NCBI RefSeq assembly: GCF_010122465.1
Contig: NZ_WLZY01000001.1
Span: 1 to 64,000 of the forward strand
Source of the DNA: Phytoactinopolyspora mesophila
GTDB lineage: Bacteria > Actinomycetota > Actinomycetes > Jiangellales > Jiangellaceae
Reading direction: 5' to 3'
DNA length: 64,000 nucleotides
Shown here: positions 1 through 64,000 of the stretch, one piece after another
How the letters are laid out: the number at the start of each line of letters is the position of its first letter
Position numbering within the stretch: position 1 is the stretch's first letter
Notes under the pieces: model-generated
The model's database searches: none
Told to the model about the DNA's origin: nothing
Seen by the model: the letters and a program-made list of their open reading frames with translations, nothing else
Position numbers and translations under genes: made by a program

Positions 1-62
1 ACCACCAGCCGGGCCGCTTCCTCACGGAACTCAGGCGTGAACTTCCCGTTCTTTCTAGCCAC
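1..62 (-). CDS. IS3-family transposase OrfA, N-terminus (cut by window edge)
   Basis: The minus strand reads GTG (62-60) then ARKNGKFTPEFREEAARLV, the typical opening of the IS3/IS911-type OrfA helix-turn-helix protein that binds the element's ends. A purine-rich ribosome site (GGAGAGGAG within 67-79) lies 4-5 nt upstream. Only about 20 codons are inside the window, so I cannot tell whether the element is complete or a remnant. The family call rests on this short stretch alone. Confidence 0.6.
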   Translation of the reverse strand, partial: MARKNGKFTPEFREEAARLV

Positions 63-207
63 GAAATCCTCTCCTCTCCAAACAGAACCCTATGGGCTCC
101 GCAGTCCGGAAAGTAGGGAGCACCCCACGCTGCTGGCCGGTTTGCGCCGGGGCTTTCGGTGAGGTCCGGCTGTGGTGTGACGCGTTGCGGGGTGGTTGCC
201 GCTGGCT

Positions 208-239
208 GTGAAGATCGTCGTGTGAACCACGACGGGCAG
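208..239. repeat. Dispersed repeat, GTGAAGATCGTCGTG type, copy 1
   Basis: This 32-bp sequence recurs exactly at 329-360. Within it CGTCGTG and CACGACG can pair around a 5-nt loop. The first 20 bases recur in reverse orientation at 17354-17373, more than 17 kb away, so this is a dispersed element rather than a local duplication. Confidence 0.75.
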
Positions 240-328
240 CCGGGGTGGTTTTGGGGTCGTGGAGATCTTTGTGCCAGGGGATGCCGCTATGCGCCGTCAG
301 GATTCACACGAGTGGGCACACGCCTGTC

Positions 329-360
329 GTGAAGATCGTCGTGTGAACCACGACGGGCAG
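329..360. repeat. Dispersed repeat, GTGAAGATCGTCGTG type, copy 2
   Basis: Exact second copy of the 32-bp repeat at 208-239, in the same orientation, 121 bp downstream. Confidence 0.75.
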
Positions 361-543
361 TGGGCCCCGGGCGGTTCGAGCAGTCCGCCACCCAACCCCA
401 AAACGGGCTCGGGCATACGCCACAACACCGAACCCGCTCGTCGACACACGTCGCGCCAAGGCGCGTCCGCCCGCGGAGACGACCAGAAGAGCCTCATTTG
501 GTTAGGGGTGGGCACACGCCTCGCGTCTTGATATCCGGTCAGG

Positions 544-574
544 TTGTCCAATAGATGGATGGCCTCTTTAGACT
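544..574 (+). promoter_or_regulatory. Candidate leaderless promoter of hisD
   Basis: TTGTCC (544-549) and TAGACT (569-574) are separated by 19 nt. The expected transcription start falls 7-8 nt after the -10 box, on the hisD GTG at 582. No Shine-Dalgarno sequence precedes that GTG, which fits a leaderless mRNA. Sequence-based inference only. Confidence 0.45.
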
Positions 575-581
575 TACGTAA

Positions 582-1907
582 GTGATACGCCGCATCGACC
601 TGCGCGGTCGGCTCGCCCAGGGCGAGATCCTCGATTACCGCGCGCTCGTTCCACGTGCTTCCATCGACGTCGAGTCCGCTCTCGACGCGGTCCGGCCCAT
701 CTGCGCGGACGTGCACCATCGCGGCGTCGCCGCCCTCAAGGAGCTCACCGCGAGATTCGACGGCGTCGAGATCGACGATATCCGAGTTCCTGAGTCCGCG
801 CTGCACAAGGCGCTGGGCGAGCTCGAGCCCCAGGTCCGGGCCGCGCTGGAAGAGTCGATCGCCCGCGCCCGCCGGGTCCACGCCGAGCAGCGTCGTACCG
901 ACGTCACGACGACGGTCGTCCCCGGCGGCACCGTGACCGAGCGCTGGGTGCCCGTAGAAAGGGTCGGGCTCTACGTGCCCGGTGGGCTCGCCGTGTACCC
1001 GAGCAGTGTTGTCATGAACGTCGTGCCCGCGCAGGCCGCCGGTGTGCGGAGCATCGCGGTCAGCAGCCCGCCCCAGAAGAACTTCGACGGGCTGCCGCAC
1101 CCCACCATCCTCGCCGCGTGCGCGCTGCTCGGGGTAACCGAGGTATACGCAGTCGGTGGCGCGCAGGCGGTCGCCATGTTCGCCTACGGCGCGCGAGAAG
1201 AAGCCGGCGAGGCCGTCTGCGCGCCGGTGGATCTCGTGACCGGACCGGGCAACATCTACGTCGCTGCCGCCAAACGGCTGCTCAAGGGTTTGATCGGGAT
1301 CGACGCCGAGGCCGGGCCGACCGAGATCGCGGTGCTGGCCGACCGATCCGCCGACCCCGCCCACGTCGCCGCCGACCTCATCAGCCAGGCCGAGCACGAC
1401 CCGTTGGCGGCTAGCATCCTCGTCACCGACAGCACGGTGCTGGCCGACGCGGTCGATGCCGAGTTGGAGCGGCAGGTCGCGGAGACCAAACACGCCGAAC
1501 GGGTGACGACGGCGCTGACCGGAACGCAGTCGGGCACGGTGCTGGTGGACGACATCGATCAAGGCCTGGCCGTGGTCGACGCCTACGCGGCCGAACACCT
1601 GGAAGTGCAGACCAGTGACGCCCCGGCCGTGGCCGCGCGGGTGCGCAATGCCGGCGCGATCTTCGTGGGGCCGTGGTCTCCGGTCAGTCTGGGCGACTAT
1701 GCCGCCGGGTCCAACCACGTGCTGCCCACCGGCGGCTGCGCCCGGCACACGTCGGGACTCTCCGTGCAGTCTTTCCTGCGGGGCATCCACGTCGTCCAGT
1801 ACGACGAGGCCGCACTGCGCGACGTCGCCGCGCACGTCGAGGCACTGGCCGACGCCGAGGACCTGCCCGCGCACGGCGCGGCCGTCCGAGCGAGGTTCCC
1901 TCAATGA
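582..1907 (+). CDS. hisD: Histidinol dehydrogenase
   Basis: Catalyses the last two steps of histidine synthesis, the NAD-dependent oxidation of L-histidinol to L-histidine, as a zinc-dependent cytosolic dimer. The 441-residue protein is full length. It opens MIRRIDLRG, as actinobacterial HisD proteins do, and carries the family stretches [26 protein letters not shown] and [14 protein letters not shown]. The GTG at 582 is chosen because the homologous N-terminus begins there and a -10 box lies just upstream. Its TGA overlaps the hisC ATG (ATGA), so hisD, hisC and hisB form a translationally coupled set. A long open frame on the opposite strand is a codon-bias shadow. Confidence 0.97.
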
Positions 1908-3016
1908 CCGGTGACCAGCCGATGGATCCGTCGGACACAGGCCTGCCTGTCCGTGCAGACCTGCGCGGCGAGAAGCCCTACGGTGCGCCGCAGCTCGATG
2001 TGCCGGTGCTGCTCAACGTCAACGAGAACCCGTACCCGCCGTCGGAGGCATTGGCCGCCGACGCGGCCACGGCTGTCGCCGAGGCGGTGCTCGGGCTGAA
2101 CCGCTACCCGGACCGCGAGGCGCTGGAGCTGCGCGCCGATCTGGCCGGCTACTTGTCCGCCGAGTCTGGCGTCGCACTGGCGGCCGAGCAGGTGTGGGCT
2201 GCCAACGGCTCGAACGAGATCATGATGCAGATCCTGCAGGCATTCGGCGGCCCCGGCCGTAGCGTGCTCTCGTTCGCTCCGACTTACTCGATGTATCCGG
2301 AGTACGCCCGCAACACGTTCACGGCTTGGGTCACCGCCGATCGGCGGGACGACTTCACCATCGATCCCGACGACGCGCTGGCCGCCGTCATCGAATACCG
2401 GCCCCATGTGGTGTTCATCGCCTCACCGAACAACCCCACGGGTACGGCCGTGTCGCTGGAGCTGGTCCGGGCACTACACGACGCGGCCCCCGGAATGGTC
2501 GTCGTCGACGAGGCGTACGCGGAGTTCCGCCGCGACGGCACCCCCAGTGCCCTGACGCTACTGGACGATCACCCGCGGCTGATCGTGTCCCGGACCATGA
2601 GCAAGGCGTTCGCCTTCGCCGGAGCCCGGCTCGGATACGCCGCCGCCGGCCGCGACGTCATCGACGTGCTGCGCATCGTCCGGTTGCCGTACCACCTGTC
2701 CGCGGTCACCCAAGCGGTGGCGCGTGTCGCGATCGCGCACGCCGGAGAACTGCAGGAACGTGTCGAACAGTTGCGCAGCATCCGCGACGAGCTCGCCGCC
2801 TGGCTGCGCTCGCTCGACCTCGAAGTGCCGGAATCGGATGCGAACTTCGTTCTGTTCGGCCGCTTCGCCGACCGGCACGCCGTCTGGCAGGGACTGCTCG
2901 ACCAGGGCGTCCTGATCCGCGAAACCGGGCCCGACGGCTGGCTGCGCGTGAGCGTCGGCACCCCTGAGGAAACCGAAGTCTTCAAACAGGCGCTACGAAA
3001 GGTGCTGCAGAAATGA
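1904..3016 (+). CDS. hisC: Histidinol-phosphate aminotransferase
   Basis: PLP-dependent class I/II aminotransferase converting imidazole acetol phosphate and glutamate to histidinol phosphate. The 370-residue protein shows [12 protein letters not shown] near the N-terminus, [18 protein letters not shown], and the PLP-lysine region [17 protein letters not shown]. The frame is open further upstream inside hisD, but the ATG at 1904 overlapping the hisD stop gives the usual HisC N-terminus and coupling. It ends in another ATGA overlap with hisB. Confidence 0.96.
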
Positions 3017-3612
3017 GCAGGACTGCCTCGGTCGAGCGGGCCACCAGCGAGAGCAAGGTCAGTGTCGAACTGAACCTCGACGGCACCGGCACCCACCGCA
3101 TCTCCACGACGGTGCCCTTCTACGACCACATGCTCACCGCCCTGGCGCGCCATTCGCTGATCGACCTCACGGTCGAGGCCAGCGGCGACACCCACATCGA
3201 CGTGCATCACACCGTCGAAGACACCGCCATCGTCATCGGCCAGGCGCTGCGCGAAGCACTCGGTGACAAGCGCGGCATCATCCGCTACGGAGACGCGTTG
3301 GTGCCGCTCGACGAGGCACTCGCCCAGGCCGTCGTCGACGTGTCCGGACGGCCCTATTTCGTGCACTCGGGCGAACCGGCCGGGCAGGAGCAGGTCCTGA
3401 TCGGTGGGCATTTCACCGGCTCGCTCACCGCACACGTGCTCGAGAGCATCGCCCACCACGCGGGTATCACGCTGCACGTGCGTGTGCTCGGCGGTCGCGA
3501 CCCGCACCACATTGCCGAAGCGCAGTTCAAAGCCGTTGCACGGGCTCTGCGCACGGCCGTCTCCGTGGATCCGCGCGAGCGCGGGGTGCCGTCCACCAAG
3601 GGCGCGTTGTGA
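3013..3612 (+). CDS. hisB: Imidazoleglycerol-phosphate dehydratase
   Basis: Dehydrates imidazoleglycerol phosphate to imidazole acetol phosphate, a manganese-dependent step. At 199 residues it is the monofunctional actinobacterial type without a phosphatase domain. The metal-binding histidine motifs [11 protein letters not shown] and [15 protein letters not shown] are present, as are HHAGITLHV and the N-terminal [11 protein letters not shown]. The ATG overlaps the hisC stop by 4 nt. hisB ends this part of the operon, followed by an inverted repeat and an opposite-strand gene. Confidence 0.97.
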
Positions 3613-3628
3613 GCCCCTGTGCGGCTCT

Positions 3629-3680
3629 TCTTGCGTCCTGCGAACCGTGCTCTCGAAGCCTCGTTGTGCAGGACGCAAGA
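3629..3680. repeat. Inverted repeat between convergent hisB and hydrolase
   Basis: CTTGCGTCCTGC (3630-3641) is repeated in reverse complement at 3668-3679, with one further T-A pair outside. It sits between the 3' ends of hisB (+) and the hydrolase gene (-), so it may serve as a bidirectional terminator. No T-tract follows. Confidence 0.6.
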
Positions 3681-3689
3681 GCGAGGCGT

Positions 3690-4889
3690 TCACGCCAGTG
3701 CGTTCAGGAAGCTGGTCGTCGCGGCTTCGTAGGCGGTCGGATTGGCGTTCCAGCTTTGGACGTGGCCGACACCATCGGGCCGGACGTAGGTGACGAGATC
3801 GGGGCGGGCTTCGGCGAAGGCGTCGGACGATGCGACCGGAACGGTCGGATCCGCGCTGCCGTGAAACAGCAGCACCGGGACGTCGAGGCGGTCGGCGTGC
3901 TTCACCTGGTCCATCTCGCCGAGGTTGATGCCGGTGCGCATGCGGACCACGGCGGAGGCGACGGTGCCGGCGACGGCGGGCAGGTTGCGGTTGCCGGACT
4001 CGAAGGCCAGGACGTCACCCCAGGAAAGCACCGGGGAGTCGTAGATCACGCCGGCGACGCCGTCCGAACCGTGCACCCGGAGGTAGTTGCCCACCACGGC
4101 GCCACCCATCGAGTAGCCCACCAGCACGACGTCGCCGGCGCCCTGCGAACGGGCGTACTCCACGGCGGCCGCGAGGTCCTCGGACTCGGTCCAGCCCAGC
4201 CCGTACTCGCCGTCCGGGTCTTGAGGGGCATCGTCGTCGTTGCGGTAGGAAATCGCGAGCTGCGGATACCCACGCTGGTAGATGGTGGGGATCAGGCGAT
4301 AGGCCTCGGCTCTGGTCGCGCCCCGGCCGTGCACGTGGATCACCCACCTGGACTGTTCTCCGGGCACGTAGGTGGCCGGATACGCGCCGAGTGGTCCGTC
4401 GTAGGTGATCTCATCCGCGTCGAGTTCGCTGACCTTGCGGAAGCTGGCGAGCTCCAGCGGATAGGCGTAGAAACTGGTGCGCGCCATGCCGCTGCGCTCC
4501 GGCATGTCCGGATACGGGGTGAGTGTGCGCGTGATGGTGTCGCCGCTGCGTTCGATGTCCGGGCCGAGCCGCGCGTAGCCGCCCTCCCACTCCAGGCCGG
4601 TCAGGCCGGGCTGGTCCGCGTCCTCACCGGTCAGGACGATGCTCGTGTCGGTCACGTCGAGCACCTCGATACCGTACTCGGTGGGCGACTTGTCCACGAG
4701 CAACAGCTCATCGGCGTAGTACCAGCCGCCGGCCGCCGTGGTGGCGACCACAACGACCACCACTGTCGCCGAGGCGATGGCCGCGCGCTTCGGCCATTTA
4801 CGCGCCGGCTCGGCCGCCGCACTGAGAAGCTCGCCGGCCGGCGAGCCGGTGCTGGGGTGGTCTGGTGTCGAGGTCTTGTCCGCGGTCAC
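3690..4889 (-). CDS. Membrane-anchored alpha/beta hydrolase
   Basis: A 399-residue serine hydrolase with one N-terminal transmembrane segment (about 35-57) and the catalytic part probably outside the cell. The nucleophile elbow reads GYSMGG. A later HGSADPTVP supplies the likely acid and GVGHVQSW the likely histidine, in correct order for the fold. HGRG before the elbow is a typical oxyanion region. The substrate is unknown; peptidase-like or esterase activity is possible. The GTG at 4889 is preceded at 6 nt by CAAACT, a possible -10 for a leaderless message. It divides hisB from hisH and reads against the his genes, so it is an insertion into the pathway block. Confidence 0.8.
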   Translation of the reverse strand: MTADKTSTPDHPSTGSPAGELLSAAAEPARKWPKRAAIASATVVVVVVATTAAGGWYYADELLLVDKSPTEYGIEVLDVTDTSIVLTGEDADQPGLTGLEWEGGYARLGPDIERSGDTITRTLTPYPDMPERSGMARTSFYAYPLELASFRKVSELDADEITYDGPLGAYPATYVPGEQSRWVIHVHGRGATRAEAYRLIPTIYQRGYPQLAISYRNDDDAPQDPDGEYGLGWTESEDLAAAVEYARSQGAGDVVLVGYSMGGAVVGNYLRVHGSDGVAGVIYDSPVLSWGDVLAFESGNRNLPAVAGTVASAVVRMRTGINLGEMDQVKHADRLDVPVLLFHGSADPTVPVASSDAFAEARPDLVTYVRPDGVGHVQSWNANPTAYEAATTSFLNALA

Positions 4890-4918
4890 GGTGAAAGTTT
4901 GGCACGAGGGGGGCGGCG

Positions 4919-5557
4919 ATGAGCACGGCGAGCCGGGTTGTTGTTCTCGACTACGGGTTCGGCAATGTCCGATCGGCGGTGCGTGCGCTGGAGCACGTCG
5001 GGGCCGAGGTCGAGCTGACCGCCGATCGCTCCGCGGCCGAGAATGCCGACGGGCTCGTCGTGCCCGGTGTCGGTGCGTTCGCGGCCTGCGCCGAAGGCGT
5101 ACGCGCGGTCCGGGGGGACGAGATCATCGGCCGGCGGCTGGCCGGCGGACGTCCGGTGCTGGGCATCTGCGTCGGCTTGCAGATCCTGTTCTCGCGCGGC
5201 GTCGAGCACGGTGTCGAGAGCCCTGGGCTGGACGAGTGGCCCGGATCCGTGGAACGACTCCTTGCCAAGCCGCTTCCGCACATGGGCTGGAACACCGTCG
5301 ACGTCCCATATGGGTCGGCGCTGTTCGCCGATGTCGAGCGGGAGCGTTTCTACTTCGTCCATTCCTACGGGGTCCGCAGCTGGAACTTCCCCACCTCCGG
5401 CAGTCTGCGGCAACCCATCGTGACCTGGAGCGAGCACGGCGGCGACCGTTTCGTCGCGGCAGTTGAGAACGGATCGCTCTCGGCGACGCAGTTCCATCCG
5501 GAGAAGTCCGGCGACGCCGGGCTTACCCTCCTTCGAAATTGGGTGAAAGGCTTATGA
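4919..5557 (+). CDS. hisH: Imidazole glycerol phosphate synthase, glutaminase subunit
   Basis: Class I glutamine amidotransferase that supplies ammonia to HisF for imidazole ring closure. The 212-residue protein has the oxyanion/nucleophile motif GICVGLQ and the His-Glu pair in [10 protein letters not shown], so the Cys-His-Glu triad is complete. The ATG at 4919 follows a strong GAGGGGGG site. It restarts the his operon after the hydrolase interruption and overlaps the next gene by ATGA. Confidence 0.96.
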
Positions 5558-6303
5558 GCGTGACGAACTGGGATGCCAGAGTCTACGATCGCGACTTCGC
5601 ATTCGTCGCGGCCTACGGCGTCGAACTCCTGGATTGGCTGCAACCCCGGCCGGACGAGACGATCATCGACCTTGGATGCGGTACCGGTGATTTGACCGCG
5701 CGCATCATGGAGTCGGGTGCGTCGGTGATCGGCATGGACGCCGACGCGGCGATGGTCGAGGCGGCACGTGAGCGCTTGGGCAACGCTGCTGACCTGCGCG
5801 TCGTCGATGCCCATGACTTCGCTGTCGAACAACCCGTCGATGCCGTGGTCTCGAATGCGGCCCTGCATTGGATGCCGGCACCGGTCGAGGTACTCGGCTG
5901 TGTGTCCGACGCGCTGCGAATGGGAGGGCGTTTCATCGCGGAGATGGGCGCTACCGGGAACGTCGCGCAGATCAGGTCTGCCGTGGAGCAGGCGTGCCGC
6001 GAAGCGGGCCTGCCGGAGCGGCGCTGGCCATGGTTCTTCCCGTCGCCCGCGCAGTATGCCGCGATCCTCGAGGATGCCGGCCTGGAAGTTCGCCAGCTGG
6101 ACTTCTACGACCGGCCGACCCGTCTCAGCGGCCCCGACGGCTTGGAGCGGTGGCTGGAGATGTTCGCCGGCGACGTCCTGGCCGACGTCCCGGCTGAAGT
6201 GATCGGCCGTGCCGCCGAGATCGCGCGTCCGGCGCTGTGGCGCGACGACGCGTGGTGGGCGGACTACCGGCGACTACGCTTCCGGGCGGTCAAAATAGCG
6301 TGA
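5554..6303 (+). CDS. Class I SAM-dependent methyltransferase in the his operon
   Basis: A 249-residue Rossmann methyltransferase related to trans-aconitate 2-methyltransferase-type proteins. Motif I is [12 protein letters not shown] (about residues 33-44), an acidic ribose-contacting position lies in [10 protein letters not shown], and NAALHWMP is the typical motif IV region. The start at 5554 overlaps the hisH stop (ATGA) and gives [15 protein letters not shown]; an earlier in-frame GTG inside hisH is less likely. It sits between hisH and priA and is presumably co-transcribed, but its substrate cannot be read from sequence. It is not a known histidine enzyme. Confidence 0.8.
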
Positions 6304-6388
6304 GCGATGCACGACGAATCGGTGCGACCAGCGTGGAGCGATGTCGTATCCAGCACAAGCGAGAAGCGGACGGGTAGAGGAGATGGGC

Positions 6389-7117
6389 ATGAGTGAAGGG
6401 CGGCTGGAGCTGCTGCCGGCGGTCGACGTCGCGGACGGCCAGGCGGTGCGTCTCGTTCAAGGCGAGGCAGGCACCGAGACGTCGTACGGTTCGCCGCTCG
6501 ACGCCGCTCTCGCGTGGCAGGAAGCCGGCGCCGAGTGGATTCACCTCGTCGATCTGGACGCCGCCTTCGGCCGGGGCTCCAACCGTGCCCTGCTGGCAGA
6601 GGTGGTGGGCCGGCTCGACGTCGCGGTGGAACTCTCCGGCGGGATCCGCGACGACGAGTCGCTGGAGAACGCGCTGAAGACCGGCTGCCGGCGGGTGAAC
6701 CTGGGCACGGCCGCGCTGGAAGATCCGGACTGGACCGCCGGCGCTATCGCGCGCCACGGTGACCGCATCGCGGTGGGGCTCGATGTGCGGGGAACGACGC
6801 TGGCCGCACGCGGGTGGACACGCGAAGGCGGTGACCTCTGGGAGGTGCTGAGCCGGCTGGACGCCGACGGCTGCGCCCGGTACGTGGTCACCGACGTGAC
6901 CAAGGACGGCACGCTGCGTGGGCCCAATCTCGACCTACTCCGGTCGGTGTGCGAGCGCACCGACCGGCCAGTGGTGGCAAGTGGCGGAGTGTCCAGCCTG
7001 GACGACATCGTAGCGCTGCGATCGCTCGTCGGTATCGGCGTGGAAGGTGCGATCGTCGGCAAGGCCTTGTATGCCGGCGCTTTCACCCTCGAGGAAGCGC
7101 TCGAGGTCGCGTCATGA
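6389..7117 (+). CDS. priA: Bifunctional HisA/TrpF phosphoribosyl isomerase
   Basis: A (beta/alpha)8 isomerase acting on ProFAR in histidine synthesis and on phosphoribosyl anthranilate in tryptophan synthesis. Actinobacteria commonly use this one enzyme where others have separate HisA and TrpF. The 242-residue sequence closely follows mycobacterial PriA, with [63 protein letters not shown] and [12 protein letters not shown] chose ATG 6389, 6-7 nt after GAGGAG, over the ATG at 6383. No trpF is visible with the trp genes here, which agrees with dual use. Confidence 0.93.
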
Positions 7118-7130
7118 ACCGCCCCCTCCT

Positions 7131-7183
7131 CATGATCATGAACACTTGTCGACCATATTGGTCACTTAGTGTTCATGATCATG
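7131..7183. repeat. Long inverted repeat (GATCATGA type) between priA and hisF
   Basis: CATGATCATGAACACT (7131-7146) and its reverse complement (7168-7183) form a perfect 16-bp stem. A nested palindrome GACCATATTGGTC (7151-7163) fills the loop. The same 16-mer arms occur at 36281-36296 and 36318-36333. The hisF ribosome site starts just after it. Confidence 0.85.
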
Positions 7184-7202
7184 GGTGGGGAAGAGGTGTG
7201 CT

Positions 7203-7964
7203 GTGAGCGTCGCGGTTCGAGTGATCCCGTGCCTGGATGTGCACGCCGGGCGGGTCGTCAAGGGTGTCAACTTCACCAACCTGCGCGATGCCGGCGACCC
7301 GGTCGAGCTTGCCGCGGCGTACGGGGCCGAGGGCGCCGACGAGCTGACGTTCCTCGACATCACCGCGTCGAGCGACGACCGCTCCACGGTCTACGACGTG
7401 GTGTCCCGCACGGCCGAAGAGGTGTTCATTCCGCTGACGGTCGGTGGGGGGATCCGCTCCGTGGACGACGTGGACCGGCTGTTGCGGGCCGGCGCCGACA
7501 AGGTCGGGGTCAATACCGGCGCCGTCGCGCGTCCGGAACTCATTTCCGAGATCGCCGGCCGGTTCGGCGCGCAGGTGCTGGTGCTGTCGGTCGACGCGCG
7601 CCGGGGTGGAGCGACGTCGTCGGGCTTCGAGGTCACGACGCACGGAGGGCGCCGGGGTACGGGCATTGACGCGGTGGAATGGTCCCGGCGAGCCGCCGAC
7701 TCCGGGGCAGGGGAGATCCTGCTGAACTCGATGGACGCCGACGGCACCAAAGATGGCTACGACCTCCAGATGATCGCCGCGGTACGGTCCGTCGTCGATG
7801 TTCCGGTGATCGCCAGCGGTGGAGCTGGTTCGATCGAACATTTCGCGCCCGCTGTCGAGGCCGGCTCTGACGCCGTGCTGGCGGCCAGCGTCTTCCACTT
7901 CGGTGAGATGCGCATCAGCGAGGTCAAGGATGCGCTCGCGAAGGCCGGTCACACCGTGCGCTGA
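7203..7964 (+). CDS. hisF: Imidazole glycerol phosphate synthase, cyclase subunit
   Basis: Cyclase of the HisH-HisF complex, producing imidazole glycerol phosphate and AICAR. The 253-residue barrel has the N-terminal catalytic aspartate in IPCLDV, the second in [10 protein letters not shown], the phosphate-binding VGGGIRS and ASGGAGS, and [17 protein letters not shown] 7203 ([13 protein letters not shown]) has GAAGAGGTG 6 nt upstream and gives the normal HisF start. It is separated from priA by 85 bp containing a long inverted repeat. Confidence 0.96.
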
Positions 7965-8318
7965 CACGCGATTCCTGCTGCCCGACGCCGCCATCAGCGG
8001 TCGCACTGCCGCCCGCGCCACCATTCCCTGGCACCGCCTAGATGATCATGTTTGGTGGGTTTCCTCTGGCGTTAACAGGACTGCAGGCATGGTAATCCAC
8101 GAGGAAACCCACCAAACATGATCATCTAGGGCTGCGGGGGACGGATTGCGCGTGGGCGCGATTTTCGCTCAGCGGCAGCGGAGCGGCAATCGCGAAACAA
8201 TTTCACGACCGTCGGGAGTGATTGGTACTGTGCAGAAACACACACCCGGGGCAGCCATATCAAGTATCCGACGTGCGTCATGCTGCTCAGGCTCAACGAG
8301 GACGAGGGCAGCTGAGAA
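7965..8318. other. Intergenic region hisF / ABC exporter
   Basis: Apart from the 29-bp-stem inverted repeat at 8038-8129, I see no gene in these 354 bases. The part from 8130 to 8318 is somewhat less GC-rich and should contain the exporter promoter, but no convincing -35/-10 pair stands out. Confidence 0.5.
8038..8129. repeat. Perfect 29-bp inverted repeat downstream of hisF
   Basis: The arms 8038-8066 and 8101-8129 are perfect reverse complements. They begin CTAGATGATCATG and run through TTTGGTGGGTTTCCTC, around a 34-nt loop. As RNA this would be one of the strongest hairpins in the window. It shares the GATCATG core with the repeats at 7131 and 36279, but the rest of the arm differs. Confidence 0.88.
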
Positions 8319-10262
8319 GTGACTGACAGACCGATCGAGCGGCGAGCCACGCTCATCGAGGGGCTCCGGATCCTCGGCCGTGCGCTGCGCGAAGAACCGC
8401 TGATTCTCGGCATCTCCATCGCGGGCAGTGCCCTGTACGGGCTCACCACGGTCGTCGCCGCCGCTGTGATCGGGCAGGTGACCGACCGGGCCATCGTGCC
8501 TGCCTTCGCCGAAGGGCGCACCACGGCGGGCACCATGTGGATCGTCGCCCTGGCCATCGTCGGTACCGCCATCCTGAAGGCTGCCGGTATTGTCATTCGG
8601 CGGCTCTTCGCCGGGATCGGGCAATACCGGCTCAATGCGAGCTACCGCCGCCGGGTCACTCGCCAGTACCTGCGGCTTCCGTTGTCGTGGCACCATCGGC
8701 ACCCCGCCGGCCGGCTGCTCTCCAACGCCAACGCCGACGTCGAATCCACGTTCTGGCCCGTCGCGCCCCTGCCGTTCGCGCTCGGCGTCGTGATCATGCT
8801 GATCATCGCCCTCGTATCGATGGTGCTCGTCGATCCGTGGCTGGCGCTCGTCGGCTTCCTGGTCTTTCCCACCATCCTCGTCATCAACTTCGTGTATCAG
8901 CGCAAGCTGTCTCCATTGGCCACCCGCGCCCAAGCGTTGCGAGCGGACCTGTCGGCCGTCGCGCACGAGTCGTTCGACGGCGCCGCCGTCGTCAAAGCCA
9001 TGGGCCGTGAGGCCGACGAGACCGAACGATTCCGGGGGGTCGCGCATGAGCTGCGCAACGCCAACGTTGGCGTCGGGCGGATCCGCGGCGCCTTCGATCC
9101 GGTCCTGGAGGCGCTGCCCAACCTGGCTATTCTGGCCGTGCTGCTGATCGGGTCGGCAAGGATCTCCGGCGGCGACCTCGAACCTGGTCAGCTGGTGCAA
9201 GTCGCCTACCTGTTCACCATCACCGCTTTCCCGATCCGGGCCATCGGGTGGGTGCTCGGGGAGCTGCCCCGTGCCGTCGTCGGGTGGCGGCGGGTGTCGG
9301 CGGTGCTCGACGCCACTGGCTCCCTTCCATACGGCGAGCAGCACCTCGACGGTGCCTCGGCCCCCGCTCACCTGGGGGTCCGCCAAGCTCGGTTCATGTA
9401 TGAGACCGCACCAGAAGGCGGGAACTACGAGGTCGCGCCGCCGACGCGTGCGGTCAGCCGGCAGATGGCCGCTGGGCCCGTGTCCGCCGCAGCCAGATCG
9501 GATGCCGCCGGAGCGGGCGCCGCGGAATCCAACGGCCCAGCGGTGGTCTTGGACGACGTCACACTCGACGTCGAACCGGGCCGGACGGTGGCCATCGTCG
9601 GCCCCACCGGATCGGGGAAGTCCACACTGGCCAGCCTGCTGGTCCGGCTCGTGGACCCGGTGGACGGAGCGGTCCTCATCGACGGCACCGACCTGCGCCA
9701 GCTGCGCCCGGGCGAGATCGCGGAGTCGGTGTCGCTGGTCTTTCAGCAGCCGTTCGTATTCGAAGACACCATCCGTGACAACATCACCCTCGGCCGCGAC
9801 GTGCCCGACGACGACGTCTGGGCGGCGCTCGAGCTGGCTCAGGGCGACGATTTTGTCCGCGACCTCGAGGGCGGCCTCGAAGCCCCGGTCGGCGAACGCG
9901 GATCGACCCTCTCCGGTGGCCAGCGCCAGCGTCTAGCGCTCGCCCGGGCCCTGGTCCGACGCCCGCGCCTGCTCGTTCTCGACGACGCCACGAGCGCCGT
10001 CGACCCCGAGGTGGAGCGGCGCATCCTGGCCGGGCTGCGTGAGGCCGACCTGCCGTCGACGGTTCTGGTGGTGGCCTATCGCCGGGCCACGATCGCGCTG
10101 GCCGACGAGGTCGCCTACATCGACGAGGGTCGGGTGGCCGCACGTGGCAGCCATGAGGAGCTCATGGTCGCCTCACCCGGATACCAGCGGCTGATCACCG
10201 CCTATGAGCGCGATGCGGCCGAGCGAGCAGCCATCGCCGACGACGATGGAGGTGCCGCGTGA
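8319..10262 (+). CDS. ABC exporter half-transporter with degenerate ATPase site
   Basis: A 647-residue fused membrane/ATPase subunit of an ABC exporter. The N-terminal about 330 residues carry six hydrophobic segments. The nucleotide-binding domain has Walker A GPTGSGKST (K434), a Q-loop QQPFVFEDT, and an intact signature LSGGQ (531-535). Its Walker B ends LDDATS, with Asp556 where the catalytic Glu belongs, and the switch histidine is Tyr587 (VAYRRAT). It overlaps the next gene by 4 nt, and that subunit has complementary features. The pair therefore resembles asymmetric exporters such as TmrAB or BmrCD. Substrate unknown. The GTG start has only a weak ribosome site. Confidence 0.9.
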   Translation: MTDRPIERRATLIEGLRILGRALREEPLILGISIAGSALYGLTTVVAAAVIGQVTDRAIVPAFAEGRTTAGTMWIVALAIVGTAILKAAGIVIRRLFAGIGQYRLNASYRRRVTRQYLRLPLSWHHRHPAGRLLSNANADVESTFWPVAPLPFALGVVIMLIIALVSMVLVDPWLALVGFLVFPTILVINFVYQRKLSPLATRAQALRADLSAVAHESFDGAAVVKAMGREADETERFRGVAHELRNANVGVGRIRGAFDPVLEALPNLAILAVLLIGSARISGGDLEPGQLVQVAYLFTITAFPIRAIGWVLGELPRAVVGWRRVSAVLDATGSLPYGEQHLDGASAPAHLGVRQARFMYETAPEGGNYEVAPPTRAVSRQMAAGPVSAAARSDAAGAGAAESNGPAVVLDDVTLDVEPGRTVAIVGPTGSGKSTLASLLVRLVDPVDGAVLIDGTDLRQLRPGEIAESVSLVFQQPFVFEDTIRDNITLGRDVPDDDVWAALELAQGDDFVRDLEGGLEAPVGERGSTLSGGQRQRLALARALVRRPRLLVLDDATSAVDPEVERRILAGLREADLPSTVLVVAYRRATIALADEVAYIDEGRVAARGSHEELMVASPGYQRLITAYERDAAERAAIADDDGGAA

Positions 10263-12052
10263 GTATCGACAACAGGTCGTCGCGTTTGGGGGACACCGAG
10301 TTCGACGGAGCACTGCGCACCGTGCGCCGGGGCCTGTCGTTGTCGCCGGAAATGCGGCAAGGCCTGTCGATCACCCTGGCCATTGCCGTGCTCGCGACGG
10401 CTGGACGCGTCATCGTTCCGGTCGCCGTGCAGCAGACCATCGACCGCGGCCTCAACGCACCGGACGGGCCGGACCTGACGTACGTGCGCTGGATGTGCCT
10501 CCTGGCGGCCTTCGGAATCCTGATCACCGTCGGCGCCGCCTACTTCATGAACTACCGCATCTTCCGCGCCAGCGAATCCGGGCTGGCGACGTTGCGGACC
10601 AAGGGTTTTCGGCATGTGCATGACCTGTCGGTGCTTACCCAGAACACCGAGCGGCGGGGCGCACTCGTGGCCCGGGTCACCACCGACGTGGACACGATCT
10701 CCCAGTTCGTCCAGTTCGGAGGCGTTTTCCTGCTGGTGAGCATCGGTCAGCTGATCATCGCCACGGTCATCATGGCGATCTACTCATGGCAGCTGACGCT
10801 CCTGGTATGGATCTGTTTCCTGCCGTTCTTCATCGCGCTGCGCTGGTTCCAGCGGATGCTGTCGGCTGCCTTCATGCTGGTCCGGGAACGGGTCGGCATT
10901 ATGCTCGGCGCCATCTCGGAGTCGGTAGTGGGCGCGCAGGCGGTGCGGGCCTACTCGATCGAGGCCCGTACCCAGCAGCGTATCGATCACGCCGTCGAGC
11001 AACACCGCACAGCAGCGGTCAAGGCGCAGCGGCTGGCCGCATTCACGTTCTCGACCGGTGAGACGGTCGCGGGCATCGCCAACGCGGCAGTGATCGTCGC
11101 CGGCGTGTATCTCGGGATCGCCGGGAACATCACCCTGGGCCAGTTGCTGGCCTTCATCTTCCTGGTCACGCTCTTCGTCGCCCCGGTGCAGGTCGGCACC
11201 GAGGTGCTCAGCGAGGCACAGAACGCGATCGCCGGATGGCGGCGGGTCATCGAGGTGCTGGACACCCCCGCCGACGTCGCGGACCCCGGCGCCGCCGGTA
11301 CGGTGCTGCCGCACGGACCCATCGACCTCCGGTTCGAATCGGTGTCCTACGCCTACCCGGACGGTCCGGTCGTGCTCGAGGACGTCGACGTCGACATCCC
11401 GCCGCGCACCAGGGTGGCCGTCGTCGGCGAGACGGGCTCGGGGAAGACGACGTTCGCCAAGCTTCTGACCCGGCTGATGGACCCGATGTCGGGGCGGGTG
11501 CTGATCGACGGCGTCGACCTCCGTGAGGTCCAGTTCGATTCGCTGCGCAGCCGGGTGATCATGGTGCCGCAGGAAGGGTTCCTGTTCGACGACACGCTGG
11601 CGGCGAATCTGCGCTTCGGGCGGCCGGAAGCCACCGATGACGACCTCTGGCTCGCGCTGACCGAACTCGGCTTGGCCGACTGGGCGGAGGCGTTGCCTTA
11701 CGGCTTGGAATCGCCGGTGGGGCAGCGCGGTGAGTCGCTGTCGGCCGGTGAGCGGCAGCTGGTGGCGCTGGCGCGGGCCTACCTCACCGACCCGGATCTG
11801 CTGGTGCTCGACGAGGCGACCAGCGCGGTGGATCCCTCCACCGAGGTCCGGCTGGCTCGGGCGCTCGAGGGAATCTCCCGCGGACGGACGTCGGTGACCA
11901 TCGCCCACCGGTTGTCAACGGCCGAGGCCGCCGACGAGGTGTTGGTGTTCGACGACGGCCGGCTGGTGGAACGGGGCCCGCACGCCAAGCTGGTCGGAGG
12001 CGGCGGGGTGTACTCGAAGTTGCACGAGGCCTGGATCACCCAGTCCCGCTGA
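10259..12052 (+). CDS. ABC exporter half-transporter with canonical ATPase site
   Basis: Partner subunit (597 residues), with six membrane segments then an ATPase domain. Walker A is GETGSGKTT, Walker B LLVLDEATSAVD keeps the catalytic Glu519, and the switch His550 is in IAHRLST. Its signature is LSAGE (494-498), departing from LSGGQ. Paired with the upstream subunit this gives one competent composite site and one degenerate site. GTG 10259 overlaps the preceding stop (GTGA) and has ATGGAGGT upstream, so the two are coupled and almost certainly form a heterodimer. Lipid, peptide or drug export is possible; the sequence does not say which. Confidence 0.92.
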   Translation: MSIDNRSSRLGDTEFDGALRTVRRGLSLSPEMRQGLSITLAIAVLATAGRVIVPVAVQQTIDRGLNAPDGPDLTYVRWMCLLAAFGILITVGAAYFMNYRIFRASESGLATLRTKGFRHVHDLSVLTQNTERRGALVARVTTDVDTISQFVQFGGVFLLVSIGQLIIATVIMAIYSWQLTLLVWICFLPFFIALRWFQRMLSAAFMLVRERVGIMLGAISESVVGAQAVRAYSIEARTQQRIDHAVEQHRTAAVKAQRLAAFTFSTGETVAGIANAAVIVAGVYLGIAGNITLGQLLAFIFLVTLFVAPVQVGTEVLSEAQNAIAGWRRVIEVLDTPADVADPGAAGTVLPHGPIDLRFESVSYAYPDGPVVLEDVDVDIPPRTRVAVVGETGSGKTTFAKLLTRLMDPMSGRVLIDGVDLREVQFDSLRSRVIMVPQEGFLFDDTLAANLRFGRPEATDDDLWLALTELGLADWAEALPYGLESPVGQRGESLSAGERQLVALARAYLTDPDLLVLDEATSAVDPSTEVRLARALEGISRGRTSVTIAHRLSTAEAADEVLVFDDGRLVERGPHAKLVGGGGVYSKLHEAWITQSR

Positions 12053-12115
12053 ACCGCGTTCGGTTTCACTGTTTGCCTGGCCTCATCGCCGCGTGTGCTC
12101 CGGCGCGTGCGCCCG

Positions 12116-12173
12116 CCGTGATCGTGAGCAGGTCAACGTCGCTAGAGCGACAGGATGCTGCTCACGATCACGG
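12116..12173. repeat. Inverted repeat (GATCGTGA type) between convergent genes
   Basis: CCGTGATCGTGAGCAG (12116-12131) pairs with CTGCTCACGATCACGG (12158-12173). Inside, GTCGC and GCGAC form a second small stem. It lies between the exporter (+) and the septum-formation lipoprotein (-), both ending here, so a bidirectional terminator role is plausible. Confidence 0.8.
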
Positions 12174-12182
12174 GTGGGTTGC

Positions 12183-12701
12183 TCAGCGGTTGGCGCCCTC
12201 GAAGCTGCTGCTGACAGTGCCGGCCGGGTCGTAGATGGTGCACACGATGTCGCGGTCGTCCTGCTGGTCCCAGGAGTCCTGCGAGGGGGAGAGGTAGTGG
12301 ATGTCCAGCTCGGACTCGTCGAACTCGACGCCGACGAACTCCTCGAACGCCGGCAGGCACTCGTCGATGACCTGTTGCTGGATGTCTTCTTGACCAGGCA
12401 ATTCATCCGCGTCGATCTGCGTGATCAAGAGGACTTCCTGCTCATGCTCCTGATCGCACGGAATCAGATCGACGTCCTGGACGTCGCCGTCGTCACGGTA
12501 CTCGCCCAGGCAATCGCCCTCGGCGATGTCGAAGATGCTCGCGCTCTCCACGACCTCGCTGACCTGGCCGTCGTCGCCGCGGTCCGGCTCGTCGTCCCCG
12601 AAAAGGTCGTCGAAGACCGAGCACCCGGTCAAGACCAGCGCGGTGGCCCCAGCGAGGGCGGCGACACGCCAGGTGCCGGAGATTCGGGTGGTGCGTTTCA
12701 C
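12183..12701 (-). CDS. Septum-formation family lipoprotein
   Basis: A 172-residue exported lipoprotein. A basic start and hydrophobic stretch end in the lipobox VLTGC (Cys about residue 27), then an Asp-rich linker. The remainder matches the Septum_form family in its cysteine layout: EGDCLG, IPCDQEHEQEV, DECLPAFEEFVG and IVCTIYDP. The molecular role of this family is not established. The gene stands alone, convergent with the exporter and divergent from hisI. Confidence 0.75.
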   Translation of the reverse strand: MKRTTRISGTWRVAALAGATALVLTGCSVFDDLFGDDEPDRGDDGQVSEVVESASIFDIAEGDCLGEYRDDGDVQDVDLIPCDQEHEQEVLLITQIDADELPGQEDIQQQVIDECLPAFEEFVGVEFDESELDIHYLSPSQDSWDQQDDRDIVCTIYDPAGTVSSSFEGANR

Positions 12702-12902
12702 AACAGTGCTCCTTGTCAGAATTCGTCAATTGTCGGCCCGGTCCGTACCCAACCACGGATCAGGTCCGCCGGTCGGAGGCCCGAGGATCAGACCAGCCGG
12801 CCAACCGCCCCGAGGGGTCTTGCCGCCGAGCAGATTCGTTACGGTACCTGCCGGCGCGGCACTAGCGTAGGTGTCACGGCGCTGAACCGCACGCTTGTCC
12901 GG

Positions 12903-12908
12903 CAGAAT
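12903..12908 (+). promoter_or_regulatory. Possible -10 box of hisI
   Basis: CAGAAT lies 7 nt before ATG 12916, the spacing expected for a leaderless start. No clear -35 element and no Shine-Dalgarno sequence are seen. This is the main reason for choosing 12916 over ATG 12907. Confidence 0.3.
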
Positions 12909-12915
12909 GGACACC

Positions 12916-13317
12916 ATGCCCGGTCTCGCACCCGCTCTCGCCGAGCGGCTCAAACGCACGCCGGACGGTCTGATCGCCGCGATCGTCCAGCAACACGACA
13001 CCGGCGAGGTCCTGATGCTCGCCTGGATGGACGACGAAGCCCTGCACCGCACCATCACCACCGGCCGCGCCACTTACTGGAGCCGCAGCCGGCGGCAGTA
13101 CTGGGTCAAGGGTGAGACGTCGGGGCACCGGCAGTGGGTGCGCGAGGTCCGGCTGGACTGTGACGGCGATACCTTGCTGGTCAAGGTGGACCAAGAAGGC
13201 CCGGCTTGCCACACCGGCACCCGGACATGTTTCGACGACGGTTTGATCCCGGAACAGGACGTCCTGCAGGCTGAGGCCCCCGACGCACACAATGCAGGAC
13301 ACAAGGGCGGAGAGTGA
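12916..13317 (+). CDS. hisI: Phosphoribosyl-AMP cyclohydrolase
   Basis: Third step of histidine synthesis, opening the adenine ring of phosphoribosyl-AMP. The 133-residue zinc enzyme shows [12 protein letters not shown], the signature [19 protein letters not shown], the metal-binding [13 protein letters not shown] and CHTGTRTCF. Separated from the other his genes by about 5 kb, it leads into trpE (3 nt after its stop), so histidine and tryptophan genes share a transcript here. ATG 12907 is an alternative start. The hisE and hisG genes are not in the window. Confidence 0.94.
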
Positions 13318-13320
13318 CCC

Positions 13321-14850
13321 GTGAGCGACGTGACACCGGACCTCGGGTCGTTCCGGGTCCTGGCCAAGGAGCGGCGGGTCATCCCGGTGGTCCGCAAGCT
13401 GCTGGCTGACGCCGAGACACCCGTCGGCATCTACCGCAAACTGGCTGGTGAGCGGCCCGGGACGTTCCTCCTCGAATCGGCCGAACACGGCGGCGTCTGG
13501 TCGCGGTACTCGTTCATCGGCGCGGATTCCGCGGCGATTCTGACCGAACGCGACGGCGAGGCGATCTGGCACGGCAATCCGCCGGTCGGGTTGCCGTCGG
13601 GTGGTGATCCCTGGCAGGCCCTCGCGGGCACGCTGGAGGCCCTGCGGACCTCCCAGCTGCCCGAGCTCCCGCCGCTTACCGGCGGCCTGGTCGGTTTCGT
13701 CTCCTACGACGCCGTACGGCGCCTGGAACGGCTCCCGGATGACACCGTCGACGATCTCCAGCTCCCGGAGATGGCGTTCCTGCTGGCGACCGACATCGCG
13801 GTACTGGATCACGAGCAAGGCACGGTGCTGCTGGTCGCCAACGCCGTCAACTGGGACAACAGCGACGAGCGGGTCGACGAAGCGTGGGCCGACGCGCTGC
13901 GCCGCCTCGACCGCATGACCACCCAGCTGGCCGCACCCACGCCGTCGTCGGTGAACCCGTACGTGCCCGAGACCCTTCCAGAACACAACAGCCGGACTCC
14001 GAAGGCCGAGTTCCTGGCCGCGGTCGAGCAGGCCAAGGAAGAGATCTACGCCGGCGAGGCCTTCCAGGTGGTTGTCTCTCAGCGGTTCGAAACCACCATC
14101 CAGGCCGACCCGCTGGACGTCTACCGGGTGCTGCGCCGGGACAACCCCAGCCCGTACATGTACCTGCTGCGCTTTCCCGGTCCCGACGGCGACGGCAACG
14201 CCGCGTTCGCCGTGGTCGGGTCCAGCCCGGAGGCGCTCGTCAAGGTCGAGGCCGACCGGGTCATGACGCATCCGATCGCGGGCACCCGCTGGCGGGGTGA
14301 CAGTCCGGAGGCCGACGCCGCGCTGGCGGCCGAACTGCTCGCCGACCCCAAGGAGCGGGCCGAGCATCTGATGCTGGTGGACCTCTCCCGCAACGACCTC
14401 GGACGGGTCTGCGCCTCCGGCACGGTCGAGGTGGTCGACTTCATGACGGTGCGCCGCTACAGCCACGTCATGCACATCGAGTCGACGGTCGTGGGCCGGC
14501 TGCGCGAGGATCGCAGCGCATTGGACGTGCTGGCAGCATGCTTCCCGGCCGGTACGCTCTCCGGCGCGCCGAAGGTCCGGGCCATGGAGATCATCGAGAG
14601 GCTCGAACCCACCCGTCGCGGGCTGTACGGGGGCGTGGTCGGCTATCTCGACTTCGCGGGTGACCTCGACGTCGCCATCGCCATCCGTACCGCTCTGATC
14701 CGTGACGGCGTCGCCTATGTCCAGGCCGGGGGCGGAGTCGTCGCGGATTCCGACCCCGAAGCGGAATGGACGGAGTCACGCAACAAGGCGGCGTCGGCGT
14801 TGCGGGCGGTGGCGCTGGCCAATGCGATGCGCCCGATAGAGTCGTCGTGA
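13321..14850 (+). CDS. trpE: Anthranilate synthase component I
   Basis: Converts chorismate to anthranilate, using ammonia from a TrpG partner not present in this window. The 509-residue protein begins [18 protein letters not shown], with the LLES feedback-binding region (FLLESAEHG). It has the chorismate-binding core motifs [39 protein letters not shown] and [13 protein letters not shown]. The GTG start follows GGCGGAGAG. It leads a run of tryptophan-linked genes extending to trpC. Confidence 0.96.
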
Positions 14851-14857
14851 GTTCAGC

Positions 14858-15469
14858 ATGGTGACGAAGTCGCTCAAACGTGAGTACCTCGCGGCGCTGG
14901 GGTTGCTGGCGGCCGGAGGCGTGCTTGGCCTGGTGGCCAGAGGCCAGACGTGGGGGTCGGCCGAGGTGCCGTCGGCCTTCACCGTCACCGTTGCCGACGT
15001 CTCCGGCGCCGACCTCGCACCGTTCGTGTCGGCGGTGCCGTTCGTCGCGCTGGCGGCGGTGTTGCTGGTGCCGGCCGTGCGCCGGATCGGGCGGCGAGTC
15101 GCCGGCGCCGTGCTCGTGATTCTGGGAGCTGCGGCCATCGTCAACGCGGCGGTTGTCGGATCTGATCTCAGCGCACGCACCCAGCGTTGGATCGCAGGCT
15201 CTGCCGATCACAGCGGTTCGATCGAGGCCGTGACGACATCGGCCGGTTGGGTGATCGCGGCCGGGCTGGGGGCTTTCGCCGTCGTGGTCGCCGGATTGCT
15301 GGTGGCGGTGCGTGGGCCGGTGTGGCCAGGGATGGGCAGCCGGTATGAACGTCCCTCCAAGCAGAGCTCCGGCGAACCCGGCCCGGACCGACCCGGCACG
15401 GAATCTGCGGTGGTTGACGCCGCTGACACCTGGGACGCCCTCGACCGGGGCGATGACCCAACGGCATGA
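14858..15469 (+). CDS. Trp biosynthesis-associated membrane protein
   Basis: A 203-residue protein with about four transmembrane helices (roughly 11-27, 54-75, 81-102, 128-150) and a polar C-terminal tail. Position directly after trpE and features such as REYLAALGLLAAGG, RGQTW and ARTQRW match the actinobacterial TIGR02234 family, found in tryptophan operons but without a proven function. The ATG at 14858 is 7 nt after the trpE stop; a GTG at 14861 is equally possible. Confidence 0.85.
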   Translation: MVTKSLKREYLAALGLLAAGGVLGLVARGQTWGSAEVPSAFTVTVADVSGADLAPFVSAVPFVALAAVLLVPAVRRIGRRVAGAVLVILGAAAIVNAAVVGSDLSARTQRWIAGSADHSGSIEAVTTSAGWVIAAGLGAFAVVVAGLLVAVRGPVWPGMGSRYERPSKQSSGEPGPDRPGTESAVVDAADTWDALDRGDDPTA

Positions 15470-15561
15470 CGCCCGCCCCATCCGGCACAATGGTGGTACC
15501 GAGCGCACAGCACCCTGCAAAGGTTCATCTGCCCCGCAAGACATTTGGTAAAGGAGACGAG

Positions 15562-15825
15562 ATGGCATACGAGGACCACGGCCACACCCCAGCGGCATGG
15601 ACGGCCGTGATCATGATCGTGGCTGGGTTTTTGGTTGCCGGAATCGGCGTCATCATGTTGAGCTGGCAGGTGTTCTGGTTCGGCGGAATCGGCCTGATCG
15701 TGCTGGGCGGCATCGCCGGAAAGGTGATGCAGATGATGGGCATGGGCAAGGCCAGCCGCGAGCAGACCCCGGATCAGGCTGCCGAGCAGATGGCCACCAC
15801 CGCAGCCGAGGGTCGTAGCGGGTAG
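15562..15825 (+). CDS. HGxxPAAW-motif small membrane protein
   Basis: An 87-residue protein containing HGHTPAAW near the N-terminus, the hallmark of a small actinobacterial family usually found next to trp genes. Two transmembrane helices follow (about 14-34 and 38-56), then a short cytoplasmic tail. AAGGAGACG lies 4 nt before ATG 15562, which fixes the start even though the frame is open further upstream. Function is unknown; coupling with trp genes is the main clue. Confidence 0.85.
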   Translation: MAYEDHGHTPAAWTAVIMIVAGFLVAGIGVIMLSWQVFWFGGIGLIVLGGIAGKVMQMMGMGKASREQTPDQAAEQMATTAAEGRSG

Positions 15826-15827
15826 TC

Positions 15828-16232
15828 ATGGTCGGCGGCCCCGGCGCCGTACCGGCGGGTCAGCCCTTCGGGGGCCCGTCGTCGATATCGGTTGGCGAGG
15901 TCACGCTTGACACATCCAAGCGGTGCGTGGCGCGCGACCCCGCTGGCGGGGACGTGCGCCTGACGCCTTTGCAGACATCCCTACTCGCCTATCTGATGAG
16001 CCATCCGGGTGAGGTGTGCACGCGGCAAGACTTGATGCGCGAGGCGCTGGGGTATCCCAATCCGGTCGGGTCCCGCACCGTCGACGTTCATGTGGCGACG
16101 CTGCGCAGCAAGCTGGGTGGTGCTTTGCGGATCCGTGCGGTGCGCGGCGTGGGTTACGCCTTGGAGCACCCGGCCCACATCGAGCGGTCGGCAGGAGCGC
16201 CGGGCTCTGGAGCCGGAGAGACAGAGCAGTGA
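15828..16232 (+). CDS. Lone OmpR-type winged-helix DNA-binding protein
   Basis: A 134-residue protein consisting of little more than a Trans_reg_C winged helix (about residues 25-112), with LTPLQTSLLAYLMSHPGEVCTRQDL, SRTVDVHVATLRSKLG and IRAVRGVGYAL. It starts 2 nt after the previous stop. No phosphoacceptor receiver domain precedes it, and none can be recovered upstream because another gene occupies that DNA. It could act as an unphosphorylated local regulator of the trp genes. No sensor kinase is nearby. Confidence 0.75.
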   Translation: MVGGPGAVPAGQPFGGPSSISVGEVTLDTSKRCVARDPAGGDVRLTPLQTSLLAYLMSHPGEVCTRQDLMREALGYPNPVGSRTVDVHVATLRSKLGGALRIRAVRGVGYALEHPAHIERSAGAPGSGAGETEQ

Positions 16233-16386
16233 AACAGCCGGGTAACCGCGGCGAATCCCAGGAGCGAATGGTGTGTCACACGAGCGAACAGCTGCGCGTA
16301 GAGCAGCAGTGTGCGGACGCCCGTGAGGTCAATACAGGGGGTGCGGCAAGGGCTGCAACAGAGCGCGGCTAACCTGGAGCAGCCAG

Positions 16387-16446
16387 ATGATGACCATCAT
16401 GATTGCCACGAGTTGTTCGGAACCACAGGGTGGAGGGCGAGGGTGA
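16387..16446 (+). CDS. 19-codon leader ORF coupled to trpC
   Basis: ATG 16387 to TGA 16444-16446 encodes [25 protein letters not shown] lies about 9 nt upstream, a credible ribosome site. The stop overlaps the trpC GTG (GTGA), so translation could be coupled. It contains no tryptophan codon, so it is not a classical trp attenuation leader. Whether it is translated is unknown. Confidence 0.35.
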
Positions 16447-17252
16447 GCGTACTCGAGGAGATCCTCGACGGTGTCCGCGCCGACCTTGCTGGGCGTCAGG
16501 AACAGGTACCGCTGTCCGAGCTGAAGGCGCTCACCTCCAAGCAGCCGCCGGCCCGCGACCCGCTGCCGCTGTTCAGGTCACCAGGGGTCGCTGTCATTGC
16601 GGAAGTGAAACGCTCGAGCCCGTCCAAGGGTTCCCTCGCCGAGATATCCGACCCCGCCGCGCTGGCTACCGACTACGAGGCGGGTGGCGCCGTCGCCATC
16701 AGTGTGCTGACCGAGCAGCGGCGTTTCGGCGGAACGCTGGATGATCTGCGGGCGGTGCGCAACGTCGTCGAGGTCCCGGTGCTGCGCAAGGACTTCATCG
16801 TCTCCAGTTATCAACTGTGGGAAGCCCGAGCTTGCGGCGCGGACCTCGCGTTGCTCATCGTCGCTGCGTTGGAGCAGACGGCGCTGGTCAGCCTGATCGA
16901 GCGCGCGGAGTCGATCGGCCTCACACCCTTGGTCGAGGCGCACACCGCCGATGAGGTCAAGCGGGCGGCCGACGCTGGAGCACGCGTCATCGGCATCAAT
17001 GCCCGGAACCTGAAGACACTGAAGGTCGACACCAAGACATTCCACCGGCTGGCGCCCGAGGTGCCCGATGGAGTCGTTCGGATCGCCGAGTCAGGTGTTA
17101 GCGGCCCGCACGATGTCATCGAGCTGGCCCAGGCCGGAGCTGACGCCGTGCTCGTGGGCGAGAGCCTCGTGACCGGCAAGGATCCGCGAAGCGCTGTCGC
17201 CGACCTCGTCGCGGCTGGCGCGCACCCCGCGTTGAACAACCGCGGCCAGTAG
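16443..17252 (+). CDS. trpC: Indole-3-glycerol-phosphate synthase
   Basis: Closes the indole ring from CdRP. The 269-residue barrel has [13 protein letters not shown] with the catalytic lysine, [42 protein letters not shown] and VLVGESLV. The frame is open further upstream, but GTG 16443 ([15 protein letters not shown]) has TGGAGGGCGAGG directly before it and matches the family N-terminus. trpB does not follow; an opposite-strand oxidoreductase pair intervenes. Confidence 0.95.
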
Positions 17253-17353
17253 CAGCCCGCCGGGCTCGCCCCCGGTTGCCTGGTCCGGTCTCGGCTTGCC
17301 TGGTCGGCTTTCCCGCCCGCGCTGGTCTGGCCTGCCGTCGTTATGCGCTCGTC

Positions 17354-17373
17354 GTTCACACGACGATCTTCAC
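17354..17373 (-). repeat. Dispersed repeat, GTGAAGATCGTCGTG type, inverse copy
   Basis: GTTCACACGACGATCTTCAC is the exact reverse complement of the first 20 bases of the repeats at 208 and 329. Confidence 0.7.
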
Positions 17374-17518
17374 GATCGGTGTGTCATCTGTCGTGTGAGT
17401 TCTGGCGGCTCTGGGCGGCGACCTGGCGCACGACTAGGCACACGACCCCCGGGAAGGGCTTTTTGGCGGGCAGGCTTCACACGACAACTGACACGGCTCG
17501 GCCGGCACCGGCCGTTTC

Positions 17519-17563
17519 TACCACGACGATCTTCACGGTCGTGTTGTGAAGATCGTCGTGGTA
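17519..17563. repeat. 18-bp inverted repeat built from the dispersed repeat
   Basis: TACCACGACGATCTTCAC (17519-17536) and GTGAAGATCGTCGTGGTA (17546-17563) pair perfectly around a 9-nt loop. The plus strand then reads AAAAC. The arm contains the same GTGAAGATCGTCGTG word as the repeats at 208, 329 and 17354. Between convergent trpC and the oxidoreductase gene it could act as a terminator. Confidence 0.8.
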
Positions 17564-17824
17564 AAACAGCCGGTCTGAACCACGTTCCAGTTGCCTGAGA
17601 CGCGCCGCCGTCGGGCCCGCACTGACCTGCTGTTGCCGGGGGTGCCGATGTGCTGTGTTTATTGGCGCCGACCTGCTGTTGCGCGGGTCCCGACGCGCTG
17701 TGGCTGCTGAGGCCGGCGCGCCCGGTCAGCGCGCCGGCGAACAGTGTCTCCAGCAGCGTTATCCGGCACGAGGCAGCCGGCGGAGTCCCGCCCTGGAACG
17801 CGGACCGCTGCGTGTCGGCCCTGG

Positions 17825-19609
17825 CTACAGCGCGAGCTCTGCCAGCCGCTCGGAGATCCGGGTGTCGGTGGAGACCACCGGGGCCTCGCGGTGCACCCAG
17901 CCATCACCGCCGAAGTAGCGGCTGAAGATCTTCTCGGCTGTCCGGGTGGCCAGCGCCTGAGCGGTGAGCGTCGGGTTGGGGCCGCCCAGGCTGTTGGCCA
18001 GCGCGGCGTTGTCGGCAATGAACAGCCGCTTGACCCACCGCGCCTCCGCGTTCGCGTCGAGTACCGAGTCCTCCTCCGACGTACCCATCCGCATCGAGGA
18101 CTGCACATGCAGCAGCAGGGGCGGCCAGTCCACCCGCACCACTTTGCTTGCCCCGGCAGCCCGCAACATCTCGCCCGCTCGCCGGGCGACGAACTCCCGG
18201 TTGGCCAGCGTCCGGGCCGACCGCTGGCGCTGGTGGAAACGGACCTTCGGCACTGGGCCGTGCTCGTCGGCGGGGAATGCGGACAGCGTGACCCGGTTCT
18301 GCGCCTCGACGTCGTCGTCGGTGATCACCAGCACGTTGAGCAGCCGGTCGATCCCGTTCATCAGTGCGTCTTTCAGCTCTGGCCCGATCATCCGGCCGGC
18401 CGGTCCGTCCCAGGGCCCTTCGGGGCCCCGGCCATTGGCGTAGTGCCCGCGAATGCCGCTTTCGGAGAACGTGGCCGCGAACTGCTGTAACCCCGGGGTC
18501 AGCCCGACGTTCTCCATGCCGCCGCGCCCCGGGAAGTCCGCTCGCGCGGCCGACGCCGCGCCCCGGGACGAGCCGGTGTCGTCATCGAAGATCCCGATCA
18601 CCCAGTCGAAGAAGTGGTCGGTGTAACCGCGCCCTACCCATCCGTTGGGGTTGGGCAGCGCGCTGTTCAGCCACAACCGCGGGTCTTCGGTGCAACCGCC
18701 CGCGAGGACGACGACGGCGGCGTCCTCGCGGTGATGCTCGCCGGTAGCGCCCACTCGCCAGGTCACGCCGGTGGCGACGGTCTCCCCGCCGCGCTGCTCG
18801 GAGTGGATCTTCGTGACGTAGGCATCGGCGATCAGTTCAGCTGGACGGCCACCATCCGCCCACACGTCGGCGGTCAGCGCCATCGGCACGTAGCTGTTGT
18901 CCGTGGACCGTTTGGCTGCCAGGTTGCGGGGCGCGCCACGCGGCTTGGAGCAGCCCTGCATGCAGTACCCGCAGAACGTGCAGCCGGTGGCCTCCGGGAA
19001 ACGCAGGCGAGGGTCGTCGCGGCCGGTGATCTTCCCGGCCCAGCCGCCCGGCTGCAGGATCGCGTTCTCCTGCGGGCGGAACGAGTCCTCGGTGGTGGTC
19101 TTGGACGTCTGAACCGGCAGCCCGATGCCCTCGCAGCCACGGAAGAAGACGGATTCCTTGGTGCCCATGGCAGCGGTCTGGACCGGCAGGGTCGCCTCGA
19201 CCCACTCGAAGTACGGCACCAGGTCCTCGTAGGTGAACGGGAACAGGTGCGCGGTGTCATACGCGTCGCGGTCCGGTCCGTCGTACCCGGCGAAGACCCC
19301 TGCCATAGCGCGCGGGGAGTTACCGAAATAGTGCTGGGTGGTGCCGCCGACGCCGGACAGCTGCCAGATGAACGAGTTCTGCGGTGTCTCCCGGTACCAG
19401 GCCGGCGCGTCGCGGTTCTCCGGGCCGAACCGCAGGAAACCGGAGAGCGGATTGTTCGCGTCGTTTTCCAGATGTGTCCACTCCGACTCCGGATCGGCGT
19501 GCCGGGGACCGGCCTCCAAGAGCAGCACGTCCAGTCCGCGTGCGGCCAGCTCCTTGGCGACAACCGGGCCGCCACCGCCCGCGCCGATAACGATCACGTC
19601 GCGCATCAC
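17825..19609 (-). CDS. GMC-family oxidoreductase with ferredoxin-like cysteine cluster
   Basis: A 594-residue FAD-dependent GMC oxidoreductase. The FAD site is VIVIGAGGGGPVVAKELA at the N-terminus, and the C-terminal active-site region reads LLHVQSSMRMG followed by ADNAALANSLGGPNPT. A cluster C210-x2-C213-x2-C216-x3-C220 resembles an Fe-S ligand set; bacterial FAD-dependent glucose/sugar dehydrogenases of this family also carry an Fe-S cluster. It has no signal peptide. The upstream gene, overlapping by 4 nt, is Tat-exported, so the two may be exported as a folded complex. The substrate (sugar, alcohol or other) is not identifiable. Confidence 0.85.
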   Translation of the reverse strand: MMRDVIVIGAGGGGPVVAKELAARGLDVLLLEAGPRHADPESEWTHLENDANNPLSGFLRFGPENRDAPAWYRETPQNSFIWQLSGVGGTTQHYFGNSPRAMAGVFAGYDGPDRDAYDTAHLFPFTYEDLVPYFEWVEATLPVQTAAMGTKESVFFRGCEGIGLPVQTSKTTTEDSFRPQENAILQPGGWAGKITGRDDPRLRFPEATGCTFCGYCMQGCSKPRGAPRNLAAKRSTDNSYVPMALTADVWADGGRPAELIADAYVTKIHSEQRGGETVATGVTWRVGATGEHHREDAAVVVLAGGCTEDPRLWLNSALPNPNGWVGRGYTDHFFDWVIGIFDDDTGSSRGAASAARADFPGRGGMENVGLTPGLQQFAATFSESGIRGHYANGRGPEGPWDGPAGRMIGPELKDALMNGIDRLLNVLVITDDDVEAQNRVTLSAFPADEHGPVPKVRFHQRQRSARTLANREFVARRAGEMLRAAGASKVVRVDWPPLLLHVQSSMRMGTSEEDSVLDANAEARWVKRLFIADNAALANSLGGPNPTLTAQALATRTAEKIFSRYFGGDGWVHREAPVVSTDTRISERLAELAL

Positions 19610-20505
19610 GCGCTCACCTCGGTTCGATCCTCGTAATAGCCGATGAACTCGTTCCAGCCGTCGACCACGCCGTCAGGCTGGTAGCCGGACAGCTCCCAGC
19701 CGACGGGGCGCTCGATGAGCTCCTTGGTGCCGGGGTCGAAGACAGCGAACTCGTTGTGCGCACCGAAGGCCGAGAACTCGAGCAGCGCCCCCGCGAGGAA
19801 CTGCAGCAGGCCGGCCAGGGAGCTGGTGAGAGGTTCCGGCAGGTTGCTATCGAGCACCGCGAGCAGGTCCGCGTTGGGGCCCTCCAGCAACTCGAACGCG
19901 CGGCACTTCTCGTCGAGGCTGAGCCTGGCGAACGGCGACAGCAGCGAGCCGGTCACGGCCAGCGGGTTCACCTGCGTGGCCAGGAGGTTGAGCAGAAGCG
20001 CGACGACGAGCGACAACGGGACCGCCTGATCGTTTCGCAAGATGACCATGAGGGCCTGGTCGAGGGTGTTGACCTGGCCGAGCAGCAATGAGTGCAGGGA
20101 CGGCGGCAGCGGGATGCCGGTGTCGTCGAGCGCGGTGGCCAACGCGGTGGCCAGCGGGGTGGCGATCTGGTCGGGAAACGGCAGGAAGTTGTCGAGCGCG
20201 TTGATGATGAAGTCCGGTGCGCCGGCCTCTATCGCGCCAGGTTCGGAACGTGGCGTTCCCTGCGCGCGGGAGAACCGGTCCGGTCCTGGGCAGGTCATGA
20301 CCACGAGGCCGCTGAGTGTGTCCCGGGACAGCTCGGCCAGGAGTGGCTGGAGGAGGTCGACCAGGGGTTTCAGGAGGACGTCGGCATCGGCGGCCGTGGC
20401 TGTGCGGGGGAGTGTCAAGGGGATGGCGGTGCCCACCGCGGAGGCTGCACCAAGTACCCCGATGCGCGCCAGGAATGTGCGGCGCGCGATAAGTCGATCA
20501 GGCAT
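19606..20505 (-). CDS. Tat-exported partner protein of the GMC oxidoreductase
   Basis: A 299-residue protein with a twin-arginine signal: RRTFLAR, a hydrophobic stretch (about 16-32) and cleavage near ATAADA. Its mature part, with FINALDNFLPFPDQ and LLEFSAFGAHNEFAVF, has the look of the small-subunit-like proteins that accompany GMC dehydrogenases, though I cannot assign it to one family with confidence. It overlaps the oxidoreductase start, so a 1:1 complex is likely. Probable role: chaperoning or escorting the flavoprotein across the membrane, or linking it to an electron acceptor. Confidence 0.65.
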   Translation of the reverse strand: MPDRLIARRTFLARIGVLGAASAVGTAIPLTLPRTATAADADVLLKPLVDLLQPLLAELSRDTLSGLVVMTCPGPDRFSRAQGTPRSEPGAIEAGAPDFIINALDNFLPFPDQIATPLATALATALDDTGIPLPPSLHSLLLGQVNTLDQALMVILRNDQAVPLSLVVALLLNLLATQVNPLAVTGSLLSPFARLSLDEKCRAFELLEGPNADLLAVLDSNLPEPLTSSLAGLLQFLAGALLEFSAFGAHNEFAVFDPGTKELIERPVGWELSGYQPDGVVDGWNEFIGYYEDRTEVSA

Positions 20506-20645
20506 AGTCGCATCTTTCGGTCGCTGTCGGCGCGGGCTGAGAACGACGATGGGTGGTATGGACGACGAGCGGCATTGATGAGGGGCAGAGGGCAGAGGCA
20601 GACTCCGGCCGGTGAGCCGGGCAATGAGCCGAGGTCGCGGCGTGG

Positions 20646-20681
20646 GTTACGCGCAAGTAACTTATGGGTGCGTTGACCATA
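20646..20681. promoter_or_regulatory. Two adjacent palindromes between divergent genes
   Basis: GTTAC-N6-GTAAC (20646-20661) is followed by TATGG-N9-CCATA (20663-20667, 20677-20681). They lie about midway between the Tat protein gene (-) and trpB (+), a natural operator position. The first resembles the GTnAC-N6-GnAAC layout of GlnR boxes, but other regulators use similar sites. Confidence 0.35.
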
Positions 20682-20786
20682 GTGAGGCGATGGCGGCCGG
20701 TCAATGGTTCTGTGAAGAACTCGGCCGAACGGATGAGGGTGGGTGTCGGGAGGCATCCCGCGTGTCGCCTGCGCGACAATGGCGAC

Positions 20787-20792
20787 TACTGT
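20787..20792 (+). promoter_or_regulatory. Candidate -10 box for leaderless trpB
   Basis: TACTGT lies 7 nt before GTG 20800. Neither this GTG nor the ATG at 20779 has a Shine-Dalgarno sequence. The box supports initiation at 20800. No strong -35 is visible. Confidence 0.35.
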
Positions 20793-20799
20793 CGTCAGC

Positions 20800-22050
20800 G
20801 TGAGCGAGACGCCTAACGCCACCACTCAGTCCGAGACCCCCGGCCGGTTCGGCCCATACGGTGGCCGATATGTGCCGGAAGCGCTCGTCGCGGCCCTCGA
20901 CGAGTTAGATCGTGAATACCAAGCCGCAGTCGCCGACCCCGCTTTCGGGGCGGAGCTGGGCGGGCTGCTGAAGTCGTATACGGGACGGCCCACGCCGATC
21001 ACGGAGGCTGGCCGATTCGGGGCCGAAGCGGCATCCGGCGCGCGGATCCTGCTGAAGCGTGAAGACCTCAACCACACCGGGTCGCACAAGATCAACAACG
21101 TGCTCGGGCAGGCGTTGCTGACGAAGCGGATCGGCAAGAAACGGGTCATCGCCGAGACCGGGGCCGGCCAGCACGGCGTCGCGACCGCCACTGCGGCTGC
21201 CTTGATGGGTCTCGAATGCGTCATCTACATGGGCGAGGAGGACACCCGCAGGCAGGCGCTGAACGTCGCCCGTATGGAGCTGCTCGGCGCGACGGTCGTG
21301 CCGGTGTCCACCGGCTCGCGGACGCTGAAGGATGCGATCAACGAGGCCTTACGTGACTGGGTCACCAACGTCGACACCACCAATTACGTCTTCGGGACCG
21401 TTGCTGGTCCGCACCCGTTCCCCACCCTGGTCCGCGACCTGCAGCGGATCATCGGTGTCGAAGCGCGCCAGCAAGTTCTGGAGCTCACCGGAAAACTGCC
21501 GGATGCGGTGGCGGCGTGCGTCGGAGGCGGGTCGAACGCCATCGGCATCTTCCACGCCTTCATCGACGACGCCGAGGTCGCCCTGTACGGGTACGAAGCC
21601 GGCGGCGACGGCATCGACACCGGCAGACACGCCTCGACCATCAGCGCCGGGAGCCCTGGCGTGCTGCACGGCGCTCGCTCCTATCTGTTGCAGGACGAGT
21701 ACGGGCAGACCATCGAGTCGCATTCGATCTCGGCCGGCCTGGACTATCCCGGGGTGGGGCCGGAGCACTCCTGGCTGAGCGACTCCGGCCGTGCCGCCTA
21801 CGAGTCCGTGACCGACGCCGACGCCATGGAGGCTTTCCGGCTGTTGTGCCGGACGGAGGGGATCATCCCGGCCATCGAGAGCTCGCACGCGCTCGCCGGT
21901 GCTCGCCGCCTGGGCGCCAAGCTCGGCCCTGGTGCGGTGATCCTGGTGAACCTCTCCGGCCGAGGTGACAAGGACGTGGACACCGCCGCTCGCTGGTTCG
22001 GTTTGCTCGATGAGCAGAATCAGCCCAGTTCTGTGACGGAGGAGAAGTGA
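20800..22050 (+). CDS. trpB: Tryptophan synthase beta subunit
   Basis: PLP enzyme joining indole and serine. The sequence has [14 protein letters not shown], the PLP-lysine motif [58 protein letters not shown] and [10 protein letters not shown], a complete TrpB of normal size (416 residues from 20800). ATG 20779 would add seven residues. Its last codons (VTEEK, stop) and the surrounding bases are duplicated 89 bp further on, at the trpA start. Confidence 0.95.
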
Positions 22051-22141
22051 CGCGAGGGCGGAGTGGTCGGCGATGCGGAGCGAGCCGCCCGCGGAGCGCG
22101 AGCGGAACGGTATCCGACCATGTGACGGAGGAGAAGTGACG
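22032..22141. repeat. 21-bp direct repeats flanking a 68-bp insert at the trpB-trpA junction
   Basis: TGTGACGGAGGAGAAGTGACG occurs at 22032-22052 and 22121-22141. The first copy contains the trpB stop; the second contains the trpA ribosome site and GTG. The intervening 68 bp carry TGGTCGG (22064-22070) and its complement CCGACCA (22114-22120) near their ends. Confidence 0.9.
22047..22139 (+). CDS. Possible 30-codon ORF bridging trpB and trpA
   Basis: GTG 22047 overlaps the trpB stop (AAGTGA), and its own TGA (22137-22139) overlaps the trpA GTG in the same way. The predicted peptide is Arg/Ser-rich and ends VTEEK, the same last residues as TrpB. GGAGGAG precedes the start. It appears to be a by-product of the 89-bp duplication that keeps translation continuous; no function is implied. 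Confidence 0.3.
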
Positions 22142-22936
22142 ACGGCGGCAGCGTTCGAGAAAGCCCGTGCGGAAGGACGCGCGGCGCTGGTCGGCTACCT
22201 GCCGGCTGGTTACCCGAGTGTCGACGGCGCGATCGACGCGTTCAAGGCGATGATCGATTCAGGCGTCGACATTGTGGAGGTAGGGCTTCCGTACAGCGAT
22301 CCGCTGATGGACGGCCCGGTGATCCAGACAGCGGTGGAGGCGGCCCTGAGGAACGGTGCCAACACCGGCGACGTGCTTCGCACGGTGGAAGCGGTGGCAG
22401 CGGCGACTGACGCGCCCACGCTGGTCATGTCCTACTGGAATCCGATCGACCGCTATGGCGTCGACAGATTCGCCAGGGACCTTGCCGCTGCCGGTGGCGC
22501 GGGTGTGATCACCCCGGATCTCATCCCGGACGAGGCTGGTGACTGGCTGCCCGCGGCCCGTCGCGACGATCTCGACACTGTCTTCCTGGTGGCGCCGTCG
22601 TCGACGGACGAGCGCATCGCGCTGACCACGGAGGCGTGCCGGGGTTTCGTGTACGCGGCGTCGACCATGGGCGTGACGGGTACCCGGGATCAGGTCGGTG
22701 GCGCGGCGGCAGAGCTGGTGGCGCGGACCCGCAAGACGACGGGCCTGCCGGTGGCGGTTGGTCTCGGGGTTTCCGACGCGGCTCAGGCCGCCGAGGTGGC
22801 CGGTTTCGCCGACGGTGTGATCGTCGGATCGGCGTTTGTGCGCTGCCTGCTCGAGGCGGACGACGCCGCTGCCGGTGCCCGCACGGCCGCCGCTCTGGCT
22901 GGCGAGCTTGCTCGAGGCGTTCGTCATCGGCCATGA
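22136..22936 (+). CDS. trpA: Tryptophan synthase alpha subunit
   Basis: Cleaves indole-3-glycerol phosphate to indole within the TrpA2B2 complex. The 266-residue barrel has ALVGYLPAGYPS, DIVEVGLPYSDPLMDGPVIQ with the catalytic Glu and Asp, VMSYWNPIDRYG, VTPDLIPDEA-type loop residues (ITPDLIPDEAGDW), VYAASTMGVTGTR and GLGVSDAAQA. GTG 22136 sits 3 nt after GGAGGAG and matches the family N-terminus. Last gene of the tryptophan block. Confidence 0.95.
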   Translation: MTTAAAFEKARAEGRAALVGYLPAGYPSVDGAIDAFKAMIDSGVDIVEVGLPYSDPLMDGPVIQTAVEAALRNGANTGDVLRTVEAVAAATDAPTLVMSYWNPIDRYGVDRFARDLAAAGGAGVITPDLIPDEAGDWLPAARRDDLDTVFLVAPSSTDERIALTTEACRGFVYAASTMGVTGTRDQVGGAAAELVARTRKTTGLPVAVGLGVSDAAQAAEVAGFADGVIVGSAFVRCLLEADDAAAGARTAAALAGELARGVRHRP

Positions 22937-23264
22937 GGCAGACACATCGTTGTCGAGTGGGTGACGGAAACGCCAACAGGTGGCCTCTCCGTCACCGGCT
23001 TGACAACGATGGTGGTGCCGGCGAGAGGGCAAGCTGCCGGTCACCATGCCACGGCGCTGGCGACGCCTGTAGTGGGCGAGCAAGTCGGCCGGGCAGGCGC
23101 GGCTCGTGTCTCCTTGACCGATCTGTGACCTGCGGATGCCCCTCGGGAACTCGCCCGTACCGCGTATAAGTTGTACCGTCGTCGGCGTTTCCATCTGCGC
23201 CGTGCGGCGGTCGGTGTCGTTGATGTCCTGTGTCGTTTCATGTCATGTGTGAGGAAGGCAGCTG
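22937..23264. other. Intergenic region trpA / DsbA-like gene
   Basis: Holds the inverted repeat at 22945-23011 soon after the trpA stop, suitable as a terminator. The rest (23012-23264) has no convincing gene. The stretch 23160-23250 is lower in GC and likely contains the downstream promoter, but no clear boxes are assigned. Confidence 0.5.
22945..23011. repeat. Inverted repeat downstream of trpA
   Basis: The 24-nt arms 22945-22968 (CATCGTTGTCGAG...) and 22988-23011 pair with three mismatches around a 19-nt loop. It begins 9 nt after the trpA stop. No T-tract follows. Confidence 0.75.
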
Positions 23265-24086
23265 ATGAGCTCCAAGAAGGCGGAGGCCCGCGAGCGGGTC
23301 AAGGCGATGCGCGAGGAGCAGGCGCGTAAGGATCGCGCCCGCGAGCGGATGATGCGCTTCGGTATCGCCGGCGCCGTACTAGTGGGTATTGCCATCATCG
23401 CCGTCGCGGTGATCAGCAACCGCGGAGGCGACGAAGACGGCCCGGTTGAGGTCCCGGAGGCCGCGATCAGCGATGAAGAAGGCATCTTGGTCGGTGACGC
23501 GGACGCGGCGGTCACTATCACCAACTGGATGGATTTCCTGTGCCCGCACTGCCGGACCTTTGAAGAGACCAATGCGGCGCTGATCGACGGATGGGTCGAG
23601 GCCGGCGAAGTCAACGTGGTGTACAACCCCGTTACCTACACCGGCGGCGTGAACTCGGGCCGGGCCAACAACGCACTGGCATGCGCCGCGGATGAGGGAA
23701 TGGCCGACGAGTTCGTCAAGGGTGCCTTCGCCCAGTTTCAGCAGTGGACCAACAACTCACTCGTCAGCCTCGGCTCCGACCTCGGCATCGGCGGCGACTA
23801 CGCGAGCTGCGTGCGCGACGGCACGTACTCGAACTGGTCGTCCGCGATGACCCAGGCGGCCCGCGACGCCGGCATCCAGGGCACCCCCACCATCTTCGTG
23901 AACGATCAGCCGGTCGAGGACTGGTCGCCCGAGGGGCTGACGGCCGCGGTCCAGGCAGCCGCTGGTGGTGAGGTCGACGACGAGGCCCCCGATGACGATG
24001 CCGCCGACGACGGAGCGGATGAGGACGGCGACACCGAGGACGATGCGGCCGAGGATGACGACGATGCCGACGCCGATGAAGACTAG
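23265..24086 (+). CDS. Membrane-anchored DsbA-like thioredoxin-fold protein
   Basis: A 273-residue extracytoplasmic thiol-disulfide protein. A basic N-terminus, one transmembrane helix (about 32-50) and a DsbA/Thioredoxin_4 domain carry the redox motif C93-P-H-C96 (FLCPHCRTF) and the cis-proline region GIQGTPTIFVN. It ends in about 55 residues made mostly of Asp, Glu, Ala and Gly. The family forms or isomerises disulfides in exported proteins. ATG 23265 follows AGGAAGGCAG. It precedes lgt by 27 bp. Confidence 0.85.
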   Translation: MSSKKAEARERVKAMREEQARKDRARERMMRFGIAGAVLVGIAIIAVAVISNRGGDEDGPVEVPEAAISDEEGILVGDADAAVTITNWMDFLCPHCRTFEETNAALIDGWVEAGEVNVVYNPVTYTGGVNSGRANNALACAADEGMADEFVKGAFAQFQQWTNNSLVSLGSDLGIGGDYASCVRDGTYSNWSSAMTQAARDAGIQGTPTIFVNDQPVEDWSPEGLTAAVQAAAGGEVDDEAPDDDAADDGADEDGDTEDDAAEDDDDADADED

Positions 24087-24101
24087 AACCCGCCGCAGCG
24101 G

Positions 24102-24107
24102 TACGGT
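24102..24107 (+). promoter_or_regulatory. Candidate -10 box for leaderless lgt
   Basis: TACGGT lies exactly 6 nt before the lgt GTG at 24114, which lacks a Shine-Dalgarno sequence. The same hexamer precedes GTG 61675. Confidence 0.4.
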
Positions 24108-24113
24108 CTCCCC

Positions 24114-25241
24114 GTGAACACGATCTTGCCGATTACGTTGCCGGTCGCCCTGCCGTCGTCCATCCCCAGTCCGGAGCAGGCCGAGATACAGCTCGGGCCG
24201 CTGCCGATACGTGCGTATGCGCTGGCCATCATCATCGGCATTGTGGTGGCCATCTGGCTGGGCACCCGGCGCTGGGCGGCCCGCGGTGGCGTGCCCGAGG
24301 CCGTCGTCGACATCGCCATCTGGGCGGTGCCATTCGGGATCGTGGGCGCCCGGATCTATCACGTCGTCACCGATTACCAGCTGTACTTCAGTGAGGGTCG
24401 CGACCCGATGCGCGCCTTCGAGATCTGGCAAGGTGGTCTCGGCATCTGGGGGGCGATCGCCGGTGGCGCGCTGGGCGCCTGGATCGCCTGCCGCCGGCGG
24501 AACATCCCGTTGCCCGCGATGGCCGACGCGCTCGCCCCAGGCATTCTGATCGCGCAGGGTATCGGCCGATGGGGCAACTACTTCAACAACGAGCTCTACG
24601 GCCGCCAGACTGACCTGCCGTGGGGCCTTGAAGTCCATCAGATGGAGAACGGCCGGGCCGTGCGTGGCCCGGACGGCGAGCCGGTGTTGCTGGACGGCTT
24701 GTACCACCCGACGTTCCTGTACGAGTCGTTGTGGGCCTTCGCGGTGGCCGGCCTGTTGATCTGGGCCGACCGCCGGTTCCGGCTCGGGCACGGCCGAGTG
24801 TTCGCGCTGTACGTCGCCGGGTACACGCTGGGGCGCAGCTTGTTCGAATACCTGCGCATCGACGAGGCGAACGAGATCCTCGGACTGCGGGTCAATCAAT
24901 GGGTCTCGGCGCTGCTGTTCGTGGCCGCGGTTGTCTACGTCATCTGGTCGGCGCGGACTCGGCCGGGCCGCGAAACACCGGAGGAACTGCGCGGCACATA
25001 CGCCGAACCAGGTGATGTGGCGGAGACCAGCGACGACGCGGAGAAACCCGAAGGGGCCGCTCCCGGCGGCACATCGACTGAGGACGAGTCCACCCCCACG
25101 TCCAGCGGTGACGAATCCAGCACTACCCGCGCCGGCGACGAGTCCGGCGACGCGGACGACGTCGCCGTGCCGCAGCGGACCGAGGCGGGCGGCGAATCCG
25201 GCTCGTCCGACGCTGAGGACACGCCGGGCAGTGAGAAGTAA
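24114..25241 (+). CDS. lgt: Prolipoprotein diacylglyceryl transferase
   Basis: Integral membrane enzyme transferring diacylglycerol from phosphatidylglycerol to the lipobox cysteine of prolipoproteins. Seven or so membrane helices carry the family residues IRAYALAIIIG, GARIYHVVTD, the Lgt signature GRWGNYFNNELYG, and YHPTFLYESLW. The core ends near residue 285. A roughly 90-residue hydrophilic tail rich in Glu, Asp, Ser, Thr and Gly follows, and is not needed in compact homologues. Several lipoproteins encoded in this window are its expected substrates. Confidence 0.93.
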   Translation: MNTILPITLPVALPSSIPSPEQAEIQLGPLPIRAYALAIIIGIVVAIWLGTRRWAARGGVPEAVVDIAIWAVPFGIVGARIYHVVTDYQLYFSEGRDPMRAFEIWQGGLGIWGAIAGGALGAWIACRRRNIPLPAMADALAPGILIAQGIGRWGNYFNNELYGRQTDLPWGLEVHQMENGRAVRGPDGEPVLLDGLYHPTFLYESLWAFAVAGLLIWADRRFRLGHGRVFALYVAGYTLGRSLFEYLRIDEANEILGLRVNQWVSALLFVAAVVYVIWSARTRPGRETPEELRGTYAEPGDVAETSDDAEKPEGAAPGGTSTEDESTPTSSGDESSTTRAGDESGDADDVAVPQRTEAGGESGSSDAEDTPGSEK

Positions 25242-25587
25242 CACGACGACCCCATTGCGCGTGATACCTCTCGTGACCGATGATGTCGTAGAGATTACGT
25301 AGCGTCCGGCAACTGTCTTCGCCGACAGCGGCCGGACGCTTCTGACCTCGATATACGGTAAGGTCGCATTGGCGCAGTGCCAGCGGTTGCCAGTTCATCG
25401 GTGGCCTGAGGTAGGTCATGCGCGGCATTGGCGCCGTCGCTGCCGGACGTTGTTTGTCCATTTATGGTGAGACAAGACAACATTTCGCTGTGCTGATGAT
25501 GTAACCTCCACGAAACTCGTCAGAGCTTTTTGGGCCAGCGCTGTCCCGCCCGACCCGCCGCCAGGATCTAAGACGACGGGAGTGCCG
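25242..25587. other. Intergenic region lgt / gltB
   Basis: About 345 bases with lower GC than the genes. It contains a terminator-like hairpin (25302-25339) and then a stretch 25440-25530 rich in A and T that likely includes the gltB promoter; TATGGT at 25463-25468 is a candidate -10. No gene or recognised riboswitch is evident. Confidence 0.5.
25302..25339 (+). terminator. Hairpin downstream of lgt
   Basis: GCGTCCGGC (25302-25310) pairs with GCCGGACGC (25331-25339), and inside CTGTC pairs with GACAG, giving a strong two-part stem. The following bases are TTCTG, not a long T-tract, so the termination role is likely but not certain. Confidence 0.55.
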
Positions 25588-30112
<4,525 letters not shown>

Positions 30113-30120
<8 letters not shown>

Positions 30121-31582
30121 TCCCCGTGGGTTCCTGACCACCGAGCGGCAAGGCGCCAAGGCGCGACCCGTCGCGGAGCGGCTCAAGGACTGGAAAGAGG
30201 TCTACCCGGAGCCGGGTATCGGCAAGACACTTCTGCCGATCATCACCAAGCAGGCCGGACGCTGCATGGACTGCGGTATCCCGTTCTGCCACCAGGGCTG
30301 CCCGTTGGGCAACCTGATCCCGGAGTGGAACGACCTCGTGTGGCGCGACGACTGGCGTGCCGCGGCCGAGCGGCTGCACGCGACCAACAACTTCCCGGAG
30401 TTCACTGGCCGCGTCTGCCCGGCGCCATGTGAGGCGGCCTGCGTCGTCGCCATCGCCGACGACGCAGTGACCATCAAGAACGTCGAGGTCTCCATCATCG
30501 ACCGGGCTTTCGACGAGGGCTGGGTCGTGCCGCAACCACCGGAGCGGCTGACTGATCGCACCGTTGCCGTGATCGGCTCCGGACCGGCCGGTCTGGCCGT
30601 CGCCCAGCAGCTCACCCGGGCCGGGCACACGGTGGCGGTATACGAGCGCGACGACCGCGTCGGCGGCCTGCTGCGTTACGGCATCCCCGAGTTCAAGATG
30701 GAGAAGCGCCACGTCGACCGGCGCCTGGACCAGATGCGGGCCGAGGGCACCATCTTCCGCACCGGTGTCGAGGTGGGTAAGACGCTCACCGGGCAGGAAC
30801 TGAAGTCGAAGTACGACGCCGTGGTGCTGGCCGTCGGCGCGACCGCCGCCCGCGATCTGTCCGTTCCCGGGCGCGAGCTCGAGGGCATCCACCAGGCCAT
30901 GGAGTACCTGCCGCAGGCGAACCGCGTCGCGCTCGGCGAGACCGTGCCGGACCAGATCACCGCCGCGGGCAAACACGTGGTCATCATCGGTGGTGGTGAC
31001 ACCGGAGCCGACTGCTTGGGTACAGCACACCGGCAAGGTGCCGCCTCGGTGACCCAGCTGGAGATCATGCCCCAGCCGCCGGACTCACCGCATCCGTCCA
31101 CACCGTGGCCCACGTGGCCGCTGATGCTGCGGACCTCCAGCGCCCATGAGGAAGGCGGGGAACGCGTCTACTCGGTCTCCACGCAGGAGTTCCTCGGCGA
31201 TGGGTCGGGGCGGGTGCGTGCACTGAAGCTGGTGGAGATCCGGATGGGTGAGAACGGGTTCGAGCCGGTCGAGGGTACCGAGCGAGAACTACCCGCTGAC
31301 CTGGTGTTGTTTGCCATGGGCTTCCTCGGCCCGGAGCGCTCGCCGCTGATCGAACAGCTCGGAGTGGAGCTGGACCAGCGGGGCAACGTGGTCCGCGACG
31401 GTGCATACGAGACCAGCGTGCCGGGTGTCTTCGTGGCCGGAGATGCCGGGCGCGGACAGTCGCTGATCGTGTGGGCCATCGCCGAGGGGCGGGCCTGCGC
31501 GGCCGGCGTCGACCGCTGGCTGACGGGGGCCGACCGCCTGCCGTCGCCCGTCGCGCCGACCGACCGCCCGTTGGTCGTGTGA
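30113..31582 (+). CDS. gltD: Glutamate synthase small subunit
   Basis: Passes electrons from NADPH through FAD and two 4Fe-4S clusters to GltB. The 489-residue protein has cluster cysteines in [17 protein letters not shown] and [10 protein letters not shown], the FAD-binding [15 protein letters not shown], the NADPH-binding [14 protein letters not shown], and [14 protein letters not shown] near the end. Its ATG lies inside the 3' end of gltB (8-nt overlap), so the two are coupled and made in matched amounts. Confidence 0.96.
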
Positions 31583-31586
31583 CTGT

Positions 31587-31702
31587 GGGTGGTGGGCTTC
31601 AGGGGTCTCCCGCCTCCCTGGCCTCCGGCGCCGGCGTTCGTGCGTTGCACTCACGCTCGCGCCTCCGGACGGTCGGCGAAAGAACCCTGAAGCCCACCAC
31701 CC
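31587..31702. repeat. 18-bp inverted repeat downstream of gltD
   Basis: GGGTGGTGGGCTTCAGGG (31587-31604) and its exact reverse complement (31685-31702) are separated by 80 nt. The left arm begins 4 nt after the gltD stop. The region otherwise holds no convincing gene. Confidence 0.8.
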
Positions 31703-31838
31703 GGCACGGCGTCCGCCTTTATCGTCGCAATCTTGGGGCGGCGGGCGAGTGACAAAGCAATGATCAGGTCATGAACAGCACGTGCCATTGGCGGCCCAGG
31801 TCGCCTTATCAACGGAGATAGGACTAAAGTAGTTGGAC

Positions 31839-33278
31839 GTGCGTAGAGCGAAGATAGTCTGCACCCTCGGTCCGGCGACTGACTCTCCGGAGCGCCTGCA
31901 GACATTGGTCGAAGCGGGTATGGACGTCGCCCGCTTCAATTTGAGCCACGGCAGCCACCTCGAACACGAGGAGAGGTATGCGCGCGTCCGCAAAGCGGCG
32001 GCCGAGGTAGGACGCAATGTCGGCGTACTCGTCGACCTGCAAGGTCCCAAGATTCGCCTTGGCACGTTCGCCCAGGGGTCGGTGCTTCTCGAACCAGGGG
32101 CGCGGTTCACCATCACCACCGACGACATCTCCGGCGACGTCGAGCGCAGTTCGACGACCCATGCCGGGCTCCCCGGCGACGTCGCCCCCGGTGACCAGGT
32201 GTTGGTGGACGACGGCAGGCTCGCCCTCGAGGTCGAAGAGGTCAACGGCAACGAGGTCGTGACCCGCGTTGTTCTGGGCGGTCGCGTGTCGAACAACAAG
32301 GGCCTCAATCTGCCCGGCACCGCGGTCAGCGTTCCGGCGATGTCGGACAAGGACATCGACGACCTCCGATGGGCGCTGCGGACGGGCGCGGACATGATCG
32401 CGTTGTCCTTCGTGCGCTCGGCGGCCGACATCGAAGACGTGCACCGGATCATGGACGAGGAACGCGTCCGCCTTCCGGTCATCGCCAAGGTCGAGAAGCC
32501 GCAAGCGGTCGAGAATCTCGAGGAGATCGTCGACGCCTTCGACGGCGTGATGGTCGCCCGTGGAGACCTCGGTGTCGAGCTGGACCTCTGGGATGTGCCG
32601 CTGGTTCAGAAGCAGGCCATCACGTTGTGCCGGCGGCAGGCCAAGCCGGTGATCGTGGCCACCCAGATGCTCGACTCGATGATCAACAGCCCGCGGCCCA
32701 CCCGGGCGGAGACGTCCGACGTCGCCAACGCCGTGCTCGACGGTGCGGATGCCGTCATGCTCTCCGGTGAGACCAGCGTCGGGACCTATCCGATCGAGAC
32801 CGTGACGACGATGAGCAAGATCGTCGAGACGGTCGAACAACACGGTCTGGAACGAATCCCCGCACTCGGGACGAGGCCGCGTACCAAGGGTGGAGTCATC
32901 ACCAAGGCGGCAACCGAGACCGCTGAGCTGCTGGAAGCCAAGTTCATCGTGGCCTTCACCCAAAGCGGTGACTCCGCGCGGCGGATGTCGCGGCTGCGTC
33001 CGGTCACTCCGCTGCTCGCGTTCAGCCCGCTCGAGTCCACTCGCCACCAGCTGGCGTTGTCGTGGGGTATCGAGGCATTCACCGCCGAACATGTCGAGCA
33101 CACCGACGAGATGGTCAAGCAGGTAGACCGGGTGCTGCTGGAGCAGGGCCGCTGCGAGAGGGGCGACATCGTCGTGATCGTCGCCGGCTCGCCACCAGGC
33201 ATCCCAGGTTCCACGAACGCCATGCGGGTGCACCGTATTGGCGACGCCGTGGGTAAGGTCGCCCCCGCCTACAACTGA
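31839..33278 (+). CDS. pyk: Pyruvate kinase
   Basis: Final ATP-yielding step of glycolysis. The 479-residue enzyme begins RRAKIVCTLGPAT and shows NLSHGSHLEHEER, LVDLQGPKIRLG, IAKVEKPQAVENL, MVARGDLGVELDL, the signature KPVIVATQMLDSMI, and the C-terminal allosteric domain. GTG 31839 gives the family N-terminus; a TTG at 31833 is also in frame. There is no ribosome site at the right distance, and TAAAGT (31825-31830) lies 8 nt upstream, hinting at a leaderless transcript. Confidence 0.95.
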   Translation: MRRAKIVCTLGPATDSPERLQTLVEAGMDVARFNLSHGSHLEHEERYARVRKAAAEVGRNVGVLVDLQGPKIRLGTFAQGSVLLEPGARFTITTDDISGDVERSSTTHAGLPGDVAPGDQVLVDDGRLALEVEEVNGNEVVTRVVLGGRVSNNKGLNLPGTAVSVPAMSDKDIDDLRWALRTGADMIALSFVRSAADIEDVHRIMDEERVRLPVIAKVEKPQAVENLEEIVDAFDGVMVARGDLGVELDLWDVPLVQKQAITLCRRQAKPVIVATQMLDSMINSPRPTRAETSDVANAVLDGADAVMLSGETSVGTYPIETVTTMSKIVETVEQHGLERIPALGTRPRTKGGVITKAATETAELLEAKFIVAFTQSGDSARRMSRLRPVTPLLAFSPLESTRHQLALSWGIEAFTAEHVEHTDEMVKQVDRVLLEQGRCERGDIVVIVAGSPPGIPGSTNAMRVHRIGDAVGKVAPAYN

Positions 33279-33288
33279 CCTTCACCCC

Positions 33289-33382
33289 ACCGGTGATCGT
33301 GAGCGAGAATCGGCGTTAATCAGCTGCTCCCTGAGGGCAAATGTCGCTTATGTGGAGCAAGAATCCGCTCACGATCACCGGT
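33289..33382. repeat. Inverted repeat (GATCGTGA type) between convergent pyk and iclR
   Basis: The 17-nt arms 33289-33305 (ACCGGTGATCGTGAGCG) and 33366-33382 are perfect complements around a 60-nt loop. The right arm reaches the end of the convergent IclR-type gene, whose stop codon is at 33382-33384. Confidence 0.8.
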
Positions 33383-34053
33383 CAGGGGAGGGCCTTGCCG
33401 ATCACGTCGGCGGCGTGGATGACCATACTGGCCGTCGTGTCCTCGTCCAGCGGCTGCAGGGCGACGACGCCCACTGAGGCCTCCGCATCACCTGCGCGCG
33501 GGCGCAGCGGCGCGGCCAGGCCCCACGCGCCGCGTTGCAGCTCGCCCTGGCTGACTGAGTAGCCCTGGCGGCGTGCCAGGCTGATCTCGTCGCGTTCTCC
33601 CTCTTGGGGTGGCCGGGCGCTCAGAATGGCCAAGCCGGCTGATCCGCGCGTGGCGGGATGCCGAGTGCCGACCCGGTAGGCGACATGGGCGTCGGCGTGC
33701 AGCGGTTCGACCACCACCGTGCTGACGACTTCCTCGCCGTCGAGCAACGACAAGAACGCCGTGGCGCCGGTCTCGTCGGCGAGCTCACGCAGCGGCGCCT
33801 GGGAGATGCTCTGCAGATCGGGCCGCACGGCGCCGGCGAGTTCGATGATCGTGAGGCCGAGCCGGTACCGGCTGTCGGAGCCTTGGCTGACCAGGCCATG
33901 GCCGGACAACGTGGTCAATAGCCGGTAGATGCCGGTGCGGTGCACACCCACGGCTCGGGCCAGCTCCGTGGTGGTCAGCCCGCGGGGATTCCCGGCCAGG
34001 GCTTTGAGGATCTGCACGCCGTTGTCGACCGTCTTCGAGCCTGTTGCGGCCAT
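33382..34053 (-). CDS. IclR-family transcriptional regulator
   Basis: A 223-residue regulator with an N-terminal winged helix (VDNGVQILKALA, LTTTELARAVGVHRTGIYRLLTTL) and a C-terminal effector-binding domain (LRELADETGATAFLSLLDGEEVV). It is transcribed away from hmgA across a 159-bp gap containing a perfect palindrome, so it probably controls homogentisate breakdown in response to a pathway metabolite. ATG 34053 follows GCGAGG. Repressor or activator action cannot be told from sequence. Confidence 0.85.
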   Translation of the reverse strand: MAATGSKTVDNGVQILKALAGNPRGLTTTELARAVGVHRTGIYRLLTTLSGHGLVSQGSDSRYRLGLTIIELAGAVRPDLQSISQAPLRELADETGATAFLSLLDGEEVVSTVVVEPLHADAHVAYRVGTRHPATRGSAGLAILSARPPQEGERDEISLARRQGYSVSQGELQRGAWGLAAPLRPRAGDAEASVGVVALQPLDEDTTASMVIHAADVIGKALP

Positions 34054-34106
34054 GGAACCTCGCTCATCACCTTGACGTGTTCTCCGCCACTGCCTAGCGT
34101 GACGGG

Positions 34107-34125
34107 TAGTGCTGTAAATGCACTA
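34107..34125. promoter_or_regulatory. Palindromic operator candidate between iclR-type gene and hmgA
   Basis: TAGTGC-TGTAAAT-GCACTA is a perfect 6-bp inverted repeat with a 7-nt AT-rich spacer. It lies 53 nt from the regulator start and 87 nt from the hmgA start. Position and symmetry suit an IclR dimer. Confidence 0.5.
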
Positions 34126-34212
34126 TAGGGGCGATTATCGCACCTCGCATCGGACGTGCAACGACACGCATGGTGCGGTGGGTGTAAGGCGGTAACGGCA
34201 AGGAGGCCACCG

Positions 34213-35409
34213 ATGGCGTACTACCGGCACGTGGGCGAGATCCCACCGAAAAGACATACCCAGCATCGCCGGCCCGACGGCGGGCTCTACTACGAGGAGC
34301 TGATGGGTGAGGAGGGTTTCTCCAGCGACTCGTCACTGCTGTATCACCAGAACATTCCGTCGGCTATCGCCGATGCCCAGCCGTGGGAGTTGCCGGATCA
34401 GTCACTGACGGCGAATCATCCGCTGAAACCCCGGCACCTGAAGTTGCACAATCTCTTCGAGGGCCAGGAGTGGAAAGCCCTCGACGTGGTGAACGGCCGA
34501 CGGCTCGTGCTCGGCAACGCCGATGTGCGCATCTCCTACGTCGTCGCGGGTGAGACGTCCCCGCTCTACCGCAACGCCATCGGTGACGAGTGTGTGTACG
34601 TCGAATCCGGATCCGGTGTGGTGGAGACCGTGTTCGGTGTGCTGCCGGTACGTCCGGGCGATCAAGTTGTGCTGCCGCGGGCCACGACACATCGCTGGGT
34701 ACCGAGCGCCGACGAACCACTGCGCGCGTACGTGATCGAGGCGAACTCACACATCGCGCCGCCCAAGCGGTACCTGTCTCGCTACGGCCAACTGCTCGAG
34801 CATGCTCCGTACTGCGAGCGTGATCTACACGGACCATCGGAGCCGTTGCTCGTGGACGGCGCGGATGTGGAGGTCCTGGTCAAGCATCGCGGGCCAACGG
34901 GGGTGGCCGGAACCCGCTTCGTGTATCCGCGGCATCCGTTCGATGTGGTCGGCTGGGACGGCTGTCTGTATCCCTACACGTTCAACATCTCGGACTTCGA
35001 GCCGATCACCGGGCGGGTGCACCAGCCGCCGCCTGTGCACCAGGTGTTCGAAGGGCATAACTTCGTCATCTGCAATTTCGTGCCGCGCAAGGTGGACTAT
35101 CACCCGTTGTCCATCCCGGTGCCGTACTACCACTCCAATGTGGATTCCGACGAGGTCATGTTCTACTGCGGCGGCAACTACGAAGCCCGCAAGGGTTCCG
35201 GCATCGGCCAGGGCTCCATCTCGTTGCACCCCGGAGGCTGGTCACACGGCCCGCAGCCTGGGGCTTACGAGGGCAGTATCGGCATGGAGCGCTCCGACGA
35301 GCTTGCGGTCATGGTCGATACGTTCCGTCCGCTGGACATAGGCGAGGGCGGATTCGCCTCGGAGGATCCGGAGTATGCATGGAGCTGGATCCGGAGGTCG
35401 CCAGGGTGA
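34213..35409 (+). CDS. hmgA: Homogentisate 1,2-dioxygenase
   Basis: Ring-opening dioxygenase of tyrosine/phenylalanine catabolism, an Fe(II) cupin enzyme producing maleylacetoacetate. The 398-residue protein has YYRHVGEIPPKRHTQ at its start, YRNAIGDECVYVESGSG in the first cupin, and the metal-ligand region YHSNVDSDEVMFYCGGNY with GSISLHPGGWSHGPQPG. AAGGAGG precedes ATG 34213. No fumarylacetoacetase or maleylacetoacetate isomerase gene is in the window. The next gene overlaps its stop. Confidence 0.94.
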   Translation: MAYYRHVGEIPPKRHTQHRRPDGGLYYEELMGEEGFSSDSSLLYHQNIPSAIADAQPWELPDQSLTANHPLKPRHLKLHNLFEGQEWKALDVVNGRRLVLGNADVRISYVVAGETSPLYRNAIGDECVYVESGSGVVETVFGVLPVRPGDQVVLPRATTHRWVPSADEPLRAYVIEANSHIAPPKRYLSRYGQLLEHAPYCERDLHGPSEPLLVDGADVEVLVKHRGPTGVAGTRFVYPRHPFDVVGWDGCLYPYTFNISDFEPITGRVHQPPPVHQVFEGHNFVICNFVPRKVDYHPLSIPVPYYHSNVDSDEVMFYCGGNYEARKGSGIGQGSISLHPGGWSHGPQPGAYEGSIGMERSDELAVMVDTFRPLDIGEGGFASEDPEYAWSWIRRSPG

Positions 35410-36278
35410 GGCAACGTGCCGAGCCGGAGCTGATGCAGGACCTGGTCGATGATGCCGGGCTCTTTCCCCCCACCGCGCTGAGCATGCCTGCGGCGGTGGC
35501 ACGGCACCGTGTGGACCAGTCCGGGCGGAGCCGGGTCCTGACCCACCGGTTTCTCTGCCCGGTTTCACGGGTGGCCGAGTTGTGCGCCGAACTGCGGGCC
35601 GGCGATCGCATCGACCTGGGTCTGATCGCCGACAACGGTCCGGACGGACTGGCACAGGCGGTGGCCGCGGCGACGGCCGATGAAGCGCTGCGGCTGGTCA
35701 GCGTCGAGTTTCCGCTGGCACGGACCGTGGAGAGCGATCCGCCGGCTGCTGTCGGTAGCGCCCTGGCGGTGATTCGGGAAGCGAAGGTCGCGGATACTGT
35801 CCCGGTGTTCATGGAGCCACGGGCGCTGGCGGACGTCGAAAGCCTGGCTCCAGCCGTCGCGCAACTGCAGGACGAACGACCGGTGGGCCTGAAACTGCGC
35901 TGTGGCGGTGTCCGGGCCGAGCTCTTCCCGTCCCCGGAACAGCTGGCTGCCGCGCTCATAGCCGTGACCCGCGCCGGTGTGGTGGTGAAGGCGACGGCCG
36001 GTCTGCACCATGCCGTTCGCTACACCGATCCATCTACGGGCTTCACCCACCACGGCTATCTGAACCTGCTGATGGCCACCGCCGAAGCGGTAAGCGGCAG
36101 ATCCGGTCTGGAAGAAGTCGCGGCAACGTTGCGCGTGACCGATCCGGCCACGCTGACCGCCAAAGCCGCGGCGCTGGATCCCGACCATGTGGCCAGGACC
36201 CGCGCAGTGCTCGTCAGCTACGGATCATGCAGCACCAGCACGCCACTCACCGAGGCACGGGTGCTCGGGCTCACCTAA
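35406..36278 (+). CDS. Conserved protein of unknown function coupled to hmgA
   Basis: A 290-residue soluble protein with no recognised enzyme motif. The repeating pattern of strands and helices (LGLIADNGPDGLAQAV, VPVFMEPRALADVE, GLKLRCGGVRAELFPS, VVVKATAGLHHAVRY) suggests a (beta/alpha)-barrel-like fold. GFTHHGYLNLLMA and the early LVDDAGLFPP look conserved and may mark a binding site. GTG 35406 overlaps the hmgA stop (GTGA) with GGAGGT 8 nt upstream, so it is made together with HmgA and probably serves aromatic catabolism. I cannot assign a reaction. Confidence 0.65.
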   Translation: MRQRAEPELMQDLVDDAGLFPPTALSMPAAVARHRVDQSGRSRVLTHRFLCPVSRVAELCAELRAGDRIDLGLIADNGPDGLAQAVAAATADEALRLVSVEFPLARTVESDPPAAVGSALAVIREAKVADTVPVFMEPRALADVESLAPAVAQLQDERPVGLKLRCGGVRAELFPSPEQLAAALIAVTRAGVVVKATAGLHHAVRYTDPSTGFTHHGYLNLLMATAEAVSGRSGLEEVAATLRVTDPATLTAKAAALDPDHVARTRAVLVSYGSCSTSTPLTEARVLGLT

Positions 36279-36335
36279 CCCATGATCATGAACACTAGAT
36301 GACCACATTCGTCAATTAGTGTTCATGATCATGGG
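36279..36335. repeat. Long inverted repeat (GATCATGA type) before the fusion gene
   Basis: CCCATGATCATGAACACTA (36279-36297) pairs perfectly with 36317-36335 over 19 bp. Its arm shares the 16-mer CATGATCATGAACACT with the repeat at 7131, 29 kb away, while the loops differ. It starts right after the preceding stop codon. Confidence 0.88.
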
Positions 36336-36357
36336 TGGGTGAGGGTGGCACGCGGGT

Positions 36358-38952
36358 ATGGTGGAGCCGATGCTGAGCAAGCGTGCCACCGTCACGCGAG
36401 CTACCGCCCTCGAGTTCCGGGTCCCGTCGTCTCGGGGCGCTCGCGTCGACGGTTCTTACGAACACAACGTCCTGATCCGGATCGAGGCCGGCATGCGGGG
36501 CCGGACGATCGAGGGAATCGGTGAGGCCTCCCCGCGCGGGCGCGCCTTGACCGGCGATTCGAAAAGTCGGTCGTGGCGGTTCCTCCGCTCTGCCCTCCAA
36601 CAGCTGGAGGGCACCACACTGCGTGCACGGGCCGAGCCTGCCCGGGCGGATCTCGTGGATATCATGGCGGGCTTGCGTTCGCTGGCGGCGACGGTGTCGA
36701 AGGAGCCGGAAGCCGCGGCGTTCCGCGGGATGCTCGCCGGCGTCGACGCGGCGTTGGCCGACCTCGCGGCCAAAACGGTGGGCACGGCGCTGGCGGACTT
36801 CCTGGGTGGAACGCGGCGTCCGGTCGAGGCTGCCGCCGTGGTGCGCGCACACCGTACGTCGAGCCGGCTGCTCCGTGATCTGCGCGCGTGTGCCGGATAC
36901 CCGGCGATCAATCTCGTCGACATCGCCGGCCCCGACGCCGCAATCGATGCAGCGGCGACGGCAGCCAGTGTGGCCGGCCTCGGTACGCCGCTCTGGCTTG
37001 GGCTGGGGGGAACACTGACCCGCGCTCAAGGCGAGAAGCTCGTCGAGATGCTGGCCGACCGTATGAGCGCCGGTGAACTGCCCCGTCATCTGGTGCTGCA
37101 GCCTCCGCACGACTCGGTCACACCGGCCGACCTGGTTGAATGGCAGGCGATCGCCGACGTCAAGGTGCCGCCGGATCCGTCCGGTCCGGGCATCGTGTTG
37201 ATGGGCGACGCCGCCTGTGCCGCGACCGCCAAGAAGCTGGCCGGAAGCGGGCTGAAGAAGATCAGCCTGAATGTCCAGCGGGTGGGCGGCGCGCTGGCGG
37301 TCCTGGATGTCGCCCGGCAACTTCACACCGAGTACGCCGACGTCCGCCTGGGGCTGTCCACGGTGCCCCATATATCGGGGGTCGGCGCATGCACGATGGC
37401 CGAACTGGCGACCGCGTTGCCCAACTTGGACTATTGCGCGCTCTCCAGTTCGATCATCAGCGGGCCCGTCACCTGCGTGCCACCCGTCGAACACGACGAC
37501 ACACGTCGGATCCGTCCCGGGGAAGGGCCAGGCCTCGGCGGCACCGCCGTGCTCACACCCGCCACCCATTTGCTGACCCGCCATCTCGAGTGGCCGCGGC
37601 GCCGGGCACCGCGCTCGACGTACGGCGGTCTGCCGGTGAACAGGTTCGACACCGGCCCGCTGCAGCCGTTCACGACCCAGCGCGGCGAGATCAGGTCCGC
37701 CAGTCCGCTGATCGAGCGCGCCGCCCTGATACGGGGCCTGAATACCAGGCGGTTCTCCCGCGACGTCGTGATGGTGGAACACCCTCGCCTGGCCGAACCG
37801 TTGTGTTTCACGCCGAGCAAGACGGCTTCCACGGGTACCCCTGCGCATCGAGCCACGGTGGACAAGGAGCTGACCCGCCGGCTCCTCCAGGCTGCCGGTG
37901 TTCCGGTTCCACAGGGCGCGTCGTTCAGCGCGGCGAAGCCCGAACGGGCTGTCCAGTACGCCGCGTCGCTGGGTAAGCCGGTCGTCGTGAAACCCAAGAA
38001 CGGCATCCACGGGACCGGCGTCTCCACGGACCTGCGGACCGAACAAAGCGTGCGGGCGGCCATCGAATCGTTGGCGGGCACCAAATTCGGCAGCCAGCCG
38101 TTCGTCGTCGAGACCTACGTCCCGGGTGACGACTACCGCCTGCTCGTGGTCGGCGACCAGGTCGTCTCAGTGGTGCTGAAGAAGCCGGCGTCGGTGACGG
38201 GCGACGGCCGGTCCAGCGTTGTCGATCTCGTCATCGAGAAGAACAAGGAACGCCTGGAGAATCCGCACACACGTAGTTGCCTCCTCAGATTCGATACTGC
38301 CGCGATGCACTGGCTGCAGCGCCAGGAGCTGACCCCGGACAGCGTGCCCGAACAAGGCCGGCACGTACGTCTGGGCAGTGCCGGGAACATCGCCGCCGGC
38401 GGCGAGAGCATCGAAGTGCTCGACCAGACCCACCCGAGCATCCTCGACCTCGCGGTGCGAGCCGTGCACGCGGTACCCGGCCTCGACCATGCCGGGGTAG
38501 ACCTCATGGGAGACCATGTGCGCGGCACCGACGAGGCCGCGGCGATCATCGAGATCAACGGCAATCCCGCAACCGCCTTCAATCACTTCCCACTCTCCGG
38601 CACCCCGCGGGACGTCTCGAGTCATCTGGTTCTTCGGGGCTGTGAGCTGGCCGGATTCGATCCCGGCCCGCCCCGGGACGTGCTCTCGATGCGGATCGAG
38701 ATCGAAGGGCGCGTCCAGGGTGTCGGCTACCGGCAGTGGTTCGCGCGGCTGGCCGAAGACAACGGGCTGGCGGGCTCCATCCGGAACCTGCCGGGAGGCG
38801 GGGTCGAGGCGCTGGTGACGGGCGGGCCGCACGCCGCATGGGTAGTGGCGGCCGCGGCGATCAACGGCCCGCGACGCGCGTCGGTTCTGCAAGTGACCAC
38901 AACCCATGTGAGCGGCGTCGAGCCGGCCAACCGATTCGAGGTGCACCGGTGA
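36358..38952 (+). CDS. Enolase-like / ATP-grasp / acylphosphatase fusion protein
   Basis: An 864-residue three-part protein. Residues about 1-400 align in layout with the dipeptide-epimerase branch of the enolase superfamily, but the expected Lys pair, DxN, VEQP, ADES and NIKL motifs read INLVDI, LGLGG, LVLQPP, GDAA and ISLNVQ, so most catalytic and metal residues are gone. Residues about 495-775 are a cyanophycin-synthetase-like ATP-grasp domain (VDKELTRRLLQAAGVPVP, VVVKPKNGIHGTGV with K545, ETYVPGDDYRLLVVG, IIEINGNP at 731-737) that looks active. Residues about 777-864 are an acylphosphatase with the catalytic Arg in GRVQGVGYR (R792) and Asn in RNLPGG (N810). Probably an amino-acid-type ligase. 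ATG 36370 is an alternative start. Confidence 0.75.
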   Translation: MVEPMLSKRATVTRATALEFRVPSSRGARVDGSYEHNVLIRIEAGMRGRTIEGIGEASPRGRALTGDSKSRSWRFLRSALQQLEGTTLRARAEPARADLVDIMAGLRSLAATVSKEPEAAAFRGMLAGVDAALADLAAKTVGTALADFLGGTRRPVEAAAVVRAHRTSSRLLRDLRACAGYPAINLVDIAGPDAAIDAAATAASVAGLGTPLWLGLGGTLTRAQGEKLVEMLADRMSAGELPRHLVLQPPHDSVTPADLVEWQAIADVKVPPDPSGPGIVLMGDAACAATAKKLAGSGLKKISLNVQRVGGALAVLDVARQLHTEYADVRLGLSTVPHISGVGACTMAELATALPNLDYCALSSSIISGPVTCVPPVEHDDTRRIRPGEGPGLGGTAVLTPATHLLTRHLEWPRRRAPRSTYGGLPVNRFDTGPLQPFTTQRGEIRSASPLIERAALIRGLNTRRFSRDVVMVEHPRLAEPLCFTPSKTASTGTPAHRATVDKELTRRLLQAAGVPVPQGASFSAAKPERAVQYAASLGKPVVVKPKNGIHGTGVSTDLRTEQSVRAAIESLAGTKFGSQPFVVETYVPGDDYRLLVVGDQVVSVVLKKPASVTGDGRSSVVDLVIEKNKERLENPHTRSCLLRFDTAAMHWLQRQELTPDSVPEQGRHVRLGSAGNIAAGGESIEVLDQTHPSILDLAVRAVHAVPGLDHAGVDLMGDHVRGTDEAAAIIEINGNPATAFNHFPLSGTPRDVSSHLVLRGCELAGFDPGPPRDVLSMRIEIEGRVQGVGYRQWFARLAEDNGLAGSIRNLPGGGVEALVTGGPHAAWVVAAAAINGPRRASVLQVTTTHVSGVEPANRFEVHR

Positions 38953-39914
38953 GCCTCACCAGCTTGGAACGATTTGTCACCGACCGGCTCTCGCAACGTG
39001 TGCGGGCGAGCTCGGCGGTGCTCGAATACACCGCGCGAGAGCGCGGCCTCGAGACCGAACGGCTGAGCCGGGTGCTCGTTCTCGTGCATCTGCCGGACGC
39101 GGCGCTCACCTTCCACGGCATGAACGGACCCGATTCCAGTGAGGCCGGCCGCGTGTTCCGCACGATCCGCGACGGGCAACGATCGCTGCTCGACGCACGC
39201 GGCATTCCGGTGCCGCGGTGGGCGGTTTTCGCGCCGACGCAGTACAAGCGGGCCGAGCGTTTCGCCGCCCAGCTGGGCGGCCGGGTCAGCGTGAGGCCGG
39301 CCAGGCTGCGGGTTGGCGGGCGTGGAGCGGCCAGCGCCGGCGCCGACGAGTTCCGTTCGTTGTGGCGGCGGGCCGTCGGAGCCTACGAAACAACGAAAGG
39401 CGGGCCGGTGCTGGTCGAGGAGGAAGTGACCGGGCAGCGGCTGCACGTGTTCGTGGTTGACGGCGCTGTGGTCGCGGCGACCCGGTTCAGGGGCGACGAT
39501 CCTGCCGCCGTGCACCGGTTGATCAGCCGTGAATCCTCGATGACGGGCGAGGCGGTAGACGTGACCGACGAGGTCGACCCACGAGTGGCCGAGCTGGCGG
39601 TCGACGCCCTGCGCGCGGTTCCCGGTTTGCCGTACGGCGGGGTGGATCTCGTGATGCCAACGGCGGACGCCAACGACGCCGGTCCGCCACGGGCCGTCGT
39701 CACACACCTTGATCCAGCTCCCGCGCCGGTGGCGCATTTTCCCGTGCACGGGCCCCCTCGTGACGTCGCCGGTGCCATCCTGGACCATTACGTGACGTCG
39801 CCTCGATGGCGTACGGCCCGCGAGACCAGCCACCGTGCGCTGGCGATACACAGCGCCGCGGCTGCTGAGCCACTGCATACCGGATCCTTCGCGCCTATTC
39901 GCGCGGGTTCTTAA
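38949..39914 (+). CDS. Second ATP-grasp-like protein, apparently degenerate
   Basis: A 321-residue protein overlapping the fusion gene by GTGA. It follows the same ATP-grasp outline (LLDARGIPVPRWAVF, VLVEEEVTGQRLHVFVVDGAVV, VDVTDEVDPRVAELAVDAL, HFPVHGPPRDVAGAIL). The nucleotide-binding VVVKP stretch is SVRPAR, and the metal-binding EINGNP is THLDPAP, so ATP use is doubtful. Likely a diverged paralogue of the neighbouring ligase domain, acting as a regulatory or structural partner. It ends 60 bp before the convergent PLP-enzyme gene. Confidence 0.6.
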   Translation: MSLTSLERFVTDRLSQRVRASSAVLEYTARERGLETERLSRVLVLVHLPDAALTFHGMNGPDSSEAGRVFRTIRDGQRSLLDARGIPVPRWAVFAPTQYKRAERFAAQLGGRVSVRPARLRVGGRGAASAGADEFRSLWRRAVGAYETTKGGPVLVEEEVTGQRLHVFVVDGAVVAATRFRGDDPAAVHRLISRESSMTGEAVDVTDEVDPRVAELAVDALRAVPGLPYGGVDLVMPTADANDAGPPRAVVTHLDPAPAPVAHFPVHGPPRDVAGAILDHYVTSPRWRTARETSHRALAIHSAAAAEPLHTGSFAPIRAGS

Positions 39915-39973
39915 CGCATCCTTGATGCCCGGTCACCGGCAACCGCGGATTGACCGGATGGCGCCCGACCGGC

Positions 39974-42076
39974 TCATCGGCAGCTTCCGCAGCCACAGTA
40001 GACACCGGGGTCCAGATCGAGGTGCCGCACGATCAGGCCGAGCTTGTGCAGCGCGTCCGTGCTGTCAGCCAGGATGCGCTCGATCCGTTCGGTCCACACC
40101 CGGCCGCGGGTGTGGTCGAAGACGACCTCGGACACCGTAGGTGCTCCGATCGCGATGCGCAGTCCGCCGATCCACTCGTCGTCGTGCCGGTAGATCCGCA
40201 CCGGCTGGCCGAGCTGGAACGTGCGCCCTAGCACGGAGTCGTCGGCCGGTACCCGGTCGTGCAGGTCCTGCGCCAGCAGGCGGTGGGCTACCCGGGCTTC
40301 GTCCATGGTGAGTGGCCCGCCGTCCGGTTTGACCACCAAGAACGTGAAGATCGTCGGAAGGTCGTCAAGACCGCGCCGATCAGGTGCCGGAATCTGGGTG
40401 TACGGGCTTTCGACAAGTGTGACCCACGGGGTGCGCTCGAGGATCGCCCGAAGGCCGGACGCCAGCAGGCGAAGGACCTCATCGCGGATCTCGGGGGAGA
40501 CGTTGTGGAATGAGCGCATCTCGGCCAGTGCCGCTTCCCAGCGCAGCAGCAGCCCGACGTTCAGCCCCGAGCGGGCGGTGGCATGCAGGTCGGTCAACGC
40601 GGTGGGAACGTCGGCGCGCGTCAGGTACTCGGCCAACCCGGCGGGGAGCCGGCGTCCGCGGGCGAGGCGAGACACTAGCTCAGCAGGGATGATGACTGCG
40701 CCCGAGAACGGCGGGCCCCCGAAGAACTTGGAACCCGTGACGATCACGATGTTGCCGTCGCTGAGATGTTCGACGGCGGTGTGCTGGTCCACTCGCATCT
40801 GGGCGGCATCGACGACGACATCGAGACGGTCGCCGTACCGCTGCCGCCAACGGCGCACCGTGTCCGCGCGTGGCAACCGGATGCCGGTCTTGGAGCCCTC
40901 GACGACGTGCACCAGTGTCCGGTGCTGTCCGGCGTGCGAGGCCATCGCCTGCTCGATGGCGGCTTCGAGGGCGTCCGGAGCGAGCATGGCGCCGTGCTCG
41001 TCGCGGAGGTCGACCACCGAGGTGACTACCTGGTTTTCATCGAGGCCGGCGATCGGTTCGCCGGCGTGGCCGGCGCGGCCTGACGGCAATCGATCACAGA
41101 AATGGCGTCCGGCCGCCGCCTGCAGGCCGCCACTGCCGATCTCGTGTTGTCCGACGACGATGGAGTGAACTGGCTCGCCGGTGCCCAGTGCTATCAGCAG
41201 CGCCACGAGTTCGGCGTCGGTTCCCGACGGCGTGAAGACCACTTCGACATCGGCGGTGACGCCCAGCGCCGCAAGCAGGGTGTGTCGCATCACCGCCGCG
41301 TGTGCATCCGCGACCGGCCCCAGCCGGTCGGCCAATGCCGCCTCGATCAGCTGCTGGCGCAGCGTCGTGGCCGCTTCGAACGCACGCGGTGTGGGGGACG
41401 AGGCGGTGCACGAGCCCAACAGGCAGGTCCACGGCGTCGGGCTCGGTGGTATTCCGTAGGAGTTCAGCCCGGAGCGCCAGTCGATGGTCTGCCGGCTGTC
41501 GCCGCCGCTGGCGAGGAGTACGTCCGTGGGCGCGGCCAGCGGCAGCGCCCGGGCAGCGCGGGTGATCTCGTTGTCCGGGCAGGGCTCCGACGATTTGTCG
41601 CGCTCGTGAAGGAACTGGGCGATGTGTGCCGCGATGGCCCGCGCGGTGCCCGGTGCATCAAGATTGTCGGCGAGCCCGAGAATCTCCGTCGCGCGTTCGG
41701 AGACCGGTGAGAAGGCCGCGAGGGCTGCCGGCTCGCCACGTGCGGTCAGACCGGTGGCGCCGAAACACACCGCCGTCGCGTGTGCCAGGATCCGCTCGGC
41801 CCAGCCGGTGTGGACGTTGCCAGTGGCAGTGAGCTCGATGGCCTCACGGAGCACCAGAGCGGCACCGGTGACTGTGGCCGCGTTGTCCGGCCGCAAGATG
41901 ACGGTGGCGTCGGCGAGGACGAAGGACCGTTCCAGCATAGGGTCGATACGCACCGACAGTCCGGACAGCCGGGGGCCTATCTCCGGTAGTCCACACGCTT
42001 CGATGACGGGCCAGGGCACCGGTGGTGTCCGCCCGGAACTCTCCAGTACGGCGGGGGAAAGCGATGCGTCGGTCAC
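39974..42076 (-). CDS. PLP-dependent fold-type I protein with long N-terminal region
   Basis: A 700-residue protein. Residues about 1-200 match nothing I recognise. The remainder looks like an aminotransferase/desulfurase-type PLP enzyme: VVFTPSGTDAELVAL binds cofactor phosphate, VVVDAAQMRVD supplies the ring-contacting Asp, and TGSKFFGGPPFSGAV holds the probable Schiff-base lysine (K450). The C-terminus ends YCGCGSCR, a compact CxCxxC that could bind metal or serve in thiol chemistry. GTG 42076 overlaps the upstream decarboxylase stop (GTGA), so the two PLP proteins are co-produced. Reaction unknown. Confidence 0.65.
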   Translation of the reverse strand: MTDASLSPAVLESSGRTPPVPWPVIEACGLPEIGPRLSGLSVRIDPMLERSFVLADATVILRPDNAATVTGAALVLREAIELTATGNVHTGWAERILAHATAVCFGATGLTARGEPAALAAFSPVSERATEILGLADNLDAPGTARAIAAHIAQFLHERDKSSEPCPDNEITRAARALPLAAPTDVLLASGGDSRQTIDWRSGLNSYGIPPSPTPWTCLLGSCTASSPTPRAFEAATTLRQQLIEAALADRLGPVADAHAAVMRHTLLAALGVTADVEVVFTPSGTDAELVALLIALGTGEPVHSIVVGQHEIGSGGLQAAAGRHFCDRLPSGRAGHAGEPIAGLDENQVVTSVVDLRDEHGAMLAPDALEAAIEQAMASHAGQHRTLVHVVEGSKTGIRLPRADTVRRWRQRYGDRLDVVVDAAQMRVDQHTAVEHLSDGNIVIVTGSKFFGGPPFSGAVIIPAELVSRLARGRRLPAGLAEYLTRADVPTALTDLHATARSGLNVGLLLRWEAALAEMRSFHNVSPEIRDEVLRLLASGLRAILERTPWVTLVESPYTQIPAPDRRGLDDLPTIFTFLVVKPDGGPLTMDEARVAHRLLAQDLHDRVPADDSVLGRTFQLGQPVRIYRHDDEWIGGLRIAIGAPTVSEVVFDHTRGRVWTERIERILADSTDALHKLGLIVRHLDLDPGVYCGCGSCR

Positions 42077-43422
42077 GAATCGTAGCGGCTTTCGAGTTGA
42101 TCCAGCACGGCGACCTCGACGTCGGCCCCGGCTTCCAGGCGTGACGTGACGCCGTACAGGGTGGCGCCGTTGTCTGCGGACCCGGCCGGTGGGGCGTCGT
42201 GGGTGGCCCAGCGCAGATCATCGACGAACTCGTCGATCACCGGTACGTGCGTCGGGTTGACGATGAGATGGATACTGTCGGGGTCGCGCTGGCGGTCGAT
42301 CCGCCATTTGCGGGTCTCGAGCCGGTCAGCCACGGTCATCATGTCCACCTCGTCGGATCCGACGGCCAGCACACTCATGGGGGGATCGCCGATCACGTTC
42401 AGCTGCGGGATCGAGGCGATACCGTCTCGAAGCCGCTGGGTCGCCTGCATAACTGTGGAGAAGATCCGTCGGTAGCCTTCCCGGCCCTCGTACACGATGG
42501 CGGCCCAGGCGCCGGCGATCGCACCGCCCGGCCGGGTGCCGAGCAAGGTGGGCGAGGCGAGAATACCCCCGGGCCAGTCCGTGTAGGCCGCGAACTGGTA
42601 CCGACGCAGGCCCCGGTCGCGGTACAGGATCGTCGAGGATCCTTTCGGTCCGTAGCCGTACTTGTGCATATCGGCGGCGATGGACGTGACTCCCGGGACA
42701 CTGAAGTCGAACGCTGGGACCTGGTAGCCGAGTTCCCGCACGAACGGAAGAGCGAAGCCGCCGATGGTGGCATCGATGTGGAGGCCGACGTCCCGCCGGG
42801 CCGCGATGTCGGCGAGCTCTTCGACGGGATCGACGACGCCGTACGGGAAACAAGGCGCCGAGGCGCAGCCGAGGATGGTCGATCGGGACATCGCGGCGGC
42901 GAAGGCGGCTGGGTCCGCACCGTAGGTGTGGTCCACCGGCACCGGGACCGCCCGGACGCCGAGCAGGTCGGCAGCTTTCAGGAAAGCCGGATGAGCGGTG
43001 ACGGGCACGACCATCTCCGGCGCGGTGATTTCCGGGCGCTGCACGCGGGCCCGGTCGCGGTACGCCTTGACGGCGAGCACGATGCTTTCCGTGCCGCCCG
43101 AGGTCATGGTGCCGCCGGCCGTCCCGGGATCGGCGCCGAGCAGATCAAGGAGCATCCACACGACTTCCTTCTCCATGGTGGCCAGGCTAGGGAACGCGGT
43201 GGGGCCCAGGAGGTTCTCGGATGCGAACTGCTGGTAGGCCTCGTGTACGACGTCGTCGTGTTCGGACGCCGTGGAGTAGACGAGGCTCCAGATTCGCCCG
43301 CTGCGCCAGTCGACATCTCCGGAGCTCTTGGCACGCAGCCGGTCACGGAGTTCGCCGGCCGGCAGGCCGTGCGCTGGGAATCGGGAGAGAGGTTGATCAG
43401 CAGACCCCGGCGTTACGCTCAT
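42073..43422 (-). CDS. PLP-dependent decarboxylase/lyase of the sphingosine-phosphate-lyase type
   Basis: A 449-residue group II PLP enzyme. Motifs include TSGGTESIVLAVKAYRDRA, VTAHPAFLKAADLLG, HIDATIGGFALPF, the PLP lysine in DMHKYGYGPKGSS (K254), YTDWPGGILASPTLLGTRPG and a C-terminal IHLIVNPTH. The layout follows bacterial sphingosine-1-phosphate lyase more closely than glutamate decarboxylase, but no membrane anchor is present and substrate specificity is not inferable. ATG 43422 (MSVTPGS) follows GGGAG; the frame is open further upstream without protein-like content. First gene of the minus-strand pair. Confidence 0.78.
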   Translation of the reverse strand: MSVTPGSADQPLSRFPAHGLPAGELRDRLRAKSSGDVDWRSGRIWSLVYSTASEHDDVVHEAYQQFASENLLGPTAFPSLATMEKEVVWMLLDLLGADPGTAGGTMTSGGTESIVLAVKAYRDRARVQRPEITAPEMVVPVTAHPAFLKAADLLGVRAVPVPVDHTYGADPAAFAAAMSRSTILGCASAPCFPYGVVDPVEELADIAARRDVGLHIDATIGGFALPFVRELGYQVPAFDFSVPGVTSIAADMHKYGYGPKGSSTILYRDRGLRRYQFAAYTDWPGGILASPTLLGTRPGGAIAGAWAAIVYEGREGYRRIFSTVMQATQRLRDGIASIPQLNVIGDPPMSVLAVGSDEVDMMTVADRLETRKWRIDRQRDPDSIHLIVNPTHVPVIDEFVDDLRWATHDAPPAGSADNGATLYGVTSRLEAGADVEVAVLDQLESRYDS

Positions 43423-43732
43423 GTCCTGAATCGCGCTCCCTTCTCGGCAGCCGGGGCTGCCTGAAAATGACCTTTGACCTGCTGCATAGCCCAGTTCGGA
43501 CGGCCTCGCTGGATGATCGCGGTGGCTTGCCAAGCACCGACGGTGCCATCGGCGCGACTCGAAGTCAATCACCGACGTGATCATTTCGATATTCCAGCGT
43601 AATCGATTCGTTGTCTTTCGTTGCGATCTTCCGAACACACCCCCCGCAGCCCGTTCGGCAGGGGAAGTCCGCTCGGGACGCGGTACATGGCGGCACAATG
43701 GCACCAGATGAGATCGCGGGAGGTGGCCGAGC
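43423..43732. other. Divergent intergenic region decarboxylase / rhodanese
   Basis: A 310-base region with locally lower GC (43560-43650). The probable promoter of the decarboxylase gene lies at 43540-43568 on the minus strand. The rhodanese ribosome site GGGAGG is at the right end. I see no additional gene. Confidence 0.5.
43540..43568 (-). promoter_or_regulatory. Candidate promoter of the two PLP-enzyme genes
   Basis: On the minus strand TTGACT (43568-43563) and CACCGT (43545-43540) are 17 nt apart. Transcription would begin about 110 nt before ATG 43422. The -10 is a weak match. Confidence 0.35.
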
Positions 43733-44098
43733 GTGACCACGGCGGAGGAGATCGACGTGGCTACCGCATATGCGATGGTGCGCTCCGGTGACGTCGTTGT
43801 CGACGTACGTCTGCCGGAGGAGTACGCGAGCGGCCACGTGGCCGGGGCGGTGAACATCCCACTGCGAGAGTTGCCGGCGCGCATCGGAGAGCTTCCGCAC
43901 GGCCAGATCGTGACGGTGTGTTCCCTGGGCAACCGTTCACTCAGAGGCGCTCAAACGCTGGCCCGGCTCGGCCGGACAGCATTCTCCCTGCGCGGCGGTA
44001 CCAAGGCGTGGGAAGCCGCCGGTTTGCCCACCGTGGCCGGTCCGGAACCGGTGCGCGCGCGTCGTCGTAGGTTCCCGTGGCGGTGGTTCAGCCGATGA
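43733..44098 (+). CDS. Rhodanese-like domain protein
   Basis: A 121-residue single-domain rhodanese. VVVDVRLPEEYASGHVAGAVNIPL is the CH2A-type region, and the active-site loop VCSLGNRS carries Cys63, so sulfur transfer is possible. A basic Arg-rich C-terminus (ARRRRFPWRWFSR) follows. The GTG start has GGGAGG upstream. It is divergent from the decarboxylase gene; a role as sulfur donor to that locus is possible but unsupported. Confidence 0.85.
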   Translation: MTTAEEIDVATAYAMVRSGDVVVDVRLPEEYASGHVAGAVNIPLRELPARIGELPHGQIVTVCSLGNRSLRGAQTLARLGRTAFSLRGGTKAWEAAGLPTVAGPEPVRARRRRFPWRWFSR

Positions 44099-44206
44099 CG
44101 ACGCTGACGCGTTCCACACGCCGGACCTCGTGCCTCACCTGATGACGACGCTTGTTATCGTCGCTCAGGTTGATCTAGGCATTCCCCGAGACGAACAGGA
44201 AACGTG

Positions 44207-45148
44207 ATGCCCCGGACGTTCGCCAGTGTGCCATGTGCCCTCTTGCTGCTCACACTGGCGGCTTGCAGCGGCGACGACCTGAACGGTGAACCGTCCGGCG
44301 ATGCGGGCGCAGCCGCCGGGGACTGCGGCTGGCCCCTGGAAGCCACGCTGCACGACGCTGGCGATGATCCGCAACGCATCCTCGAGCTCTCACCCGCCGC
44401 CGGCGACCGGATAGAGCTTGAGATGTGGACCGCTGTCGAGACGGAGTTGCTCATCGATGGCGAGGATTCAAGTTTCGTGGACACTCCGGACATCCACCTC
44501 GGGATGGTGGTGACCGTCGACGAGGTCAACGACGACGAGATCGTCATGTCGTTCGAGTACGACGACGCCCGCGCCACCACCGCAACCCACGTGGCGATGA
44601 CCGAAGCCGTGGAGAGTGTGGCCGGCCTCACGGGCACCCTGACCACGAGCAGGTCCGGTGGGTTCGCCGATGTCGAGATCGCCGATCGCGCACAGCTGGA
44701 GAGCGGCGCAGGACACGAGGTGCCCGTGGTACTCGGCGATCTCGAGTGGATGCTGACAGACATGCCGGTGCTGTTCCCTGACGAAGCCGTGGGCATAGGC
44801 GGCCGGTGGACCACCGCGTATCCCACCGATGGCGACGTCCTGCCGGCGTGTATCCAGACGACGTACACCCTGACAGCGTTGGACGACGAATCCTACGAGG
44901 TATCGGTCGAGTGGGCCGAGGACGTCGTTCCCACCACCGTGGAACGTGACGGCGCGATGTCGGCCGAGGTCGTCGGCGGCTCCACAGCGGGGTCCATCAC
45001 CAGCAGTGGCACTCTCGGCTCCCCTCTACCGGAAACCTCATCCATCGTGGTCAGCCATGAGCTCGAGGAGGAAGTCGAGCGAGACGGGGCAGTGGAGACG
45101 CGCGAGCGCACGACCGTCCACGAGCGAGGGTTCGAACGACGCCGCTGA
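44207..45148 (+). CDS. Putative lipoprotein of unknown function
   Basis: A 313-residue exported protein with a signal peptide ending in the lipobox TLAAC (Cys about 20) and a polar linker. The mature part is rich in Asp, Glu, Thr and beta-strand patterns. A pair of cysteines (GDCGWP and PACIQTTY) could form a disulfide. It resembles no family I can name, though alternating strand repeats suggest a beta-sandwich. ATG 44207 follows AGGAAA; GTG 44204 is also possible. Confidence 0.6.
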   Translation: MPRTFASVPCALLLLTLAACSGDDLNGEPSGDAGAAAGDCGWPLEATLHDAGDDPQRILELSPAAGDRIELEMWTAVETELLIDGEDSSFVDTPDIHLGMVVTVDEVNDDEIVMSFEYDDARATTATHVAMTEAVESVAGLTGTLTTSRSGGFADVEIADRAQLESGAGHEVPVVLGDLEWMLTDMPVLFPDEAVGIGGRWTTAYPTDGDVLPACIQTTYTLTALDDESYEVSVEWAEDVVPTTVERDGAMSAEVVGGSTAGSITSSGTLGSPLPETSSIVVSHELEEEVERDGAVETRERTTVHERGFERRR

Positions 45149-45212
45149 ACCGCTGAGCCTGCGCCGACCGGACTCTGTCGGTGTCAGCCGCTAGGTTGGG
45201 AGACTGCTGAGG

Positions 45213-45295
45213 TGCCCGAGGTGGGAGTCGAACCCACACGCCCAAAAGGGCAATGGATTTTGAATCCATCATGTCTGCCGTTCCATCACTCGGGC
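45213..45295 (-). tRNA. tRNA-Leu (CAA anticodon)
   Basis: The minus strand from 45295 folds as a class II tRNA. Acceptor GCCCGAG pairs with CTCGGGC, the anticodon arm ATGGA-TTCAAAA-TCCAT gives anticodon CAA, a long variable arm follows, and the T arm contains GGTTCGACTCC. The CCA end is not fully encoded. It decodes UUG. Confidence 0.95.
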
Positions 45296-45346
45296 ATCGT
45301 GGCTGAGCCGACCATCGCGACTCGGACCACGGAAAGGATAGCGTGG

Positions 45347-46114
45347 ATGCGAAGCCCGGACGAAGTCGCCCTCGTGATGAGACTGTGGGCCGATGGCATG
45401 AACAAGTCCGAGATCGCTCGTGCTACTGGCATCTCGCGGTGGACAATCCGCGAGTGGCTGTTCGGGAACGTGCCGGACTTCGAAGGTGGGCGTTCGGGAT
45501 TCTCGGGAGCTAGCCGGTACGGCTGCCCGGTATGTGCGGACCGAGTGGAAAGCCTGCCGCGCCCGGCTTACGTCTATCTCCTTGGACTGTACCTAGGTGA
45601 CGGCTGCCTGAGCGGCGGCAGGAGAGGGGTGTACCGGCTGCGTATCGCCTGTGCCGACAGCCACCCGGGATTGATGCAGGAGTGTGAGAATGCGATGTCC
45701 GCGGTGCTTCCGACGAAGGTCGGCCGTGTGCAGAATGTCGGCTACGTGGAGGTCTACTCCTATTCGAAGCACTGGCCGTGCCTGTTTCCGCAGCACGGAC
45801 CTGGCATGAAGCACACCCGCAAGATCGAGTTGGCTCCGTGGCAGCAAGTGCTGGTCGACGAGGATCCGCGTCCATTGCTGCGTGGTCTCATCCACTCGGA
45901 CGGATGCCGGGTGCTCAACCGTGCGGTGGGGACGGATTACGCGCCCTATCCTCGGTACGAGTTCACGAACGCGTCGGCCGACATCAGGGAGATCTTCACC
46001 CAGGCTTGTGATGCGCTCGGCGTCGAGTGGCGACGTAGCCGACCGCGGGTGATTTCGGTCGCGCGGCGTGCCAGCGTGGCCATCCTCGATTCGTTCATCG
46101 GGCCGAAGAACTAG
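45347..46114 (+). CDS. HTH and LAGLIDADG-like domain protein
   Basis: A 255-residue protein next to the tRNA-Leu gene. Residues about 1-40 form a helix-turn-helix (MNKSEIARATGISRWTIREWL). A CPVC pair (60-63) follows. YLLGLYLGDG (77-86) and LLRGLIHSDG (177-186) are the two spaced LAGLIDADG-type helices of a homing-endonuclease-like fold. The acidic residues needed for cleavage (the last D of each) are present. No intron or intein is seen nearby. The start at 45347 has GGAAAGGA 8 nt upstream; the open frame reaching back through the tRNA is spurious. Confidence 0.75.
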   Translation: MRSPDEVALVMRLWADGMNKSEIARATGISRWTIREWLFGNVPDFEGGRSGFSGASRYGCPVCADRVESLPRPAYVYLLGLYLGDGCLSGGRRGVYRLRIACADSHPGLMQECENAMSAVLPTKVGRVQNVGYVEVYSYSKHWPCLFPQHGPGMKHTRKIELAPWQQVLVDEDPRPLLRGLIHSDGCRVLNRAVGTDYAPYPRYEFTNASADIREIFTQACDALGVEWRRSRPRVISVARRASVAILDSFIGPKN

Positions 46115-46157
46115 GGGGTTGTACGGTGTCGCGTGCTATCGGACCGGCCGGTGCCGG

Positions 46158-46163
46158 TAGGCT
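46158..46163 (+). promoter_or_regulatory. Candidate -10 box for leaderless pdtaR-like gene
   Basis: TAGGCT lies exactly 6 nt before GTG 46170, which has no Shine-Dalgarno sequence. A clear -35 is not seen. Confidence 0.38.
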
Positions 46164-46169
46164 GCCGGG

Positions 46170-46811
46170 GTGACCGATACGCCAGCTACCGAGCCCCAGT
46201 CCGCTCCGGCCCGACGCGTACTCGTGGCGGAGGACGAGTCCCTGATCCGTCTCGATCTCATCGAGATGCTCAGGGAAGAGGGTTATGACGTCGTTGCCGA
46301 GGCCGCCGACGGAGAGACCGCGGTGCGGTTGGCCGAGGAACACCGACCCGACCTGGTCATGATGGACGTGAAGATGCCGGTGCTCGACGGCGTTTCGGCT
46401 GCGGAGCGCATCGCCCGGCAGCGGATCGCCCCCGTGCTCTTCCTCACCGCTTTTTCGCAGCGTGACCTCGTCGAACGGGCACGTGAGGCCGGCGCCATGG
46501 CCTACATCGTGAAGCCGTTCACCAAGGCTGATCTGGTGCCCGCCATTGAGATGGCGCTGTCCCGGCACGAGGAGATCATCCAGCTCGAGAAAGAAGCGGC
46601 CGATCTCGGCGAGCGGCTGGAGACCCGCAAACTCGTCGACCGCGCCAAGGGTGTGTTGCAGAGCCAGTACGGTCTGAGCGAGCCCGACGCCTTTCGCTGG
46701 ATCCAGAAGGCGGCGATGGACAAGCGCACCTCCATGCGCAATGTCGCCGAAGTGATCTTGAGTGAAGCTGCCGAGGCTGAAACAGTGCAGGAGACCGGTT
46801 CGGACCAATGA
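46170..46811 (+). CDS. pdtaR: ANTAR-domain response regulator, PdtaR-like
   Basis: A 213-residue response regulator. The receiver domain (about 15-135) has the acidic pair in LVAEDESLI, the phosphoacceptor D66 in VMMDVKMP, and the Lys in YIVKPFTK. The C-terminal ANTAR domain (KGVLQSQYGLSEPDAFRWIQ) binds hairpin-pair RNA and acts by antitermination. Same architecture as mycobacterial PdtaR; no sensor kinase lies nearby. The stop overlaps the next ATG by 4 nt, coupling it to a transporter binding protein. Confidence 0.88.
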   Translation: MTDTPATEPQSAPARRVLVAEDESLIRLDLIEMLREEGYDVVAEAADGETAVRLAEEHRPDLVMMDVKMPVLDGVSAAERIARQRIAPVLFLTAFSQRDLVERAREAGAMAYIVKPFTKADLVPAIEMALSRHEEIIQLEKEAADLGERLETRKLVDRAKGVLQSQYGLSEPDAFRWIQKAAMDKRTSMRNVAEVILSEAAEAETVQETGSDQ

Positions 46812-48220
46812 CGTGCGGGTGGCAAGGCCGGCTCGGCCTGAGCCGCCGCACGCTGGGTGCGGGCCTGGCGCTCAGCGCGGCCGCCGCGCTCACGTCGTGC
46901 AGCCTGTTCGAGAGAGTTGTCGCCGATGACGAGGCCGGTCCGCGGGAGGCGACCGTGGTGGTACTCGCGCCGGATGGGACGGCCAGCGGCAAGAGTGTCC
47001 TGGCGGCAGTTGAACTCGCGATCGACAAGTCCGCCGGCGACATCGGCGGCTGGACGATCGATGTGGATTTCGTCGACGACGCCGGTCACGACGACGGCCC
47101 GGCGGAGCTGGCCCGGGAAATGGTCGGCGACGACGTCATCGCGGTGATCGGCGGGCTGTCCACGGACGTTGTCCGGGCCGTGCAGCCCGTCCTGAGTTCC
47201 GGCTCGGTGCTGTTCGTCTCGCCGGCGGATACCGTTCCAGAACACACGCGCGGTGCCGATCCAGGTAACCCGCTGCGGCCGTATTCCAACTATTACCGGA
47301 CGTCGGCCATCGGCGAAGACCCCATGCAGGCGCTTGCCCGGTATGCGGTGGGCAGCCTCGAAGCGAGCCGCGTAGCGGTGATCGACGCCGGAGAGTCCGA
47401 TGAGGCTGCCGTCTTCGCCGAGGCCGTTGACGACGCTGGTGGCGACCTGGTCCGGATCGCGGGGCACGACGACGAGGAAAGCCCAGATCTCGAGGATGAA
47501 GCCGACGACGAGGGCGGCGAGGACACAAACACCGACTCTGGCGCGGGCGACGGCGACGAGAACGCCGGCGAGGCGGATGAGAACAGCGACGACGGCGACG
47601 AGAACGAGGCCGGCGATGAGAACGGTGACGACGGCGATGAAAACGGTGACGACGGCGAGGCCGGCGACGGCGAGTCTTCGCGGACGCCGGATGCCGCCGC
47701 GATGGTCGCCTCGGCCCGCGCGGAGAATGCCGAGGCTGTCTTCGTTGCCGGGAGCGCGGACCTCGCCGCGGCGGTCGCCGACGAACTCGCCCGAACCGGA
47801 GGGGATATCGAGCTGCTGGGCGGCTCAGTGATGTTGAGCGACGACTTCCTGGCCGAGGCGGGCTCCGCGGCCGAGGGAGCATGGACGGCTACCCACGGCG
47901 AACTCGGCACGGAGGCGAACGCCGTCGCGGAACAGGCCGAGTCCGATCTGTCCGGGGCCGGACTCGACGTCACCGATCCGAACGTGGCGGGTGCGTACGA
48001 CGCCGGGATGGCCGTCGGCACTGTCCTGACCGCGTGCCTGCCGCCGGCCAGTTCGGCGACCGCGGCACGGCGCGGGTGCATCGGCGAGCTGGCGGAGGTC
48101 GCCGTAGCCGGTGCAACGGCGGAGGTGGCTTTCGACGAGTACGGCGACCGGGCGGGTTCAATCCCGGTATTCATGGTCGTCCGCGGTGGTCAATGGACAA
48201 CGCTGGAGCCTGGTTCCTGA
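46808..48220 (+). CDS. ABC-type substrate-binding lipoprotein with acidic insertion
   Basis: A 470-residue type 1 periplasmic-binding-fold protein of the branched-chain amino-acid receptor type. The N-terminus LSRRTLGAG...LTSC combines a twin-arginine-like pair with a lipobox. The first lobe shows VAVIGGLSTDVVRAVQPVLSSG. Between the lobes, residues about 225-295 are a low-complexity run of Asp, Glu, Gly and Asn with DENGDDG repeats. The second lobe then resumes (AEAVFVAGSADLAAAVADEL). It is coupled to pdtaR and upstream of livH and livM, so it is a likely receptor of this transporter or a sensor paired with PdtaR. Confidence 0.75.
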   Translation: MTCGWQGRLGLSRRTLGAGLALSAAAALTSCSLFERVVADDEAGPREATVVVLAPDGTASGKSVLAAVELAIDKSAGDIGGWTIDVDFVDDAGHDDGPAELAREMVGDDVIAVIGGLSTDVVRAVQPVLSSGSVLFVSPADTVPEHTRGADPGNPLRPYSNYYRTSAIGEDPMQALARYAVGSLEASRVAVIDAGESDEAAVFAEAVDDAGGDLVRIAGHDDEESPDLEDEADDEGGEDTNTDSGAGDGDENAGEADENSDDGDENEAGDENGDDGDENGDDGEAGDGESSRTPDAAAMVASARAENAEAVFVAGSADLAAAVADELARTGGDIELLGGSVMLSDDFLAEAGSAAEGAWTATHGELGTEANAVAEQAESDLSGAGLDVTDPNVAGAYDAGMAVGTVLTACLPPASSATAARRGCIGELAEVAVAGATAEVAFDEYGDRAGSIPVFMVVRGGQWTTLEPGS

Positions 48221-48459
48221 GCCACTTCCGGAACCAGGTGCGGCGGTCCGGCCGGTGCTGCCCTTTGCCGTAACGGCCTGGCAGGCTGGTAAATCACCGT
48301 TTGGTGGGCACCCAGGTCACAGTGACTTAACAACCTGCCGTTAAGGTCGGTCTGCTGCTGCGCGAGACGCCAAGACAGCATAGATTGCCTCAAACGTGCG
48401 GATGGGGCTGTCTGTCCACTGTGCGCACCACCATGCGGGCATGTCGGGAGGAGACGCGC

Positions 48460-49818
48460 TTGTTGCGGATTCGCCGCATCATCGTGACAGCCGGAGTCAC
48501 GTCGTTGCTCGCCATTCTCATCGGGGTCCCGGCCGCAGCGGCCGTGTCCGGTCAGCTCAATGCGGCATCGGCCAGCGTTCCGGCACAAGCCGGAGAGGTC
48601 GTCAGCGCTCAGGAAGAAGCCGACGAGAGCGTCGGCGGCACGCTTAGAGACGACGAGAACGAGCCCGTACCAGATGTGGTGTTCATCGTCAGCGACACCG
48701 ATGACAATGAAATCGGTGTGGCCACGACCGACGCGGACGGGCGGTGGCAGGTTCCGCTACCAGGGCCTGGCACCTACTCTGTGCTCCTCGACGAAACCAG
48801 CTTGCCCGAAGGCGTCGACCTGCGTGACCCGGAACGGAATCCACTGGAGGTCCGGGTTACTTCGGGGAGGTCGGCACCTGCCATCTTCCAGCTAGGTGAA
48901 GCTGGTCTGGGGCGAGCGCAGATCGAGGCCGTGGGGCGTGCGACGGCCAATGGCGTGAAGTTCGGCTTGATCATCGCGATGGCGGCGGTCGGGCTTTCGC
49001 TGATCTTCAGTACCACCGGACTCATCAACTTTGCCCACGGCGAGCTCGTCGCCGTCGGCGCGTTGCTGGCGTGGTTCTTCAACGTGGGTCTGGCCAACCA
49101 GGGTGGCCCGGGCTTCCAGCTCATTGTCGCCGCGATCATGTCCATTACCTTGGTCGCCTTGCTCGGCGCTGGGCTTGAGCGCGGCCTGTTCCGGCCGCTT
49201 CGAAGACGGCGGCTGGGGATATTCCAGCTGGTCATCATCACGATCGGGCTGGGACTGATCATCCGCCACATCCTGCTCCTGGCCTTCGGTGGCTCGCCGC
49301 GGACATATCGTGATTACGTCGGTCAACAGGCGATCCAGATGGGGCCGGTGTCGCTGACGCCGCGGGACATGACCATCATGGGTCTGTCTCTGTTGATCCT
49401 GGCTGGCGTTGCGACGGTGCTCCAGCGCACTCGCATGGGTAAAGCAATCAGGGCGGTGTCGGACAACCCGGCCCTGGCCTCGGCCTCCGGAATCGACGTC
49501 GACCGGGTGATCTTGACGGTGTGGGTCATGGGCGCGGGTTTAGCGGCCACCGGCGGCATCTTCTTCGGGTCTGCCGTGTCGATGGACTATTTCATGGGGT
49601 TCAGGCTGCTGCTGCTGATGTTCGCGGCGGTCATCCTCGGAGGTATCGGTACAGCCTACGGCGCCATGGTGGGTGGCCTCGTTATCGGCATGGTCACCGA
49701 GTTGTCGGTGCTGTGGTTCCCGTCTGAGCTGAAGTTCATGTGGGCGTTGCTGGCGTTGATCGTGGTCTTGTTGGTGCGGCCGCAAGGCATCCTCGGCCGG
49801 CGTGAGCGGGTCGGCTAG
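48460..49818 (+). CDS. livH: Branched-chain amino-acid ABC permease LivH with extracellular N-terminal domain
   Basis: A 452-residue protein, against about 290 for typical LivH. It begins with a signal-peptide-like segment (IIVTAGVTSLLAILIGVPAAAA). Then comes a polar stretch and a beta-sandwich-like domain (about residues 58-145: GGTLRDDENEPVPDVVFIV, ATTDADGRWQVPLPGPGTYSVLL) of the carboxypeptidase-regulatory/SpaA kind. The LivH core starts near 165, with INFAHGELVAVGA, GLIIRHILLL, RAVSDNPALASASGID and RPQGILGRRE. TTG 48460, 6 nt after GGGAGGAG, is the best-supported start. Confidence 0.82.
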   Translation: MLRIRRIIVTAGVTSLLAILIGVPAAAAVSGQLNAASASVPAQAGEVVSAQEEADESVGGTLRDDENEPVPDVVFIVSDTDDNEIGVATTDADGRWQVPLPGPGTYSVLLDETSLPEGVDLRDPERNPLEVRVTSGRSAPAIFQLGEAGLGRAQIEAVGRATANGVKFGLIIAMAAVGLSLIFSTTGLINFAHGELVAVGALLAWFFNVGLANQGGPGFQLIVAAIMSITLVALLGAGLERGLFRPLRRRRLGIFQLVIITIGLGLIIRHILLLAFGGSPRTYRDYVGQQAIQMGPVSLTPRDMTIMGLSLLILAGVATVLQRTRMGKAIRAVSDNPALASASGIDVDRVILTVWVMGAGLAATGGIFFGSAVSMDYFMGFRLLLLMFAAVILGGIGTAYGAMVGGLVIGMVTELSVLWFPSELKFMWALLALIVVLLVRPQGILGRRERVG

Positions 49819-49831
49819 TGGGAGGCGCGAC

Positions 49832-50824
49832 GTGGATTGGCTAGTAATACTGACCGACGGTATGCGTACCGCGTTGGGCCCGCAGGCGGCCGCGTACGCG
49901 TTGCTGGCAATCGGCCTCAACGTGCACTTCGGTTTCACTGGCTTGCTCAACTTTGGCCAGGTGGGCTTCATGCTCGTGGGCGCGTATGGAGTCGGCATCA
50001 CCACGGTCACCTACGGTGGGCCGCTGTGGCTCGGAATCCTGGTGGGTCTCGGTGGCGCACTCGTGCTGGCGTTGATCGTCGGGATTCCCACGCTCCGGCT
50101 GCGGGCAGACTATTTCGCCATCACTACCATCGCCGGGGCTGAGGTCCTCAGGCTGATCGTCAGATCCAGTCCGGCGCGGGATGTTACTGGTGGGCCATTC
50201 GGCCTGCAAACAATCGCGCCGGAGTTTCAGCAACTCAATCCCATACCCGTGGGCAGTTACGGAATCGGCCGGGTTTCGTACCCGCACGGACAGCTGTGGA
50301 CGCTGATCGTCACATGGACCGTCGCGATCCTCGCGACGGTACTCGTGATCATGCTGATTCGGAGTCCGTGGGGCCGCGTGATCAAGTCCATTCGCGAGGA
50401 CGAGGAAGTGGCTCGTTCGCTGGGTAAGAACGTGTTCAGCTACAAGCTCCAGAGCCTGATGATCGGTGGTGTCATCGGTGCGATGGGAGGCATTATGTTC
50501 TCCCTCGGGAGCCAGACGGTCAACGCGGACACGTATCAGCCGCAGGTGACGTTCTTCGCATACACGATCTTGATTCTCGGTGGCGCTGCCTCACGATTCG
50601 GTCCTTTGCTCGGCGCGGTGTTGTTCTGGTTCCTCTTTGGCTCGATCAGTACCGGGTTCCGGCAGGCCGCCGGCGCCGATCTGTTGCCGGGCTTCATGGC
50701 CACCGGAGGTGCGATCGGTGCGACGGTCATGGCGCTGGTCGGCTTGGCCTTGGTGTTGCTGATGATCTTCCGGCCGCAAGGCATTCTCGGGAGCAAGAAA
50801 GAGATGATTCTCGGCGCCCGTTGA
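49832..50824 (+). CDS. livM: Branched-chain amino-acid ABC permease LivM
   Basis: A 330-residue membrane protein with about ten helices and the LivM features GLNVHFGFTGLLNFGQVGFMLVGAY, LRLRADYFAITTIAGAEVLR, GRVIKSIREDEEVARSLGKNV, a GGAASRFGPLLGA loop and a terminal RPQGILGSK. GTG 49832 follows GGGAGG. It forms the transmembrane channel with LivH. The ATPase genes livG/livF and a second binding protein lie opposite and converge on it. Confidence 0.9.
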   Translation: MDWLVILTDGMRTALGPQAAAYALLAIGLNVHFGFTGLLNFGQVGFMLVGAYGVGITTVTYGGPLWLGILVGLGGALVLALIVGIPTLRLRADYFAITTIAGAEVLRLIVRSSPARDVTGGPFGLQTIAPEFQQLNPIPVGSYGIGRVSYPHGQLWTLIVTWTVAILATVLVIMLIRSPWGRVIKSIREDEEVARSLGKNVFSYKLQSLMIGGVIGAMGGIMFSLGSQTVNADTYQPQVTFFAYTILILGGAASRFGPLLGAVLFWFLFGSISTGFRQAAGADLLPGFMATGGAIGATVMALVGLALVLLMIFRPQGILGSKKEMILGAR

Positions 50825-50856
50825 CCGGTCTCAGCGGTCACCCGCCCCACCATGCC

Positions 50857-50946
50857 GGTGATCGTCAGTGGGTTGTGGTCGTTGATGACGGAGCAAAATC
50901 GGGGCAAATCGCCTCATGCGGCGACCACAGCGCACTGACGATCACC
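50857..50946. repeat. Inverted repeat (GATCGTCA type) between livM and livK
   Basis: GGTGATCGTCAGTG (50857-50870) pairs with 50933-50946. Inside, TGTGGTCG (50874-50881) pairs with CGACCACA (50922-50929), extending the structure. The outer arm resembles the GGTGATCGTGAG arms at 12116 and 33289. Confidence 0.75.
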
Positions 50947-51177
50947 AAGGGTAGGGACTCATCGTCGGTATCCTGTGGGGCTGGCCTGGTACCCCTGAAC
51001 GACATTCTCGGCCGATCCGTCGGGGTGGGGCCGCCAACCCTCACCTCACAGCAGTACGGAACCGCCAACGATCATTGACGGCGGCGTGAGGCTACCTTCG
51101 TGGCCGACCTCCACACCCGCAGCGACTAGCGGAACGTGGGAAGAGCCAGAGCGGCGGAGTGTAGCTGAAACGACTTT

Positions 51178-51210
51178 GGGCCGGCACCCCGGATGACGGG
51201 GGACCGGCCC
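51178..51210. terminator. Bidirectional terminator candidate
   Basis: GGGCCGG (51178-51184) pairs with CCGGCCC (51204-51210), and inner CCCC/GGGG bases extend the stem. On the minus strand it lies 36 nt beyond the livK stop. No strong T-tract on either side. Confidence 0.6.
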
Positions 51211-51245
51211 ACAAGCCTTGTTTCTGTTGAGTCAGCGACTCATGA

Positions 51246-52598
51246 TCATTCCAGTTCGCCCAGGTCGATGTCCTGGTCGCCGACGACCTCGAGCGAGCCG
51301 TCGTCCTGGAACTCGGCGATGGCGTAACGGCCGAACGCCGGGTCTGTACCTTCGATCTCAAGCGGGCCACTGGCGCCCTGGTAGTCGATGTCCTCGCCGG
51401 CCTCAAGCAGATCACGGCATTCAGCGAAGGACGAGCACGGTTCTCCGTCCTTGGTCACGTCAGCAATGGCGTCGTTGAAATCGACCGGGTCCACCGAGTC
51501 GGCAGCGATCGCGCCGAGGGCGACGATGATCACGCAGTCATAAGCCTGGCCACCGTAGATGTAGTTGCCAGACTCGGCGTCCGGCAGGGCTTCCTCGAGG
51601 CGCTCGTTGAACTCGGCGCCACCGGCCGCACCGATCACCTTCATGCCCGAGATGAACCCTGGGTCATCCGGGTTCACGTCGTCCGACAGTGTCGGCCCGA
51701 ACAGCCCGTCACTGCCGTAGATCTGGTCGGCGGAGATACCGGCCTCGATCGCCTGCCGGATGAAGATGGCCCCTTCACCGAATGCGACCACGGCCACCGC
51801 GTCCGGGTTGGCGCCGGTCACGTCGGAGACCTCGGCGGAGAAGTCAGCAGTGTCAGGGTCGTAGTCGTTACGCGACACGATCGAGCCACCGGCGGCCTCC
51901 ACGCCGTCTTGGATCAGGTCGGCGAGTGCGACGCCGTAGTCGTCAGCGCGGGCCACGATCGAGATGTTCTGGTGTCCGTCACCGAAGAGCGTGTCGGTGA
52001 TGACCGGGGTCACGGCCTCGTCCGGCGGCACCGTGCGCCGGTAGAAGCCGTTGTTCTCGTCCTGGTCGGTGAACGCCGGCGATGTGTTGGAGGCCGAGCA
52101 CTGCACGATCTGGTTGTCGTACAGCATCTGGATGATCTCTTGAGACATGCCGGATGCCGCCGCGCCAATGATCGCGTCAGCACCGCCGTTGATCAGCCGA
52201 GCAGCGCTCTGCTGGGCGATAGCGGCGTCGCCGGCCTCATCGCCGGTGTCGAGCGTGACGTCGTTGCCGTTGACGCCACCTGCCTCGTTGATCTCCTCGA
52301 TGGCCATCTGAACGCCGTTGATCTGGGGCGGCCCGAGGAAAGCGAGCGGGCCGGTCTCGGGCATGACGTAGCCGAAGTCCAGAACGTCATCTCGACCTGG
52401 ACGGTCGATCTCGACGTCTTCTGCCTCGGGGTCTTCCTCCGGGTCTTCTTCAGGCTCGTCTTCCTCTGGTTCGTCGGGCTCTTCCTCGACGATGTCCTCG
52501 GGATCAACCTCGGCATCGTCATCATTGCCACATGCTGACAGCGTGAGCGCGAGCACTGCCGCGACCGCTGCCCCTCTCAGCATTCGGGATCGTTTCAT
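51246..52598 (-). CDS. livK: Branched-chain amino-acid ABC substrate-binding lipoprotein LivK
   Basis: A 450-residue receptor lipoprotein. The signal peptide ends in LSAC (Cys23), then about 45 residues of mostly Glu, Asp and Pro, then the ligand-binding domain: GYVMPETGPLAFLGPPQINGVQMAIEEIN, GADAIIGAAASGMSQEI, VQCSASNTSPAFT, ARADDYGVALADLI. ATG 52598 follows GGAGGAG; an earlier ATG at 52613 is out of register with the ribosome site. It lies 125 bp downstream of livF. Confidence 0.9.
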   Translation of the reverse strand: MKRSRMLRGAAVAAVLALTLSACGNDDDAEVDPEDIVEEEPDEPEEDEPEEDPEEDPEAEDVEIDRPGRDDVLDFGYVMPETGPLAFLGPPQINGVQMAIEEINEAGGVNGNDVTLDTGDEAGDAAIAQQSAARLINGGADAIIGAAASGMSQEIIQMLYDNQIVQCSASNTSPAFTDQDENNGFYRRTVPPDEAVTPVITDTLFGDGHQNISIVARADDYGVALADLIQDGVEAAGGSIVSRNDYDPDTADFSAEVSDVTGANPDAVAVVAFGEGAIFIRQAIEAGISADQIYGSDGLFGPTLSDDVNPDDPGFISGMKVIGAAGGAEFNERLEEALPDAESGNYIYGGQAYDCVIIVALGAIAADSVDPVDFNDAIADVTKDGEPCSSFAECRDLLEAGEDIDYQGASGPLEIEGTDPAFGRYAIAEFQDDGSLEVVGDQDIDLGELE

Positions 52599-52723
52599 GT
52601 CTCCTCCGTACATAGGTCCGTGTTCGGGACGCTACATCTGCGAACTTGCGTGCGCCAGCGATGTCGCGCTCGTGACGCCTAGATGTGATCGAGAGGTGAC
52701 CTTCCGGGGTACTTCCGGGCAGG

Positions 52724-53500
52724 TCAGGCACGCGCCAGTGTGCCGAGGTACAGCTCGATCACCTTGGGATCGTGAAGTAAGTCAGGGCCTGGGCCGGTGT
52801 AAGCGTTACGTCCTTGGTCCAGCACGTAACCTCTGTCGCAGATCTGCAGGCACCGCCGGGCGTTCTGCTCGACCATGATCACCGACACGCCTGCCCGGTT
52901 GATTCGCCGAGTCCGGATGAACACTTCATCTTGCAGCACAGGCGACAGGCCGGCCGACGGCTCGTCGAGGAGCAGTACAGCGGGCTCGGCCATCAGCGCC
53001 CGCGCCATCGCCACCATCTGCCGCTCACCGCCGGAGAGCGAGCCGGCGCGCTGATTGCGCCGGTTCGCGAGTGCAGGGAACAGCGAGGCTACGAACTCGA
53101 AACGCTCGTCGAACCGGCTGGGCTGCTGATAGAGGCCCATCTCGAGGTTCTCGGCGATGGTGAGCGACGGGAAGACGTTGTTGTTCTGCGGGACGAACCC
53201 GACCCCGCGCGAGACCAGCTCGTTCGCTTTGAGCCCGGTGATGTCCTCGCCACGGAACTGCACGGTGCCCGAGGTGACCTTCACCAGCCCGAACATCGCC
53301 TTGAGCAGGGTGGATTTCCCGGCGCCGTTCGGCCCGATGATGCCGACCAGCTCGCCGTCGTTCAGGTACATGTCGGTTTCGTGGAGGATGTTGACGCCGG
53401 TGAAGTATCCGGCGACGAGCTTGTCTGTGCGGATCAATGCGTTCTCGGCGCCCGCGAGGTGCACGCTGCGGTCGGAGCTGACGGCATCGGCGGCGTTCAT
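52724..53500 (-). CDS. livF: Branched-chain amino-acid ABC ATP-binding protein LivF
   Basis: A 258-residue ATPase with Walker A GPNGAGKST, Q-loop VPQNNNVFPSLT, signature LSGGERQ, Walker B AVLLLDEPSAGLSP and switch histidine position replaced by Q in VEQNARR, as in other LivF proteins. ATG 53500 overlaps the livG stop (ATGA). With LivG it powers the LivHM channel. Confidence 0.93.
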   Translation of the reverse strand: MNAADAVSSDRSVHLAGAENALIRTDKLVAGYFTGVNILHETDMYLNDGELVGIIGPNGAGKSTLLKAMFGLVKVTSGTVQFRGEDITGLKANELVSRGVGFVPQNNNVFPSLTIAENLEMGLYQQPSRFDERFEFVASLFPALANRRNQRAGSLSGGERQMVAMARALMAEPAVLLLDEPSAGLSPVLQDEVFIRTRRINRAGVSVIMVEQNARRCLQICDRGYVLDQGRNAYTGPGPDLLHDPKVIELYLGTLARA

Positions 53501-54450
53501 CGTGGCTCCCCGCTGGCAGGTGTTGTTTCCTCGGCACCGGTGGTGTCGTTCGACGCCGGTTCGGCGAAGAGTTCGGCGCCGATCTCGGCGAGCTGGCGCT
53601 CTTCTTCGGCTTCGGTCAACGGGGCGTCGTGGTGCGAACCCAGGTAGGCATCGATCACGGCTTGATCGGCCATGACGGCCTCCGGCGGACCTTCGGCCAC
53701 GATGCGGCCTTCGGCCATCACGATGACCCAGTCGGAGATGTCGCGCACCATATCCATGTCGTGTTCGACGAACAGCACGGTCATGCCCAAGGTGCGCAAG
53801 TCTTTGACATGGCCGAGCAAAGATTGCGTCAGCGCCGGGTTGACGCCGGCCATCGGCTCGTCGAGCATCACCATGGTGGGTTCCGCCATCAGCGCGCGGG
53901 CCATCTCGAGGAGCTTGCGCTGCCCGCCCGAGAGTTCGCCGGCGTACTCGTCGCGCATGTGATCGAGCTTGAAACGGGCCAGTAGCTGCTCAGCGCGGTC
54001 GGTGATGGATCGCTCCTGCTGGTTCCACAGGAACGGCAGCCACGACCGCCAGAGGTGCTCGCCGCGCTGGTTGGTGGCGCCGAGGCGCATGTTCTCGATG
54101 ACCGGAATGCGGGTGAGCGCCTTGGTGAGCTGGAAGGTGCGGACCATTCCGGCGCGCGCGACCTGGTAGGGGGGATGGCCGGACAACTGCTGTCCTTCGA
54201 ACGTCCAGGTGCCGGAGTTGGCGCGGTCGAAACCGGTCAGGAGGTTGAAGAACGTCGTCTTCCCCGCCCCGTTGGGCCCGATCAATGCGGTGATCGCGCC
54301 GCGTTGGATTTCGACGTGTTCGATATCGACGGCGGTGAGCCCGCCGAACCGTCGAACGACGTTGTCCGCCACGAGGATGGCGTCCCGTTTGGGCGCACCC
54401 GGGGTGTGCGGAACGTCGGCGAACAGGTCTGTGGCAACCGATGGTGCCAT
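53497..54450 (-). CDS. livG: Branched-chain amino-acid ABC ATP-binding protein LivG
   Basis: A 317-residue ATPase with Walker A GPNGAGKTT, GMVRTFQLTKALTRIPVIENM, signature LSGGQRK, Walker B MVMLDEPMAGVNP and switch histidine in FVEHDMDMV. The C-terminus has an added Glu/Ala-rich tail of about 40 residues after YLGSHHD. ATG 54450 follows GGGAG; upstream in-frame codons lack protein-like content. First gene of the minus-strand livG-livF-livK group. Confidence 0.93.
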   Translation of the reverse strand: MAPSVATDLFADVPHTPGAPKRDAILVADNVVRRFGGLTAVDIEHVEIQRGAITALIGPNGAGKTTFFNLLTGFDRANSGTWTFEGQQLSGHPPYQVARAGMVRTFQLTKALTRIPVIENMRLGATNQRGEHLWRSWLPFLWNQQERSITDRAEQLLARFKLDHMRDEYAGELSGGQRKLLEMARALMAEPTMVMLDEPMAGVNPALTQSLLGHVKDLRTLGMTVLFVEHDMDMVRDISDWVIVMAEGRIVAEGPPEAVMADQAVIDAYLGSHHDAPLTEAEEERQLAEIGAELFAEPASNDTTGAEETTPASGEPR

Positions 54451-54505
54451 GGGATGCCAGCTCCCTTCTGTCGACGAGGATCGCTCGTCACGGTTCAAGT
54501 ATCCT

Positions 54506-54535
54506 CCGCGTGGCCTCGTTTTCGATACCACGCGG
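54506..54535. repeat. Hairpin upstream of livG
   Basis: CCGCGTGG (54506-54513) pairs with CCACGCGG (54528-54535) around a 14-nt loop. It lies in the 233-bp gap between the thioesterase stop and the livG start, so it could end the thioesterase transcript or form in the livG leader. Confidence 0.5.
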
Positions 54536-54683
54536 GACGGCCCGCAGTTGGAGGAGCATAACCGTTGGACCCGGCGTTGACGTATCGCCGCGATTCGTAC
54601 CGCTCAGATGTTTCCAGACCGATATGTCAGGGTGATCCGCGATGCGGGACTGTCTGCCGCCTTCAACCCTGGTCAGCATGCGT

Positions 54684-55121
54684 TCAGGAGGGCTCTGGAG
54701 GCATCTCGCGGAGGAAACACGTGATACGTGCGGTGCACACCCTGCGGTTGTCGTCGTCGGTGATGACGACGTCGAACGTCGCGAAGGTCTTGCCGCGGTG
54801 TATCGGTGTGGCGACCCCGGTGACGTGTCCTTCGCGAGCCGCACGGTGATGCGTGGCGTTGATCTCGACGCCGAGTGGAACTCGGCCGGGCCGGCTGTGT
54901 AGCGCCGCCGCCGTCGACCCCAGGGTCTCGGCGAGCACACACGAAGCACCGCCGTGCAGCAGTCCGAACGGCTGGGTATTGCCCTCGACCGGCATCCGGC
55001 CCACGACACGATCCGGTGACAGTTCCACGAAGGTGATGCCCATCCGCTGATCGAGTGCCGAAGCCGGTATGTCCTCCGGATTCACCTTCGTGCTTGTCTT
55101 GCCAGGCTCGATCTGATTCAT
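54684..55121 (-). CDS. Hotdog-fold thioesterase (PaaI/YdiI type)
   Basis: A 145-residue hotdog protein. LDQRMGITFVELSPDRVVGRMPV opens the fold, the helix GLLHGGASCVLAETLGS carries the conserved HGG and Glu of the acyl-CoA thioesterase active site, and LGVEINATHHRAAREGHVTG follows. It probably hydrolyses an acyl-CoA thioester; physiological substrate unknown. It runs toward livG and is divergent from polA across 62 bp. Confidence 0.85.
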   Translation of the reverse strand: MNQIEPGKTSTKVNPEDIPASALDQRMGITFVELSPDRVVGRMPVEGNTQPFGLLHGGASCVLAETLGSTAAALHSRPGRVPLGVEINATHHRAAREGHVTGVATPIHRGKTFATFDVVITDDDNRRVCTARITCFLREMPPEPS

Positions 55122-55171
55122 GGCAGACGATCCTGCCTCATGCGGCTGGGGACATTGTCGGCGGCGGGGAC

Positions 55172-55177
55172 TAAGGT
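55172..55177 (+). promoter_or_regulatory. Candidate -10 box for leaderless polA
   Basis: TAAGGT lies exactly 6 nt before GTG 55184, which has no Shine-Dalgarno sequence. No good -35 at standard spacing. Confidence 0.38.
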
Positions 55178-55183
55178 GGCGCC

Positions 55184-57868
55184 GTGGTCGATGTTGCTGA
55201 GACTCCTCGCCTGTTGTTGCTCGATGGTCATTCGCTGGCCTACCGGGCGTTCTTCGCGCTGCCAGTGGAGAATTTCTCCACCACCACCGGACAGCACACC
55301 AACGCCGTGTATGGCTTCACCTCGATGCTGATCAACGTGCTGCGAGATGAGGCGCCGACGCACGTGGCCGTCGCCTTCGACGTCTCCCGGCAGACGTTTC
55401 GCAACGAGATGTACCCGGAGTACAAGGCCAACCGGACCAGTTCGCCGGACGAGTTCAAAGGGCAGGTCGCCCTGATCAAGGAGATCCTCGCCGCGTTGCG
55501 TATACCGGCCATCGAGAAAGAAGGATTCGAGGCCGACGACGTCATCGCCACGCTGGCTCACCACGCGCAAGCGGATGGGCTGGATGTCCTCATCTGCACC
55601 GGCGACCGAGACACCTTCCAGCTCGTGAACGAACACGTCACCGTCTTGTACCCGAAGCGCGGTGTGTCCGACCTCTCGCGGATGACGCCGGATGCCGTGC
55701 AGGAGCGCTACGGCCTCAGCCCGGTTCAGTACCCCGATTTCGCTGCGCTGCGTGGCGACCCGTCGGACAATCTGCCGAACATTCCGAGCGTCGGAGAGAA
55801 GACGGCCGCCAAATGGGTGGTGCAGTTCGGCTCGCTGGAGCAGCTGGTCGAGCGCGCCGACGAAGTCAAGGGCAAGGCCGGCGATGCGCTGCGGGCACAC
55901 CTGGGACAGGTGATGACCAACCGACAGGTCACCGAGCTTGTTCGAGACGTCCCTCTGGAGGTGCGCACAGACAGCCTTGTACGCCAGTCATGGGACCGCG
56001 AGGAAGTCCACAGCGTCTTCGACGCGCTGCAGTTCCGGGTGCTGCGGGACCGTCTGTACCAGACCCTGGAGGCAGCGGAGCCAGAGGCGGAAGGCGGATA
56101 CGAGATCGAGGCCGTCCGGCTCGAGCCGGGAGAGGTGCGAGGGTGGCTCACCGAGCACGCGTCCACCGGTCGTACCGGCGTGTCGGTCCGCGGCATCTGG
56201 GCCCGGGCCAGCGGTTACGTCACGGAGGTAGCGCTGGCGGCGGCCGACTCAGCGGTGGCATGGTTCGAGACCGCCAAGCTGACGCCGGATGACGACGCCG
56301 CCTTGGCCGCGTGGCTGGCCGATCCGGAGCGTCCCAAGGTCATGCACGAAGCGAAGGGCCCACTGCATGCTCTTGCCGCGCGTGGCTGGCAAGTGTCCGG
56401 CTTGGCCGCCGATACCGCGTTGTCCGCGTTCATCGCGCTGCCGGGCCAGCGTTCTTACGACCTCGCGGACCTGGTGCTGCGCTTCGTCGGGCGGGAATTG
56501 CGCAGCGACAACACACCGGCGCAGGTGCAGCTTTCCCTCGATGGTGGGGACGAGCTGCAGCTCGGGCAGGACGAGGCCGTCCGGGCCCGCGCCGTCCTCG
56601 ATCTCGGTGACACGCTCGACGCCGAGCTGGCCAAGCGCGGCGGGCGTAAGCTCCTCGACGACGTCGAGCTGCCGTTGGTCGGTGTGCTGGCCAGTATGGA
56701 GCGCCGGGGGATCGCCGTTGATGTCGACTACCTCGAGGGGCTGGAATCCTCGTTCTCCTCGGCTGTGGCACAGGCGGCCGCGGACGCTTATGACGCGATC
56801 GGGCACGAAGTCAATCTGGGTTCGCCGAAGCAACTTCAGGTCGTGCTGTTCGAAGAACTCAACATGCCCAAGACGAAGCGCACCAAGACCGGCTACACAA
56901 CCGACGCGGAGGCGCTGGCCGAGCTTTATGCCAAGACCGAACACCCGTTCCTCGAGGCATTGCTGCGGCATCGTGACGCGGCGAAGCTACGCGTGACGGT
57001 CGAAGGGTTGCTGAAGTCCGTCGCGGACGACGGCCGGATCCACACCACGTTCCACCAGACCATCGCCGCCACCGGTCGGCTATCGTCCACCGACCCCAAC
57101 CTGCAGAACATCCCGATCCGTACCGCCGAAGGGCGGCGTATCCGGGAGGCCTTCGTGGTGGGCGAGGGGCACGAGAGCTTGCTGACGGCTGACTACAGCC
57201 AGATCGAGATGCGCATCATGGCTCACCTGTCGGACGACGAAGGCTTGATCGACGCCTTCAGTTCCGGGATGGATTTTCACTCGGTCACCGCGTCCCGTGT
57301 TTTCGGGGTTCCGGCTGAAGAAGTCACCGGCGAGATGCGGGCCAAGATCAAGGCGATGAACTATGGGCTCGCATATGGCCTGTCCGCGTACGGACTGTCG
57401 AAGCAGCTGACCATCGAGGTCTCCGAAGCCCAAACGTTGATGGACGAGTATTTCGAACGCTTCGGGGGCGTCCGCGACTATCTTCGTGAAATCGTGAAGC
57501 GTGCCTCGGCCGAGGGCTGGACCGAGACCATCCTCGGCCGGCGGCGCTACCTCCCGGATCTCACCAGCGACAATCGCCAGCGGCGTGAGATGGCCGAACG
57601 GATGGCGCTCAACGCGCCGATTCAAGGATCCGCCGCGGACATCATCAAGGTCGCGATGCTCGGAGTCGAGCGTGCGCTGAACAAGGAGGGTATGTCCTCG
57701 CGAATGCTCCTGCAGGTGCACGACGAGCTCGTTCTCGAGGTGGCACCCGGTGAACGCGACGCGGTTGAAGAGCTGGTCAGACGTGAGATGGGCGCCGCGC
57801 ATCAGCTGCGGGTGCCGCTCGAGGTTTCTGTCGGGTCTGGTGCCACGTGGCAGGACGCAGCTCACTAG
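55184..57868 (+). CDS. polA: DNA polymerase I
   Basis: An 894-residue family A polymerase used in repair and Okazaki-fragment processing. The 5'-nuclease domain (about 1-300) starts LLLLDGHSLAYRAFFALP, with FEADDVIATLA and CTGDRDTFQLV. The middle domain has lost the 3'-5' exonuclease carboxylates, as in many actinobacteria. The polymerase domain carries motif A LLTADYSQIEMRIMAHLS, motif B KAMNYGLAYGLSAYGLS, and motif C LLQVHDELVLE. Full length. Confidence 0.97.
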   Translation: MVDVAETPRLLLLDGHSLAYRAFFALPVENFSTTTGQHTNAVYGFTSMLINVLRDEAPTHVAVAFDVSRQTFRNEMYPEYKANRTSSPDEFKGQVALIKEILAALRIPAIEKEGFEADDVIATLAHHAQADGLDVLICTGDRDTFQLVNEHVTVLYPKRGVSDLSRMTPDAVQERYGLSPVQYPDFAALRGDPSDNLPNIPSVGEKTAAKWVVQFGSLEQLVERADEVKGKAGDALRAHLGQVMTNRQVTELVRDVPLEVRTDSLVRQSWDREEVHSVFDALQFRVLRDRLYQTLEAAEPEAEGGYEIEAVRLEPGEVRGWLTEHASTGRTGVSVRGIWARASGYVTEVALAAADSAVAWFETAKLTPDDDAALAAWLADPERPKVMHEAKGPLHALAARGWQVSGLAADTALSAFIALPGQRSYDLADLVLRFVGRELRSDNTPAQVQLSLDGGDELQLGQDEAVRARAVLDLGDTLDAELAKRGGRKLLDDVELPLVGVLASMERRGIAVDVDYLEGLESSFSSAVAQAAADAYDAIGHEVNLGSPKQLQVVLFEELNMPKTKRTKTGYTTDAEALAELYAKTEHPFLEALLRHRDAAKLRVTVEGLLKSVADDGRIHTTFHQTIAATGRLSSTDPNLQNIPIRTAEGRRIREAFVVGEGHESLLTADYSQIEMRIMAHLSDDEGLIDAFSSGMDFHSVTASRVFGVPAEEVTGEMRAKIKAMNYGLAYGLSAYGLSKQLTIEVSEAQTLMDEYFERFGGVRDYLREIVKRASAEGWTETILGRRRYLPDLTSDNRQRREMAERMALNAPIQGSAADIIKVAMLGVERALNKEGMSSRMLLQVHDELVLEVAPGERDAVEELVRREMGAAHQLRVPLEVSVGSGATWQDAAH

Positions 57869-58047
57869 TGTCGCCGGCCGCACATCCGTGCGTCCGGATG
57901 TGATGCTCCGGCAGCGCCTCTCCGGGTTGCCCGCCACTCACATCGGACGAATCTCAGAACATTACTCACAAGGGGTAGCGAAGTTGATCCGATCGTGACA
58001 AGCTCATGGTCGAGGGGCCGTAGTCCGCGCGGCGAGCGGAGGTCTGG

Positions 58048-59562
58048 GTGCAACGTACGGTACGGGCGACAGTTGGCATAGCCACAGTCGCAAGCGTTTT
58101 CTGTCTTGGGGGAGCAGCGGCGCTGACCGATCCGGCCCTTGAGCTGAACGATCCGTCAGTGGCGGCGTCGAGTAGTAGTTCTGAGCGGGTCGTTGCCGAT
58201 AACCCCGGCGGTAGCGTGAGTGATGCGCGCGTCGTTGGGGGCAGCGCGCAGGCGAGGATCGACGAAACCGATCCGGACGACGAGTTCGCCGTGTCTGATC
58301 AATCCAGCATGTTCCCCACCGGTGACTTCACGGGTGCTGGAGTAACCGGCGCCGGCGGCGCCGGGATCCCGGGCCTGGTACTCCAGGCCTACCAGCAGGC
58401 GGCCGAGACGTGGAACGAGCGGCAGCCCAGCTGCAACATCCGCTGGCAGATTCTCGCTGGTGTCGGCAAGATCGAGTCCGACCATGCTCGCGGCGGCCAG
58501 GCCGCGCCGAATGGTGACACCCAACCGCGAATCTACGGACCAGCCCTTGACGGCGGCCCCGGCATCCGGGCCATCAGAGATACCGACAATGGTCGCTGGG
58601 ACGCAGACACCGTTTGGGATCGTGCGGTAGGCCCCATGCAGTTCATCCCCGGCACATGGCGGGTGTTCGGCGTCGACGCCACAGGTAGCGGGGAGGCCGA
58701 TCCGCACAACCTCTTCGACTCCACACTGTCGGCCGCCCGTTATCTGTGCTTCGGCGGATCTGACCTGTCAACCGACAGCGGCTTGAACGCCGCGCTGCGG
58801 CGATACAACAATTCCTCGGTGTACGTGCTGAAGGTTCGTGCCTGGATCGAGGCCTACGACAACGGGCAGTTGTCAGTCGTCGACGCATCCGGTCCCGGAC
58901 CGGACCGCGCGGACCGCCCGGACCGGCCGGGCGAGACGGTCTACGACGCAGCGCCACCCGCCGATGGCGCCAGGCCCGATAATGGCACGGATACGAGCAG
59001 GTCGCCGCGCCCGACGAACTCGCCCGAGCCGACCAATTCGCCCGAGCCGACCAACTCGCCCGAGCCGACCAAGCCGCCCTCCACGTCGCCGGAGCCGACC
59101 CAGTCGCCGACGAAGACGAAGACACCTGAGCCGACGAGCTCGCCCACCAAGACGAAGACTCCCGAGCCGACCGCCACCCCTACCCCCACGCCGACACCGA
59201 CCCCCACGTCTCCTCCGGAATCGCCCGAACCCACCGACGAGCCGGAGCCGACCGAGACCCCGGAGCCGACGGAGACCCCGGAGCCGACGGAATCACCTAC
59301 GCCGACGCCCACCGAGTCGCCCGACTGCGATGAGGAAGGGGAGGTCGACGCCGACAAGGACTCGGACACGTCCCCCGAGCCGGCCAAATCTCCTGAGCCG
59401 ACCGAGCCTACCGCGTCACCTGAGTCGCCGGAGGAGTGCCCGGAGCCGACCGCGGCTTCGGGGGACGGCGAGGACGATGACGACGAGGAGTCCGACGGGC
59501 AAGGCGACGGGTCAGGCTCGGCCAGCGCGGTGGAGAAGCCCGGATTGGCCAGACGCGACTGA
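58048..59562 (+). CDS. Secreted lytic transglycosylase with Pro/Glu/Thr-rich tail
   Basis: A 504-residue cell-wall hydrolase. It has a signal peptide (about 1-26), a linker, and a lytic transglycosylase domain (about 105-280). Catalytic Glu143 lies in AGVGKIESDH, and AVGPMQFIPGTWRVFGVDA and LFDSTLSAARYLC are conserved. From about residue 310 the protein is a long repeat of Pro, Glu, Thr and Ser (SPEPTN and EPTETP units), ending in an acidic Gly-rich segment. It cleaves peptidoglycan glycan strands; the tail probably spans or attaches to the wall. The GTG start has GCGGAGG upstream. Confidence 0.88.
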   Translation: MQRTVRATVGIATVASVFCLGGAAALTDPALELNDPSVAASSSSSERVVADNPGGSVSDARVVGGSAQARIDETDPDDEFAVSDQSSMFPTGDFTGAGVTGAGGAGIPGLVLQAYQQAAETWNERQPSCNIRWQILAGVGKIESDHARGGQAAPNGDTQPRIYGPALDGGPGIRAIRDTDNGRWDADTVWDRAVGPMQFIPGTWRVFGVDATGSGEADPHNLFDSTLSAARYLCFGGSDLSTDSGLNAALRRYNNSSVYVLKVRAWIEAYDNGQLSVVDASGPGPDRADRPDRPGETVYDAAPPADGARPDNGTDTSRSPRPTNSPEPTNSPEPTNSPEPTKPPSTSPEPTQSPTKTKTPEPTSSPTKTKTPEPTATPTPTPTPTPTSPPESPEPTDEPEPTETPEPTETPEPTESPTPTPTESPDCDEEGEVDADKDSDTSPEPAKSPEPTEPTASPESPEECPEPTAASGDGEDDDDEESDGQGDGSGSASAVEKPGLARRD

Positions 59563-59754
59563 TCGGCTGACACCGCCGCGGACCGGTCTGCCCGGCCGTA
59601 CCTGAGCTCTCGCTTCTGCGCGAGAACACACCGAACGTTCTTCGGCGCGACTCCGGTGACGTGTAAGGACATCGGGTCTTGTCCTTGTTGCCGCATTACC
59701 GCGGCCACGCGGGAACTCAGGATCGGGCGAGGTCGTTCTCAGAGTGGCATAAGA

Positions 59755-59779
59755 TGCCCAGGGAACCTCAGGCATTTTT
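59755..59779 (+). terminator. Intrinsic terminator upstream of rpsA promoter
   Basis: TGCCCAGG (59755-59762) pairs, with one bulge, with CCTCAGGCA (59766-59774), followed directly by TTTTT (59775-59779). It would end transcripts from the transglycosylase gene before the rpsA promoter. Confidence 0.5.
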
Positions 59780-59801
59780 CGCCGAGACTCGGCCTGCTCG
59801 A

Positions 59802-59831
59802 TTGACCGTGAACCCAGTGGGCAGGTAACCT
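59802..59831 (+). promoter_or_regulatory. Candidate promoter of rpsA
   Basis: TTGACC (59802-59807) and TAACCT (59826-59831) with an 18-nt spacer, one of the best sigma-A-type matches in the window. Predicted start near 59838. Confidence 0.55.
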
Positions 59832-59994
59832 TTCCCTTGCGCTGTGGGCCTGCGCAACCTCAGACAGAGCAGGCTCGCGCTCGTACATGTCGGTCGGCCG
59901 GTATCTATGAAGGTTCTCCGTCCCTCGGCACGGCGATCCAAAGGGCCCGGAGCGTAAAGTAGCGCAACCAACCCTGTCCGGAGCCCGCTTCCAC

Positions 59995-61485
59995 ATGACG
60001 AGCAGCATCGAGGCTGAAACACCCACCGTTACCACACCTGCGTCCCCGCAGGTCGCCGTGAACGACATCGGGTCCGCGGAGGCCTTCCTCGCCGCGATCG
60101 ACGAAACAATCAAGTACTTCAATGACGGCGACATCGTCTCTGGCACCGTCGTCAAAGTCGACCGGGACGAGGTCCTGCTCGACATCGGCTATAAGACCGA
60201 GGGTGTCATCCCCTCGCGTGAGCTCTCCATCAAGCACGACGTCGATCCTCATGAGGTTGTGGCTGTTGGTGACGAGGTCGAGGCCTTGGTCCTGCAGAAG
60301 GAGGACAAGGAAGGCCGCCTGATCCTGTCCAAGAAGCGCGCGCAGTACGAGCGCGCCTGGGGCAAGATCGAGGCGATCAAGGAGGCGGACGGTGTTGTGT
60401 CCGGTTCCGTGATCGAGGTCGTCAAGGGTGGGCTCATTCTCGACATCGGCCTGCGTGGCTTCTTGCCCGCTTCGCTGGTGGAGATGCGCCGTGTTCGTGA
60501 TCTTCAGCCCTACGTGGGCAAGGAGATCGAAGCCAAGATCATCGAGCTTGACAAGAACCGCAACAATGTGGTCCTGTCCCGCCGGGCGTGGCTCGAGCAG
60601 ACTCAGTCCGAGGTCCGCTCGACCTTCCTGCAGACGCTCCAGAAGGGCCAGATCCGCTCGGGCGTCGTGTCTTCCATCGTCAACTTCGGTGCGTTCGTCG
60701 ATCTCGGCGGCGTGGATGGCCTGGTGCACGTCTCGGAGCTGTCCTGGAAGCACATCGACCACCCGTCGGAGGTTGTCGAGGTGGGCCAGGAGGTCACCGT
60801 CGAGGTCCTCGACGTGGACATGGACCGCGAGCGGGTCTCGTTGTCGCTGAAGGCGACGCTGGAAGACCCGTGGCAGCAGTTCGCCCGTACCCACCAGATC
60901 GGCCAGATCGTGCCCGGCAAGGTCACCAAGCTGGTTCCGTTCGGCGCCTTCGTGCGGGTCGACGACGGCATCGAGGGCCTGGTGCACATCTCCGAGCTCG
61001 CCGAGCGCCACGTCGAGGTTCCCGAGCAGGTGGTCGAGGTCGGCGCCGACGCGATGGTCAAGGTCATCGACATCGACCTCGAGCGTCGCCGGATCTCGCT
61101 GTCGCTGAAGCAGGCCAACGAGGGCGATACCGCCGAGCACGTGTCGGAGCACTTCGACCCGACGCTCTACGGGATGGCCGCGGACTACGACGACCAAGGC
61201 AACTACAAGTACCCCGAGGGCTTCGACCCGGAGACCAACGACTGGCTGCCCGGGTTCGACGAGCAGCGGGCCGAGTGGGAGCGGCAGTACGCCGAGGCAC
61301 ACGCACGCTGGGAGGCTCACAAGAGCCAGATCGAGACCGCCCAGGCCGCGGATGTCGAGGCAAAGGTCGACGACGCACCTTCCGAGTACTCGTCCGCGCC
61401 GGCCGAGCCCAAGCCGGACGAGGGCGGCACGCTTGCCTCCGACGAGGCCCTGCAGGCTCTGCGGGAGAAGCTGACGGGTAACTAA
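59995..61485 (+). CDS. rpsA: 30S ribosomal protein S1
   Basis: RNA-binding ribosomal protein that helps mRNA loading. The 496-residue protein has four S1 domains (about 38-105, 122-190, 205-280, 292-365), each with the VxxGAFVxxGVDGLVHxSE-like pattern, for instance FGAFVDLGGVDGLVHVSELS and FGAFVRVDDGIEGLVHISEL. The C-terminal about 120 residues are Glu/Ala/Pro-rich, usual for actinobacterial S1. GGAG lies 11 nt before ATG 59995. Confidence 0.96.
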   Translation: MTSSIEAETPTVTTPASPQVAVNDIGSAEAFLAAIDETIKYFNDGDIVSGTVVKVDRDEVLLDIGYKTEGVIPSRELSIKHDVDPHEVVAVGDEVEALVLQKEDKEGRLILSKKRAQYERAWGKIEAIKEADGVVSGSVIEVVKGGLILDIGLRGFLPASLVEMRRVRDLQPYVGKEIEAKIIELDKNRNNVVLSRRAWLEQTQSEVRSTFLQTLQKGQIRSGVVSSIVNFGAFVDLGGVDGLVHVSELSWKHIDHPSEVVEVGQEVTVEVLDVDMDRERVSLSLKATLEDPWQQFARTHQIGQIVPGKVTKLVPFGAFVRVDDGIEGLVHISELAERHVEVPEQVVEVGADAMVKVIDIDLERRRISLSLKQANEGDTAEHVSEHFDPTLYGMAADYDDQGNYKYPEGFDPETNDWLPGFDEQRAEWERQYAEAHARWEAHKSQIETAQAADVEAKVDDAPSEYSSAPAEPKPDEGGTLASDEALQALREKLTGN

Positions 61486-61491
61486 TCGCCA

Positions 61492-61518
61492 GGCGGGCCG
61501 TCGTCGTCATAGCCCGCC
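61492..61518 (+). terminator. Hairpin downstream of rpsA (1)
   Basis: GGCGGGC (61492-61498) pairs with GCCCGCC (61512-61518), beginning 7 nt after the rpsA stop. A second, longer hairpin follows. Confidence 0.55.
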
Positions 61519-61536
61519 CGCGCGAAGCAGTCATCG

Positions 61537-61575
61537 AAGCGGTGGCGTGAGTGTCTTCAGCTCGCGCCACCGCTT
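61537..61575 (+). terminator. Hairpin downstream of rpsA (2)
   Basis: AAGCGGTGGCG (61537-61547) pairs perfectly with CGCCACCGCTT (61565-61575) around a 17-nt loop; the right arm is followed by TGGCGTTCC. Tandem with the hairpin at 61492, a likely strong stop after a highly expressed gene. Confidence 0.55.
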
Positions 61576-61661
61576 TGGCGTTCCTGACGGTTCTCGGAAG
61601 GCTGTGCAGGATGTATGGGAATCGTGACATGCGATCATGAAAGTCGGCCGCTGGCAGCGGG

Positions 61662-61667
61662 TACGGT
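61662..61667 (+). promoter_or_regulatory. Candidate -10 box for leaderless lipoprotein gene
   Basis: TACGGT lies 7 nt before GTG 61675, which lacks a Shine-Dalgarno sequence. The same hexamer precedes lgt at 6 nt. Confidence 0.38.
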
Positions 61668-61674
61668 TATCGCC

Positions 61675-62355
61675 GTGAATCGAGTTCTGCGTAGGTGCGC
61701 TGCCGTGGGCGTATTTCCGTTGGCCTTGCTGGTGGCCAGTTGCACCGACCAAGAAGAGCCTGAGGTCCCTGAGGTGCCGGGGGGAACGGAACAGCCGACG
61801 GACGGCGCGGAGGCGACCGAGGCGGCGAATCCGACGGCAGATCCCACTGAGCTGGACGTGCCGTTCGAATGTAGTGAGCTGTTGACGGCCGGCCGCGTGG
61901 TACAGATCGTGCAGACCTCGATTGACGGCGAGACCCGCCGGGTGTACAACGACGAGTTCCTCGAGAGCTCGGGCCGCACCGGTCGGCTGACGTGTCAGTA
62001 CGGAGTCCCCACTGCCGACTCCACCGCCTCGCCGACTCCTTCGGGGGACGAACAGGGACCGGCCGTGGAGATCGCGGTGAGCTCGTACGTCGACGCTGAG
62101 ACGGCGGCGGGCCGGATCGAGGCCACGTTGGGCTCGACGTCGCGTGACATCGACCCGCAGACGATCGGCGGCAACGAGGGTTATCTGCTGACTGGCGACG
62201 ACGACGTTACGTTCATCGCCGCCGAGGGGGTGCGCACCTATGTGATCTCGTTGCGGCGCGGCTTGGTGCCAGAAGCCGCTGAAGTGGTGGTCATCCTCGA
62301 GCTCGCCGCCGAGATGCTCGACGTCCCGGTGCCGACGCCCACACCGGAGTCTTGA
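61675..62355 (+). CDS. Putative lipoprotein
   Basis: A 226-residue exported protein. VNRVLRRCAAVGVFPLALLVASC gives a signal peptide and lipobox (Cys about 23), followed by an acidic Pro/Glu/Thr linker. The mature part has one likely disulfide (FECSELLTAG and LTCQYGV), in a layout resembling small DUF3558-like lipoproteins, but I cannot assign a family. GTG 61675 is preferred over the earlier ATG because it opens the signal peptide. Its 3' end overlaps the convergent surface-protein gene by 65 bp. Confidence 0.65.
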   Translation: MNRVLRRCAAVGVFPLALLVASCTDQEEPEVPEVPGGTEQPTDGAEATEAANPTADPTELDVPFECSELLTAGRVVQIVQTSIDGETRRVYNDEFLESSGRTGRLTCQYGVPTADSTASPTPSGDEQGPAVEIAVSSYVDAETAAGRIEATLGSTSRDIDPQTIGGNEGYLLTGDDDVTFIAAEGVRTYVISLRRGLVPEAAEVVVILELAAEMLDVPVPTPTPES

Positions 62356-62890
62356 ACACGGCGGCAACCACCACGAACAGCGCCGCCAGCAGGATGAGGG
62401 CGAGAGGGTCGGCTCCGGTATCGGGAATGTCGGGTCGGTCGTCGCTGAGAACACTGCTGAAATGTAGACGAACTTCGCCATGCTCGTTCTGCAGGCGGTT
62501 GCTGCTGTCCTCCGGAAGGACAGCCCTGGCGAGGTATTCCCGAGTCTCACCCGCGGGCAGGTCCCGCAGGCCGATCGCTCCTGCGTCGCCGATCTCGGTC
62601 AAGGCGCGGATCGTACTCGTGTCCCCTGCGCACGAGTACGATCCGCGCGAGTCTTCCGGCCGATCCCAGGTGACCGTGCAGGCCTCGACCGCGACGTGCA
62701 GGCCTCCCGGGCCGATCAGCGGGCTCGGATCCCCGACCACCTGAACAGCGAGCGAGACAGGTTGATCGGCGGTGTTGGTGACGATCGCCAGCCACTCCGC
62801 CGTCGATCCAGGGGCGAAGTTGGTGAACTCAGGCTCGGCGGGCACAGAGCTCACCTCGAGCCACTCTGGGGTATTGGTGTTCTCAGCCAC
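62291..62890 (-). CDS. Cell-surface protein with IPDTG-type sorting end
   Basis: About 199 residues from GTG 62890, which overlaps the signal-peptidase stop by 8 nt. The body has an Ig-like look (FTNFAPGSTAEWLAIVTNTADQPVSLAVQVVG), with cysteines in EACTVTW and SYSCAGD. It ends with IPDTG, a hydrophobic helix (ALILLAALFVVVAAVF) and a basic tail, the order expected for a sortase-anchored protein. No signal peptide is in frame at this start; one may have been lost, or the true start may be elsewhere. Confidence 0.55.
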   Translation of the reverse strand: MAENTNTPEWLEVSSVPAEPEFTNFAPGSTAEWLAIVTNTADQPVSLAVQVVGDPSPLIGPGGLHVAVEACTVTWDRPEDSRGSYSCAGDTSTIRALTEIGDAGAIGLRDLPAGETREYLARAVLPEDSSNRLQNEHGEVRLHFSSVLSDDRPDIPDTGADPLALILLAALFVVVAAVFKTPVWASAPGRRASRRRARG

Positions 62891-63746
62891 AGCTGGACGC
62901 CAATGCGGTGAGGACGGTGACCAGGACGAACGGGGGTGTCGAGGGTGCAGGTGCGACCCACGAGCCGTACAAGCTACGTACGGACACCCGGTAGGTGCCG
63001 ATCTGGAGCAGGTCGGCCGGTATCTGATAGGACCGCGCAGCCGGCCCCAGTATCTGCTCCCTGATGATGTTGCCGGTGACGTTGCTGCGGACTCGTACCC
63101 GGTAACCGGTCGGCACCGGCCCCGAAGCCCTCGATCGATGCGGCCCGGACCGCTGATCGTCACGGGCGTCCGCGTGCTCGTGTCGCGGATCGTCAGGCGC
63201 GGGATCCGGAGGCTCTGGGCCAGCGGCGCGGGGTGGTTGCCCGCTCGTGGGTAGCCGGCGTCGGTGGCGGACGGCCGTGGCAAAGACCGCACCGACGATC
63301 GCCCCACAGGCAAACACCACCGGTGTGGACTCCAGGTGATGAACGACCCGGCCCAGCCCGGGTTGCGACCAGAAGACGCGGTCTGCCTCCCGCGCCGGAT
63401 AGGGAACCGCGTCGGGTTCGGTGTTCCCATCGCCTTGCAGGGTGAGCTCGACGGCCGAACCGGCGGGTTGGAGGCCGACGACCCGGTGGGTGACCCGGAC
63501 CCCGTCCGCGCGCCGCACGCTGACCACGTCGCCCACGGCGATCTCGTCGGCCGGGACGGTGCGCGCCAACGCCAGGGCACCGGTCGGCATCTCCGGTGCC
63601 ATCGAGCCGGTTCTGAAGATCAGCGGGCGTACGTCGAACACCACCGCGGCGAGCGCGGCCACGACGCAGATCACGCCGATGACCGCGGCCGCGGTGAGCA
63701 ATGTTTCCCGGGCGGCACGGCGCCACGCGGGTATTGCTGCCGGCAC
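62883..63746 (-). CDS. Signal peptidase I of the SipW/ER type, with C-terminal extension
   Basis: A 287-residue predicted membrane peptidase. Transmembrane helix about 17-37, catalytic Ser48 in FRTGSMAPEMPTG, His87 in VRVTHRVVG replacing the usual Lys, and acidic TLQGDGNTEPD. A second helix follows near 140-155 (VVFACGAIVGAVFATAV). The last about 120 residues are a polar linker and a fibronectin-like segment (PTGYRVRVRSNV...TYRVSVRSLYGSW). Codon usage suggests the frame is disturbed in the linker. It probably processes the neighbouring surface proteins. It starts 6 nt after the upstream stop. Confidence 0.75.
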   Translation of the reverse strand: MPAAIPAWRRAARETLLTAAAVIGVICVVAALAAVVFDVRPLIFRTGSMAPEMPTGALALARTVPADEIAVGDVVSVRRADGVRVTHRVVGLQPAGSAVELTLQGDGNTEPDAVPYPAREADRVFWSQPGLGRVVHHLESTPVVFACGAIVGAVFATAVRHRRRLPTSGQPPRAAGPEPPDPAPDDPRHEHADARDDQRSGPHRSRASGPVPTGYRVRVRSNVTGNIIREQILGPAARSYQIPADLLQIGTYRVSVRSLYGSWVAPAPSTPPFVLVTVLTALASSCG

Positions 63747-63752
63747 CGTCCG

Positions 63753-64000
63753 TTAGCCGGACTGCGTCGCGAGGAAGCCGAACACCGCGATGGCGCCGGT
63801 ACCCTGCGGCACGTCGTCTCCGAACGTCACGCTGTAGCAGAGGAACTCGGAGTCGGCTGTCTCGAGGAAGCGGCCGGGTTCACCGATCTCGCCGCCGGGC
63901 AGCGGTGCGGGGCCGTAGACCGGATCGGTGGGAGCGTCGAACGCGCCGGCATCGCAGTCACCAGCCGTGGCCACGCCCACGATCGCGAGCTCCAGTTCTG
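63753..64000 (-). CDS. Partial secreted protein, probable SipW-processed substrate
   Basis: The C-terminal about 80 residues of a gene whose start is beyond the right edge. Readable residues include VATAGDCDAGAFDAPTDPVY, GRFLETADSEFLCYSVTFGD and a final GAIAVFGFLATQSG. The phrase order around the cysteines and the position 6 nt upstream of a SipW-type peptidase gene suggest a TasA/camelysin-like exported protein. Partial, so family assignment is tentative. Confidence 0.5.
   Translation of the reverse strand, partial: ELELAIVGVATAGDCDAGAFDAPTDPVYGPAPLPGGEIGEPGRFLETADSEFLCYSVTFGDDVPQGTGAIAVFGFLATQSG

Follow-up and report, generated by a model that had tools for sequence, protein, structure and literature searches.

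Four adjoining genes of the soil actinomycete Phytoactinopolyspora mesophila, here designated A, B, C, and D, probably form a single small NRPS-independent biosynthetic unit (probability about 0.58), in which C would provide an amino acid, D an amine, and the A/B pair the amide linkage. The locus occupies positions 36358-43422 of the window, the 64,000-nucleotide stretch of P. mesophila DNA analyzed here. The central argument comes from relatives of C in distant bacteria, where the kinds of partner beside C remain constant although the partner families are unrelated, which provides strong evidence for a conserved, undescribed chemistry. Literature searches for this gene combination returned no description, in agreement with the preliminary description of the locus, which knew of no named pathway with this set.

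Organization and distribution of the locus

All four ORFs proposed earlier were confirmed in place, as was their arrangement in two coupled, converging pairs. On the plus strand, gene A (36358..38952) encodes an 864-residue protein that combines an enolase-superfamily domain with an ATP-grasp and an acylphosphatase domain, and gene B (38949..39914) encodes a 321-residue ATP-grasp-like protein; a GTG at 38949 was used as the start of B, and a longer ORF from 38736 was taken as mechanical. On the minus strand, gene C (39974..42076) encodes a 700-residue protein modeled as a fold-type-I (class V) PLP enzyme, and gene D (42073..43422) a 449-residue PLP enzyme of the S1P-lyase/MfnA type. A and B overlap by 4 nt (38949-38952), as do D and C (42073-42076), and the stop codons of B and C face each other across 59 nt (39915..39973). 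Across the locus, the B-C gap included, neither a promoter nor a terminator consensus was found.

The complete block, with A-B and C-D converging, is present in five genomes, four of Phytoactinopolyspora and one of a sister genus, with protein identities of approximately 40-80% that are lowest for B and highest for D. Because it is kept in five genomes and lies between different neighbors in the window genome than in the other four, its conservation exceeds what chance would produce. Within this bacterial family, every genome with a C (5/5) carries all four genes, and the closely related strain G003 lacks both C and a close A orthologue, retaining only paralogues from a second locus. These observations bear out the earlier proposal of one co-inherited unit; the conserved block in diverse actinomycetes that the preliminary description had envisaged was not found, since among the genomes searched it is confined to Phytoactinopolyspora and the one sister genus. 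In both genera the A family is expanded, with 5-13 hits per genome, and the A-B pairing is maintained in three A-B pairs of G001 and G002. No relatives of A were found in the viral contigs searched.

Domain architecture of the ligase pair

The N-terminal domain of A (residues ~1-365) was recognized by fold as a degenerate enolase-superfamily domain of the MLE/dipeptide-epimerase type: its AlphaFold model, comprising a capping domain and a barrel, matches the dipeptide epimerases and MLEs 3cyj, 3jva, 3dfy, and 1jpm. Outside this domain and the acylphosphatase domain the full-length model was poor, and the remainder was not interpreted. The three acidic metal ligands and two catalytic lysines of the enolases are absent from A and its orthologues, and an active epimerase in A was consequently rejected; the same residues are retained in a CapA-fused relative.

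The second domain (residues ~489-758) is a cyanophycin-synthetase-type ATP-grasp according to Pfam, NCBIfam, and PDB matches, with its closest similarity to the ATP-grasp of cyanophycin synthetase CphA1 (TIGR02068, PDB 7lgn). K545, E732, and N734 are present and invariant in A and its paralogues. A scores 199 bits against TIGR02068 (cut-off 850) and 217 against NF010623 (cut-off 877), the match being confined to residues 488-758. Unlike CphA1, A matches neither the CphA N-domain nor the Mur-ligase-like domain, and instead carries the enolase-like domain and, following the ATP-grasp, an acylphosphatase (PF00708, residues 776-862, Pfam match). Cyanophycin synthesis by A was rejected, given scores below cut-off and the lack of a second ligase domain. 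The catalytic R792 and N810 of the acylphosphatase are present in A; one tandem paralogue of L011 has lost both residues.

B is a paralogue of the ligase domain of A, as indicated by weak cyanophycin-synthetase matches and by alignment with A. Relative to a working ATP-grasp, its K is replaced by R, its E by H, and its N by D, and a large loop is deleted; the residue losses recur in the orthologues of the other four genomes. B is thus predicted to be a degenerate, catalytically dead ATP-grasp.

With the domain match and K545/E732/N734 intact, the previous assignment of A as a cyanophycin-synthetase-type ATP-grasp ligase is upheld. The fusion described for it likewise stands at the level of domains, the enolase part by fold, but without the catalytic competence of that part, and B keeps its likeness to ATP-grasp proteins but not the status of a second working ligase. 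A ligase built from one active and one dead ATP-grasp domain, together with a dead epimerase domain, would be new in its architecture.

Two PLP enzymes, C and D

C has no sequence match in Pfam, NCBIfam, or PDB, PF00266 and the class V NCBIfam models included, and three of its relatives also lack a class V NCBIfam match. Its AlphaFold model (pTM 0.84) has a carbon sulfoxide lyase and SufS as top PDB fold matches. The core shares the overall fold of the Egt2-type carbon sulfoxide lyase and SufS, from which C differs by an identity of at most 18%, the absence of an invariant cysteine, and an additional N-terminal domain of approximately 180 residues. K450, the PLP lysine, and D423, its Asp partner, are invariant among 46 C homologues, together with Q426 and R640. 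No cysteine is conserved in at least 95% of these 46 sequences, and a cysteine desulfurase function was rejected for C. On the basis of the model, C is a class-V-fold PLP enzyme belonging to a family without a name, and the aminotransferase fold attributed to the 700-residue protein is seen by structure only.

D matches PF00282 with 68 bits (Pfam cut-off 27), and aligns over nearly its full length with the S1P lyase of Symbiobacterium thermophilum (3mad; 348 bits) and with MfnA-type decarboxylases, with the PLP lysine kept in the motif HKYGYGPK. It retains the equivalents of K311, K317, Tyr105, and Tyr482 of S1P lyase, whereas the equivalent of His129 is Gly in 5/5 D orthologues; following the S1P lyase literature for the roles of these residues, we take His129 to belong to the phosphate site. 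No sphingolipid genes were seen near D. D is accordingly a putative amino-acid decarboxylase: its membership of the PLP decarboxylase family, as claimed earlier, is supported, decarboxylation itself is a putative activity, and S1P lyases are its closest relatives.

Relatives of C in distant bacteria

Distant C relatives share 29-41% identity and adjoin an ATP-grasp ligase, often together with an amino-acid decarboxylase, from families other than those of A and D. A RimK-like ATP-grasp and an aromatic-type PF00282 decarboxylase lie beside C at 14 alpha/betaproteobacterial loci, one of which (L064) encodes a decarboxylase/ATP-grasp fusion; many of the trio loci come from related strains, and the independent lineages number perhaps ten. 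Nine of the genomes with the RimK-like trio have no PF00282 protein other than the decarboxylase beside C. Sphingomonad C loci carry a divergent D-Ala-D-Ala-ligase-like gene in 15/15 cases, a planctomycete combines ATPgrasp_ST (sugar-transfer ATP-grasp) with C and a LysA-like decarboxylase, and rhizobial loci show an overlap of C with the end of an NRPS-type gene. No decarboxylase match was obtained within ~10 kb of C at the sphingomonad and NRPS loci, and at eight C loci, one of which ends at a contig end, neither an ATP-grasp nor an NRPS was seen nearby.

The association of C with unrelated ATP-grasp and decarboxylase families in other phyla supports one amide-forming pathway and lends strong indirect support to the earlier scheme with its inferred amide-linked amine product. 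To some extent the two pairs also occur apart, which the preliminary description had named as an observation against a single pathway: A-type ligases exist without C and D, and C exists without A, but beside such C proteins the positions of A and D are usually filled by functional equivalents.

Some C relatives have neighbors of another kind, namely flagellin, flgK, flgE, or flbT genes (L062, L063, L168, L169), fli genes (L022), and rml and flippase genes (L014, L061, L156), a hint of surface modification. No flagellar match was found at most trio loci (L015, L017, L018, L021, L035, L064, L170-L172). Tentatively, and with somewhat less than even odds, C could represent a new PLP-enzyme family with an uncharacterized reaction and be the invariable component of a module found across phyla. 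Together with any amide ligase and usually any decarboxylase, C would then yield an unusual amine in amide linkage, with which bacteria of several phyla would modify cell-surface structures such as flagellin or capsule.

A second A-type locus and sulfur-related genes

The window genome contains a second locus, C3:44787-69695, which encodes A-like proteins, an Asp/Glu racemase, ATPgrasp_ST, an asparagine-synthase-like protein, and a fusion of CapA (PGA_cap) with an ATP-grasp, with glycosyltransferases nearby. This locus is conserved in six genomes, and its A-type ligases occur without C and D. Sister strains have an enolase-type relative with intact catalytic residues, fused to CapA and an ATP-grasp.

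An extra CysH-type PAPS reductase gene follows C in three of the five block genomes, all Phytoactinopolyspora, and is absent from beside C in the window genome and G005; a second CysH copy in G001 adjoins a sulfite-reductase-like gene. The extra CysH was rejected as pathway-defining, as it lies beside C in 3/5 genomes only and the same genomes hold other copies. At the rhizobial NRPS loci, C is followed by a SerK-like serine-kinase domain (35 bits; cut-off 380).

Proposed pathway and alternative explanations

We infer a scheme in which C would make or modify a non-proteinogenic amino acid, beta-substitution being a guess, and D would strip the carboxyl group to yield an amine. An A/B complex would then use ATP to activate a carboxylate as an acyl phosphate and couple the amine (or an amino acid) to it, giving an amide. 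Within this complex, B would be a pseudo-ligase subunit, and catalysis would fall to the ATP-grasp domain of A. The dead enolase domain may serve in substrate binding or scaffolding, and the acylphosphatase probably removes acyl phosphate that has not led to product.

A different role for the same enzymes would be the decoration of surface polymers (capsule, teichoic, or flagellin glycan): A and B, like their second-locus paralogues, would attach amino acids or amines, while C and D would supply the decorating amine. The CapA fusion, racemase, and glycosyltransferases kept at the second locus in six genomes are consistent with such a role, as are the flagellar, rml, and flippase genes near several C relatives. 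However, the window locus itself has no neighboring gene for polysaccharide, export, or flagellar functions, flagellar matches are missing from most trio loci, and we consider this explanation rather unlikely. It is improbable that the pathway is a sulfonate or sulfur route, in which C would form a sulfur-substituted alanine (e.g., cysteate, with O-phosphoserine and sulfite as substrates), which D would decarboxylate to a taurine-like amine for conjugation by A/B: the CysH genes after C, the sulfite-reductase-like neighbor in G001, the SerK-like domain, and the carbon sulfoxide lyase as best fold match of C all point in this direction, but CysH is missing beside C in two block genomes, the SerK score falls far below its cut-off, and a fold match at 16-18% identity tells little about substrate.

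The remaining explanations would separate the two pairs. D could be a true phosphorylated-amino-alcohol lyase, and C-D part of lipid/phosphoethanolamine metabolism unrelated to A-B, as its 348-bit score and the four retained S1P lyase residues would allow; the replacement of His129 by Gly in all D orthologues, the decarboxylases of two other families that take the place of D in other phyla, and the joint presence of A-B and C-D in 5/5 genomes make this very improbable. That two unrelated operons merely happen to converge is hardly credible, even though each pair is its own transcription unit and A-type ligases exist elsewhere without C/D, given the same block in five genomes, its different neighbors in the window genome, and the functional equivalents recurring beside C.

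Comparison with known pathways

Read as one amide-forming unit, ABCD resembles the fungal E-64 pathway, an NRPS-independent four-gene cluster in which a PLP decarboxylase gives the amine and ATP-grasp and ANL ligases make the amides (PMC12568646). Both are small, and both contain a PLP decarboxylase family member and an ATP-grasp; the E-64 pathway differs in being fungal, in beginning with an oxygenase-made epoxide, and in having no C-type enzyme (PMC12568646). Through the C family, a new PLP reaction and NRPS-independent amides of a new class become accessible to experiment. Staphyloferrin B biosynthesis (sbn genes) also resembles the scheme: PLP enzymes build an unusual amino acid, a PLP decarboxylase takes part, and the ligation depends on ATP. 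Its ligases, however, are NRPS-independent siderophore synthetases, and C is likened to SbnA/B in role.

Organization and co-inheritance of the four-gene block

Two coupled gene pairs converge in the window, and re-deriving their positions from the sequence placed all four genes where the preliminary description had located them. On the plus strand, gene A (36358-38952, 864 aa) overlaps gene B (38949-39914, 321 aa; true start GTG 38949) by 4 nt in window coordinates. On the minus strand, gene D (43422-42073, 449 aa) likewise overlaps gene C (42076-39974, 700 aa) by 4 nt, and the stop codons of B and C lie 59 nt apart.

C is present in five genomes of the host family: the window genome, three of the four congeneric relatives and a representative of one sister genus, with named close relatives on genome contigs of Phytoactinopolyspora alkaliphila, endophytica and halotolerans; neither C nor A was found in the remaining family members searched. 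The A-B pair adjoins C-D in all five genomes, and G001 and G002 each carry three tandem A-B pairs. Four of the five share the surroundings of the block; the window genome differs, its block being flanked by a homogentisate-dioxygenase-like pair and a rhodanese gene. Because the window block occupies another site, the four genes appear to remain together while their neighbours change. The locus is real and unusual. Its expected occurrence in diverse actinomycetes was not borne out, since among 397 sampled genomes of the phylum only one further clear C (G112, 41%) was detected outside the host family.

Within 34156-36278 (plus strand), the homogentisate-dioxygenase-like gene scores just 62 bits versus a cut-off of 511 and overlaps a 299-aa protein without a family match, with a divergent IclR regulator; adjacency of this pair to A is not kept in other genomes. 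At 45211-46114, a minus-strand tRNA-Leu(CAA) overlaps the start of a 300-aa plus-strand ORF; this ORF contains an HTH-like stretch as well as a GLYLGDGCLSGG stretch that suggests a LAGLIDADG-type endonuclease.

PLP enzymes C and D

No sequence family was found for C in Pfam, NCBIfam and PDB sequence searches. Its AlphaFold model (pTM 0.84) adopts the class V PLP fold, to which an N-terminal domain is added, and most resembles the structures of carbon sulfoxide lyase and SufS (14-18% identity). Alignment of 46 C homologues revealed invariant K450 (the predicted PLP lysine), D423, Q426, R428, K396, R512 and R640, and no invariant cysteine. D, a PF00282 member by profile match, most closely matches bacterial sphingosine-1-phosphate lyase (348 bits) and retains the PLP lysine and most pocket residues; the His129 equivalent is Gly in all five orthologues. 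By sequence, the PLP site is intact in both proteins, and D is a putative decarboxylase or C-C lyase.

Distant relatives of C and their partner genes

The decisive evidence on the locus comes from distant relatives of C and their neighbours. These relatives were collected from genome contigs, plasmids and whole-genome searches, genes in the compared DNA were called mechanically, and neighbouring genes were then compared; sampling is uneven because the first homologue search was pattern-based. At 14 loci in alphaproteobacteria and Sterolibacterium, a count inflated by related strains and corresponding to an estimated ten or so independent lineages, C has as partners a decarboxylase of PF00282 and an ATP-grasp protein resembling RimK. 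The latter is unrecognised by Pfam and was therefore assigned by alignment and weak profile matches; one record carries the annotation TPR protein. At L064 both partners are joined in a single 884-aa protein, and at L170 a weaker ATP-grasp match lies about 5 kb off. In nine of the tested genomes, the decarboxylase beside C is the sole PF00282 protein encoded, and chance adjacency is therefore untenable.

Other C loci carry different partners. A divergent D-Ala-D-Ala-ligase-like gene replaces the RimK/decarboxylase partners at all 15 sphingomonad loci. In a planctomycete (L013), an ATPgrasp_ST gene overlaps the start of C, which is directly followed by a LysA-type (fold III) decarboxylase. In annotated records of three closely similar rhizobial plasmid loci, C overlaps the end of an NRPS-type gene by 4 nt, and a SerK-like domain comes next. 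Across these locus types, the decarboxylases beside the conserved C family fall into three kinds and the ATP-grasp proteins into at least four. Partner type tracks C clades in the tree; the exception is the RimK/decarboxylase type, which occurs in several of them. Eight C loci showed neither an ATP-grasp nor an NRPS partner: L014, L061, L016 (truncated where its contig ends), L023, L032, L037, L038 and L039. The C family, the recurring C-centred module and the A-type ligase architecture are each undescribed in everything searched.

In the rhizobial loci L034 (S. medicae WSM419 pSMED03), L036 and L033, the C family gene overlaps a large NRPS gene at its 3' end and precedes a SerK/ParB-like protein; L034 also encodes a SagB-like dehydrogenase and a PPTase after C.

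Ligase genes A and B

Residues 488-758 of A match cyanophycin synthetase (profile; PDB 7lgn), with a score far under the family cut-off, and the ATP-grasp site is intact in sequence. Residues 779-861 match the acylphosphatase profile, with catalytic R792 and N810 kept. The first approximately 365 residues are mostly well modelled and structurally match mandelate-racemase/MLE enzymes and dipeptide epimerases. This enolase domain is very probably dead, because, in an alignment with paralogues, A and its orthologues do not conserve the metal ligands or the catalytic lysines. B, a shortened relative of the ligase domain of A, has lost a large loop together with the lysine that binds ATP and the Glu and Asn that bind metal, as have its counterparts in four other genomes; a non-catalytic subunit is its most plausible reading. 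One tandem A paralogue (L011:17430-19934, minus strand) lacks the acylphosphatase catalytic Arg and Asn, and neighbouring paralogues differ.

A second A-type ligase locus

The window genome contains eight further A-type ligase matches, most on contig C3; such matches number 5-13 in each of six genomes and zero in the other 16 host-family genomes searched. Several lie at a second locus (C3:44787-69695; L093, L094), conserved in six genomes, which in addition carries genes for glycosyltransferases, an acyl-CoA-synthetase-like ligase, an Asp/Glu racemase, ATPgrasp_ST, a CapA-ATP-grasp fusion and an asparagine-synthase-like protein; neither C nor D gave a match there. This gene content supports the involvement of A-type ligases in synthesizing or decorating a poly-amino-acid or glycan at the surface, without implying that role for the window locus, and the second locus has the appearance of a surface polymer locus with multiple ligases, of a kind not described before.

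In sister strains, a relative retains all enolase metal ligands and catalytic lysines (RVKG, WMDIN, LVLEG, PDEG, NIKAPKAGG) in a domain fused to CapA and ATP-grasp domains. Fusions of about 1200 aa, combining an epimerase-like enolase domain bearing catalytic residues with CapA (PGA_cap) and ATP-grasp, occur in G001 (C22; L126/L127), G004 (C2:17743-21357; L130/L131) and G003 (C2:222055-225546; L132). Separately, A. tumefaciens pAt (CP048491.1; L186:5996-10978) encodes a 1660-aa protein, annotated as hypothetical, with one YheC/D-like and two CphA-like ATP-grasp regions, adjoining type I secretion genes.

Proposed pathway and flagellar context

In the proposed scheme, D would give an amine, C would provide an unusual amino acid, and A/B would make an amide via an acyl phosphate, the established route of ATP-grasp ligases. 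An extra CysH is encoded downstream of C in three genomes; together with the rhizobial SerK-like domain and the resemblance of the C fold to carbon sulfoxide lyase, it offers a weak hint of phosphoserine or sulfur chemistry for C. The pathway type is a small ATP-grasp amide route of an already known kind. The E-64 (PMC12568646) and staphyloferrin B (PMC12414870) pathways are known analogues of the locus logic; in the descriptions consulted, neither includes a C-type enzyme.

At L062, L063, L168, L169 and L022, flagellin, flbT, flgK, flgE or fli genes surround those for C, the decarboxylase and the RimK-like ATP-grasp protein, and flagellin modification is a possible role of these loci. Their RimK-like protein may carry TPRs, a feature of the flagellin glycosyltransferase FlmG (PMC7591256).

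Follow-up and report, generated by a model that had tools for sequence, protein, structure and literature searches.

We describe a three-domain fusion protein in Phytoactinopolyspora mesophila, which we take to be a salt-loving soil bacterium, with an N-terminal domain that is predicted to fold as a complete dipeptide-epimerase-type barrel of the enolase superfamily and has lost four of its five catalytic residues. The loss is shared by its closest relatives, the domain remains under constraint, the surrounding gene order is conserved, and the fused ATP-grasp ligase retains its catalytic motifs. We conclude that the N-terminal domain is probably a degenerate epimerase, derived from an epimerase–ligase of a surface-polymer system, that now serves a live ligase as a structural or allosteric module; we infer its inactivity and role, as well as the product of the system, from sequence.

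Domain layout and predicted fold

The window, which is the whole stretch of DNA that was analysed (64,000 nucleotides; contig NZ_WLZY01000001.1, positions 1 to 64,000), carries the fusion gene at 36358-38952 on the plus strand. The gene encodes 864 amino acids; as the orthologues start with ML or VL, the ATG at 36370 is probably the true start. The enolase-superfamily domain without catalytic residues (36358-37560, plus strand) covers approximately residues 1-400 and is followed by a cyanophycin-synthetase-type ATP-grasp ligase domain (37702-38673, plus strand; approximately residues 449-770) and an acylphosphatase domain (38680-38949, plus strand; approximately residues 775-862). A Pfam scan of the protein placed ATP-grasp families at around 502-620 and acylphosphatase (PF00708, 54.3 bits) at 779-861.

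As a single sequence, the N-terminal domain is barely recognizable: Pfam MR_MLE_N fell under its cutoff (E = 0.065) and the best PDB match was marginal (E = 0.028). Two paralogues on contig 3 of the same genome scored 45.2 and 29.1 bits against MR_MLE_C, above or near the cutoff, and a 31-sequence profile with the window domain as its first row matched the L-Ala-D/L-Glu epimerase 1jpm (E = 5e-24). AlphaFold2, given window residues 1-403 and 30 homologues drawn from named genome records, predicted a capping domain and a complete (beta/alpha) barrel (pLDDT 92.3, pTM 0.92); the homologous intact domain of P. alkaliphila was modelled with a pLDDT of 91.4. The top Foldseek match of the window model was the dipeptide epimerase 3q45 (E = 1.1e-18), 3jva and 1jpm were also matched, and dipeptide epimerases were the best or near-best PDB matches of both models. 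These results bear out the original prediction, made from the letters of the window, that the first 400 residues keep the fold pattern of dipeptide epimerases.

Catalytic residues in the window and across the family

Residues were mapped from an intact homologue onto the window domain, strand by strand, in an alignment supported by secondary structure. The expected K/R-x-K (R191 and K193 in the intact homologue) is N185/V187 in the window, D-x-N (D224 and N226) is G215/G217, the Glu (E257) is Q248 and the last Lys (K319) is N305; D295 is retained as D284, and E296 has become A285. Thus, among the three metal ligands (D-x-N, E and D/E), the first two are substituted, the catalytic lysine pair of strands 2 and 6 is absent, and D284 is the only one of the five catalytic residues that is left. 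The motifs in which these losses had originally been read (INLVDI, LGLGG, LVLQPP and ISLNVQ), and the choice of Asp284 in GDAA as the sole survivor, proved right in this mapping. Acids or lysines supplied by other segments would have contradicted that reading; in the strand-matched alignment of the window with the intact homologue, none was seen at the lost positions. Misalignment as the source of the apparent loss was rejected because the predicted strands of the window and P. alkaliphila models coincide one by one. As a control, we looked at seven ordinary members of the superfamily from this or related genomes, and all seven have the three metal-ligand acids.

The homologues came from five related genomes and from records of Phytoactinopolyspora, Haloechinothrix, Ruania, Nesterenkonia, Ilumatobacter, Halomonas and others; many of these hosts have halophile or alkaliphile names. 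The scan of the collection used the full-length alignment A2; alignment A1 had no sufficiently conserved stretch. All five residues (K, D, E, D, K) are present in 12 of the 47 related domains that were tabulated, and three or fewer in the other 35; in alignment A4, the catalytic columns of the 12 intact sequences are invariant. The tree places the window domain within a clade of seven degenerate domains (support 100/100), each of which has at most one of the five residues, so the loss is shared. The domain therefore combines homology to an enzyme, loss of catalytic residues and a loss common to orthologues, as expected of a pseudoenzyme. The distribution of intact and degenerate domains on the tree takes a minimum of three changes, a figure that rises when regain is disallowed. 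Frameshift artefacts were set aside as an explanation: the split copies of P. endophytica hold runs of N in the assembly and are thus not evidence of lesions.

In 395 genomes of the class, at least three species have a close relative of the intact form: P. halotolerans, P. limicola and P. alkaliphila, in which the intact domain is joined to CapA and ATP-grasp. In Ilumatobacter nonamiensis and Ruania rhizosphaerae, an intact domain stands in the same epimerase–ligase–acylphosphatase order as in the window. Two Haloechinothrix relatives of the CapA-fused type (L077, 20820-23273, and L078, 20854-23232, both minus strand) keep the three metal acids and have lost both lysines, which by sequence is another route to a putatively dead epimerase. 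The paralogue at locus L010 (2006-4585, minus strand) and its orthologues lack the segment of barrel strand 2, and the three-domain protein is still conserved in six species. A search of viral contigs with one paralogue as the query found no relatives that would indicate a viral origin.

Ligase, partner gene and genomic setting

The ATP-grasp domain matches PDB 7lgn (4.7e-36) and the NCBIfam cyanophycin synthetase model (4e-64), the latter with 217 bits, well short of the curated cut-off of 877 for the full-length model; the ATP-grasp part alone aligns. Judged by its motifs, the fused ligase looks fully working. It keeps VVVKP, VVE, GVD and EIN, including the Lys of VVVKPKNG and the E-x-N of EINGNP, and its catalytic residues are invariant over 15 homologues; the acylphosphatase domain retains the conserved Arg (GVGYR) and Asn (IRN). 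The partner gene (38949-39914, plus strand), which overlaps the fusion gene by 4 bp, encodes a divergent ATP-grasp protein. The motif table shows that its Lys is replaced by Arg (VSVRP) and its E-x-N is lost (THLD), and we predict that it is a pseudo-ligase. Partners of the same kind follow the other copies of the clade and have also lost the Lys and E-x-N.

Other Phytoactinopolyspora species share the order of the fusion gene, its partner and two convergent PLP-type genes (39974-43932). The nearer of the two (39974-42076, minus strand) encodes a 700-amino-acid protein that looks class-V-aminotransferase-like (TGSKFFGGPPFSG), carries an aminotransferase-like lysine motif and is 70-73% identical and syntenic in three other species; it had no Pfam or PDB sequence match and is a neighbour, at most a putative part, of the fusion system. 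The farther one (42073-43932, minus strand) is a PLP lyase of the sphingosine-1-phosphate lyase/MfnA decarboxylase group (PDB 5eud, 6e-103), a relative of sphingosine-1-phosphate lyase that occurs here in an actinobacterium. On the other side of the fusion gene, a near-perfect inverted repeat (36273-36341; predicted −47 kcal/mol as a single strand) separates it from the upstream gene and is a possible terminator or operator. The upstream region (34156-36278) holds a homogentisate-dioxygenase-like gene and then a 299-amino-acid gene without a family, with no homologues in the homologous loci that we compared.

The other paralogues of this genome are clustered on contig 3, apart from the window copy, which lies on contig 1 beside the PLP enzymes. 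Their cluster includes a sugar-transfer-associated ATP-grasp protein, CapA–ATP-grasp proteins, UDP-glucose dehydrogenase, an asparagine-synthase-like protein, gamma-glutamyltranspeptidase and an Asp/Glu racemase that is 86-90% conserved within the genus; related loci likewise contain CapA, Asp/Glu racemase and UDP-glucose dehydrogenase. Features of a polymer locus (CapA and a polymer-type ligase) thus surround the contig 3 paralogues, and it is these neighbours, on a contig other than that of the window copy, that suggest a polymer product. Contig 3 of the same assembly (G000) also carries an ATP-grasp homologue with an in-frame TAG (55232-56092, minus strand), possibly a pseudogene.

Possible role of the degenerate barrel

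The open reading frame itself says nothing about the domain, because the downstream ligase forces it to stay open. By the Nei–Gojobori method, comparison of the window protein with four members of its clade gives a dN/dS of 0.41-0.54 in the dead domain; the ligase of the same chain has 0.17-0.37 (0.19-0.37 against those four), and intact domains have 0.15-0.21. The values are rough because dS (1.0-1.6) is near saturation. The dead domain is under purifying selection that, by this rough estimate, is about twice as relaxed as that on the ligase. The original description, a conserved pseudoenzyme attached to a working ligase, is supported at the level of sequence and predicted fold by the shared loss, the intact fold, a dN/dS below 1 and the conserved ATP-grasp and acylphosphatase residues; the word ‘conserved’ has to be qualified for a domain that evolves at about twice the rate of its ligase. 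We found no clade-specific cluster of residues marking an allosteric interface.

The main rival of a structural or allosteric module is a relic: a domain that has no function left and persists only because the ligase behind it, to which it is fused at the N terminus, has to be made and to fold. Selection that is relaxed relative to intact copies fits such a relic, as do the ragged loss, with Q, R, E or H taking the place of the Glu in different orthologues, and the absence of most of strand 2 in other degenerate clades. However, every strand and helix is still predicted with high confidence, near-invariant residues persist (R21, P23, G55, D135, L149, G150, G310 and G311), dN/dS is clearly below 1 and, of the six genomes of the group that were searched, five retain the type found in the window, with up to three copies per genome; we consider a mere relic unlikely. 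The barrel might instead have turned to other residues for a new function in catalysis or binding. Enolase-superfamily barrels are generally adaptable and D358/Y359 are retained in most members of the clade, but no new conserved acid/base set appears at the strand ends and several orthologues have G, E or Q in place of D284 itself, which makes this improbable.

The degenerate domain could also serve as a subunit of hetero-oligomers with an intact epimerase–ligase paralogue of the same cell, and P. halotolerans, P. limicola and P. alkaliphila each have one intact copy beside degenerate ones. As a general explanation this is very improbable: no intact form was found in the genome of the window (about 99.5% complete), P. 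endophytica or P. halophila, all of which have degenerate copies, so the dead domain can apparently do without an intact partner in its own cell.

In the module explanation, which we favour, the N-terminal domain would be a paralogue, now degenerate, of a 1,1-proton-transfer epimerase of the dipeptide-epimerase type (muconate-lactonizing-enzyme subgroup) and would derive from the epimerase–ligase of a surface-polymer system in haloalkaliphiles. Its intact relatives join such an epimerase to an ATP-grasp ligase, in some cases also to an acylphosphatase or CapA domain. They probably set the D/L configuration of an amino acid for an acidic cell-surface peptide polymer and probably ligate it by way of an acyl-phosphate. 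After duplication, the Phytoactinopolyspora copy would have lost the metal site and both lysines, and its barrel would then have been retained in a structural or allosteric capacity by the still-active ligase. This ligase, in turn, would work together with the adjacent pseudo-ligase. Dipeptide epimerases hold their substrate through Mg2+ and the Lys pair. As all but one of these positions are gone, the substrate-holding role that the original prediction had offered is not supported for the window clade, and the old site is unlikely to hold a substrate; the allosteric role that it named as the other option, or a structural one, is possible.

To our knowledge, pseudoenzymes of the enolase superfamily have been little described. 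A search of open-licence literature turned up no description of this fusion; the likeliest place for a precedent is the 2009 amidoligase survey of Iyer and colleagues. Because intact and dead versions occur in the same domain order and losses fall at several points of the tree, the family is well suited to asking how a dead enzyme domain serves the live enzyme fused to it; it also points to a peptide-polymer system of haloalkaliphiles that is as yet uncharacterised. Tentatively, epimerase–ligase fusions could represent an undescribed peptide-ligase system of mostly halophilic or alkaliphilic bacteria that radiated into active and many inactive forms, in which inactive barrels and inactive ligase partners tune live ATP-grasp ligases that build a mixed D/L surface peptide.

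Among known systems, the lasso-peptide epimerase MslH has a calcineurin-like fold (PMC10406935), and the CapA-type domains of related proteins match its NCBIfam model weakly (1e-12 to 1e-18), far under the curated cut-off of 700 bits; MslH is unrelated to the enolase fold. With the teichuronopeptide and poly-gamma-glutamate systems of alkaliphiles (CapA/PGA_cap, TupA; PMC8153356), the relatives share CapA, UDP-glucose dehydrogenase and Asp/Glu racemase, gamma-glutamyltranspeptidase is near the cluster in the genome of the window, and many hosts are halophiles or alkaliphiles by name; the window copy, however, lies away from that cluster. The ligase resembles cyanophycin synthetase and GshAB in its ATP-grasp domain (approximately 270 residues aligned, motifs kept), but cyanophycin synthetase models cover the window protein only at model positions of around 200-468 of 871, and acylphosphatase and pseudo-epimerase domains are present instead. 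The dipeptide epimerases of the MLE subgroup (1jpm, 3q45 and 3jva) share with the window domain the capping domain and barrel, the strand order and the positions of the motifs; unlike them, the window domain has neither D-x-N, nor E, nor the two catalytic lysines, and is joined to a ligase and an acylphosphatase.
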